Assembly (NCBI GenBank): GCA_030017955.1
Contig: JASEGR010000024.1
Location: forward strand, 1-37,912
DNA length: 37,912 bases
From: Candidatus Eisenbacteria bacterium
Lineage (GTDB): Bacteria; Eisenbacteria; RBG-16-71-46; JASEGR01
Direction: 5' to 3'
Under the pieces are notes generated by a model. It saw nothing but the letters and a program-made list of their open reading frames with translations. It ran no database searches and had not been told where the DNA came from. The translations under genes and the position numbers were made by a program. Shown here piece after piece: positions 1-37,912 of the stretch. Positions within the stretch are counted from its first letter, which is position 1. The number at the start of each line of letters is the position of its first letter.

Positions 1-807
1 CTGGAGGCTGCGGGGGCTGCGAGGGCTGCGAGGGTTGCGTGGACTGCGGGGGCTGCGAGAGCTGCGGGGGCTGCGGAGGCTGCGGGGGCTGCGAGGGTTG
101 CGGGGGCTGCGAGGGTTGCGGAGGCTGCGGGGGCTGATTACGATTTCGATTTTTATGTGCAGATTTTCGAGTATCTGGAACACGAACGAGGAAACGAGAA
201 CGACAGAAAAGTCGCGGCAATCTGGGAGCAATTTCTCCTCGCGCGTGAAGCGGGCCTTGGATACCTCGCGGACGACTATGAGACGGACGGCATCTGCTAC
301 CTCGTCCCCGCGCCGCAGGTGACGATCAATGTCCGCGATCAATTCCACTCCGATCGTGAATCCGCGATCTGGTGGAAAGATGGATTACGATGCTATTTCC
401 TCCACGGCGTGTATTTTCCCGAAGACCTTTGGACACGCGTTGTTTCCGGCACGATGCCGTTCGCGGACATCTTGAAGATCGAGGACATTGACCAACGAAC
501 GCAGGCGATGCGATACGGCGACGTCGGAGCGTTCCTCACGCACGTGCACGCAAGGAAACTCGATGAGCAGATGAAATTGAAACCGGATGGCTCCACGGTT
601 CCGTATATGCTCTACGAGATTCCGACCGGCGACACCTCACCATTCACCGAGACCGCGTACTACGTCGTCTACGATGATCCGAGTACGACACGTCGGTACA
701 TGAGTGGCGTCACGAAATGCGCGACGGTTGCGGAAGCACTGGCGTGGAAGTTCCAGACAACGCCGGAGGAATGGTGCGCGCTGCGTCCGCTCGTGACGGA
801 AAGCTGA
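1..807 (+). CDS. DUF6745-like repeat protein, C-terminal part (gene begins at the right contig end)
   Basis: Frame 1 is open from the first base to TGA at 805-807 and has no start codon at its left edge. Codons 2-45 are an in-frame run of a 9-base unit (GCTGCGGGG and variants), giving tripeptides [12 protein letters not shown]. The same unit ends the contig inside the gene starting at 37639, so the two pieces are most likely one gene cut at the assembly break. The non-repeat part resembles DUF6745 proteins: a W-x-D-G...Y-F-x-H-G-V-x-F-P block around residues 124-142 (family pattern DGW..Y.WHGV.VP), an [17 protein letters not shown] block, and AEALAW...PEEW near the end. The function of DUF6745 is unknown; the family identification is from remembered pattern, not a search. 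A start at 157 would drop the repeat and is not needed. Confidence 0.75.
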
Positions 808-815
808 GTCGTACA

Positions 816-890
816 TATACGCGGGTGACTTCTGATTGGATTCGTCTTTGTGCAACATGTCATAAAAAATATGATCGTGGGAAGAAATAA
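816..890 (+). pseudogene. C-terminal remnant of an HNH endonuclease
   Basis: Reading from 816 to the TAA at 888-890 gives YTRVTSDWIRLCATCHKKYD followed by RGKK. A W-I-x-L-C-x-x-C-H-x-x-Y-D ending is typical of small phage HNH homing endonucleases. No N-terminal part with the HNH core exists in this frame, because the upstream sequence codes for the DUF6745 protein in another frame. I therefore read it as a decayed stub between two genes. It is short, so chance resemblance cannot be fully excluded. Confidence 0.5.
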
Positions 891-917
891 AAATATGGAA
901 AACAGTAAAACTTTCCT

Positions 918-1217
918 ATGGCTATCATCCAATTCGACGTTGATGGAACTTTGATAAAGATGAATGATACTCCAAATTACGACGTCATTTGGTTGTTTCT
1001 TTGGTTTCTCAAACGAGGACACCGTTGCATAGTGGCCTCAGGAGGAGGGATGGACTACGCCGATCACTGGGCCCGTAAGCTCTTCGGTGATGATCCGGTA
1101 GATTCGGGGAAGATCATCGTTTCTGAGAAGACGCAGGAAGCGGCAAAGCGGTTGAAACCGGACATTACCGTTGATGACGAACATGTGGTACTTGGGAAGG
1201 TAGATATTCTTGTGTGA
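918..1217 (+). CDS. HAD-superfamily phosphatase-like protein, short
   Basis: This 99-residue protein starts MAIIQFDVDGTLI, which is HAD motif I with nucleophile D7 and acid D9. A serine of motif II lies in IVASGGG (S41), a motif III lysine candidate is K71, and motif IV aspartates are D86-D87 (TVDDE). All HAD catalytic elements are thus present in a minimal, cap-less size. Related phage proteins may act as nucleotide or polynucleotide phosphatases, but the substrate cannot be read from the sequence. The start is T-ATG without a Shine-Dalgarno. The stop overlaps the next start by four bases (GTGA), suggesting coupled translation. Confidence 0.75.
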   Translation: MAIIQFDVDGTLIKMNDTPNYDVIWLFLWFLKRGHRCIVASGGGMDYADHWARKLFGDDPVDSGKIIVSEKTQEAAKRLKPDITVDDEHVVLGKVDILV

Positions 1218-1396
1218 ACACGCCGTGCGAATCACACGTTTGGAACTACCACTGTCGTGTTTGTGATAACCCATACGTATTCTCTTGTCTCCATGCGCAT
1301 CAGATCATTCGACACTGCCAAGTATGCAACGCGTGGGAGGAGCGTTTCTGGGTTCCATTCGGAAAGATGAAGTACCCAAACATCCGACCAACCTGA
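1214..1396 (+). CDS. Small Cys-rich protein, probable zinc finger
   Basis: A 60-residue protein with two C-x2-C pairs, CRVC near residue 14 and CQVC near residue 35, and three histidines between them, which fits a single zinc-binding module. The GTG start overlaps the TGA of the HAD-like gene in the classic GTGA arrangement, so it is probably translated by coupling to it. It is rich in Trp, His and Cys, and no family is recognised. The coupling and the two spaced CxxC pairs argue that it is real despite its size. Confidence 0.6.
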   Translation: MNTPCESHVWNYHCRVCDNPYVFSCLHAHQIIRHCQVCNAWEERFWVPFGKMKYPNIRPT

Positions 1397-1447
1397 AGCG
1401 TGCGGAGAACGATAGAAGAATCAAAGAAAATCTTTCGAAGCAACAGT

Positions 1448-1807
1448 ATGAGTGAACCGCTCGTATACTTTTTCCTCATCGAGCCCGCAGGGGCGTACAT
1501 CAAGTTCCCGGCGAGACTCTCCGTGGTGATTGCACCGACTCCTGCCGACGCCTTCACCCGCGTGCAGCTCGACCACCAGGAACACGGTCTCATCATGCCG
1601 TTCGATCCCATTCCGCTCTCTGCGTTTCAAAAGCACATTGGAATCGCCTCGGTTCCCATTGCGACCGAACCGCTCCCCACCCTAAGCCCCGAGGAACGCA
1701 AACAGGCGTTTTTTAGTCACCTCCGTCTCGCGGCGGATGAGTACCTGACAGAGGAGGATGCAGCGGCGATCAAAACGATCCTCGCACGCATGTCTCCGAG
1801 TCCGTAG
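1448..1807 (+). CDS. Hypothetical protein, 119 aa
   Basis: Start chosen at the T-ATG at 1448 (MSEPLVYFFL), consistent with the start context of this genome, rather than the GTG at 1400. The N-terminal half looks like alternating beta strands, and the C-terminal third is helical (SPEERKQAFFSHLRLAADEY). The stop is separated by a single base from the next start (TAG-T-ATG), so it lies in an operon with the gene at 1809. No family recognised. Confidence 0.7.
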   Translation: MSEPLVYFFLIEPAGAYIKFPARLSVVIAPTPADAFTRVQLDHQEHGLIMPFDPIPLSAFQKHIGIASVPIATEPLPTLSPEERKQAFFSHLRLAADEYLTEEDAAAIKTILARMSPSP

Positions 1808-1808
1808 T

Positions 1809-2465
1809 ATGCCCAATGATGTGAAGGCGAAACCGATCACCGCAAGTCGGCGACTCATCAGTGAGTTCGCGTACATCATCACGTCCATCCTGAATACGGA
1901 GTTCAAAGACGGGGATAAACTCACCACGAAGGCGCAGCGGTCGATCCTCGTGCTGGCGCTCAAGGACGCAATTCGTCCGTATCTCGACCGATGTGAGGAG
2001 GCGCTGGCGATCATCAGTCGTCACAACACGGAGGACGTGACAGCCTTCAAGGAACTTCGGGAACTCCACGCAGAGGGAACGGTCGACGCGCCGACGGGCG
2101 GGGAACCGCACTGTGGTGTCTGCGGGAAGCAGATCAACATCCTGAAGAACCCCGTCGATAATGATGGGAAGCAGACATACGTGTGTTCCGACTACCAGAA
2201 CGCGTGTCGTGAACTCGCTGAGCGGCAAGCGGAATCCGAGAAGAAGGAAATGGACGGCAAGGAGTACCGCTACCTCAAAGTACTCACCGGACCACAGAGC
2301 ATTCGCCTTATCCTCAAGGACGAGGAGACGGTCACGATCGATCTCAAGGAGAAGCAGTACCGACTCCTACGATCGCTCATGGACCAGCACGCCTCGACGT
2401 ACGGATTCTTCCTTGAGGAGGAGTACCCAGTCCTCGCGGACATGCTCCAACTGGAGGTGGAATAA
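1809..2465 (+). CDS. Hypothetical protein with a treble-clef-like zinc site, 218 aa
   Basis: The N-terminal 90 residues are helical and charged. A zinc-binding site follows: C102-x2-C105 (HCGVCGKQI) and C126...C133 (YVCSDYQNAC). The rest is a charged helical region and a beta-rich tail. The start at 1809 is T-ATG, one base after the upstream stop. Such four-Cys modules are common in small phage nucleic-acid-binding or protein-binding proteins, but no specific function can be assigned. Confidence 0.7.
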   Translation: MPNDVKAKPITASRRLISEFAYIITSILNTEFKDGDKLTTKAQRSILVLALKDAIRPYLDRCEEALAIISRHNTEDVTAFKELRELHAEGTVDAPTGGEPHCGVCGKQINILKNPVDNDGKQTYVCSDYQNACRELAERQAESEKKEMDGKEYRYLKVLTGPQSIRLILKDEETVTIDLKEKQYRLLRSLMDQHASTYGFFLEEEYPVLADMLQLEVE

Positions 2466-2474
2466 CTCTTGACA

Positions 2475-2518
2475 CACGATCCTGGTGCCCGCAGAGAACA
2501 TCGGGATCGTGCTATATT
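2475..2518 (+). promoter_or_regulatory. Extended -10 promoter candidate with abutting inverted repeat
   Basis: TGCTATATT (2510-2518) is a good extended -10 element. Immediately upstream is a perfect 8-base inverted repeat, CACGATCC (2475-2482) and GGATCGTG (2504-2511), whose right arm touches the -10 and whose half-sites are 29 bases apart, about three helical turns. This looks like a promoter with an operator, or alternatively a small hairpin after the gene ending at 2465. The TTGACA at 2469 is too far away (38 bases) to be its -35. Proposed target: the gene at 2533. Confidence 0.4.
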
Positions 2519-2532
2519 GGCGATGCACCCGT

Positions 2533-2763
2533 ATGTGGAGCGAAGCGTTCATCGTTCTTGGATCCGTGCTCATCGGGCATGAACTCGGTGCCCGTTCTCC
2601 GCGATCACTTCTCCGCAGCGTGACGCCGTTCCTCAAAGCGGCGAAAGAGTCTCTTACGACGGCGACAAAAGGATCTGTCATCCGCTCGAAATCACCGGAG
2701 GAATTGCGCAAAGAGCAGCAGAAAACGTTTGAGCAAGAGTTCTTCCCGGAACCGCTGGAGTAG
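2533..2763 (+). CDS. Small membrane-anchored protein
   Basis: Start T-ATG at 2533, 15 bases after the -10 candidate. Residues 4-18 (EAFIVLGSVLIGHEL) form a single hydrophobic N-terminal segment, followed by a basic stretch and an acidic, coiled tail (EELRKEQQKTFEQEFF). It is probably an N-terminally anchored membrane protein. No family recognised. Two bases separate it from the next gene, so the two are co-transcribed. Confidence 0.6.
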   Translation: MWSEAFIVLGSVLIGHELGARSPRSLLRSVTPFLKAAKESLTTATKGSVIRSKSPEELRKEQQKTFEQEFFPEPLE

Positions 2764-2765
2764 GT

Positions 2766-3062
2766 ATGAGGAATTGTGGCCTCCGCGAGCATGACGGCTG
2801 GTGCCGGTGCCCGCAACGATGCCAGAATCTCGGACACGCCTGGCGAGGACTCCTGAACAATAAGGATGCAACCGTCGAGATCTGCGATGATTGTGGACAG
2901 AGACTCCACTGGTCTCGAAAAGACGGAGAACTCATCGGCTCTCGCTCGTACTACGCGATCGTCCATCGGAGAGATTTCCTCCAGGCGCACGGGAAGACGG
3001 CAGGAGCGTTCCAACAAGCGTACGGGGAGGGAAAACGAGCACCACCGAGAAGCAGTCGTTGA
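2766..3062 (+). CDS. Small protein with two Cys clusters, probable zinc ribbon
   Basis: A 98-residue protein from a T-ATG start. Cysteines at C13, C15 and C19 and the pair C40-x2-C43 (EICDDCGQRL) suggest a zinc ribbon. The C-terminal part is basic (KRAPPRSSR). Nucleic-acid binding is plausible but inferred only from these features. It is the last gene before the non-coding gap that precedes the terminase genes. Confidence 0.6.
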   Translation: MRNCGLREHDGWCRCPQRCQNLGHAWRGLLNNKDATVEICDDCGQRLHWSRKDGELIGSRSYYAIVHRRDFLQAHGKTAGAFQQAYGEGKRAPPRSSR

Positions 3063-3350
3063 AAAAGCGTCCAACGTATCAGACACGACGGTAAACTGTG
3101 ATGATACCGGCTGGAACCCGTCAGCGGGAGCATTGTACCGCTCTTCCTTTGAACAACTGGTGAACAGAGCCAAATCCAGGGCAACGGGCTGGTACGTGAT
3201 CCAGCGCTACACCTACGTCCCTGGTCTCTCCTTTGTTCATCAGATAAAAAAGACAACACCCGGCTGTTCACCGGGCATCGTCTGTACCGCTCTTCTCACC
3301 CTCTTTAGGATAGGAGAGGGAAGGTGGTATTGTCAAGTTGAAAAGAGTAC
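3063..3350 (+). other. Non-coding gap before the terminase genes, with a 13-base direct repeat
   Basis: No convincing gene on either strand. The gap holds an exact direct repeat TGTACCGCTCTTC at 3134-3146 and 3283-3295. The first copy overlaps the right arm of a short hairpin (AGCGG...CCGCT followed by CTTCCTTT). A second hairpin lies at 3259-3275 (CCCGG-ctgttca-CCGGG), nested in AGAC/GTCT. On the minus strand the latter is followed by a run of T. Transcription termination between the early and late blocks, or a packaging (pac/cos) site beside terS, are both possible; neither is shown. Confidence 0.35.
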
Positions 3351-4061
3351 ATGGAAGATACTCCGAGCGTCATGTTGGAAGAACGAGAGAAAACAGTGAT
3401 CGTTTTTGAACCTGAAACAGGAAAAGCGAGGCTTGTTACTGGACGGCCAACGAAATACAGCGAAGAGATTGTCAACGGATTGTGCGATCTCATCGAGAGT
3501 GGGCTTTCCGTTCGTCAGGTGTGTCGTTTGAAATCTATTGCGCCAGCGACATTTTATGAATGGCAAATATCAATCCATGAGTTTTCAGATCGAGTCAAAA
3601 AGGCACGTAGAGTAGCAGAATACTTCGAGGAGATTGAGTACCTCGACAACATCCGAGAGGCCGGAAAGAAAGCATGGCAAGCGTCCGCCTGGCGTTTGGA
3701 ACGTGGTTGGCCAATGAAGTACAGCCAGCACACGATGCAGCATCAACAAGAGCCGATTCGTATTCTCCTCGAAATCCCACGACCTCAGCGTCATGTCGAG
3801 ACAGTTGTCGCCGTATCAACCGACGGAGAAGCAAGCAGTATTCCACGCCCACCCCGCGAGGTACCGGCTCTACGGGGGAGCAGCGGGGGGTGGGAAGTCG
3901 GAGGCGATCTTGTGGGAAGCGGTGGCGCAGGCAGCGGAGAGCCCGGGGAACCGGGGACTCCTCCTTCGGAAGACGTACCCGGAGTTGTACGAGACATTGA
4001 TCCGCCGAGCGAAGGAGAAAGTGCCGCAAGGGACCGCGACATTCCACGAGACGCGGCATGA
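3351..4061 (+). CDS. terS: Terminase small subunit (TerS)
   Basis: Residues 31-75 carry the usual TerS DNA-binding start: GRPTKYSEE, then a helix-turn-helix (GLSVRQVCRLKSIAPATFYE). A charged helical oligomerisation region follows (RVKKARRVAEYFEEIEYLD) and then WRLERGWPMKY. TerS recognises the packaging site and recruits TerL, which follows directly. From residue 148 on, the frame overlaps TerL for 269 bases. This tail is low-complexity (Gly, Ser, Pro, Glu) and may be only an open alternative frame of TerL. ATG at 3351 is preceded by C, one of few exceptions to the T-ATG rule here. Function is well supported; the C-terminus is uncertain. Confidence 0.8.
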   Translation: MEDTPSVMLEEREKTVIVFEPETGKARLVTGRPTKYSEEIVNGLCDLIESGLSVRQVCRLKSIAPATFYEWQISIHEFSDRVKKARRVAEYFEEIEYLDNIREAGKKAWQASAWRLERGWPMKYSQHTMQHQQEPIRILLEIPRPQRHVETVVAVSTDGEASSIPRPPREVPALRGSSGGWEVGGDLVGSGGAGSGEPGEPGTPPSEDVPGVVRDIDPPSEGESAARDRDIPRDAA

Positions 4062-5151
4062 GCTGACGTTTTACAATGGGAGTTCGATCAAGTTCTCTCA
4101 CTGTGACGACGTAACGAAGTTCCAATCCGCAGAGTACGGGTTCATCGGGATCGACGAACTCACGCACTTCACTGAGTACGAGTGGCGGTACTTACTCTCA
4201 CGGCTTCGGTCCGTGAACCCGCAGGTCTTCCCCAATGCGTTCGCCGCGACGAACCCTGGGGGAATCGGCCATGCGTTCGTAAAACGCTTGTGGATTGACG
4301 AGCCCACGTCAGAGTTCGGGTATATTCCTGCACGGGTGTACGACAATCCGTACCTCATGGCGGCGGACCCGGCGTACATCCAGCGATTGGAGCAGCTGCC
4401 GGAGGATGAGCGCCGCGCACTTCTTGAGGGAGACTGGGATGTTTTCGCCGGGCAGGTGTTCAAGGAGTTTCGGCGAGAGGTTCACGTCACGGAACCGTTC
4501 ACGATTCCGAAGGATTGCAAGCGGTTCCGGGCCGTGGATTACGGCTACGCTGCGCCGTACTGCTGCCTCTGGTTTGCGGTTCTCCCAGCTGGTGATCTCG
4601 TCGTGTATCGCGAAGAGTACATCGCCGGGCTCACCGCAGAGCAGCAAGCGGAGCGCATGAAGGCGCTCTCGGTGGATGAGGACATTAGCTACACTGTCGT
4701 CGATCCGAGCGTATATCAAAAAACCGGACACCTCGGCGAGTCGATCTCGCAGATATACAACCGGTGCGGGATTCCAACGAAGGCGGGAGACAACGATCGT
4801 ATCTCCGGATGGAACCGCGTCCATGCGTTCCTCGCTCATGGCGCAGATCGTCCACCACGACTCCGTATTTTCTCAACGTGCCAGAACCTCATTCGAACTC
4901 TCCCGCAACTTATCTACGATGATCATCGAGTGGAGGACGTGAACTCGGATTGTGAGGACCACGCGGGGGATTCATTACGGTACGGACTCATGTCAAGACC
5001 TGATCCACTCCGTGGCATAGTTGTTGGAGTGACACCATCCTCATTCCCATTCCCAACGGTTCCTACATGGGATGCCGTGGGATCGGGCGTGAAGGCACCG
5101 AAGTTCCCATTTGATGAGGGAAAGAAGCAACGAGACTGGAAGCATACATAG
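3793..5151 (+). CDS. terL: Terminase large subunit (TerL)
   Basis: ATPase and nuclease motor that packages DNA into the prohead. The ATPase half has Walker A GGAAGGGKS (residues 28-36), Walker B FIGIDE (D121, E122) and the coupling motif ATNPGG (152-157). The RNase H-like nuclease half has acidic residues in AVDYG (D249), VVDPS (D304) and HAGDSLRYG (D393). The length, 452 aa, is normal. The start MSRQLSPYQPTEKQAVFHAH fits the usual TerL N-terminus, so the long overlap with terS comes from the terS side or is real. The start is C-ATG without a Shine-Dalgarno, so translation may depend on coupling to terS. Confidence 0.95.
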   Translation: MSRQLSPYQPTEKQAVFHAHPARYRLYGGAAGGGKSEAILWEAVAQAAESPGNRGLLLRKTYPELYETLIRRAKEKVPQGTATFHETRHELTFYNGSSIKFSHCDDVTKFQSAEYGFIGIDELTHFTEYEWRYLLSRLRSVNPQVFPNAFAATNPGGIGHAFVKRLWIDEPTSEFGYIPARVYDNPYLMAADPAYIQRLEQLPEDERRALLEGDWDVFAGQVFKEFRREVHVTEPFTIPKDCKRFRAVDYGYAAPYCCLWFAVLPAGDLVVYREEYIAGLTAEQQAERMKALSVDEDISYTVVDPSVYQKTGHLGESISQIYNRCGIPTKAGDNDRISGWNRVHAFLAHGADRPPRLRIFSTCQNLIRTLPQLIYDDHRVEDVNSDCEDHAGDSLRYGLMSRPDPLRGIVVGVTPSSFPFPTVPTWDAVGSGVKAPKFPFDEGKKQRDWKHT

Positions 5152-5155
5152 CAAT

Positions 5156-5398
5156 ATGACAGTGGAATACGAAGGTATTACTTCAGGCAATATTATGGCG
5201 TATATTCGTGGACTTTATGATGGAACTCCGAAATCATCATCAGAGCTTCTTCTCCCAGATCATGCGCTTTACGAGCTATACCTTGGAGTACTCATGGATG
5301 GATACACTCGTACACGGAATGGAGGAGTAGTGCCAATACATGAAATAAGCGAACCAATTCTCTATAGAGGGAAACCAGTACGAGTGGTTGGTTGTTGA
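5156..5398 (+). CDS. Hypothetical protein, 80 aa
   Basis: T-ATG start at 5156, just after the terL stop. An earlier in-frame ATG at 5111 would overlap terL and is not preferred. The sequence is soluble, with a helical middle (DHALYELYLGVLMDGY) and no motif I recognise. The stop overlaps the context of the portal start (TGA-T-ATG), so it belongs to the packaging operon. Base use is slightly more A+T-rich than its neighbours. Confidence 0.6.
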   Translation: MTVEYEGITSGNIMAYIRGLYDGTPKSSSELLLPDHALYELYLGVLMDGYTRTRNGGVVPIHEISEPILYRGKPVRVVGC

Positions 5399-5399
5399 T

Positions 5400-7259
5400 A
5401 TGGCGTACGAGATTGAAAAAGACGTGGACATTCGCGTAGACGGCACCCTCGATCGGCGCGATGATGTTGCGCTTGATATTGAGGATGATGAACTCGTCCG
5501 GCGTATTGACGGACGGATTGCAGAAGCGAAGACACAGCACGATGATCTCGCGCGCGCACAGGAGGACAATGAACGGTACTGGCTCGGGAAACAGCTCGAT
5601 CTCACGAAGCTCTACGAGTACCAGACGAAGGCGGTGGATAACCGCATCTTCCTCTCGGTGGAGACGATGGTCCCAATCATTACATCGAGAACCCCAGAAC
5701 CGACCATCCTCTGTGACGATGCGATCATTCGGAGAGAACTTGCGCTGACTCTTCAAGGACACTACGAGGTCCAGCAGCGGATGCAGCAGGTACTCCAGAT
5801 GGTGATTCGGCATCAGCTCTTGTATCGCGTAGGATTCGTGAAGGTGCGCTGGGATGACGACCGTAACGACATCGTGACCGAATGGGTACGACCACAGCGG
5901 CTTCTCTGGGACCCCCGGGCAACCTCCGTGGATGATGCGGATTACATCATCGAGCTCATGGAGGATACAATCGGCGTGCTCATCGAGAAGTACCCTGGCG
6001 CAAAGGGGAAGCTCCTGAAGCGGCTGGAGATGAAGGAATCCGATCGCGCGCTCTCCTCGCGTGTGCAGTACGTGGAGTGTTGGATGGATGACATGGTGGT
6101 ATGGAAGTTCGGGAACGTCATTCTCGACAAGCGGGCGAACCCGTACTACCTCATCGGCGAGGACGAGAAGTACAACCTCACTCCTGCCTTCCGCAAGCCA
6201 CGGAAGCCGTACATCGCGTTCCGTACGTGGAATATCGGTCGCGGCATTGCGGATGACGTGACTCCGGTCGATGTCGCCCGCTCCCTCCAGGATCTCGTGA
6301 ACAAGCGGAAGCGACAGATTAGTGATAACGCATCGGATAACGGGGTACTCATTGGGTCTGGCGATGGAATTACGAAGGAGGCATTGGAGTCGTACACCGG
6401 TGCACCGAACGAACGGCTGTGGATTCCGCAGGGTGATCCCGCACGGGCGGTGACGCGTCTCCCCTCGCCGGCGCTCGCTGCGTACGTCTATCAAGACCTC
6501 CTCCACTCGATTTCGGAGATTGACAACGTGATGGGGACGCACTCCACGACACGGGGGGAGCGCGGAGCCCAGGAGACGGCAACCGGACGGACGATCCTCC
6601 GAGATCAGGACGTCGGGCGGCAGGATCTCGTGGTTCGGAACATGGAGCAGAGCGTTGAAGAACTTTACGCCTGGTGGATTCAACTCATGCAGGTGGGGTA
6701 TACTGAACCTCGGCGGATTGCGACCCGGGGAGAGGTGTCAGTGCCGATCACGTACGATCGTCGGAAGGTCGCGCGAGCCATGCCGATTCAGGTCATGGTG
6801 AAGCAGGGCTCCACACTTCCGATTGATCGGGCGAGCCAACGGCAGGAAGCGCTGGAACTCGCACAGTATGGCCTCATTGACCCATTGACGCTCTACGAAC
6901 GGCTGGACTTTCCGAACGTCCAGGAAGCAGCGCGCCGCCTCATTGCGTTCAAGACGAACCCCGCAGCGCTGCTTCAGCCGCAGCAGATGAGCGCGATCGA
7001 AGGCGGTCCGCAGGCGGTGGCGACCGAGCCGTCAACACCGGAGACGACGATTCAACAGGCGCGGCAGGAGCAGCAGGAGATGGCTCAAGGTCAAGAGGTT
7101 CCGCCATTCTCACAGGCGACACCAGAACACCTTTTGGTCCATACGCGATTCATGCAGGGGCCGGAGTTCCAAGAGCTTCCTGAGGAGATTCAAATGCTTT
7201 TCATCCCGCATGTGCGGGCGGAACAGGAGATTGTTCAACGGTCATTATTCGCTCAGTGA
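5400..7259 (+). CDS. Portal protein
   Basis: A 619-residue protein forming the dodecameric ring at the portal vertex through which DNA is packaged and ejected. Family features are an N-terminal charged helix, an N-E-x-Y-W-x-G segment near residue 55, the IRHQLLYRVGFVKVRWDD region, the P-x-R-L-L-W-D-P motif near residue 160, long stem helices (SLQDLVNKRKRQISDNASDN), and a Gln-rich C-terminal tail typical of podovirus-type portals. It lies directly after terL and before scaffold and capsid. The start was chosen at T-ATG 5400; ATG 5388 is in frame but inside the previous gene. Confidence 0.9.
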   Translation: MAYEIEKDVDIRVDGTLDRRDDVALDIEDDELVRRIDGRIAEAKTQHDDLARAQEDNERYWLGKQLDLTKLYEYQTKAVDNRIFLSVETMVPIITSRTPEPTILCDDAIIRRELALTLQGHYEVQQRMQQVLQMVIRHQLLYRVGFVKVRWDDDRNDIVTEWVRPQRLLWDPRATSVDDADYIIELMEDTIGVLIEKYPGAKGKLLKRLEMKESDRALSSRVQYVECWMDDMVVWKFGNVILDKRANPYYLIGEDEKYNLTPAFRKPRKPYIAFRTWNIGRGIADDVTPVDVARSLQDLVNKRKRQISDNASDNGVLIGSGDGITKEALESYTGAPNERLWIPQGDPARAVTRLPSPALAAYVYQDLLHSISEIDNVMGTHSTTRGERGAQETATGRTILRDQDVGRQDLVVRNMEQSVEELYAWWIQLMQVGYTEPRRIATRGEVSVPITYDRRKVARAMPIQVMVKQGSTLPIDRASQRQEALELAQYGLIDPLTLYERLDFPNVQEAARRLIAFKTNPAALLQPQQMSAIEGGPQAVATEPSTPETTIQQARQEQQEMAQGQEVPPFSQATPEHLLVHTRFMQGPEFQELPEEIQMLFIPHVRAEQEIVQRSLFAQ

Positions 7260-7262
7260 GGT

Positions 7263-7355
7263 ATGGCGTACCACACGCATCCGAAGAATCTCCAGGGAGC
7301 GATCAAGCGGCGACTCATGGGGAAAAAGAAACGGAAGGGAATAATGAAGTCGTGA
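7263..7355 (+). CDS. Very small basic protein, 30 aa
   Basis: ATG at 7263 in the form TGAGGT-ATG, three bases after the portal stop. It encodes a strongly basic 30-residue peptide (AIKRRLMGKKKRKGIMKS at the C-terminus). The start context and its place between portal and scaffold argue that it is real. A nucleic-acid-binding or capsid-associated role would be a guess. Confidence 0.5.
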   Translation: MAYHTHPKNLQGAIKRRLMGKKKRKGIMKS

Positions 7356-7391
7356 TGTATCCCAGCCACGTCTCGGGCACAATTCCGCTTT

Positions 7392-7550
7392 ATGCAAGCG
7401 GTCGCGCACGGCTCAGCGCGTCGCAAGCCCTCTGGCTTGAGTCGCGCTGAGGCGCGCGAGTTTGTCGCTGGGCAGTCGCCGAAGGGATTACCTGGGAAAG
7501 TCACAACATCCGCTCTCCGGCGGAGGTTGAAACGACGGAAGAAGCCATGA
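7392..7550 (+). CDS. Small basic protein, 52 aa
   Basis: T-ATG start at 7392 and TGA at 7548-7550. The middle reads SGLSRAEAREFVAGQSPKGLP, a pattern I recognise from short phage proteins in head clusters (K-S-G-L-S-x-x-x-A-x-E-F-x-x-x-x-P-x-x-L-P), and the C-terminus is very basic (LRRRLKRRKKP). Function unknown. It sits between portal and scaffold, like the 30-residue protein before it. Confidence 0.6.
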   Translation: MQAVAHGSARRKPSGLSRAEAREFVAGQSPKGLPGKVTTSALRRRLKRRKKP

Positions 7551-7560
7551 TCCGTAGACA

Positions 7561-7632
7561 ATGAACGGGCAAGCAGGCGCTTGGTGGATGCACCTCGCGC
7601 ACGGTTCTCATGCTTGCCCGTGGTTCCGTGCG
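7561..7632 (+). promoter_or_regulatory. Long-stem RNA hairpin upstream of the scaffold gene
   Basis: ACGGGCAAGCA (7565-7575) pairs perfectly with TGCTTGCCCGT (7611-7621), an 11-base-pair stem closing a 35-base loop that contains a smaller hairpin (GGTG-GATG-CACC). It lies in the non-coding stretch 7551-7720 and is followed at once by the terminator-like hairpin at 7633. It may be a small RNA, an RNA-processing site or a termination/attenuation structure. A 24-codon ORF through it (ATG 7561, not T-ATG) is less likely. Confidence 0.4.
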
Positions 7633-7668
7633 TGAGACGTGTCCAACAAGGACACGTCTCATTCGTTT
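7633..7668 (+). terminator. Strong hairpin, rho-independent terminator candidate
   Basis: A perfect 12-base-pair stem TGAGACGTGTCC / GGACACGTCTCA (7633-7644 and 7650-7661) with loop AACAA, followed by TTCGTTT. It is the most stable simple hairpin in the packaging and head block and could lower expression between portal and the abundant scaffold/capsid genes, or stabilise the 5' end of the capsid mRNA. Confidence 0.6.
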
Positions 7669-7720
7669 ACTCACGTGGTGGTAGCCATCGCGGGAACCTG
7701 GCCGCGTACCAAGGGCAGCT

Positions 7721-8398
7721 ATGCCGACGGAGAATATGGCGAATGCTCCGGCAGATGTCGGAGCGGAGACGGATGCGTCTCTGTCTGAATCGCCAACGGA
7801 CGAAGCATCGCAGCCCGCCGCCTCGGTCGAAGCGGAGGAAGGGAAAGAGGCTAAGGATTTCCACGAACACCCGAGGTGGAAGGAGGTGATCGCTGAGCGT
7901 AACGAGTTGCGGGAGCAACTGGCGACCGTCTCAGAGAAGCTCGATGCGATTGTCGCCGCACAGGCACCGGTTCCAGAACCGGCGTCGGAGGACTGGCAGC
8001 CGAAGACTTGGGACGACGTGATGACGAAAGCGGAGGAGCGTGTTCTCGCGCGTCTCACGGAAACCCAGCGGCAGCAGTCGGAGCAGGCGCGGACGGAAGA
8101 TGCGGAACTCCAGAAAGCGCTCGCCGCGCTCCCGACTGGAGGTGCCGATCTCGATGAGCAGGCGTTCCTCACGTTCATGGTTGATCACGAATTGTCGAAC
8201 GTCGAAAAGGCGTACGCGCTCTACCAAACGATTGAGGGTAAACAATCTGCGGGGAGGAAACCGACAGCGCCGGTCGGTTCCTCAAAGAAGGGAAGCGATA
8301 CGGTACAGACCGTTCCTTCGGGCATTGAGGGAGCGGCACGTCGACCGTCATTCGACGATGCGTACGAAGCAGCGATCAGTGGACTCCATACGTCGTAG
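7721..8398 (+). CDS. Capsid scaffolding protein
   Basis: A 225-residue acidic, Ala/Glu/Gln-rich protein with a disordered N-terminus, a central coiled coil (WKEVIAERNELREQLATVSE, then AEERVLARLTETQRQQSEQA) and a C-terminal helix-forming segment. This composition and its position between portal and major capsid protein are typical of phage scaffolding proteins, which guide capsid assembly and are then removed. The T-ATG at 7721 was chosen; a second T-ATG at 7736 is in frame and equally possible. Confidence 0.75.
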   Translation: MPTENMANAPADVGAETDASLSESPTDEASQPAASVEAEEGKEAKDFHEHPRWKEVIAERNELREQLATVSEKLDAIVAAQAPVPEPASEDWQPKTWDDVMTKAEERVLARLTETQRQQSEQARTEDAELQKALAALPTGGADLDEQAFLTFMVDHELSNVEKAYALYQTIEGKQSAGRKPTAPVGSSKKGSDTVQTVPSGIEGAARRPSFDDAYEAAISGLHTS

Positions 8399-8417
8399 GG
8401 TGTTCGAAGAATAAGCT

Positions 8418-9482
8418 ATGCCAGCATTTACTGGATACGTCACGACCGTAACCAATGATCACTTTGTTCCTGTGGTTACGGATACCGTGCTCGGAGGCAA
8501 CGTCCTCACGGCGCGGTTGATTGCGAATGGGAAACGTTGGGTCGGAGAGACCCTCCGGTTCCCGGTCAAGACGGTACAGAACACATCCGGTGGGTCGTTC
8601 TTCGGCGGGGATACGCTGCTCACCACACAGGTGAACACGCGGCAGCTCCTCGGGTACGACCTCCGGCAGTGGTACCACGCAGTGGTTATTGCGAACGCGC
8701 AGCGTGCGGTGAACTCCGGGGACGCGGCGGTCATCAACCTCGTGAAGACGGAGATGGAGAGCGCTGCGCAGGACATGATCGACGATATCGGGGACATCGT
8801 GTACGGCAACGGGACAGGGAACGACAGTAAGAACTTCCTCGGGATGCAGGCGCTCATTGATGACGGGACGAACGTCGCCACCATCGGTGGGCTCGCCCGC
8901 GCCACGTTTACGACGCTTCAATCCACGCTCACGCCGACGATCGGAGTGCTCGAAATGAACGACCTTGCGGTGTCCTACGACGCGGCAACTGAAGGGAAAG
9001 ACCATCCGACGCTCATCGTGTGTCCGGAGGCGGTGTGGCGGTTCTTCGAAGGACTGCACCAGCCGACCATTCGTGCGAACTACGACGCCTATCAGGTCGT
9101 CGGAAGTCGTACGCCGAACGGACGATCGGTCCCGGCACACGCGCTCTCCGGTGAGCAGGGATTCTCCGCGCTCAACTTCCGTGGTGTCCCAGTCGTTGCG
9201 GACTCCAAGGCGACCGCGGGAACAATGTGGTTCATCAACGAGGACTACGTGAGCTGGTACGGACTTCCGCACCCGGACGCAGCGCCGAAGCCGTCCACGT
9301 CCTCGACGATTAGCGGCGTGTACTCGAAGTCACCGGCGCAGTCTGCGGGGATCGGGCTCTCGTGGAGTGGATGGAGACAACCCACGAATCAGGACGTTGT
9401 GGTTGGCTACTTCTTCCTCTACGGGAACTTGGTGACGAGGAACCCTGCACGGTGCTCAGTGATGACCGGGATTACCGGCTAA
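8418..9482 (+). CDS. Major capsid protein, HK97-fold type
   Basis: 354 residues. Consistent with the HK97 fold are a long helical spine region (AAVINLVKTEMESAAQDMIDD), a Gly-rich loop (VYGNGTGNDSKNFLG), a beta-rich A-domain with LIVCPEAVWRFF, the F-R-G-V-P-V-V-x-D segment (around residues 254-262) seen near the end of many capsid proteins, and the terminal GNLVTRNPARCSVMTGI. It follows the scaffold, as expected. The start PAFTGYVTTVTND is similar to other podovirus-type capsid proteins. Start T-ATG, no Shine-Dalgarno. Confidence 0.85.
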   Translation: MPAFTGYVTTVTNDHFVPVVTDTVLGGNVLTARLIANGKRWVGETLRFPVKTVQNTSGGSFFGGDTLLTTQVNTRQLLGYDLRQWYHAVVIANAQRAVNSGDAAVINLVKTEMESAAQDMIDDIGDIVYGNGTGNDSKNFLGMQALIDDGTNVATIGGLARATFTTLQSTLTPTIGVLEMNDLAVSYDAATEGKDHPTLIVCPEAVWRFFEGLHQPTIRANYDAYQVVGSRTPNGRSVPAHALSGEQGFSALNFRGVPVVADSKATAGTMWFINEDYVSWYGLPHPDAAPKPSTSSTISGVYSKSPAQSAGIGLSWSGWRQPTNQDVVVGYFFLYGNLVTRNPARCSVMTGITG

Positions 9483-9585
9483 TAGAAACTTGATTGTGTG
9501 GATTGACGGGCTCTCCTGGCGGTTCAGGGGCTAGGCGCTTAATGCGTCGGCAGGCACGAGCGGACCGTCATTCCATGCCACCGCT

Positions 9586-12396
9586 ATGGCAGTAACTAGA
9601 AACATTCGGGAGTACGTCCCAGCAGTTCGTGCAAACGATGCTGGGGTACTCCTCGTCCCGAGCCTCCAGCTCGTCCCTGCGGCGATCCCGGTGAACATTG
9701 CGAACGGGAGCCTCTGGTATGAAACCGCCATCGGCTTCCGATTCCGTGTGGAGGGGACGACGTTCACGATCCCGACGAGTGGTGGTGCGGGTGGGGTGAC
9801 AACGTGGGAAGATCTCATGTCCGGTGATACGACATTCGCTATCACGGGAACGGGGCTCACGATCACGCAGTCCACCGCAAACGCTGTTTTCACGTTCAAC
9901 AAGACGAACGTGGGAGCAGGTGCGATTATTGCGATCACGAACAGTGGGACCGGGGATGACATTACGGGGAACGCATCGAACTGGTCCGTGTCTGCCGCGG
10001 GTGCAGCGACCGTCGCGTCGCTCGTCTCGAATGGTGCGATTACCGGTACCTCGATCGCTGATGTAACCGCTGGCGCGACCCTCCAGGTGGATGGGAACGC
10101 TGCGGGTGGCGTGGACATCGGTTCCGTATCGACCGGCGCGATCACGCTTGGGCGAGCGACGACGATTACGACCGGTGGGCTCACGGTGTCCGATACCGGG
10201 ATTACGGTATCCGATGGGATTACCGATCTCATCGACAACTCGAATGTCCTCTCGGGATTCCGGCTCACGAATAACACCGTGACGACATTCGGTGCTGGTG
10301 GTTTGAATACCGGTGTCGCGTTGCTTCGGTCCACATCATTGACGACCGGATCGCTCCTCTCGCTCCAGCTCACGGAAACGGCACTCGCCGGTGGCTTCTA
10401 CCTCCGCTGCTTCGACGTAACTGACGGCGCCAACGTCTTTACGCTCGGTGAAAACGGCGCAGTGGTCATCACGGGCGCTGGCGGATCGGATGTCTTCACG
10501 ATCACCGCCGGTGACGTGGTGCTATCGGATAGCTCGCTCCTCATCACCGATGCGGATAATGCGGTGACGTTCTCCGTGACGAACAACACGGCGACGACTG
10601 CGAACGTCGTGGCATTCCAGGGATCGGGGGTGTTTACCGGTACGGGGACCAACGCGTTCGTCTCGATTGAGCCCTCAGGACTCACCACGGGGACATGCTT
10701 CGACATCGTGTCCGCGTCACTGACGACGGGGAATGGTGCAGTCTTCACGCTCAACGGAATGACGACGGGCATCGCGTGTCAGCTCTCCTCGACGGGAACG
10801 ATTCTCACGACTGGTGCCATGCTCGACATCGTGGCGGATTCCGCAACGACTGCCGGTGCCGGTGGAGCAGGGCGAGGGCTCGTTCGTGTGAGCGCCGATG
10901 CGTTGACGACTGGTGTCATCTTCGATCTCTCCTCGACCTCGGTGAACCTCGCCGCGGGTCTCCTCGCGGACTTCGATCACACCGCGTCGGGCACGATCGT
11001 GGCGAAGACTGCGCAGCTCGTGAACGTGACGGCGTCACGGACGAATACGGCGGCAGCCGCAATCTCCGATGACTACGACGCAGTGTCCATCACGCGGACG
11101 AATGTCGTGAATAACGCTGGTGGAACGCTGAACGCAGCGGGATCATCCCTCCGCATCGAGAGTATCTCCACGCAGACTGCAGGAACCCTTGAGGATACTG
11201 CGATTGGCTTGGAGATCGTGTTCACCGGTGGTGCGGAATCGCAGGGGAACGCCATTGATATCACGCACACGGGGACAACGGTTGGTCGAGCGATCAACAT
11301 TGCGGCATCGCAGACGACTCGTGACGGTGTCGTGCAGGTGACGGGGAACGCGGTGGATTCTGGTCGTCTCATCGTTGCGGATTGCAATGGCCTCACATCG
11401 GGGATTGGGCTGGAGGTGACGCACACAACTTCCGTTATTACGACGGGTTCGGTTGTGCGGATTACCTCAACGGGCATTGACACGGGTACCGGCCAGGGCA
11501 CGCTCCTCGATCTCGTGTCATCCGGGACGACCGCGGCAGAGGTTGTTTCCCTTGTTGCTGATGCACTCGCAACCGGTATCGGCTTCTTTGCGAGCCTCGA
11601 TGGGCTGACTACGGGTGAGGGGATGTTCCTGGAGCACACGACGTCGGTGATCGCCGATGGTGGGTCGCTTTTCCGGCTTCGTTCCACCGGTATTGATACC
11701 GGTGGTGCAACGAACGGAACGGTGTTCGATCTCATCTCCACGGCGCAGGTCGCCGGTGTCGTTGCGCTCCTCACGCCGTCGGCACTGACAACGGGGACCG
11801 CGCTCCGTGTGGTTGCCGATGCGCTGACAACGGGAATCATTCTCGACCTCGAAACTTCCGCTGCCGGACTGACAACGGGACTCTACCTGCGATGCTTCAA
11901 CGGAGCGGCGGTAGACTTCTCGATCGGTGCTGATGCGGCGATCGTGCAGAACTCGGGACTCAACACGACGGTGTACTCGCTCCTCGCCGATACCGCAACG
12001 ACACTCGGTGCCGGTGTGAATGATGGCATCTTCAATCTCTCCGGTGATGGACTCACCACGGGGACTGCACTGAACATCGGCCTCACGGAGGGGACACTCA
12101 CGACCGGTCGATACCTCAAGTGCTGGGATGTCACGGCTGGCGTCGAAGTCGCTGCGATTGAGGAGGATGGTGAAGTCTTTGTTGCCGGTGGCCGAGCAAC
12201 TACAGCCGGTGGTGCGGACGCCATCAACATCGGGACTTCTGCGGCGATCAAGGTTGCATGGGGTTCCGGTGCGCCGACGTATACCGCGCCACAGGGTTCG
12301 CTCTACCTCCGAACGGATGGATCGAGTACGAGCACGCGGTTATACGTCAATACCGACGGCGCCGGAACATGGACGAACGTAACGACCGCAGCATAA
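9586..12396 (+). CDS. Large LTTG-repeat structural protein (fibre-like)
   Basis: 936 residues, rich in Thr, Gly, Ala and Ser and poor in charge. The body is built of irregular repeats of 15-25 residues with the signature (S/D)xLTTGxxLxL, for example DALTTGVIFDLSS and DALTTGIILDLETS, which suggests a beta-solenoid. A longer unit, LTTGxYLxCxDxxxGxxxxxIxxDG, occurs three times (encoded near 10390, 11878 and 12106). The C-terminus, GSLYLRTDGSSTSTRLYVNT, is a module common in phage fibre proteins. Probably a virion appendage or capsid fibre. No enzymatic motif seen. Confidence 0.75.
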   Translation: MAVTRNIREYVPAVRANDAGVLLVPSLQLVPAAIPVNIANGSLWYETAIGFRFRVEGTTFTIPTSGGAGGVTTWEDLMSGDTTFAITGTGLTITQSTANAVFTFNKTNVGAGAIIAITNSGTGDDITGNASNWSVSAAGAATVASLVSNGAITGTSIADVTAGATLQVDGNAAGGVDIGSVSTGAITLGRATTITTGGLTVSDTGITVSDGITDLIDNSNVLSGFRLTNNTVTTFGAGGLNTGVALLRSTSLTTGSLLSLQLTETALAGGFYLRCFDVTDGANVFTLGENGAVVITGAGGSDVFTITAGDVVLSDSSLLITDADNAVTFSVTNNTATTANVVAFQGSGVFTGTGTNAFVSIEPSGLTTGTCFDIVSASLTTGNGAVFTLNGMTTGIACQLSSTGTILTTGAMLDIVADSATTAGAGGAGRGLVRVSADALTTGVIFDLSSTSVNLAAGLLADFDHTASGTIVAKTAQLVNVTASRTNTAAAAISDDYDAVSITRTNVVNNAGGTLNAAGSSLRIESISTQTAGTLEDTAIGLEIVFTGGAESQGNAIDITHTGTTVGRAINIAASQTTRDGVVQVTGNAVDSGRLIVADCNGLTSGIGLEVTHTTSVITTGSVVRITSTGIDTGTGQGTLLDLVSSGTTAAEVVSLVADALATGIGFFASLDGLTTGEGMFLEHTTSVIADGGSLFRLRSTGIDTGGATNGTVFDLISTAQVAGVVALLTPSALTTGTALRVVADALTTGIILDLETSAAGLTTGLYLRCFNGAAVDFSIGADAAIVQNSGLNTTVYSLLADTATTLGAGVNDGIFNLSGDGLTTGTALNIGLTEGTLTTGRYLKCWDVTAGVEVAAIEEDGEVFVAGGRATTAGGADAINIGTSAAIKVAWGSGAPTYTAPQGSLYLRTDGSSTSTRLYVNTDGAGTWTNVTTAA

Positions 12397-12432
12397 AAGG
12401 TCGTGATTCGTAATTGAGTGCACAAGACGTAT

Positions 12433-12918
12433 ATGGCACGCAAAGAAGTCTGGCTTACCGAACTTGGTGCGAATACGACGACGCAAGAAGACGAACCCGG
12501 TCGTATTCGTGAGGAGTGGGATTCCACCTTGGGGACACGTCGATTCCGGTACGTTCAGGTCCATGCGACCTCCGCAGCGGTGGCGAACGGAACACCGATG
12601 ATGATGCGGAACGTCGCTGGGACAGTCGTGACGACCGTCATTGCGGATGCGTCACGGAACCAGCCGGCTGGTGTCGGACGCGGTGTCATTGCCGCGGGGA
12701 GCTTCGGGTGGATTCAGATCTACGGAGAGCACACCGCGGTCATCACGAATGGGGATGACGACATCGCGGATGGCGACAACATTATCTACTCTGCGACGGC
12801 AGCGCAGGTGGATAGCGTCGCAGCGGGGACTGCGCCGACGTTCATGCGGATCGGCGTCGCCGTGGCAGCAGACGTGGATGCCGCGAACACGGTCGATACG
12901 TTCCTCACGCTCGGCTAA
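12433..12918 (+). CDS. Capsid decoration-like protein
   Basis: 161 residues from T-ATG at 12433; an earlier TTG/ATG at 12418 is less likely. It is a beta-rich protein with the pattern GVGRGVIAAGSFGWIQIYG, then ADGDNIIYSATA and a C-terminal TFMRIGVAVAADVDAAN. This G-x-W-I-Q...A-G-D...G-V-A-x-A layout resembles small head proteins that coat or cement the capsid surface (compare the DUF2190 family). The role is inferred from pattern and location between capsid and fibre genes. Confidence 0.55.
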   Translation: MARKEVWLTELGANTTTQEDEPGRIREEWDSTLGTRRFRYVQVHATSAAVANGTPMMMRNVAGTVVTTVIADASRNQPAGVGRGVIAAGSFGWIQIYGEHTAVITNGDDDIADGDNIIYSATAAQVDSVAAGTAPTFMRIGVAVAADVDAANTVDTFLTLG

Positions 12919-12940
12919 CCGATGCGCGAGGACGTGAACA

Positions 12941-12974
12941 CCCCTGGGTTCGGCGATCGACCCGAACCCGGGGG
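12941..12974 (+). terminator. Very stable GC hairpin
   Basis: CCCCTGGGTTCGG (12941-12953) pairs with CCGAACCCGGGGG (12962-12974): 13 pairs with one G-U, loop CGATCGAC. There is no T run after it, so it may be a processing or mRNA-stability element rather than an intrinsic terminator. It lies between the decoration-like gene and the 104-residue protein. Confidence 0.45.
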
Positions 12975-12997
12975 GGCGCCCAGTGCATTCGACTCGT

Positions 12998-13312
12998 ATG
13001 GATGGCAAGAAGATCATCACCGTGACGTTCAAGAATCCGACTAGGGAGGACTTCACATGGAATTGGGATGGCGAGGCGTATACGTTCCCTGCGGGATCGG
13101 CGGCGCAAATGCCCGAATGGCTGGCGCGGCACTTCGCACGGCACCTCGCATGGCGTGAGTGCTGCCGACAGTTCGGAAAGAACAAGTTTGGAAAGGAGAA
13201 AGTTCGGGAGATTGCGCTGTCCTATCTCACGTACGCAGAGCGCGCGGACGAGCCGGAACCGGAGGAGAAGCAGAAGAAGCGCATCCCGATTGCTGAGGTT
13301 TCCGCGTCGTAA
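12998..13312 (+). CDS. Small head-associated protein, 104 aa
   Basis: T-ATG start at 12998, rather than the ATG at 12983. The pattern IITVTFKNPTREDFTWNWDG, then EAYTFPAGSAAQMPEWLARH and FARHLAWREC, recurs in uncharacterised phage proteins encoded next to capsid genes (compare N-x-T-x-x-D-F-x-W-x-Y-D-G...Y-x-F-P-A-G). The C-terminus is charged and probably disordered (EPEPEEKQKKR). A structural or head-completion role is inferred from context only. Confidence 0.6.
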   Translation: MDGKKIITVTFKNPTREDFTWNWDGEAYTFPAGSAAQMPEWLARHFARHLAWRECCRQFGKNKFGKEKVREIALSYLTYAERADEPEPEEKQKKRIPIAEVSAS

Positions 13313-13317
13313 ACGCT

Positions 13318-13638
13318 ATGCGACTCCCACGCGACAACAACTTTCAGACGATCCAAGCGGTGCGGACATTCCAGACGCAGGATGCTGCTGCGACGCCGAA
13401 CAACTCACCGTTCAACTATACGGACGCAGTGACAACGCTCACCGTCCCCGGTGATGCGATGTTTCTCTACGTCCGACCAACGACATTGCTCCGCGTCTCT
13501 GAACAGGCGGCGATGACGCGGTACTTCCTCGTCGATCCTGGGATTGAGACCTCCATTCCCGTCGTGGATACCGCGAGTGTCTTCATCACCCGGGATGCGG
13601 CGAACGGATCGGTGACGTTCCGCTTCGACATGACCTAA
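13318..13638 (+). CDS. Hypothetical virion protein, 106 aa
   Basis: Starts at T-ATG five bases after the preceding stop. Predominantly beta-strand composition with little charge (TTLTVPGDAMFLYVRPTTLL; SVFITRDAANGSVTFRFDMT). No known motif. Its place among head and fibre genes and its translational spacing suggest a small structural protein. Confidence 0.6.
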   Translation: MRLPRDNNFQTIQAVRTFQTQDAAATPNNSPFNYTDAVTTLTVPGDAMFLYVRPTTLLRVSEQAAMTRYFLVDPGIETSIPVVDTASVFITRDAANGSVTFRFDMT

Positions 13639-13695
13639 GAATCGGTAACTTGATCGCTGCGCGCCCATCTCCGTGGCTTCTCAGCGGTCACCACT

Positions 13696-15552
13696 ATGCT
13701 CCGCAGTCAGACGCACGGCGTTCCGACGACGCTCATTCGTAACCAAACGTTCACGGTCCTCGATGGTGCGACCGTCGGATTTACCATTCAGGGAGTCGCA
13801 GGGCAGACTGCGGACATCCTTCGTGTCCTCAACAGCGCAGGGACCACGATGCTCGGAGTTACCGCTGCGGGGAATGTCACCATTGCGGGGAGTATCACAG
13901 CGGTCATCGACGAAACGCTTACTGGAAATGCGACCCTTTCTGGGAATCTTTCCGTTACCGGAACATCAACACTCACGGGGGCAGTCACCGTTTCAAACGG
14001 AATCACGGTCACGAACGGGATCACGTCGGATACCGCTACGATCAGTGGTCTCACGACGACGAACTCGCTCTCCGTGGTCGGTTCGGCAACCGTCGGGACG
14101 AACCTCGTTGTCGGTGCAACGACGACCACGCAGGCGCTCACGGTGACGGGACTCGCCACATTTCTCGGGGGGATTACGCTCGACGAGATGATTACGTGGA
14201 CGGCGGGAGAAGCGGTGACCGCGACAGCCTATCAGATCGGTCGTGATGCGGACGCCACGAACCAGCTCCATTTCAATATTCCGACCGGTGCGGCGATGGA
14301 GTTCTCCGTGAACGACGTCCGGAGGATGACACTCGATGCGAACGGGAGACTGGGAGTAGGAATTGCTGCATCAGATACTCAAATCCATGTCGCTGGTGCG
14401 CATGTCGGCAATCGAGGATTGATCTACATTGATAGTTCAGATCACGGCTACATTGGGCTCAATGGGGCTGCGGCAAGTCAAGAGGGGTTCTTTTTCATGA
14501 AAGCGGGGACATCGGAGTGGTTGTTGGGTATCCCAGAGGCAGTAAATGGAGATCGGGTGCAATTCGCAGAAGGATCCGATTTGAATACGAATGTTAGATT
14601 TGCGGTTGCTGCGGGAGGCAATATTGGTTTCGGTATTGCCGCTCCTACCGCCTTCGCTCATTTCGTAGGGGTTGCGCAAACATCGGGTGCACCAACTAGC
14701 CTACTCTTTACGGGCGCAGCACACACTGGAATTACTGCTGCGACGGAATCCATTGGTGCCAACTTCAACTTCTCCGCGACGAAAACGTGGGCGGCGGGCG
14801 CCGGTCCACTCGCCACGCAACGTGAGGTGCTCTTTCAAGCCCCGACGTACGTGGGAAACGCGGGAGGCGCATTGACGATCACCCAAGCGGCAACCGTTGC
14901 AATTACCGGAGCGCCAACACAGGGGGCGAACATGACGCTCACTGCCACTGATGCGCTGTGGGTGCAAGCGGGTCGTATTCGGTTCGACGATGCCCTCCAC
15001 TGGAACACCGGTGTTGCGATCGTCGCAGGAGATTACTCCGTGAGCCGTGATGCGGACCCCACGAACCAGATGCACGTGAACGTACCGACAGGAGCAACGA
15101 TGGAGTTCTCTGTGAACGATGTGGCGGTATGGACGAGTGGAGCATCTGTCTTTACGACCACGGCGAATACCGACGTGAACATGAGCGCCGGCGGACGACT
15201 CTACGGTGGTGGCGTCCAGATCAACTCACAAACGCTTGCCGCAAACACGAACCTCACTTTGGATGAGAATGATGGACACGTTGTCATCACGACCGGGGCA
15301 GTATCCGTTAATACCATCACGCTCCCTGCTGCATCGGGGAATGAGGGGATGATCGTATCGTTCTACATCACGACCGATGGTGGGCAGAACGCAAACATCG
15401 TTCGTGCCGGTGCAGACGTGATTCAGAATGGGAGTGCCGATCTCTCGAATACGCAGGTTGCACTCGATGATGCCGGGGACTACCTCATGCTGGAGTGCAT
15501 CTCCAGCACAATGTGGCAGGTCGTGGTGAACAGTGGTGGAACGGTGACCTGA
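13696..15552 (+). CDS. Fibre-like structural protein with beta-repeat N-terminal half
   Basis: 618 residues. The N-terminal 150 residues carry short hexapeptide-like repeats (LTGNATLSGNLSVTGTSTLT), suggesting a trimeric beta-helix. The unit AxxYxxxRDADxTNQxHxNxPTGAxMEFSVNDV occurs twice. Residues about 330-415 share a block with the protein at 20484 (TGAAHTGITAATES..., PLATQREVLFQAPTY..., ITGAP). The C-terminus (LTLDENDGHVVITTGAVSVN and on) is a domain common at the ends of phage fibres. Probably a tail or head fibre. Confidence 0.7.
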   Translation: MLRSQTHGVPTTLIRNQTFTVLDGATVGFTIQGVAGQTADILRVLNSAGTTMLGVTAAGNVTIAGSITAVIDETLTGNATLSGNLSVTGTSTLTGAVTVSNGITVTNGITSDTATISGLTTTNSLSVVGSATVGTNLVVGATTTTQALTVTGLATFLGGITLDEMITWTAGEAVTATAYQIGRDADATNQLHFNIPTGAAMEFSVNDVRRMTLDANGRLGVGIAASDTQIHVAGAHVGNRGLIYIDSSDHGYIGLNGAAASQEGFFFMKAGTSEWLLGIPEAVNGDRVQFAEGSDLNTNVRFAVAAGGNIGFGIAAPTAFAHFVGVAQTSGAPTSLLFTGAAHTGITAATESIGANFNFSATKTWAAGAGPLATQREVLFQAPTYVGNAGGALTITQAATVAITGAPTQGANMTLTATDALWVQAGRIRFDDALHWNTGVAIVAGDYSVSRDADPTNQMHVNVPTGATMEFSVNDVAVWTSGASVFTTTANTDVNMSAGGRLYGGGVQINSQTLAANTNLTLDENDGHVVITTGAVSVNTITLPAASGNEGMIVSFYITTDGGQNANIVRAGADVIQNGSADLSNTQVALDDAGDYLMLECISSTMWQVVVNSGGTVT

Positions 15553-15553
15553 T

Positions 15554-15787
15554 ATGCCACAGAAGTTCACGACGACCATGGAGCGAGTCGCATCACTGGA
15601 GACCGATGTGAAGAACTTTCGTGGAGAGATTGGTGTGCGATTCAACGCATTGGATGAAAGTCTCTGCGACATCAAGGATAACCATATCCATGCGCTCCAG
15701 GAACGTATGGATCAGCACCAACGATTGTTGTACGGCGTAGCGTTGACCGCACTCGTGAATATCATCGTGTCATTCATCGTGAAATGA
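15554..15787 (+). CDS. Small membrane protein, XhlA/holin-like
   Basis: 77 residues. A helical coiled region (ERVASLETDVKNFRGEIGVR, then HALQERMDQHQ) is followed by one C-terminal transmembrane segment (LLYGVALTALVNIIVSFIVK) ending right at the membrane. This is the layout of haemolysin XhlA-type proteins that work with holins, and it precedes the peptidase gene at 17022. The start is T-ATG directly after the fibre stop. Confidence 0.6.
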   Translation: MPQKFTTTMERVASLETDVKNFRGEIGVRFNALDESLCDIKDNHIHALQERMDQHQRLLYGVALTALVNIIVSFIVK

Positions 15788-15789
15788 CT

Positions 15790-16125
15790 ATGGCATTCGT
15801 TCCATTCCGAAAAGAGGGAGCATGGGAGTTGTGGGGAACGACATACCCAGAGAATGCACAATGTTCCGATGGTGCCGCGTGCACTGCGAAGTATCACCTC
15901 GTGAGTAGTGATCGAAAGACTGTTCAGGGGTTCCAAGCATTCCCCGAGGCGGAAACGCAGTTTGTACAATGGACCGGTGGCCTCCGGCATCGGTTCGGTG
16001 AGACCCAACTAGAGAACGGCAAAATCGTTGAGCTTCCTGCGCGCGCGCTTCAACGAAAGGAGCGCGAAGAAAAAGAACGAAAGGAGAAAAAATCGCAGGA
16101 AGCGCCACGAGGACGTGCGGGATGA
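15790..16125 (+). CDS. Hypothetical protein, 111 aa
   Basis: Starts at T-ATG 15790; another ATG at 15784 overlaps the previous stop (ATGACTATG) and is in frame. The N-terminal 80 residues look globular and aromatic (FRKEGAWELWGTTYPENAQC). The C-terminus is a highly charged helix (RALQRKEREEKERKEKKSQE). No family recognised. Two cysteines near residues 25 and 31 could be a metal site or disulfide. Confidence 0.6.
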   Translation: MAFVPFRKEGAWELWGTTYPENAQCSDGAACTAKYHLVSSDRKTVQGFQAFPEAETQFVQWTGGLRHRFGETQLENGKIVELPARALQRKEREEKERKEKKSQEAPRGRAG

Positions 16126-16170
16126 TTGAACGTCCTTTCACAAGGGACATACGACGGAAGGAGGTGCGAC

Positions 16171-16392
16171 GTGAGCGAAGAGAGGTTCAAGGAGATCGCT
16201 ATTCAGCATCTCCGAAGGACGGTACGCAAGTATCTGGAGCGACATCAGAACACGCAAGCGAGTCGGGCGCCGTTGCTCGAAGGAATCCGAAAAGCGGCAA
16301 GGCACGCGGAGCAGGCCGGTATTCCTATCAAGGAAGTCGATGCCATCGTCATGGAGGAAGCGAATCGGTGGTACGACGGAGATCCAAAGTGA
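16171..16392 (+). CDS. Small helical protein, 73 aa, with a rare Shine-Dalgarno
   Basis: GTG start at 16171, preceded six bases upstream by AAGGAGG, the only strong Shine-Dalgarno sequence I found ahead of a gene here. The protein is helical and basic (FKEIAIQHLRRTVRKYLERH) with a second helix pair (GIPIKEVDAIVMEEANRWYD). No family recognised. The SD/GTG start differs from almost all neighbours and may mark a recently acquired gene or a need for different expression. Confidence 0.5.
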   Translation: MSEERFKEIAIQHLRRTVRKYLERHQNTQASRAPLLEGIRKAARHAEQAGIPIKEVDAIVMEEANRWYDGDPK

Positions 16393-16472
16393 TCCTTCAG
16401 GGGAGTACGTGACCTCTCATGGACAGTGCGGTGACGCCGTTCATGCCGATCCGCACTGTCCCGATCCTTCAG
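16391..16472 (+). repeat. Hairpin flanked by 10-base direct repeats
   Basis: GATCCTTCAG occurs at 16391-16400 and again at 16463-16472. Between the copies is an 11-base-pair hairpin, GGACAGTGCGG (16421-16431) with CCGCACTGTCC (16451-16461) and a 19-base loop. A 24-codon T-ATG ORF (16476-16550) follows and runs into the 3' end of the dead HNH gene. The arrangement may mark the edge of the HNH insertion or a transcription-control element. Confidence 0.4.
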
Positions 16473-16490
16473 TATATGACGAATGCGAAA

Positions 16491-16968
16491 TCAACTGAAG
16501 CTCGAACCCTGTGGTTTCCCTTTCTTCCATTGCCAGTAGCATCGACATGAGCAGAATACTCGTCGTTCCGTTTTTCTGGGAGTTTCAAACGCGGCGGAAC
16601 ATATTGGACATTGCGCCGTGACCCAATCTCGTAATGGCGACGGTTTCCCTCTTCGGAACTTCCAGAGGCATTGATAGGAACAGTATGTTCGACGGGCTAC
16701 CCCAAATGTTGTCTCGAACGATCGTTTGCAGATCGGACATCGAACGATATGGCGATCGTAGTTTTGTGGGCGTCGTCTCAGATTCACGATTCGTGCGTGA
16801 GCGATTGCCTCTGGAAGTTCGCGAGCAACATGCTGTCCAGGAGAATCGAATAATTCAAGATTTTCAATCCGGTTATCTTTTCGATTATGATTTCGATGAT
16901 GGATGTTTCGGAGAACGAATATACCAGTAGCCAGAACGATCAATCCGTGATTTCTGTTGGTCACCCAT
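16491..16968 (-). pseudogene. HNH homing endonuclease, inactivated by an internal deletion
   Basis: The only minus-strand gene. From T-ATG at 16968 one frame gives MGDQQKSRIDRSGYWYIRSP then KHP, a normal HNH-enzyme N-terminus, and stops at 16885. A second frame continues IHHRNHNRKDNRIENLELF, the HNH core, then two tandem zinc fingers of the form CPICxxxFET...RRxxCSxxC, ending at 16491. The expected linker between the parts (H-R-L-V-x-E...L-G-R...E) is missing, so a deletion of about 25-35 codons plus a frameshift joins them. The frame is also open up to ATG 17009, but that upstream part is not HNH-like. Homing endonucleases are selfish genes, so loss would cost the phage little. Confidence 0.75.
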
Positions 16969-17021
16969 ACAGTGTAGTCGTTGTCGTATCTACTCCTGTA
17001 TTGTCCCATGCTCGTTAGGAT

Positions 17022-17801
17022 ATGTCTATAGCACCACCATCGTTAGTGAAAATTGCAGACATCGCAAAAGTATTCCCGATGGTATCTCCATTGAAGAATG
17101 TCCGAATAACACAAGGATTCGGTGAGAATGCGATCCCACTTTACAAAGATTTAGGAATGCGTGGGCACAACGCAGCCGATATGGTTGCAAGGGATGGAAC
17201 ACCCGCTTTCTCAGTACTCAACGGAATCTGTGCGTATACTGATACGAGCGATAAGAGTTACGGATACTTCCTCTTTCTCCGAACCCCGACGAAGCAGATC
17301 AACGGCGTCCAGTGTTTCGTGGAAGTTGTGTACGCGCATCTTCAGGAGATTTTTGTGAAAACAGGAGAGGAAGTTACTGAAGGGCAACTCATCGCGCATT
17401 GCGATAATACGGGATTCCCGAAGTTTTCTACCGGATCGCACCTCCATCTTGGTACCCGCGTGGTTTATATCATCAAAGGACAGGAGAAGCGGATGCTTGA
17501 CAATGGGTACTTTGGGTACAGCGACCCCGCACTCTTCCTGACCAGCGGACGCGAATCCGTATACCCGGTGGATCAACGGTACGGGAGACCGAGGAACTAC
17601 TTCGCGGAAAAAGTCTTTGCGTTCTCACTGGTGACACGACGAGCGTTAGGTCGGCTTCCGACTCCGAGGGAGATCAACGCGATCACCTACGGAAACGGAT
17701 GGACGCTCCCGCATATCGTGAATCCGGCACTATTCGTCACGTGGTCAGAGATGACCTACGACGAATATCGAGAGAAGCTTCGTGCAATGATTGGATCATA
17801 A
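17022..17801 (+). CDS. M23-family peptidase, probable endolysin
   Basis: A LytM-type zinc metallopeptidase that would cut peptide cross-links of peptidoglycan. The zinc ligands H49-x3-D53 (GHNAADM) and H142 in GSHLHLG (H140, H142), and H106 in VYAHL, match the family set. The conserved Q-G-F-G near residue 31 and the GEEVTEGQLIAHCDNTG segment also fit. The C-terminal 80 residues form an extra domain not recognised. No signal peptide, so export would need the nearby holin candidates, or the enzyme may be virion-bound. 259 aa, T-ATG start. Confidence 0.85.
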   Translation: MSIAPPSLVKIADIAKVFPMVSPLKNVRITQGFGENAIPLYKDLGMRGHNAADMVARDGTPAFSVLNGICAYTDTSDKSYGYFLFLRTPTKQINGVQCFVEVVYAHLQEIFVKTGEEVTEGQLIAHCDNTGFPKFSTGSHLHLGTRVVYIIKGQEKRMLDNGYFGYSDPALFLTSGRESVYPVDQRYGRPRNYFAEKVFAFSLVTRRALGRLPTPREINAITYGNGWTLPHIVNPALFVTWSEMTYDEYREKLRAMIGS

Positions 17802-17811
17802 CAACGTCCTT

Positions 17812-17913
17812 ATGGATGACCCCATGCAGGAACTAGATACAGAACTGACGCCGGAGATGCCACCGGAGACACCGCCGGAGGAACCGTCGGAACCGGAATC
17901 GATCGCAGCGTAA
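17812..17913 (+). CDS. Short acidic Pro/Glu-rich peptide, 33 aa
   Basis: T-ATG at 17812 and TAA at 17911-17913. The product is almost entirely Pro, Glu, Thr and Ser (MPPETPPEEPSEPES), certainly disordered. It lies between the peptidase and the holin candidate with operon-like spacing (10 and 18 bases). It might be a regulator of lysis or a spurious ORF. The start context is the main support. Confidence 0.4.
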   Translation: MDDPMQELDTELTPEMPPETPPEEPSEPESIAA

Positions 17914-17931
17914 CCTTCATTATCAGTGGGT

Positions 17932-18096
17932 ATGTCACTCCCATCATTCAAGGGGAAGCGCTCGTACATTCTCGCGGTATTGATAGGACTTGTTGCTGTG
18001 GCAGCGTATCTCGGGTACATCGATGCGGCGGAGCGCGATTTCCTCTTTGGTCTCCTTGGAGCAGGTGGACTCGCATCGCTCCGAGCGGCGAAGTAG
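17932..18096 (+). CDS. Holin candidate, 54 aa
   Basis: T-ATG start at 17932. A short basic N-terminus (SLPSFKGKRS) leads into a hydrophobic helix (YILAVLIGLVAVAAYLGYID), a short charged turn (AAERD), and a second weakly hydrophobic helix (FLFGLLGAGGLASLRAAK). This resembles small two-helix phage holins that open the inner membrane for the endolysin. It follows the M23 peptidase closely. Function is inferred from topology and position. Confidence 0.6.
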   Translation: MSLPSFKGKRSYILAVLIGLVAVAAYLGYIDAAERDFLFGLLGAGGLASLRAAK

Positions 18097-18097
18097 C

Positions 18098-18147
18098 GAA
18101 CTGCGCGCGCGGGAGCGTTTCCATAACTCCTCCCGCGCTCAGAGTTC
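18098..18147 (+). terminator. GC-rich hairpin after the lysis genes
   Basis: GCGCGGGAG (18107-18115) pairs with CTCCCGCGC (18130-18138), enclosed by a second stem GAACT/AGTTC (18098-18102, 18143-18147). No clear T run follows. It probably separates the lysis genes from the tail genes at the mRNA level, as a weak terminator or processing site. Confidence 0.45.
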
Positions 18148-18158
18148 GGTACTCACCT

Positions 18159-19070
18159 ATGCTCACCCGGCAAGGGATTCGCACGCGCATCACGGACCTC
18201 ATTACGGATACCGACGCCGCGACGGTGACGCTCGTGAACAATCTCGTGAACGAGACGCACCACCATATCCTCACGCGGTGGCGATGGCCGTTCCTCGAAG
18301 TGATAGGGACGCGAACCACCGTGGCATCGACCGCCACGTACCGACTCCCGCATAACTACGGGAAGATGCTCCACGTCACCACGACGATCGCCGGCATTGA
18401 GTACCCGGTGGAGATCGTCGAGGACTTGAACCTCTGGCTCCACATTACCGCGCGAGGAACGAGCAATACATCAGAACCGCCGCAGTACGTCTTCCTTTCC
18501 GCAGACACCGCGGAGTTCTGGCCGGTGCCGTCGACCGCCGGACGGACCATCACGTTCTACTACACCCGGCGGGTCGTGGACTTTGCGAATGATGACTATA
18601 CGACCGGGACCATTGATGCACTTGCGAACGGCGCGTCAGCAGTCACCGGAGCGGCAACCGTGTGGACCGCGGGGTTCGTCGGGCGGTATCTCCGCATCAC
18701 GAGCAACGGATTCTGGTACGAGATCAGTGCGCGGACCTCGAATACCGCAATCACGATTATCAAGACGTACGCGGGGACGACCATCACCGCTCCTGGTGGG
18801 GAGGCGTACACCATCGGCGAGCTTCCGGTGATCCCCGAGGAGTTCCATGAGCTGCTCATCTGGCGCCCCGTTGCGTTCTACTACCTCCAGAAGGAACGGC
18901 AGGATCTCTCGCGGGTGTACTTCGACCTTTTCGAGACTGGGATGACCCGAATGCAACGGGAGTTCGGAACGAAATCGCACCAATTCGTTATCCCCCCCCG
19001 GGGGACACTCCGTGAGCAGTCGAGATTCATTGATCCGAATGACCCGCCGCAAACCGCAGTAATCACGTAG
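18159..19070 (+). CDS. Head-tail adaptor protein (SU10-adaptor-like)
   Basis: 303 residues. The N-terminal helices (IRTRITDLITDTDAATVTLV, then NETHHHILTRWRWPFL) and a C-terminal helical module with PEEFHELLIWRPVAFYYLQK and R-V-Y-F-D-L-F-E-T-G-M-x-R-M are characteristic of phage adaptor proteins that attach below the portal. A beta-rich insertion (residues about 150-215) contains two Thr-rich sheets. The position before the propeller-like gene fits a podovirus neck. T-ATG start. Confidence 0.7.
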   Translation: MLTRQGIRTRITDLITDTDAATVTLVNNLVNETHHHILTRWRWPFLEVIGTRTTVASTATYRLPHNYGKMLHVTTTIAGIEYPVEIVEDLNLWLHITARGTSNTSEPPQYVFLSADTAEFWPVPSTAGRTITFYYTRRVVDFANDDYTTGTIDALANGASAVTGAATVWTAGFVGRYLRITSNGFWYEISARTSNTAITIIKTYAGTTITAPGGEAYTIGELPVIPEEFHELLIWRPVAFYYLQKERQDLSRVYFDLFETGMTRMQREFGTKSHQFVIPPRGTLREQSRFIDPNDPPQTAVIT

Positions 19071-19074
19071 CGCT

Positions 19075-20481
19075 ATGCCGACCGTGCTCATGGAGGATCA
19101 ATTCTTCGGTGGGCTCTCGTCCGGCGAGAAGCGTGGCATCGTGGGCTCATTTGCGGCGGGTCGAAACCTCGACTACCGGACAGAGCCAGATCGGCTCTCC
19201 GTGGCGACTGCGACCGCGAACGATAGCGGTGTAGTCGTCACGGATCTCATCAAGTGGTTCCAGCCGACGAGCGGATCGGAGCTGTTCGCGCTCGGATCCA
19301 CCGGCCAGCTCTACCGACGGACCGGCGGCGCGTGGTCGGTCTTCGAGTCCGTGGGTGGCGCGGGCCAGGGGATGACGATCTTCAATGACTATCTCTGGTT
19401 TGCGAACGCAACCGATCTTCGGCGGTACGGGCCGCTCTCCGATGGGCCGTCGAGTGCGCTCTTCGCCACACTGACGACCGACGCGGACTGGCACCCGATG
19501 GTGGAGTACCAAAACTTCATCTGCATCGGCGCCGGGCGGACGCTCACAACCGTCAATGACGCGGGGACGCGGGTCAATCAGTTTAGTTTCCCGATCGGCT
19601 GGCGGATCAAATCGCTCGCAGTGGTCGGCGATTATCTTGCCATCGGGTGTATGCGCGGGAGCGCAATCACGGACTTCGAGGATGGGTTGCTCGCGTACTG
19701 GGACGGGAACGCCTCGACGTACCTCTCGCCGGTCTGGGTGAAAGAGAGCGGGGTCAACGCGTTCATTGCCGATCAGAATACGCTCTACGTATTCGCAGGA
19801 ACTGCCGGAAACGTGTACGCGACTGGCGCCATGGGCCGCCAGCTCGTGAAGGTGAAGCGTATCCCAGGGATCGTTCCGTCCTACGCAGAGGTATGGCCTG
19901 GCGCCGTCTCCCTCTGGAAGGGACTCATTCATGCGGGGATCGCCGGGACGACGAACTCCACGACGTTCTCGCAGGGCGTATACACGTATGGGGCCACGGA
20001 CAAGAACTACGCACCGTCACTGAACCTGGAGTACACCGCATCGACCGGAACGGGGACGGGGACGACACTTCAAATCGGTGCGGTGCGTGGAGTAGACCCA
20101 CAGAATCTATACGTCGGCGTTCGGGATGGCGTGACCTTCCGCATTGATCGCGTGACGGGCACAACCCCGTTCACCACTGCCACATATACCTCCCGTATCT
20201 ACGACGCCAGCCGTCCGTTCGAGCGTAAGCTGTTCTCCGCTTTCCGGGTGAACTTCGCGCCGCTCGGAGCTGGGCAATCCGTCGCCATCGCGGTCGCCGC
20301 GGATCGCGCCGCAGCGTTCACAACCCTCGGGACAGAGGCAACTGCGGATACGACGACGCTCCGTGCGTCCACGAACATCAAGGCGTATGACATTCAGGTC
20401 CGACTCACGCTCACCGCTGGCGCTGCCGCTCCGCGTGTCCTCTCTTTTGCGGTGACGTACGATTTTGAGCCGATCGTCTAG
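19075..20481 (+). CDS. Beta-propeller-like tail/nozzle protein
   Basis: 468 residues, beta-rich, with many Trp and Tyr and repeated blade-like segments (LIKWFQPTSGSELFALGSTG; GMTIFNDYLWFANATDLRRY; YQNFICIGAGRTLTTVND). The opening M-x-D-Q-F-x-G-G-L...F-A-A-G-R-N-L-D-Y-R-T-E-P is conserved in podovirus proteins that follow the adaptor gene and are thought to form the tail tube or nozzle. Function is inferred from this pattern and the order adaptor-propeller-fibre. Confidence 0.6.
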   Translation: MPTVLMEDQFFGGLSSGEKRGIVGSFAAGRNLDYRTEPDRLSVATATANDSGVVVTDLIKWFQPTSGSELFALGSTGQLYRRTGGAWSVFESVGGAGQGMTIFNDYLWFANATDLRRYGPLSDGPSSALFATLTTDADWHPMVEYQNFICIGAGRTLTTVNDAGTRVNQFSFPIGWRIKSLAVVGDYLAIGCMRGSAITDFEDGLLAYWDGNASTYLSPVWVKESGVNAFIADQNTLYVFAGTAGNVYATGAMGRQLVKVKRIPGIVPSYAEVWPGAVSLWKGLIHAGIAGTTNSTTFSQGVYTYGATDKNYAPSLNLEYTASTGTGTGTTLQIGAVRGVDPQNLYVGVRDGVTFRIDRVTGTTPFTTATYTSRIYDASRPFERKLFSAFRVNFAPLGAGQSVAIAVAADRAAAFTTLGTEATADTTTLRASTNIKAYDIQVRLTLTAGAAAPRVLSFAVTYDFEPIV

Positions 20482-20483
20482 GT

Positions 20484-22949
20484 ATGGCGAGATCTCCCTC
20501 CATCGACATCGCGCGGTTTCCGGTGATCCCGGATGTACCGGTCATCTTCCAGGGTGTGCCGACGACGGATGGTGTCGCAGATGCACCGAGTTCGTCGTTC
20601 TCGACGCTCTCGACTGGCGGAGCGTTTACGACGATCAACAATGTGGTCGGCGGTGACGGATCACTCCGGTCCTCGAACTTCGTCACGGGAACGACGGGAT
20701 GGCGTATTCGTGGGAACGGTGATGTGGAGTTCAATTCGGGAACATTCCGCGGCGCACTGATTGCCGGAGAGATTCATATTCCTGATCGAAGTATCACTAC
20801 GCGGAGTTTTCACGTGAACACGTCGGGAACCATGTGGATCGGTGCCACGGAGGCAGACTTCGCTCTGAACAACAACAATGCGGAGTTCTACGTTCTGAAC
20901 ACCGGTGCGATGCGTGTGGGGACGACGGCGGCGTCCTTCGACTGGAACGTCACAACGACCGATGCGCTCACCATTCGAGGGAACAACGCCGCTGGTCCCA
21001 TCATCACGACTATCAATGAGGCGACCTCCGGTATCCACATGGAGCAGTACAGCGCGAACAGCTCCGGGCCAAACGTGACATTCCGGAAATCACGGGGGAC
21101 ATTCGCGGCGCCCACCGCTGCATTGTTGAACGATACGCTCGGTTTCGTTGGTGCAAACGGGTACGGGGCAACCGGATTCCCTGCGTTCGGGACGTTCCAG
21201 GCGGCGATCACGTTCTCCGCAGCGGAGAACTGGACCGATGCGGCGCGGGGAACGTACATCGACTTTTCTACCACGACGGCCGGTGGAACCGCTCGACTTC
21301 TACGGATGCGCCTTGAAGCGAATGGGGACATCACGCTCTCTGACGGCACGGACATCACGCTGTCTGGGGAATCCGCTCGAACCGTAACGATGGCACGGTT
21401 TTCCATCGCAGGCGCTGGGAACAACCTCACCATCGGTTCTGGTGGGGCAGGATCGGGGACTGTGAACGGGAACGGGGGGACGCTGCTCTTGCAGAGCGGG
21501 ATCGCAACTGGATCTGGATCATCGAGTATCGAACTGTACACGGCAACTCCAGGCGTTGCTGGAGCCGCCGACAATACGCCGTCAGTGAAAATGTCCATTC
21601 TCGGGAATGGGAATACGACGTTCACCCAGGCGGTCGTCCTCACGGGTTCTCCGACCGCGTTCACCATCACTGGTGGTGCTCACACGACGCTCACCGCATC
21701 GACCGAGGCAACGGATATCAACCTCAACCTGGCACGGACGGTTCAGTTTGCGACCGGTGCGCTCGCCACGCAGCGCGCGGTGCGCGTCCAGGCGCCGACG
21801 TATGCATTCGTCGGGGCATCGACGCTCACCACCGCGATAACGTTTTCGATCACCGGTGCACCGATCGCGGGGACCAATGCGACACTGACGACGAGTATCG
21901 CAGCGAATATCGAACAGTTTGGCGGAAGCTCCGAGACGATCAATGGGATTCGGGTGAACCAGCCAGGGATCGCCAACGGATTCGGCGCGGTCACCACGAT
22001 CGCAGGACTTGATCTCCCGACCGCATCGATTGTGCTCGGGAATCAGACGGCGACCGCGACCGACGTGTTCGGTATTCGCCTCGGCATCCAGACGTATACA
22101 TCGACCACACTCGTGCGGACGGTGACGAACCTCGCGACGTTCTACGTCGAGGGGGCACCGGTGGCGAGCACGAACGTGACGGCCACGAATGGTCCGTACG
22201 CGGTGTTCATTGACGGTGGGGTGTCGAGGTTCGACGGGAACCTTCTTGTCGGTGCCACGGTATCGCCGGCCGGGATGACCGGTCCGGGGGTCGCCATCAA
22301 CCAGGCAGGTTCTGACAATGAGATTCTGACATTGAAATCTTCCGATGTTGCGCACGGGGTGACCACGCTCACCGAGACGGACACGTTTGGATTCTTCCAG
22401 AAAGCGAGTGCAACGAACGGTGGACTCTCCATTTCCGGGATCGGGAGTAGCACGACCGCAGGACTGAACGTCATCGGGATCCACGTCACCGCAGACACGA
22501 CGAAGGCGAACGGCTCCACTGGTGCGGTCCAGGTTATCGGACAGCTTCGGTCGGGGACGACGACCGGATCGCTCGGCGCGAATGCGAATATCATCGTATT
22601 CCGAGACGATGGGACCGTGCGGTTCATTCTCGATTCCGATGGCGATTCTCACCAGGATGTCGGAACTGCCTGGACGAACTTCGACGAGCAGAACGATGTG
22701 GAACTTCTCACTCAACTCTCTGTCCAAGTTTCTAGACAGCACGATCCGATTCGTCTCCACTTCGCGGAGTTTCTTGATCGGAATCGCCGACGGTTGGAAG
22801 AACTCAAGCTCGTGACCTTCAACGAAAACGGGCATCCCTTCGTCAACTGGAGCAAGCTGAACATGCTCCTTGTCGGAGCGGTTCGACAACTGTACGGACG
22901 AATCCAACGCGTGGAGGAGGCGCAGACGAACGCATTACTTCCCCAGTGA
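20484..22949 (+). CDS. Tail fibre protein with C-terminal helical domain
   Basis: 821 residues. The N-terminus includes GWRIRGNGDVEFNSGTFRGA, the classic start of fibre or central-tail attachment modules. The middle is Thr/Gly/Ser-rich beta-repeat sequence. Residues about 390-470 share the AHTTLTASTEATDINLNLAR ... LATQRAVRVQAPTY ... ITGAP block with the protein at 13696. The last 110 residues (DVELLTQLSVQVSRQ ... NWSKLNMLLVGAVRQLYGRI) are helical and recur at the ends of many metagenomic phage fibres. Likely receptor-binding or fibre shaft. Confidence 0.75.
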   Translation: MARSPSIDIARFPVIPDVPVIFQGVPTTDGVADAPSSSFSTLSTGGAFTTINNVVGGDGSLRSSNFVTGTTGWRIRGNGDVEFNSGTFRGALIAGEIHIPDRSITTRSFHVNTSGTMWIGATEADFALNNNNAEFYVLNTGAMRVGTTAASFDWNVTTTDALTIRGNNAAGPIITTINEATSGIHMEQYSANSSGPNVTFRKSRGTFAAPTAALLNDTLGFVGANGYGATGFPAFGTFQAAITFSAAENWTDAARGTYIDFSTTTAGGTARLLRMRLEANGDITLSDGTDITLSGESARTVTMARFSIAGAGNNLTIGSGGAGSGTVNGNGGTLLLQSGIATGSGSSSIELYTATPGVAGAADNTPSVKMSILGNGNTTFTQAVVLTGSPTAFTITGGAHTTLTASTEATDINLNLARTVQFATGALATQRAVRVQAPTYAFVGASTLTTAITFSITGAPIAGTNATLTTSIAANIEQFGGSSETINGIRVNQPGIANGFGAVTTIAGLDLPTASIVLGNQTATATDVFGIRLGIQTYTSTTLVRTVTNLATFYVEGAPVASTNVTATNGPYAVFIDGGVSRFDGNLLVGATVSPAGMTGPGVAINQAGSDNEILTLKSSDVAHGVTTLTETDTFGFFQKASATNGGLSISGIGSSTTAGLNVIGIHVTADTTKANGSTGAVQVIGQLRSGTTTGSLGANANIIVFRDDGTVRFILDSDGDSHQDVGTAWTNFDEQNDVELLTQLSVQVSRQHDPIRLHFAEFLDRNRRRLEELKLVTFNENGHPFVNWSKLNMLLVGAVRQLYGRIQRVEEAQTNALLPQ

Positions 22950-22966
22950 GGAATCGCAGTGATCGT

Positions 22967-25654
22967 ATGGCATTCTCTCTACAGGCAGCACGGGAGTTCC
23001 GAAACTTCAGCGGTGAGGACATCTCGACTCTCGGGTTCGAGCCGGTGGAGTTTGCTGTCGAGGGAAACCGTCTCGTCGTCCGCGGGGCATCGGGGCAAGA
23101 CCGATCATTCAACGTTGGGAATAACGTCCAAGCACAGTACGACGCGGAACGACTCGCGCGTGCATTTAGTGTTCGGATGGTGACGCCAAACTTCACCACG
23201 GATTTTGGAACTGGCGCGCTCTCTTTCTCTCAGCGGATCGGCGCAGCGGGACAGCAAGGGATTCCCGCGGAACAGCAAGCACTCGTCCGACAGCAACTGG
23301 GAATGCCGGCAGCGCCGCTTCCCTCGGTTCCTCCACAACTCCCACCGCCTCAACCGGCGCTTCCTCCTCCCGCGCCGCCGCCGGCACCCGCATCACCACC
23401 GCCAGCACCGCCAGCGCAACATCGCCAGGCAACGTTGTACGGTCCAGCGGGGGAAAGGGAGGTCGTTGATGTTGGATCTCCCCGTGCATCGGAACTCCAA
23501 TCTCAGGGATGGGGATTGACGAAGGGGAGCTACCGAGCGCCACCGACGTCAGCTCCAGCACCGCGTGCTCCGGCGCCGGCTTCCGTACCACCACGCGCAG
23601 CACCGACATCAGTTGCTGCGCCTCCTCCATCGCGTGCAGCGCCCGCACCAACGCCGGTTACCACGCCACCACCGGTTCCTCGCGTCACTCCCGCACCCGT
23701 ACCAGCAGCAGCTCCTCCGAGGGCACCGGCGCCACCGGTTGCTGGTCCACGGATCACACCGGAAGAAGCAACCCGTCAGGGGTTGACGCCGGTCTCGGAG
23801 CCGTCACAGCTTCGCGGTCTCCGCGAGGAGCAACTCGTGCGAACGACGAGTCCACAGATATTCCTCAGGCCGATGGCGCAGCCAGGAGGTTCCGTATTCG
23901 GTGCTCTACCATCCCCGAGTGTACCGCCACCTGTCCTTGGAGCAGCGCCTACTGTCAGTATCCCACAGACAGAAATTACTGCTGAACAGGGTCGTTTCCC
24001 AGGACTCCCGTCTGATGTGGTGATTGGGAATATCCTGGAGCGGCAGAAGCAAGTTTCCACAGGCGCAACACCGGCGGGGATTCCCGCGCTCGATGTTGGT
24101 GGCGCTGCGGGGACGACGATTCCGACGCTCGCACTTCCGCAACTCCTCGGCATCACGGAACCGGAGGCACGAGGTGCGGCACGGACGGTCAATGAGGCGA
24201 TCATACGGCGATTAGAGGGCGACGCAGCACCCGGAGGAGCACCGGGAACTCCTCCTGCGCCTGCACCGAGTCCTGCTGCTCCTGACGTCAATGCTGCCGC
24301 TGCGCCACCAGTGATTGGTGCGGATGATCCCGTGATGCGCGCGCTCACGGATCGGCTCAACAAGTTCCTGGACGCCGATCCGAATGCGGTGAGTCCACAA
24401 TCACAGGCAATTCTCAATGCCATCCAACGGAGACAGGATCAGCTCACCGCAGACCTCAGGAGTTCACGAGAGCAGTTGGTGAGTGCAATCCAGCAGCGCC
24501 CATCGGCACTCGAACAGTACCGGCAGTTCCAGACGGAGCAGGGGATTCCGCAACTTCAGGCGGAGCAGCGACGGCTCGGGGAACTCGGCGTAGCGACTGA
24601 GGGGCGGTTGGAAGAACTCCCGGAGGAGGTGAAGCAGCGGGCGTCACAATTCCTCGTCTCCGCACCGCAGCTCACGCGGCTCACCGCGCGGGAAGCGGAA
24701 CCCATTGCGAAGGTCCTCGCGCAGATCAACCGTGCGCGACAGCTCGGCGTGGAAGACCTCACACTCCGGCGTCAGTTCGCGGGAGAGCTCGCAAAGGCAG
24801 CCGGTGAGGATGCGGACCGCGCACTCCAGGCCATTGAGACGCGGCTCGGAGGCGTGGAACGTGAGGCGCAACTCACGCAGCCATTCTTCCAAGCTGAGAT
24901 TGGTGCTCGTAAGGATTTCCTGGAAGCGGCGCAGCGGCGGCTGGAGAACCAGCAGAAGACCGCGCTTGATCTCCTCAAGGAGCGGCGACAGGATGCGGAG
25001 AACAGGGAAAAGAACGCCCTGGAACGATTGAAGTTTGCGGAGTCATTGGAGGACAAGAAGGTTGCACGCCGTGAGGCGATGGAGGATCGGAAGCTCACGC
25101 GAGAACTCGCCGCGCAAGAGAAAGAGACACAGCGCGAGTTTCAATCTCGAGAGAATGCGCTCACGCGAGACATCAACAAGACAAACGCGGAGGCGCAGCG
25201 ACGAGATCGGGAGCAGGACAACGCGCGGCAACTCATGGTGACGTACTTGAGTACGAACAAGGCAATTCCGAAAGGGGTCGCAGAGAAGATCGCACCGATT
25301 CTCGGCATCCCGGTAAATGATCTCATCAACCTCTCGAAACAACGGCTCGGCGGTGGCGGCATCACGTTCACTACCGAAGAACGAAAGCTGCTTAACGGAC
25401 TTGGAAGTGTTGCCGATGTTGATGCATCTTTACTGCCGCAGACACTCCAAAACGTGCTCGTCAATGTTTTGACTAAGGATGAAGCGGAGCAATTTTTCCG
25501 TGCCTGGAAATCCGAACAGGATAGGCGTGGCCAATCCATAGCACCGGAACTATACATTCGGGAATGGGCGCAAGCGCGGGACCTAGAGGAGGCGAAAAGA
25601 AAGAAGGAGATCAGGGAGGAGGTGAAAGGCGGTGTTGCGAATCCGTACCGATGA
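22967..25654 (+). CDS. Internal virion (ejection) protein candidate, Pro-rich and coiled-coil
   Basis: 895 residues from T-ATG 22967. There is an N-terminal folded domain (about 1-105), then about 150 residues of Pro/Ala low complexity with SH3-ligand-like PxxP runs, a second Pro-rich stretch, and a long charged coiled coil (about residues 490-760, for example QRRQDQLTADLRSSREQL and ALTRDINKTNAEAQRRDR). The size, low Cys content and position before the LPD38-like protein fit internal core or ejection proteins of podoviruses. Exact function unknown. Confidence 0.55.
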   Translation: MAFSLQAAREFRNFSGEDISTLGFEPVEFAVEGNRLVVRGASGQDRSFNVGNNVQAQYDAERLARAFSVRMVTPNFTTDFGTGALSFSQRIGAAGQQGIPAEQQALVRQQLGMPAAPLPSVPPQLPPPQPALPPPAPPPAPASPPPAPPAQHRQATLYGPAGEREVVDVGSPRASELQSQGWGLTKGSYRAPPTSAPAPRAPAPASVPPRAAPTSVAAPPPSRAAPAPTPVTTPPPVPRVTPAPVPAAAPPRAPAPPVAGPRITPEEATRQGLTPVSEPSQLRGLREEQLVRTTSPQIFLRPMAQPGGSVFGALPSPSVPPPVLGAAPTVSIPQTEITAEQGRFPGLPSDVVIGNILERQKQVSTGATPAGIPALDVGGAAGTTIPTLALPQLLGITEPEARGAARTVNEAIIRRLEGDAAPGGAPGTPPAPAPSPAAPDVNAAAAPPVIGADDPVMRALTDRLNKFLDADPNAVSPQSQAILNAIQRRQDQLTADLRSSREQLVSAIQQRPSALEQYRQFQTEQGIPQLQAEQRRLGELGVATEGRLEELPEEVKQRASQFLVSAPQLTRLTAREAEPIAKVLAQINRARQLGVEDLTLRRQFAGELAKAAGEDADRALQAIETRLGGVEREAQLTQPFFQAEIGARKDFLEAAQRRLENQQKTALDLLKERRQDAENREKNALERLKFAESLEDKKVARREAMEDRKLTRELAAQEKETQREFQSRENALTRDINKTNAEAQRRDREQDNARQLMVTYLSTNKAIPKGVAEKIAPILGIPVNDLINLSKQRLGGGGITFTTEERKLLNGLGSVADVDASLLPQTLQNVLVNVLTKDEAEQFFRAWKSEQDRRGQSIAPELYIREWAQARDLEEAKRKKEIREEVKGGVANPYR

Positions 25655-25660
25655 TCCGCT

Positions 25661-28291
25661 ATGGGGTTATTCGATCGTGTTCAGGGAGCACTCCGGGAAC
25701 TTCGGCCGATGCTCCCGGAAATTCCAGGAGTATCAGTATCTTCACTGGGGCAATTCCGTGAGCGTCTTCGTCGGCGCGCGGAAGAACAGCAAGTGGCGCG
25801 TCGCCGGTTTAGTGGCCCGGAGGAGACAATTGGTGGGTTTGCCGTTAATATTGCACGAGCGCCATTCCGTGCTGCAGCAACCATTGGAACGGCGATCGGG
25901 AGGAAGCCGGCATTCACCCCTGGGGAGGGTATCCCGTCGCTGCTCGGTCGCATTGAACGCGCGCTCCTCGGTCCAGAGACGATTGGCTTCGCTGAATCGC
26001 AGCGTCGGTTTGAAGAAACAACGAAGGAACTCGGGCTTGCTCCAAAAACCGCGCGGGCGCTATCCTTCCCGGCGGTCATTGCAGGCCTTGGATTTGATGT
26101 CTCAGGATTCGGTGGTACAGAGAAAAGGATTACCGAACAACTCGTGAAGGCGAAAACGGTAGATGCGGTCCTCGGGGTTCTCAGAAGAACGAAAATTCCA
26201 TCAACATTGAGTAGACGATTTGCTCAGGAGTTCGCGCAGGCAGAGACACCGGAAGCAGTACGCGAGACAACCGAACGGATGCTCACGACTGCATTGCCAG
26301 AAGAGAAGCTGACAATCGCCATTCGTGAAGCTGGACCGGTTCGGCGAGAGCAGGAGCTCCTGTACACACAGGAGCGCGCTCGGCGTGCCGCGCGTGTTGC
26401 AGAGATGGGGAAGCAGGTCCCCGGTGAGCGAGGATTCTTTGCTCAACTCGGTCAACTTAGGGGAGAGCTTCCGAAGAAACAATTTGCAGCAGTACGTGAT
26501 AAGTTCACGCAAGCCGATGTGGATGCCATGTATCAGAAGATCGAGAATGCTCCACTGCTCCCATTCGAGAAAATCTCAACAAAAACTGGGCTTCAGAAAC
26601 TCTTTGATGGCGTCGTTCCCGCAGAGGGCGAGCTCAACTCGCTCGGTGAAATCTTTTCAAAAGACCTCATGGATGCCGTGAAAACTAACGTGCCGTTGAG
26701 CACTCGGATCATAGCAACTATTGGTGAGGTGCTCAACATTCCACGATCACTCATGGCATCGCTTGATTTCTCCGCTCCGCTCAAGCAGGGCGTCTTCCTC
26801 ATCGGGAGGCCAAAGCAATTCCTCCCGGCATTTACGGAGATGTTCAAGTTTGCGTTCTCAGAGAAAGCATACCAGGGGCTCCAGCAGTCCATTCGGGCGC
26901 GATCCACGTACCGCGTGATGGAGGACGCTGGTCTTGCGCTCACTGATCTCGGGAAAACGCTCACGAAGCGCGAGGAAGCCATCATGTCGAGTCTGCCGGA
27001 GCGTATCCCGGTCATTGGTCGGATCGTCCGAGGATCAAACCGTTCGTTTTCTGGGTTTCTCAATAAACTCCGCGCCGATACATTCGATGCGATCATCGGG
27101 GACGCAACGAAGGGAGGGAGACAACTTACTGAGCGAGAACTCCGTGATGTTGGGAAGTTCGTCAATGCGGCAACCGGACGTGGGAGTGCCGGTGCGCTCG
27201 AACGCGCCGCGCCAGTCCTCAATGCCATCTTCTTCTCCCCGAAGCTCCTCTTCTCGCGTCTCAACCTGATGAACCCGTTTTTCTACACGTCGCTGACTCC
27301 TCCCGCTCGAAAGGAGGCGCTCAAATCACTCTTCTCGTTCTCCGCGATAGCCGGGACCGTCCTCGGATTGATGAAGCTCGGTGGCGCAGAGGTAGGAACA
27401 GATCCACGAAGCGCGGACTTCGGGAAAGCGAAGTTTGGAGATACACGGTACGACATCCTCGGTGGATTCCAACAACCGCTCCGTACGGTGGGGCAGCTCA
27501 TCTCCGGTGAAGTGGTGAGCTCGACGACCGGACGTACTATCACGCTCGGAGAGGGATACAAACCGTTGACGCGGTTCGATATTGCTCAGCGGTTCTTTGA
27601 GAATAAGGAATCACCGATCGCGTCACTCATCACGTCATGGCTTCGCGGGAAAACATTTACCGGCGAGGACTTCGACTTCCCAACGGAGGTGATATCACGA
27701 TTCATTCCGATAGTCATGCAAGATATATACGATCTATCCCAGGACCCAGATGCGAAAAGCATTATGGGTGGACTTCCGGCAATTTTCGGCGTCGGTGTTC
27801 AGACGTACGGCACGCAGGAACTTGTGGAGGGGAAGAGCAAGATCGGTGAACCAACGCTCCAGGTGCGCCCGGTACAAGAACTCTCGAGGCGTATTCGAGA
27901 ACTTGTACTCGGACAGCTCCCACTCGGGACCTCAAAACGGTTCAGCGTAGAAGCATATCTCGATCAGCTCGACCAACTCCCGAAGCAGGAAGCTGCAGAC
28001 ATCTTCGACAAAATCATTGCGGGAAACCCAGAACTTGCGAAGGAAATCGAGCGGATCAAACGAGAAGAGGACGAGGGGATTACGGTTCACGACCGCGATC
28101 TCAAGACGAAGGGCGTTGCGTCGGGCGATCGCGCTATGGCGATCAAAAAGGAGCTTGATGCGTTCAAGACGGACGAGGAACGCGCGAAGCTGTGGGATGA
28201 CTATACGAAGAAGCGAATTATTACAGAGGAGGTTGCTCGGCAGCTCAGTATTCTTATAAAGGGGAATAGGCATGTACTCACCACTCGCTGA
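25661..28291 (+). CDS. Large internal virion protein with LPD38-like domain
   Basis: 876 residues. Residues about 360-690 match the pattern of large polyvalent protein-associated domain 38: R-G-S-N-R-S-F-S-G-F-L-N-K-L-R-A-D-T-F-D, then V-N-A-A-T-G-R-G-S, FFSPKLLFSRLNLMNP, T-D-P-R-S-A-D-F-G-K, D-I-L-G-G-F-Q-Q-P-L-R, and S-S-T-T-G-R. In podoviruses such proteins lie at the end of the structural block and are thought to be ejected with the DNA. A hydrophobic stretch near residue 560 (SFSAIAGTVLGLMKLGG) could be a membrane segment. The start is T-ATG six bases after the preceding stop. Confidence 0.75.
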   Translation: MGLFDRVQGALRELRPMLPEIPGVSVSSLGQFRERLRRRAEEQQVARRRFSGPEETIGGFAVNIARAPFRAAATIGTAIGRKPAFTPGEGIPSLLGRIERALLGPETIGFAESQRRFEETTKELGLAPKTARALSFPAVIAGLGFDVSGFGGTEKRITEQLVKAKTVDAVLGVLRRTKIPSTLSRRFAQEFAQAETPEAVRETTERMLTTALPEEKLTIAIREAGPVRREQELLYTQERARRAARVAEMGKQVPGERGFFAQLGQLRGELPKKQFAAVRDKFTQADVDAMYQKIENAPLLPFEKISTKTGLQKLFDGVVPAEGELNSLGEIFSKDLMDAVKTNVPLSTRIIATIGEVLNIPRSLMASLDFSAPLKQGVFLIGRPKQFLPAFTEMFKFAFSEKAYQGLQQSIRARSTYRVMEDAGLALTDLGKTLTKREEAIMSSLPERIPVIGRIVRGSNRSFSGFLNKLRADTFDAIIGDATKGGRQLTERELRDVGKFVNAATGRGSAGALERAAPVLNAIFFSPKLLFSRLNLMNPFFYTSLTPPARKEALKSLFSFSAIAGTVLGLMKLGGAEVGTDPRSADFGKAKFGDTRYDILGGFQQPLRTVGQLISGEVVSSTTGRTITLGEGYKPLTRFDIAQRFFENKESPIASLITSWLRGKTFTGEDFDFPTEVISRFIPIVMQDIYDLSQDPDAKSIMGGLPAIFGVGVQTYGTQELVEGKSKIGEPTLQVRPVQELSRRIRELVLGQLPLGTSKRFSVEAYLDQLDQLPKQEAADIFDKIIAGNPELAKEIERIKREEDEGITVHDRDLKTKGVASGDRAMAIKKELDAFKTDEERAKLWDDYTKKRIITEEVARQLSILIKGNRHVLTTR

Positions 28292-28358
28292 CGCCATTTC
28301 CACAGTAGGGGTGCTCATGACCATCTACGGTATCTACCTCTCGTTTCGGAAAGAGTAG
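28272..28358 (+). CDS. Tiny single-pass membrane peptide, 28 aa
   Basis: ATG at 28272 overlaps the end of the LPD38-like gene by 20 bases and reads MYSPLADAISTVGVLMTIYG then IYLSFRKE. It is one hydrophobic helix with a charged C-terminus. The overlap suggests coupled translation. The start is C-ATG, so the usual start context is missing. It may be a lysis or membrane accessory peptide, or a chance ORF. Confidence 0.35.
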   Translation: MYSPLADAISTVGVLMTIYGIYLSFRKE

Positions 28359-28395
28359 TCCGATCTAGGGGTTTAGACAGGCAAGAAAGTCGTCC

Positions 28396-28424
28396 TTGCG
28401 CCCACGACGTAGGCATGGTAGTGT
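28396..28424 (+). promoter_or_regulatory. Promoter candidate for the leader RNA and replication genes
   Basis: TTGCGC (28396-28401), a 17-base spacer, then TGG-TAGTGT (extended -10, hexamer 28419-28424). The -10 keeps the TA...T core. Transcription would begin near 28430, at the first hairpin of the structured leader. Both hexamers deviate from consensus, so this is a moderate call supported mainly by the match of its start with the RNA structure. Confidence 0.4.
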
Positions 28425-28426
28425 GG

Positions 28427-28565
28427 ACATGTCGGGATGGGAACCCGACATCCAACAAGATAACCATCAGACCACCATTATGAGCGGGCTAGGGGCAACC
28501 CGGTCCGACGGTGTGACCCGATGGTTATCCGGGCCATACTTGCCCGTTCATATTGGTGGTTTTTG
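28427..28565 (+). ncRNA. Structured leader RNA with pseudoknot and terminator-like end
   Basis: Three long-range pairings can be read directly. Hairpin 1: ATGTCGGG (28429-28436) with CCCGACAT (28444-28451). Main stem: ACCACCATTATGAGCGGGC (28471-28489) with GCCCGTTCATATTGGTGGT (28542-28560), 19 positions with one mismatch and one G-U, followed at once by TTTTG. Pseudoknot: GATAACCATC (28459-28468), outside the main stem, is perfectly complementary to GATGGTTATC (28520-28529) inside its loop. CCCGG/CCGGG (28499-28503, 28529-28533) may close an inner helix. It ends three bases before the gene at 28568, so it may be a riboswitch or attenuator, or a separate small RNA ending in a terminator. It matches no family I know. 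Confidence 0.6.
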
Positions 28566-28567
28566 TT

Positions 28568-28804
28568 ATGTCGACGAAATGCAAATATGCGGAGTGTAAC
28601 GCAGAGGGTCCGTTTCGTGAATATGTAGGATTTTTCCCACAAGAAATCATCACCCGTCTCCACGAAGACGATCGAAGACTTCCCAAGTACGGATTCCACT
28701 ACGGGATCGACTGCACCATCTGTGGACGGTGGCAACGATGGCTACCGCAGGAGGATGCACGTATGCTTGGGGTAAAATTTTACCGCAATCCCACACTCCT
28801 GTGA
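28568..28804 (+). CDS. Small zinc-finger-like protein ahead of the primase-helicase
   Basis: 78 residues from T-ATG 28568. Cysteines in CKYAEC (residues 5-10) and CTICGRW (about 51-57) plus histidines suggest a zinc-binding fold. The stop (TGA 28802-28804) overlaps the GTG of the primase-helicase in GTGA form, so the two are translated as a pair. A role in replication, such as a loader or regulator, is inferred only from this coupling. The start lies directly below the structured leader. Confidence 0.65.
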   Translation: MSTKCKYAECNAEGPFREYVGFFPQEIITRLHEDDRRLPKYGFHYGIDCTICGRWQRWLPQEDARMLGVKFYRNPTLL

Positions 28805-30879
28805 CCCTTCTCGAGAACGCGATTCGATACCTCAAGATGGGTCTTCCGGTATTCCCAGTGGGATGGGATAAGAATCATAAGAAACGAAAAACTCCACTCG
28901 TTCCGTGGAGGGGATACGCCACAGCACTTCCGAGTGAGGACGACATCCGTCACTGGTGGACGAGATGGCCCGATGCGGGGATCGGGCTCGCGGTCGGGAA
29001 GCTCACTGGATTTCTCGTCATAGATGCAGAGCACGATGCGGATATGTCGCTCTTTCGTCTTCTCGACATTGAGACCCCGCGCGTACGAACAGGTGGTGGC
29101 GGATGGCATTTCTATTTCAAGAATGAGACAACTGGGAATAGTGTCGGAAAAATTGCGCCTCGGTACGACGTGAAGACCGAGGGGGGGTATGTGCTCCTTC
29201 CACCGAGTCCACACGACTCCGGTGGAACGTATGCGTGGGATATCCCTATCGGTACCGTTACTCCTGCTTCATTGCCTGAGACGATCAGAGCGAAGATCAT
29301 CGGAACGCACGAGTCGAAAATCCCCGAAATCCTCAGTAGAAATACCCCGCAAGGATCACGGAATAACACTGCCACGAGCATCGCAGGGATGCTTCTCGGG
29401 GAACACCGCATGGACCGCTGGGAAAGCGTCGTCTGGCCGCTCCTGCAAGCGTGGAATACCACGCATGCAACACCACCTCTTGGGAATGATGAGCTTAAAA
29501 CGGTGTACGAATCCATTGCAAAGACCGAGAAGACGCGGCGGGCGCGAGAAGGCGTCATCGAGGGGAATACGCCAATGATCACCGAGGGAACGTACGCCCC
29601 AATGATTGTTGAAGACAGAGACACCGTCGTTGTACAAATCCCCGTTGAAGACGGTCTCGTGTTCTTGCGTTTTTCAGACGTGGAGTTCATGAAAAACCAT
29701 ACCATTGACGCGGTGCTCTCCGTGGAGCTCATCACTGCCGGGGGAACACCACGAGCGTTTGAGGGGAGAATCAATGTACTCTCACTTTCCGCACGTGAAG
29801 GGTTTGCCCGTGCACTCACAAAAACATTCGGGAGGAATGTCGCATGGGACCTCATCCTCTCTCAAGCTGCATCAGCGCTCAAAAAACACATTGAGCATAA
29901 GGATACGTCGTGTTGGTTCGAAGATGCTCCAAAGGAAGCGGTGGGGTATCTCCTAGAGCCTTTCATCGTTCTCGGTGCGCCGAATCTTTTTTTTGGACGT
30001 GGGGGATCAGGCAAAACATTCATTACGCTCCGAATTGCGTACGCGCTCGCAACGGGTACCCCGTTTCTCGGAATGACGCCGGCGGCTCGAGTACGAACGC
30101 TCTTTGTGGACTATGAATCAACCAGTGGGACGCTCGCGGACCGTCTCGAGCTGATTCGCGGTGCTCCTAATCTCGCCGATACACCATTCGACGACGGACT
30201 TCGTGCGCTCCGATACTACTCCCCGAGCGGTATCCCCATCGCGGACTGTCTGCCTGCGCTCAAGAGAATTATTGCGAAGCACGACATCGGCCTGATCATC
30301 GTGGACTCCGCTGCGCTTGCCTGTGGTGGAGAACCAGAGAAAGCAGAAATAGCCATCCGGTACTTCAACGCACTCGCTTCCCTCAAGACAACGTCTCTCA
30401 CCATCGCCCATGAGACAAAACAGGAGAATCACGCGTACGCCTTTGGATCGGTTTTCTGGGCAAACTCTCCTAGGAATATTTGGAATATCGCCTGTACACA
30501 AGAGCAGGAAGATCGAGTTCTTCATAGCGGGCTCCACCATCGGAAGGCAAACGATGACCGCAGGAGAGCGTCATTCGGATGTCGTATCTTTTTCGGGGAT
30601 GGTTTCGTGGACATGGGCTACGAAAACCCAGCCATGAACTTCCCGAAAGACGCATCGCTCGTCCAACGGATTCGTTTGGCACTTTCGGATGGACCGAAAG
30701 ATCTTGCGGGTATCGCGACGGTGATTTCGGACGCAAAAAACGCCTCATTGAAGAACGCGCTAACCAAAGGAAGTATGAGGAATCTGTGGGGTAATGTTGA
30801 CGGTGTCTGGCGGCTTTTTTCAACAACCGTCAGTCACCAGGGTGGTGACTCACTTGACACGGAGTCACCAGGGTGGTGA
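28801..30879 (+). CDS. Fused primase-polymerase and RecA-like helicase (RepA-type replication protein)
   Basis: 692 residues. The N-terminal PrimPol domain has YLKMGLPVFPVGW, the catalytic FLVIDAEHD (D75, E77), GGGWHFYFK, and DVKTEGGYVLLPPSPHDSGG. It is followed by a PriCT-like helical region (SRNNTATSIAGMLLGEH). The helicase part is an AAA_25-type RecA fold: Walker A GRGGSGKT (399-406) and Walker B IIVD (D502). A small winged-helix-like end (LVQRIRLALSDGPKDLAGIA) follows. It would prime and unwind DNA at the origin. The GTG at 28801 was chosen because it gives the usual MTLLENAIRYLKMGLPVFP start and a GTGA overlap; ATG 28729 would add an unrelated extension. The last codons run into the origin-like repeats. 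Confidence 0.85.
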   Translation: MTLLENAIRYLKMGLPVFPVGWDKNHKKRKTPLVPWRGYATALPSEDDIRHWWTRWPDAGIGLAVGKLTGFLVIDAEHDADMSLFRLLDIETPRVRTGGGGWHFYFKNETTGNSVGKIAPRYDVKTEGGYVLLPPSPHDSGGTYAWDIPIGTVTPASLPETIRAKIIGTHESKIPEILSRNTPQGSRNNTATSIAGMLLGEHRMDRWESVVWPLLQAWNTTHATPPLGNDELKTVYESIAKTEKTRRAREGVIEGNTPMITEGTYAPMIVEDRDTVVVQIPVEDGLVFLRFSDVEFMKNHTIDAVLSVELITAGGTPRAFEGRINVLSLSAREGFARALTKTFGRNVAWDLILSQAASALKKHIEHKDTSCWFEDAPKEAVGYLLEPFIVLGAPNLFFGRGGSGKTFITLRIAYALATGTPFLGMTPAARVRTLFVDYESTSGTLADRLELIRGAPNLADTPFDDGLRALRYYSPSGIPIADCLPALKRIIAKHDIGLIIVDSAALACGGEPEKAEIAIRYFNALASLKTTSLTIAHETKQENHAYAFGSVFWANSPRNIWNIACTQEQEDRVLHSGLHHRKANDDRRRASFGCRIFFGDGFVDMGYENPAMNFPKDASLVQRIRLALSDGPKDLAGIATVISDAKNASLKNALTKGSMRNLWGNVDGVWRLFSTTVSHQGGDSLDTESPGW

Positions 30880-31021
30880 CTGGGTGGTGACTCATCCGAA
30901 GATTTAGCTATAATTAGCCGAGAATCGAGTCACCACCCTGGTGACTCGATTCTCGTCCGGTCATACCTCACCTATAGAGAGTCACCACTAGTGACTCTCT
31001 ATAGGGTGGTGACTGGTGACT
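30832..31021 (+). repeat. Palindromic repeat array, probable replication origin
   Basis: The palindromic 19-mer AGTCACCAGGGTGGTGACT occurs at 30832-30850 and 30863-30881, and inverted at 30928-30946. The heptamer GGTGACT/AGTCACC appears ten times exactly and once with one change in 190 bases. The third copy is embedded in a perfect inverted repeat with 17-base arms (CGAGAATCGAGTCACCA at 30919-30935 and its complement at 30939-30955, loop CCC). A second inverted repeat has 15-base arms (30971-30985, 30991-31005, loop CACTA). A+T-rich sequence TTTAGCTATAATTAG lies between. Iterons beside a replication initiator are classic origin structure; an operator array is the alternative. Confidence 0.7.
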
Positions 31022-31082
31022 CGTTCGGTATAAACCTACGTTTGTTGGAAAAAACTGACACTATTATGGATCGCGTGACCTG

Positions 31083-31103
31083 CCGTACGCCATGAGCGTA
31101 CGG
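31083..31103 (+). terminator. Perfect 8-base-pair hairpin in the origin-promoter interval
   Basis: CCGTACGC (31083-31090) and GCGTACGG (31096-31103) with loop CATGA, followed by TTGCGCTATT. It has no T run and lies 60 bases after the iteron-like array. It could be a weak terminator of the replication transcript or part of the origin. Confidence 0.4.
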
Positions 31104-31124
31104 TTGCGCTATTGATACGCCGCA

Positions 31125-31153
31125 TTGACCTCAAAACGGCACGCTGTTACGCT
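31125..31153 (+). promoter_or_regulatory. Sigma70-type promoter giving a nearly leaderless transcript
   Basis: TTGACC (31125-31130), a 17-base spacer, TACGCT (31148-31153). The expected start near 31160 is only one to three bases before the ATG at 31162, so the mRNA would be leaderless or almost so, which fits the absence of a Shine-Dalgarno sequence. Confidence 0.55.
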
Positions 31154-31161
31154 GGGAGTAT

Positions 31162-31371
31162 ATGCCGGAAAAGAAAGCACCGCAGGTCCAAACGGCGGAA
31201 CTTACCATCGCTGATCTCGTGGCTCGTGGGGCATCACCGGAGGAGATTCTCAGGTTTGCTCGGGCGACCGTCACCTCTCCAGGAGGCCGCGCCGTTGCCA
31301 AGAAGAAAGGCCATATGGCCAAGCTCGGGCGACTCAGTGGGAAGGCAAGGAGGAAGAAAGCCGCTCAATAA
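31162..31371 (+). CDS. Small basic protein, 69 aa
   Basis: T-ATG start at 31162 next to its own promoter. The N-terminal half is acidic to neutral (IADLVARGASPEEILRFARA). The C-terminal half is strongly basic with GRLSGKARRKKAAQ, similar in style to small DNA- or RNA-binding phage proteins. The TAA stop sits in the loop of the terminator hairpin. Function unknown; early expression is likely from its position. Confidence 0.65.
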   Translation: MPEKKAPQVQTAELTIADLVARGASPEEILRFARATVTSPGGRAVAKKKGHMAKLGRLSGKARRKKAAQ

Positions 31372-31380
31372 GAGCGGCTT
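31358..31380 (+). terminator. Terminator hairpin overlapping the stop codon
   Basis: AAGCCGCTC (31358-31366) pairs with GAGCGGCTT (31372-31380), 9 base pairs with loop AATAA, followed by CTCGTT. The stop codon of the 69-residue gene (TAA 31369-31371) is inside the loop. The T run is weak, but the stem is GC-rich and well placed between two promoters. Confidence 0.6.
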
Positions 31381-31384
31381 CTCG

Positions 31385-31438
31385 TTATCCAGTTATCCAC
31401 ATTGACAGGAACGACACGCCGTTGTATGCTGTGGATAG
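31385..31438 (+). promoter_or_regulatory. DnaA boxes around a consensus promoter
   Basis: TTATCCACA (31393-31401) is a perfect DnaA box and is preceded by the related TTATCCAGT (31385-31393). It abuts TTGACA (31402-31407), which with a 17-base spacer and TATGCT (31425-31430) makes the best sigma70 promoter in the window. TGTGGATAG (31430-31438), one base off an inverted DnaA box, overlaps the end of the -10. Binding of host DnaA would both mark an origin and control this promoter, which reads into the genes from 31512 onward. Confidence 0.6.
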
Positions 31439-31511
31439 AAAGGTTAAGACTACACCACGTGAAAGTAGATATATCGATGATGATGTATCGAGAAAATACT
31501 GAAAAACTTAT

Positions 31512-31757
31512 ATGAACGACTCATTTGAAGATCACGACTGTCACGCCGGACCGGAGGACGGATGTCTCCACCCGTCGCACCGGCAGGATGACGAGGATGC
31601 AGCGAATGAAGCGTATGAGGAGGCGATGGCTGAGCGCTATCTCCCGATCGTGAAAAATCGCCTCCTCTCGGAAGGATGGCGACCACCGGAGCACTCGATT
31701 GAGGCAGCAGCGCGAAAGGAGATCGAACGTTTGTCGGTGATGGCGATCCCTTTCTGA
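31512..31757 (+). CDS. Hypothetical acidic protein, 81 aa
   Basis: T-ATG start at 31512, about 75 bases after the expected transcription start of the DnaA-box promoter. The N-terminus is His/Cys/Asp-rich (DHDCHAGPEDGCLHPSHRQD), possibly a metal site. The C-terminal part is helical (ANEAYEEAMAERYLPIVKNR). No family recognised. One base separates its stop from the next T-ATG. Confidence 0.6.
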   Translation: MNDSFEDHDCHAGPEDGCLHPSHRQDDEDAANEAYEEAMAERYLPIVKNRLLSEGWRPPEHSIEAAARKEIERLSVMAIPF

Positions 31758-31758
31758 T

Positions 31759-32205
31759 ATGCAGATCATCCTCACCATCGGAGGCATCATCGGAATAGTC
31801 GTCATGATGATTGCGCTCGCGCAACCGAGGATACACGAGATTTCTTTCGTAGAACTCAATGGCATCTCCCGTCGTACATTCGAAAGAGAGATTGATCTCC
31901 AGCTCGAGCGGATGTGGCAACGGATACGGGTGGTTCAGGCAACCGTTACCGCGTACTCCTCAACGACCGATCAAACAGACCGTACACCGTTTGAAATGGC
32001 GAATGGGCAGCTCGTCCACGATGGTGCGATCGCATGTCCTCGCCGGTATCCGTTCGGGACAACGGTGTACATTGGAGCGAAACGGTACACATGCACCGAT
32101 CGCATGAGCCGTCGGTACGATGATCGTTTCGACATTTGGTTCCCGACTCGTTCCGCAGCGCTCGTATGGGGGAAGCAGGAACGGACGGTTTTTATCGCGC
32201 AATGA
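31759..32205 (+). CDS. Membrane-anchored 3D-domain (double-psi barrel) protein
   Basis: 148 residues. Residues 3-21 form an N-terminal transmembrane or signal-anchor segment (IILTIGGIIGIVVMMIALA). After a short coil, VTAYSSTTDQTDRTPFEMAN (63-82), YPFGTTVYI (97-105), CTDRMSRRYDDRFDIWF (112-128) and SAALVWG give the 3D-domain pattern with D114, D122 and D125. In bacteria this fold is found in MltA-type lytic transglycosylases and RlpA-like cell-wall proteins. It probably acts in the periplasm on peptidoglycan. Its place in the early region, far from the lysis genes, is notable. Confidence 0.7.
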   Translation: MQIILTIGGIIGIVVMMIALAQPRIHEISFVELNGISRRTFEREIDLQLERMWQRIRVVQATVTAYSSTTDQTDRTPFEMANGQLVHDGAIACPRRYPFGTTVYIGAKRYTCTDRMSRRYDDRFDIWFPTRSAALVWGKQERTVFIAQ

Positions 32206-32209
32206 TCGT

Positions 32210-32677
32210 ATGGCGGAAAATCTCCCAACGGATATACAGGAACGACTCGATGCGTACATTGAGCGCGTCAAAAAGATTCCATGGTTCCAACCCAAAAAAG
32301 GCTGGAAGAAATCGGAAGCGACAAAACTGGTAAAGATCACGCTTCGTGCATTCGGCGTCGATGCGAAGATTGAGTATCGAAAACTAGAATCGCCTGATGA
32401 TTGGGCTGGTGCGTGGACTGCGACGTGGGATGCGGCGCGGGATGCGGCGTGGACTGCGGCGCGGGATGCGGCGCAAGATGCGGCGTGGGGTGCGGCGTGG
32501 GGTGCGGCGCGGGATGCGGCGTTGGGTTCGCAAGAAATTATCGTGTCTGATCTTACCGAGTTTCGGAGTAAGTACAAAAACGGAGCATTCTTGCTCCTCA
32601 TTCCTCTTTGGGAGATGGGACTCTATCCGATCGGCATATGCGACGGGAAATTTGTGATATATGTCCCGAAAGCATGA
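32210..32677 (+). CDS. Tetrapeptide-repeat protein (DAAR/DAAW), 155 aa
   Basis: T-ATG at 32210, four bases after the previous stop. The N-terminal helical domain (1-60) contains ERLDAYIERVKKIPWFQPKK and SEATKLVKITLRAFGVDAKI. Residues 70-105 are a run of 12-base repeats, GATGCGGCG(C/T)GG and variants, giving DAAR, DAAW, TAAR, DAAQ, GAAW. A short beta-rich C-terminus follows (YKNGAFLLLIPLWEMGLYPI). The layout (short helical domain, AA-rich repeat, beta-rich tail) echoes the DUF6745-like gene at the contig ends. Function unknown. Confidence 0.7.
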   Translation: MAENLPTDIQERLDAYIERVKKIPWFQPKKGWKKSEATKLVKITLRAFGVDAKIEYRKLESPDDWAGAWTATWDAARDAAWTAARDAAQDAAWGAAWGAARDAALGSQEIIVSDLTEFRSKYKNGAFLLLIPLWEMGLYPIGICDGKFVIYVPKA

Positions 32678-32696
32678 TGTGCGTCTTCCTTGATAT

Positions 32697-32990
32697 ATGT
32701 CCGCACACGATCCACTCACGCTCAGCCAACGGTCGTCCATTCTTGATCGGCTCTTCCACGACGTGATGGATCGCGGCACGCATGAACGGTGGATGGATCG
32801 CGTACCCGGGGATTCCGTCACGAAACGGGAGGAACTCTACCGCGTCCTCGGCGCGTTGACGAAGGAACGAGCGAGCTGGCTCATCCAGGCGATTTTGAAC
32901 CGGAATCAGGACTACGTGTTCACGCAACTCGCGCAACTCGGGTACTTCGATGCCATCGAACAGAAAGAAAGACATGTCCATCTCGTATGA
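32697..32990 (+). CDS. Hypothetical helical protein, 97 aa
   Basis: T-ATG start at 32697. The whole protein looks helical and charged (TLSQRSSILDRLFHDVMDRG; LYRVLGALTKERASWLIQAI). No transmembrane segment, Cys cluster or family motif. The following gene overlaps its end by some 17 bases, so the two are probably translated together. Confidence 0.6.
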   Translation: MSAHDPLTLSQRSSILDRLFHDVMDRGTHERWMDRVPGDSVTKREELYRVLGALTKERASWLIQAILNRNQDYVFTQLAQLGYFDAIEQKERHVHLV

Positions 32991-33225
32991 TGCGAGCGAT
33001 ACGATGCGCAGAGGTCCATGCACGACGTGCATCCGTGGGTTGCCGTTCCATGAGCGTGAGGGCGATGCACGGTACGCCACAGAACAGTTGGAACTACGGC
33101 GGATCACAAACGAACACGTCACGTCATTCGTACTTATGAAAGAAGACGGAGCTATTTTTGGATGTATAGATCACAAATGGAACGCCAACGCAAAACCGGA
33201 CCGATTGATCCGAAAGGATCATTGA
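32974..33225 (+). CDS. Small Cys-containing protein, about 83 aa
   Basis: The frame is open from 32950; ATG 32974 gives MSISYDASDTMRRGPCTTCI and ends at TGA 33223-33225. A CxxC pair (PCTTC) and later C-x-D-H (FGCIDH) may bind zinc. The C-terminus is basic. No start in this frame is preceded by T, so the start is uncertain; ATG 32950 is the alternative. It overlaps the preceding gene. Confidence 0.5.
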   Translation: MSISYDASDTMRRGPCTTCIRGLPFHEREGDARYATEQLELRRITNEHVTSFVLMKEDGAIFGCIDHKWNANAKPDRLIRKDH

Positions 33226-33250
33226 CCGCGATGCAGTGAGGCGGAGATAT

Positions 33251-34042
33251 ATGGAGACGCAAGCAGAACCAGTGACGGCAGCGGTCGTGCCGTCGGAAAT
33301 CATGCACTCGATCATCGTTGAGCGCGCACCGGATCTGGTGCTCGCCGAGGCCAAGCACGCATCGATCGCGTTGACGGAGGTCATTCGTCAGAAACCGAAA
33401 CAGGTGAGATTCGGAGGAGAACAATACCTTGAGTTTGAAGACTGGCAATTGCTCGGACGGTTCTACGGGCTCTCGGTTCGTATCGTGGAATCGTCGGTAC
33501 GGTACGTCGAGTACGGAGACGTACACGGCTTCGAGGCGACGGCGGAGGTGCTGCGGAATGCAGACAGCGCGGTGATTTCCGCGGCCTCGGCAATGTGCTT
33601 GAACGACGAGCAGAACTGGCGGAGCAAGCCGCTCTTCCAACTCAAGAGCATGGCCCAGACACGTGCGTGCGCTAAGGCGTTCCGCAACGTACTCTCATGG
33701 GTTGCGGTGCTCGCTGGATTCCGGCCTACCCCCGCAGAGGAGATGGATGGCGTATTCCCTGCGGAGCCATTCCCGACCAAGAATCCCGCACGGAAGGCCC
33801 CACAAGGCCCTACAATGCCTCTAGAATCAACGGAAACCCATCAGAGCACCGATGATGCTATTCGGGAGGTGTTTCCAGTGGCGGAGCCTGTAGCGCCTCC
33901 TTCAATGGCCAAGAAGCCGATAGAGAAGATCGTCGCCAATTGTGCGCAGTGTGAAACGGGGATTACGGATGCCGTACTCCGGTACTCGCAAAAGAAGCAT
34001 GGGAGACCACTTTGTTTTATTCATCAAAAATCCATGTCCTAG
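33251..34042 (+). CDS. Recombination/ssDNA-associated family protein, 263 aa
   Basis: T-ATG at 33251. The core (about 53-165) reads FGGEQYLEFEDWQLLGRFYG, R-Y-V-E-Y-x-D-V-H-G-F-E-A, then NWRSKPLFQLKSMAQTRACA, K-A-F-R, and VAVLAGFRPTPAEEM. This is a widespread phage and mobile-element family I remember only as uncharacterised; the S-M-A-Q-T-R-A...K-A-x-R signature is its hallmark. Its C-terminal NCAQC...LCFIH may be a zinc ribbon. A role in homologous recombination or ssDNA handling is suggested by the resemblance of the core helix to annealing proteins, but is not demonstrated. Confidence 0.5.
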   Translation: METQAEPVTAAVVPSEIMHSIIVERAPDLVLAEAKHASIALTEVIRQKPKQVRFGGEQYLEFEDWQLLGRFYGLSVRIVESSVRYVEYGDVHGFEATAEVLRNADSAVISAASAMCLNDEQNWRSKPLFQLKSMAQTRACAKAFRNVLSWVAVLAGFRPTPAEEMDGVFPAEPFPTKNPARKAPQGPTMPLESTETHQSTDDAIREVFPVAEPVAPPSMAKKPIEKIVANCAQCETGITDAVLRYSQKKHGRPLCFIHQKSMS

Positions 34043-34066
34043 TGAGTTATGTATTCTCAGTGATGT

Positions 34067-34762
34067 ATGGGTATCTTTTCTGAAATAAAGAAGGCAGTAT
34101 CGAAAAGGAAGGTAGGGACCTATCGTTCAATGAGTGGCAATGGGTTCGTTCAAGTCATTGATGAAGGTTCTATTACATTCCAAGACGGAACAGTCATCGG
34201 AAGAACTCAAAAAGTAGATACGCGCGAGAGTAAAAAACCAATTGAGGTGTGGGAGTTATTGAAGGATCAAACCGAACCGATCGTAGATACCTCTAATCTT
34301 GTTCAAAAAATCAAAACCATCAAAAAGCGTATCAAGATACTTGAAGATCATGTCAGTATTTTCGATCTCAATGCCGAATATACGGTACTCGGGTTCCTCG
34401 AAGCGAGGAAGAAATACGATACCTATAAGCATCTATTCTCGTATCCCACGACGCATGAACAAGCAATCCGTAATCTCTGCGCAACGTATCGCTTGAAGAT
34501 TGTACCCGTTACTCAATACTCAGGGACGATGCCAGAAGAAGCAATCGACGAATTACTGACGTTCAAGCACTCATGCCTCAAAATCCGTAAAGATAAACCA
34601 GTTGTCCGGCTCATCGTACAAGACTTTGATCCAAAAACAGAATTGAAGAAACGGGATCCCATTCTCCTCGTTTCTTCACCATTCGGGAATTGGGACTACG
34701 TCCTTGGTGCATGGGATAAAGAAGTGCTCATCGTTGATGAGTTGATATACATGGGAAAGTAG
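34067..34762 (+). CDS. Unknown protein upstream of Ro60, A+T-rich, 231 aa
   Basis: T-ATG at 34067. The gene is visibly more A+T-rich than its neighbours, suggesting later acquisition. The N-terminal third is beta-rich and basic. A helical middle has KIKTIKKRIKILEDHVSIFD and EARKKYDTYKHLFSYPTTHE. The C-terminal domain ends DPILLVSSPFGNWDYVLGAW then DKEVLIVDELIYMGK. No catalytic motif recognised. Only four bases separate it from the Ro60 gene, so they are co-expressed and may work together. Confidence 0.65.
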   Translation: MGIFSEIKKAVSKRKVGTYRSMSGNGFVQVIDEGSITFQDGTVIGRTQKVDTRESKKPIEVWELLKDQTEPIVDTSNLVQKIKTIKKRIKILEDHVSIFDLNAEYTVLGFLEARKKYDTYKHLFSYPTTHEQAIRNLCATYRLKIVPVTQYSGTMPEEAIDELLTFKHSCLKIRKDKPVVRLIVQDFDPKTELKKRDPILLVSSPFGNWDYVLGAWDKEVLIVDELIYMGK

Positions 34763-34766
34763 TGTT

Positions 34767-36344
34767 ATGCACTACACGACGCATTTCAGTACGAAGGAAA
34801 CGCCGCAGAGTGAACGAATCCCCGGATCATCACAGGTGGAGAACTCCACAGGTGGGTTCTCTTGGGCGGTGGATGATTGGATGCGACTCGATCGGTTCCT
34901 CGTTCTCGGTTCTGAAGGTGGAAGTTACTACGCGAGCGAACGAAAACTCACCGTGGAGAATGCCGAAGCGGTCATGCGCTGCATCGTACAAAATGGGGTT
35001 CGCGTGGTCCAAAGAATCGTTGAGGTAAGTGACTCTGGGAGAGCACCAAAGAATGATCCGGCACTCTTCGCACTCGCCATGGTCGCAGGAACGGGAAATC
35101 CCGAGACGCGAAAGGCTGCGCTTGCGGCATTACCGAAAGTTGCGCGTATCGGGACGCACCTGTTCACCTTTGCAGAGTATGTGCAAGCGTTCCGTGGCTG
35201 GGGTCGTGGACTCCGAACCGCAATCGGAAACTGGTACACGCAGCAGACCGTCGATGATCTTGCGTATCAGCTCGTGAAATACCGACAGCGGAACGGATGG
35301 TCGCACCGCGATCTCCTCCGGCTCGCGCATCCGAAGAAACTCGGTGCGCATGATCTCCTCTTCCAGTGGGTGACGCAAGGAAAGCGCGGTGACGGCATCC
35401 ACGACCTCGTGGAACAGTTCGCGCGTCTCCAAGAGACGAAGACGGAACACGATGCGGTGGCAATCATCGAGGCGGACAAACGCATTACGTGGGAAATGGT
35501 GCCAACGAAACTTCTTGGTAGTGCGAAAATGTGGAACGCATTGCTTCCGCATATGCCGCTCCACGCGATGATTCGGAATCTTGGGCGTATGAGCGCGAAT
35601 GGATTATTGAAACCAATGAGTGTATCAGCGAAACTCGTTGGAGAGAAACTCGCAAATAGAGATCAAATCGTGAAATCTCGATTGCATCCCATCGCAGTAC
35701 TCACCGCGCTCCACACGTACAAGAATGGTCGCGGGAATCTCGGGAAGCTCGAATGGGAGCCCGTAGAATCCGTCTGCGATGCGCTCGATGATGCGTTCTA
35801 CGCTGCATTCGGAAACGTAGAGCCATCTGGGAAGCGGATGCTCCTCGCGCTCGATGTCTCTGGTTCGATGTCAGGTGGAGCAGTTGCGGGTGTAAAAGGT
35901 CTCACGCCGCGTATCGCATCCGTAGCAATGGCAATGGTGACTGCGAGAACAGAACCGCAGTATCATGTCATGGCGTTCGCCAACGGTTTCGTCCCATTGA
36001 CAATCACGAAGAAGGAAACGCTTGATGCGGTGATGCGGAAGGCCGATGCGCTTTCGATGGATGGAACCGATTGCGCGCTCCCAATGCTCTGGGCGCTCAA
36101 AGAGAAGATTTCTGTAGATACATTTGTGGTGTATACCGACAGTGAAACGTGGGCGGGAAATATACATCCGAGTCAGGCGCTTGCTCAGTATCGGAACGCG
36201 ATGCAGATTCCCGCGAAGCTCGTCGTGGTAGGGATGGTATCTAATGGGTTTACCGTCGCAGACCCAAATGATCGTGGGATGCTTGATGTCGTAGGATTTG
36301 ATATCGCAGCACCGAACCTCATCACGAATTTTGCCAAGGAGTGA
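34767..36344 (+). CDS. rsr: Ro60/Rsr (TROVE-domain) RNA-binding protein
   Basis: 525 residues, the usual size for bacterial Rsr. The TROVE N-terminus is highly typical: THFSTKETPQSERIPGSSQV, then GFSWAVDDWMRLDRFLVLGS, E-G-G-S-Y-Y-A-S-E, and APKNDPALFALAMVAG. HEAT-like helices follow, forming the ring that holds misfolded RNA ends and binds Y RNA. The C-terminal von Willebrand A domain has the MIDAS motif D363-V-S-G-S-M-S (LLALDVSGSMSGG) and later GTDCALP and YTDSETW. In bacteria Rsr works with Y RNA to bring PNPase to structured RNAs or to aid rRNA maturation. The candidate Y RNA begins at the stop codon. T-ATG start. Confidence 0.95.
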   Translation: MHYTTHFSTKETPQSERIPGSSQVENSTGGFSWAVDDWMRLDRFLVLGSEGGSYYASERKLTVENAEAVMRCIVQNGVRVVQRIVEVSDSGRAPKNDPALFALAMVAGTGNPETRKAALAALPKVARIGTHLFTFAEYVQAFRGWGRGLRTAIGNWYTQQTVDDLAYQLVKYRQRNGWSHRDLLRLAHPKKLGAHDLLFQWVTQGKRGDGIHDLVEQFARLQETKTEHDAVAIIEADKRITWEMVPTKLLGSAKMWNALLPHMPLHAMIRNLGRMSANGLLKPMSVSAKLVGEKLANRDQIVKSRLHPIAVLTALHTYKNGRGNLGKLEWEPVESVCDALDDAFYAAFGNVEPSGKRMLLALDVSGSMSGGAVAGVKGLTPRIASVAMAMVTARTEPQYHVMAFANGFVPLTITKKETLDAVMRKADALSMDGTDCALPMLWALKEKISVDTFVVYTDSETWAGNIHPSQALAQYRNAMQIPAKLVVVGMVSNGFTVADPNDRGMLDVVGFDIAAPNLITNFAKE

Positions 36345-36413
36345 ATATCCGTGGGTCGGAGTACAAGGGTTATCATTGTAGTAATCCCTCGTGCAAAGTT
36401 CATCCACGGTTAT
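36345..36413 (+). ncRNA. Y RNA candidate, cognate to the Ro60 protein
   Basis: Directly after the rsr stop. Lower stem: CCGTGGGT (36349-36356) with ATCCACGG (36402-36409). C36357 is bulged. GGA (36358-36360) pairs with TTC (36399-36401). AAAG (36395-36398) is unpaired on the 3' side. GTAC (36361-36364) pairs with GTGC (36391-36394), then A-C mismatch, AGGG (36366-36369) with CCCT (36386-36389), and a 16-base loop starting TTATCA. The bulged C, the 3'-side A-rich internal loop and GGGTTATCA are arranged as in the Ro-binding stem of animal Y RNAs as I remember them (GGTCCGA...GTAGTGGGTTAT; CTGCTAAATTTGACTGG). No clear promoter, so it may be processed from the rsr transcript. Confidence 0.75.
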
Positions 36414-36422
36414 TGGAAAAAA

Positions 36423-36484
36423 TCTTCGGGCCGGCGTGTGTTGGTTACCTGTTTATACCCGATGCACGATTTTTCGTCCGAAGA
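36423..36484 (+). ncRNA. Second RNA hairpin domain beside the Y RNA
   Basis: TCTTCGG (36423-36429) pairs perfectly with CCGAAGA (36478-36484). Inside are ACGA/TCGT (36466-36469, 36474-36477, loop TTTT) and an alternative TCGGG/CCCGA pairing (36426-36430, 36458-36462). Bacterial Y RNAs often carry a second, sometimes tRNA-like, module next to the Ro-binding stem, and this could be it. I could not identify clear tRNA-like T- or D-loop sequences. Confidence 0.4.
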
Positions 36485-36662
36485 CTGATTCGGTAATGAA
36501 GAAGGGAAAACGGGGAGAGAGCGAGCATTATTGAGCGGTATATGGCGAAGTACTAGACGTACTATGTAAGGGAATCGTGAGACACGAATGAATGCCGCGG
36601 ATGAGAGGACGAGCAACAGATTGAACATGCTCACCTAGTTCGCTGAAAGACGTGCAAGGATT
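36485..36662 (+). other. Non-coding stretch after the Y RNA region
   Basis: No convincing gene in 178 bases. It contains a small hairpin AGTAC-TAGAC-GTACT (36549-36563) and two T-ATG triplets that reach stops within four codons. With the RNA elements before it, the interval 36345-36662 is the longest gene-free stretch of the genome. Confidence 0.5.
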
Positions 36663-36836
36663 GTGACCTACATCGCTATCGCCAAAGCGCTCCGTCAGAA
36701 GATGCACGGGTGGAAGTACTGCTCGCCGTACACGTACAGCTGCTATCAGTGCGCGATGTGGTATGCGTTGAGTGTGTTAGAACACGCGGCGGATTTGGAG
36801 AAGTTCACAGCAGAACGGAAGAGGAAAACAAGATGA
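36663..36836 (+). CDS. Small Cys/Tyr-rich protein, 57 aa
   Basis: GTG at 36663 (preceded by T), TGA at 36834-36836. Product: VTYIAIAKALRQKMHGWKYC, then SPYTYSCYQCAMWYALSVLE and a charged helical tail. Three cysteines and aromatic residues (C-x6-C-x2-C) suggest a small structured or metal-binding protein. The frame is closed just upstream by TAG. Coding appearance is good for its size; function unknown. Confidence 0.5.
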   Translation: MTYIAIAKALRQKMHGWKYCSPYTYSCYQCAMWYALSVLEHAADLEKFTAERKRKTR

Positions 36837-36849
36837 AGAGGGAATGAAT

Positions 36850-36915
36850 ATGCTCACGAAGGAACAGCTCAATGAGATTCGGGAGCGCTCCGTAAAATCA
36901 TGTAAACAGAGTTGA
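36850..36915 (+). pseudogene. Truncated start of a common small phage protein
   Basis: T-ATG at 36850 gives MLTKEQLNEIRERSVKSCKQ then S and a stop. A start of the form M-L-T-x-E-Q-L-x-E-I-R-x-R is common at the N-terminus of longer phage proteins, so this may be a gene cut short by mutation. The 34 bases that follow contain nothing obvious. It may also be a genuine 21-residue peptide. Confidence 0.35.
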
Positions 36916-36949
36916 GACTCACCATTTCAATGAATAAGTACCGAGCGAT

Positions 36950-37300
36950 ATGAATAACGAGCGCATAAAGAATAAATACGGAAACATACGTACGGAAATA
37001 GACGGCAAGGTTTTCTCGAGTAAACGGGAAGCGGAAGTCTACCGTGAACTTCAGTCCTGCCGGCGAGCGAGAAGGAACGATCAACGAGTCGTAGAAATAC
37101 AGGTTCACCCCAAATATCCGTTCATCATCAACGAGAACAACATCGGGATTTACACGGCGGATTTTTGGGTGAAGTACGCGGATGGGCACGAGGAAGTTAT
37201 CGATGTGAAGAGTCCGGTTACCGCAAAGCTCAAGGATTTCCGGCGCACCATGAAGCTCATGCGCGCGTTCTACGGAATTGAGGTGCAGGTACGACAGTAA
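36950..37300 (+). CDS. DUF1064 endonuclease (PD-(D/E)XK type)
   Basis: 116 residues from T-ATG. The family order is complete: KYGNIRTEIDGKVFSSKREA (E27 of S-K-R-E-A-E), a hydrophobic strand EIQVHPKYPFII, Y-T-A-D-F (D71), and E-E-V-I-D-V-K (D85-x-K87) with K-D-F-R-R following. DUF1064 proteins are small phage nucleases of the restriction-enzyme fold, probably acting on branched or recombination DNA. All catalytic residues are present, so it should be active. Confidence 0.85.
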   Translation: MNNERIKNKYGNIRTEIDGKVFSSKREAEVYRELQSCRRARRNDQRVVEIQVHPKYPFIINENNIGIYTADFWVKYADGHEEVIDVKSPVTAKLKDFRRTMKLMRAFYGIEVQVRQ

Positions 37301-37313
37301 ATGGAAATACGTT

Positions 37314-37637
37314 ATGACGACCTACCGACATGGAGATCTCCTGGTGCGACCGATCGGGTCGATTCCCGAAGGAGCAACGGAGAATACGAAAGGAGATGCG
37401 CACATCCTCGCGTACGGTGAGGCAACGGGACACCGACACCGTATCGCCGATCCGCGTCCCGACACAGTACGATTTTTCACGACTCCCGATGGTCGCGCGG
37501 TCATGGAGGTGTTCCAACCGGTCGAGCTCGTCCATGAAGAGCATAAGACGCTCACGATCGCACCCGCGATCTACGAAGTCGTGCATGAGCGAGAATACGG
37601 CTACTTCGTGCAATCCGTTCGGCAAGTCCAAGATTGA
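37314..37637 (+). CDS. Conserved phage protein of unknown function, 107 aa
   Basis: T-ATG at 37314; the frame is open back to 37278. The pattern YRHGDLLVRPIGSIPEGATE, then HILAYGEATGHRHRI, HEEHKTLTIAPAIYEVVHER and E-Y is shared by many small phage proteins with a G-E-x-T-G-H-x-H-R motif and a Q/H-E-R-E-Y end. The two conserved histidine groups (H-x-H and H-E-E-H) suggest metal binding. No function is known to me. The next gene starts in TGA-T-ATG form right after it. Confidence 0.7.
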   Translation: MTTYRHGDLLVRPIGSIPEGATENTKGDAHILAYGEATGHRHRIADPRPDTVRFFTTPDGRAVMEVFQPVELVHEEHKTLTIAPAIYEVVHEREYGYFVQSVRQVQD

Positions 37638-37638
37638 T

Positions 37639-37912
37639 ATGGCGAAAGGACTCATATGGAAAAACGATGGAGAACGCGCGCGCGGGTTCACCGATGCGAC
37701 GCTTGCGCTCATCAAGCGCATGGAACGTGTGAACCTTCGGCGTGGATGGCCACTCCAGAAAGAGGAATGTGAAGCTGCGATTGCGGAAGCATATCGGATT
37801 GCTGGTCTATCGACGCCAAAATTTGATTGGCGATTCGACGTGACCGATACAGGTTTCGGAAAAGCTGCGGGGGCTGCGGGGGCTTCGGGGGCTGCGAGGG
37901 CTGCGTGGGCTG
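37639..37912 (+). CDS. DUF6745-like repeat protein, N-terminal part (runs off the contig)
   Basis: T-ATG at 37639; open to the last base (91 codons plus one base). A helical N-terminal domain ends with ECEAAIAEAYRIAGLSTPKF then DWRF, recalling the A-A-Y-R-A-A-G-L-x-x-P segment near the start of DUF6745 proteins. From residue 75 the sequence becomes AAGAAGASGAARAAWA, the same 9-base repeat that opens the contig. Joined across a circular junction with two extra bases (or 9n+2), this frame would run into the C-terminal half at 1-807; joined exactly as given it is out of frame. Confidence 0.75.
   Translation, partial: MAKGLIWKNDGERARGFTDATLALIKRMERVNLRRGWPLQKEECEAAIAEAYRIAGLSTPKFDWRFDVTDTGFGKAAGAAGASGAARAAWA

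Follow-up and report, generated by a model that had tools for sequence, protein, structure and literature searches.

A dense array of inverted half-sites lies across the end of a primase-helicase gene on a 37,912-bp contig (C24), and the question raised by this locus is which process of the encoded element the array serves. The analyses presented below make it likely that the array is the iteron-type replication origin of a phage. The main evidence for this reading is comparative: arrays with lineage-specific repeat words often lie directly 3' of primase-helicase genes in other phages, prophages and plasmids. The whole contig, referred to here as the window, is part of a 3.1-Mb metagenome-assembled genome (MAG), the sole genome of its family in the collection used.

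Identity of the Contig

The window encodes small and large terminase subunits, a P22/SU10-type portal, a major head protein, an M23 peptidase and an SU10-type adaptor, and from these structural and packaging genes it was identified as a podovirus-type tailed phage. An Ala/Gly-rich 9-bp tandem repeat in an open frame is present at both contig ends (1-807 and 37720-37912). The frame continues past the contig on either side, which points to a circular genome that was opened within the repeat. Megablast of the 20-37.9 kb region against phages gave no match, and no confirmed relative was found by scanning viral contigs with the primase, major head protein, Ro60 and portal sequences, or genome contigs with the primase. 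The array therefore has no support from direct conservation, which counts against the origin reading.

Other observations concern the remaining gene content. The best annotated match of the major head protein (8418-9482) was from the Saccharibacteria (TM7) phage DolZOral124_53_65, with 35% identity, and the host assignment that follows from the bin may therefore be worth re-examining. A Ro60-like gene at 34767-36344 contains TROVE and Ro60 vWA domains, and the region behind it (36300-37000) gave no match to Y-RNA-like families. Positions 20484-28291 encode three proteins in a row (821, 902, and 876 amino acids) that had no match in PHROG or in Pfam; they are possibly ejection or tail proteins. 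In addition, a 12/36-bp tandem repeat at 32411-32522, within the ORF at 32120-32677, encodes an Ala/Trp/Asp-rich stretch.

Anatomy of the Repeat Array

The gene preceding the array (28729-30879, plus strand), whose product is the proposed initiator, encodes Prim-Pol (PF09250), PriCT_1 (PF08708) and AAA_25 (PF13481) domains, all above the Pfam cut-off. Its TGA stop codon (30877-30879) sits within the second copy of a 19-mer, AGTCACCAGGGTGGTGACT, and 48 nt of the array lie inside the gene, covering its final 15 codons together with the stop, in agreement with the original prediction that the array begins within the final codons. Neither a helix-turn-helix nor another DNA-binding domain was detected at the C-terminus of this protein, a point against the origin reading, and the protein is therefore treated as a putative binder of the repeats. 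The AlphaFold model of its C-terminal 205 amino acids had a pLDDT of 34 and was uninformative, and PDB sequence searches returned nothing useful.

The 19-mer is located at 30832-30850 and 30863-30881 on the plus strand and at 30928-30946 on the minus strand, with no further exact copy in the 3.1-Mb MAG; the type was likewise not found in the other 46 genomes of the phylum. Its half-site, AGTCACCA, has 10 exact copies between 30832 and 31021 and one elsewhere in the window, where 0.78 copies were expected in dinucleotide shuffles and 11 were reached by no shuffle. An eleventh half-site of the array, with one mismatch, is found at 30989. These counts reproduce those given in the original prediction, namely three 19-mers (two direct and one inverted) and ten exact half-sites in 190 bases. 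The 19-mer had also been described as a palindrome, but its GGG centre is not self-complementary, which makes it an 8+3+8 interrupted palindrome.

The half-sites fall into two sets that have an identical order of orientations (+ - + - -). The left set (30832-30892) consists of the first two 19-mers and an extra half-site 11 bp further on (30885-30892), while the right set (30928-31021) also contains the mismatched copy. They are separated by a gap of 35 bp (30893-30927) with 60% A+T, which is a candidate melting region; its best 30-bp A+T fraction was 0.63, a modest excess over random gaps of the contig (p = 0.04). Two perfect inverted repeats were confirmed, one at 30919-30955 with 17-bp arms and a 3-nt centre, which contains the third 19-mer, and the other at 30971-31005 with 15-bp arms and a 5-nt centre. 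No other perfect hairpin in the 37.9 kb is as long as these two stems, the third in rank measuring 12 bp, and the folding z-scores of the array were -11.8 as DNA and -10.5 as RNA. The array also ranks first in the window for the count of a single 8-mer, although the tandem repeats at 1-136 and 32411-32522, both in ORFs, score about as high when all repeated 8-mers per 200 bp are summed. The next likely gene downstream (31162-31371, plus strand) encodes 69 amino acids with no family match.

A GC-skew analysis had been proposed as a check of the origin. The detrended circular skew reaches its minimum at 30541, some 300 bp away from the array, and its maximum at 16433; the position of the minimum agrees with the array, though the signal is weak (p = 0.04), its low is broad and it is confounded by the one-strand gene layout.

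Repeats at Other Primase-Helicase Gene Ends

Distant homologues of the primase-helicase were fetched from 47 genomes of the phylum by protein similarity, blind to repeats. Arrays were present at the stop codon in several of them, and the repeat word differed from case to case, examples being GCACAATTC, ACATCCCC, GTGAAGGAT, TGACGGAT, ACGCAAC, and ATCCCGTAA. In a wider survey, the repeat density at the gene end was significant (p ≤ 0.05) in 13 of 24 loci; the corresponding Fisher value of 4e-11 is overstated, since it counts related loci and includes three (L031, L035, and L060) that were first noticed for their arrays. Six surveyed homologues (L106, L112, L116, L118, L120, and L122) had no array at the gene end and speak against the origin reading. 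In the original prediction, relatives that keep the gene but lack any repeats were named as refuting evidence; these six are of that kind, and several distant homologues carry arrays with other words.

An out-of-sample set of annotated phages and plasmids was then considered, in which loci were selected solely by protein similarity. Here, 6 of 8 primase-helicase gene ends reached p ≤ 0.05, compared to 1 of 31 control gene ends at the same loci; the six were those of LunBun, Emery, phiCDKH02, and the Secundilactobacillus, Spartinivicinus, and Alicyclobacillus plasmids. Stand-alone PrimPol genes showed an array signal in two of five cases. The helicase part of the protein varied among array loci (AAA_25, D5/DUF5906, DUF3987, and VapE), the VapE proteins having no detectable homology to the window protein, and the array therefore follows the position of the gene and not one helicase family.

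Opposed repeat sets were observed in L111 (---/+++) and L114 (----/+++), with a gap that is strongly A+T-rich in the former and not significantly so in the latter. Two array-bearing helicases have recognizable C-terminal DNA-binding domains, HTH_23 in L123 (E = 1.8e-7) and Pox_D5 in L121 (E = 2.5e-12), the latter with a weaker RFX-like match in addition. The arrays of the relatives do not evidently share the long perfect hairpins. Of the original proposal of an iteron origin with extrudable hairpins beside a replication gene, the iteron origin is well supported by comparison, and the extrusion of the hairpins is hypothetical. A core word shared across the relatives' arrays, GTKRC, was considered and dropped, since it was enriched in 8 of 21, had been picked post hoc and was absent from many. 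As a separate observation, three terminase relatives (L037 at about 4150, L041 at about 1950, and L046 at about 950) have an array that falls within an open frame coding for about 280-300 amino acids, which resembles origins of the lambda-O type.

Other Readings of the Array

Control of transcription was considered as another function, in which a repressor or activator bound to the palindromes would act on a promoter-like site and the downstream genes. Such a site, GTGACT-16-TATAAT, is present on the plus strand at 30887-30914, with its -35-like hexamer inside a half-site. In the 59.6-kb phage contig IMGVR_UViG_3300017540_000002 (L022, L025, L028, and L029), the same type of palindrome, AGTCACCANNNTGGTGACT, occurs at about 10 dispersed intergenic places, several directly upstream of start codons, and these dispersed copies are possibly operators; no tyrosine integrase was detected on that contig. 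In the region of the array, promoter-like sites were not above chance (5 found and 8.1 expected in shuffles), and the one at 30887-30914 may be a chance occurrence. Moreover, ten sites packed into 190 bp with none dispersed are unlike an operator system, and an operator would leave the link to primase-helicase gene ends unexplained. An operator is thus an unlikely function for the array, although such a role could coexist with an origin.

The word of the half-sites raises a further alternative, namely that they serve as arm-type sites for a tyrosine integrase, in an attP or in its relic after loss of the integrase gene. The similarity to arm-type sites is a point against the origin reading. 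In six loci, a tyrosine integrase gene lies no more than about 1 kb from the 11-bp-spaced pair TGGTGACTNNNTGGTGACT, and the integrase of one of them, L024 (PF00589), is preceded by AGTCACCAGCGTGGTGACTGCGTGGTGACT, which is identical in 28 of 30 bases to positions 30863-30892 of the window. The annotated Int sites of lambda attP (NC_001416) contain GGTCACTA and TAGTGACT and so have a similar word. Unlike lambda attP, the contig has no recognized core site and no integrase, which was absent both from a Pfam search of the MAG and from a loose profile search of all contig ORFs (best E = 1). About 27 of the 33 stretches with the pair have no integrase nearby, some of these stretches being fragments, and an attP would not explain the equivalent arrays with unrelated words at primase-helicase relatives. 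An attP or its relic is therefore very unlikely. Because no integrase was found here and the words at equivalent arrays are unrelated, we take the shared word as convergence or re-use. In its own right, the occurrence of TGGTGACT pairs with 11-bp spacing beside tyrosine integrases (L024 at 4426-4800, L076 at 9074, L104 at 2119, L094 at 4867, L091 at 2208, and L077 at 2710) looks as if many integrases in unrelated viral contigs shared a lambda-like arm-site word.

It is extremely unlikely that the array acts as RNA, for instance as a processing or attenuation element in an untranslated 3' or 5' region: the fold is very stable (z = -10.5), but no terminator-like site was called at the array, no Rfam match was obtained, and the exact repetition of an 8-mer, partly with 11-bp spacing, is not needed for stems and suits DNA binding. 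A T7-like promoter, GACTCTCTATAGGG, at 30993 was dropped, as the motif matched just twice, both times within the same inverted repeat, and the ORFs scanned gave no phage RNA polymerase. A packaging site is improbable, because the array is distant from the terminase genes.

Comparison With Known Origins and Proposed Mechanism

The preferred reading, that of a replication origin, has close precedents. The origins of phage-inducible chromosomal islands (PICIs) directly follow the gene for replication initiation on its 3' side. In them, an A+T-rich region is bordered by two iteron sets, and a plasmid can be replicated from the pri-rep-ori segment (PMC6092414). In addition, the Rep protein of SaPIs and the SCCmec helicase Cch2 recognize downstream repeats by their C-terminal domain (PMC7581432). 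The window shares with the PICI/SaPI systems (SaPIbov1, SaPI1, EfCIV583, and EcCICFT073; PMC6092414, PMC7581432) the position of the predicted iteron origin 3' of a primase/helicase initiator gene, the two iteron sets around an A+T-richer gap and a lineage-specific word. It differs from them in its helicase, which is AAA_25 instead of DUF927 or D5, in the palindromic 8+3+8 arrangement of its half-sites, in the same order of orientations in both sets and in the long perfect hairpins. PICIs are satellites, whereas this phage itself encodes a terminase, a portal and a major head protein and is therefore not classed as a PICI.

The SCCmec Cch2 operon with its putative origin (PMC7581432) is also alike in having a helicase gene followed by repeats that are bound by its C-terminal domain, but the repeats are three 5-nt direct iterons, the helicase is of another family and the primase-polymerase is separate. 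The 302-bp origin of Streptococcus thermophilus phage Sfi21 (PMC6356513) is likewise a non-coding phage origin in the replication module, and in SWK1 the densest repeats of the stretch analysed come after the second primase gene; this type differs in its split primase genes, its A+T-rich array and another word.

Based on these comparisons, an initiator would bind the AGTCACCA half-sites in both sets. The initiator is most likely the primase-helicase encoded directly upstream, acting perhaps via its C-terminal segment. Binding would lead to melting of the A+T-richer 35-bp gap, which would be followed by helicase loading and by priming through the PrimPol domain, and extension would probably be carried out by the host replisome. 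A more specific version, in which a PrimPol-helicase of the AAA_25 (RecA/RepA) type acts as its own initiator by binding palindromic paired iterons while the long perfect arms aid melting, is offered tentatively, as a possibility that is somewhat doubtful.

The original prediction held the layout to be more typical of plasmids than of a phage like this one, which proved wrong, since it is common in phages and phage satellites. It has also been described as peculiar to phage-inducible islands, and our results suggest that it is commoner in phages than that statement allows. The array is most likely a further example of an already known design, in which each lineage has its own word. The locus provides a concrete origin that can be tested, in a phage for which the collections searched contain no close relatives. 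The analysis also points to a simple rule, by which the likely origin of many phages, prophages and plasmids can be recognized from a non-coding array at the 3' end of a primase-helicase gene. This rule spans quite different helicases, and the survey yields many candidate pairs of initiator and iteron for binding studies.
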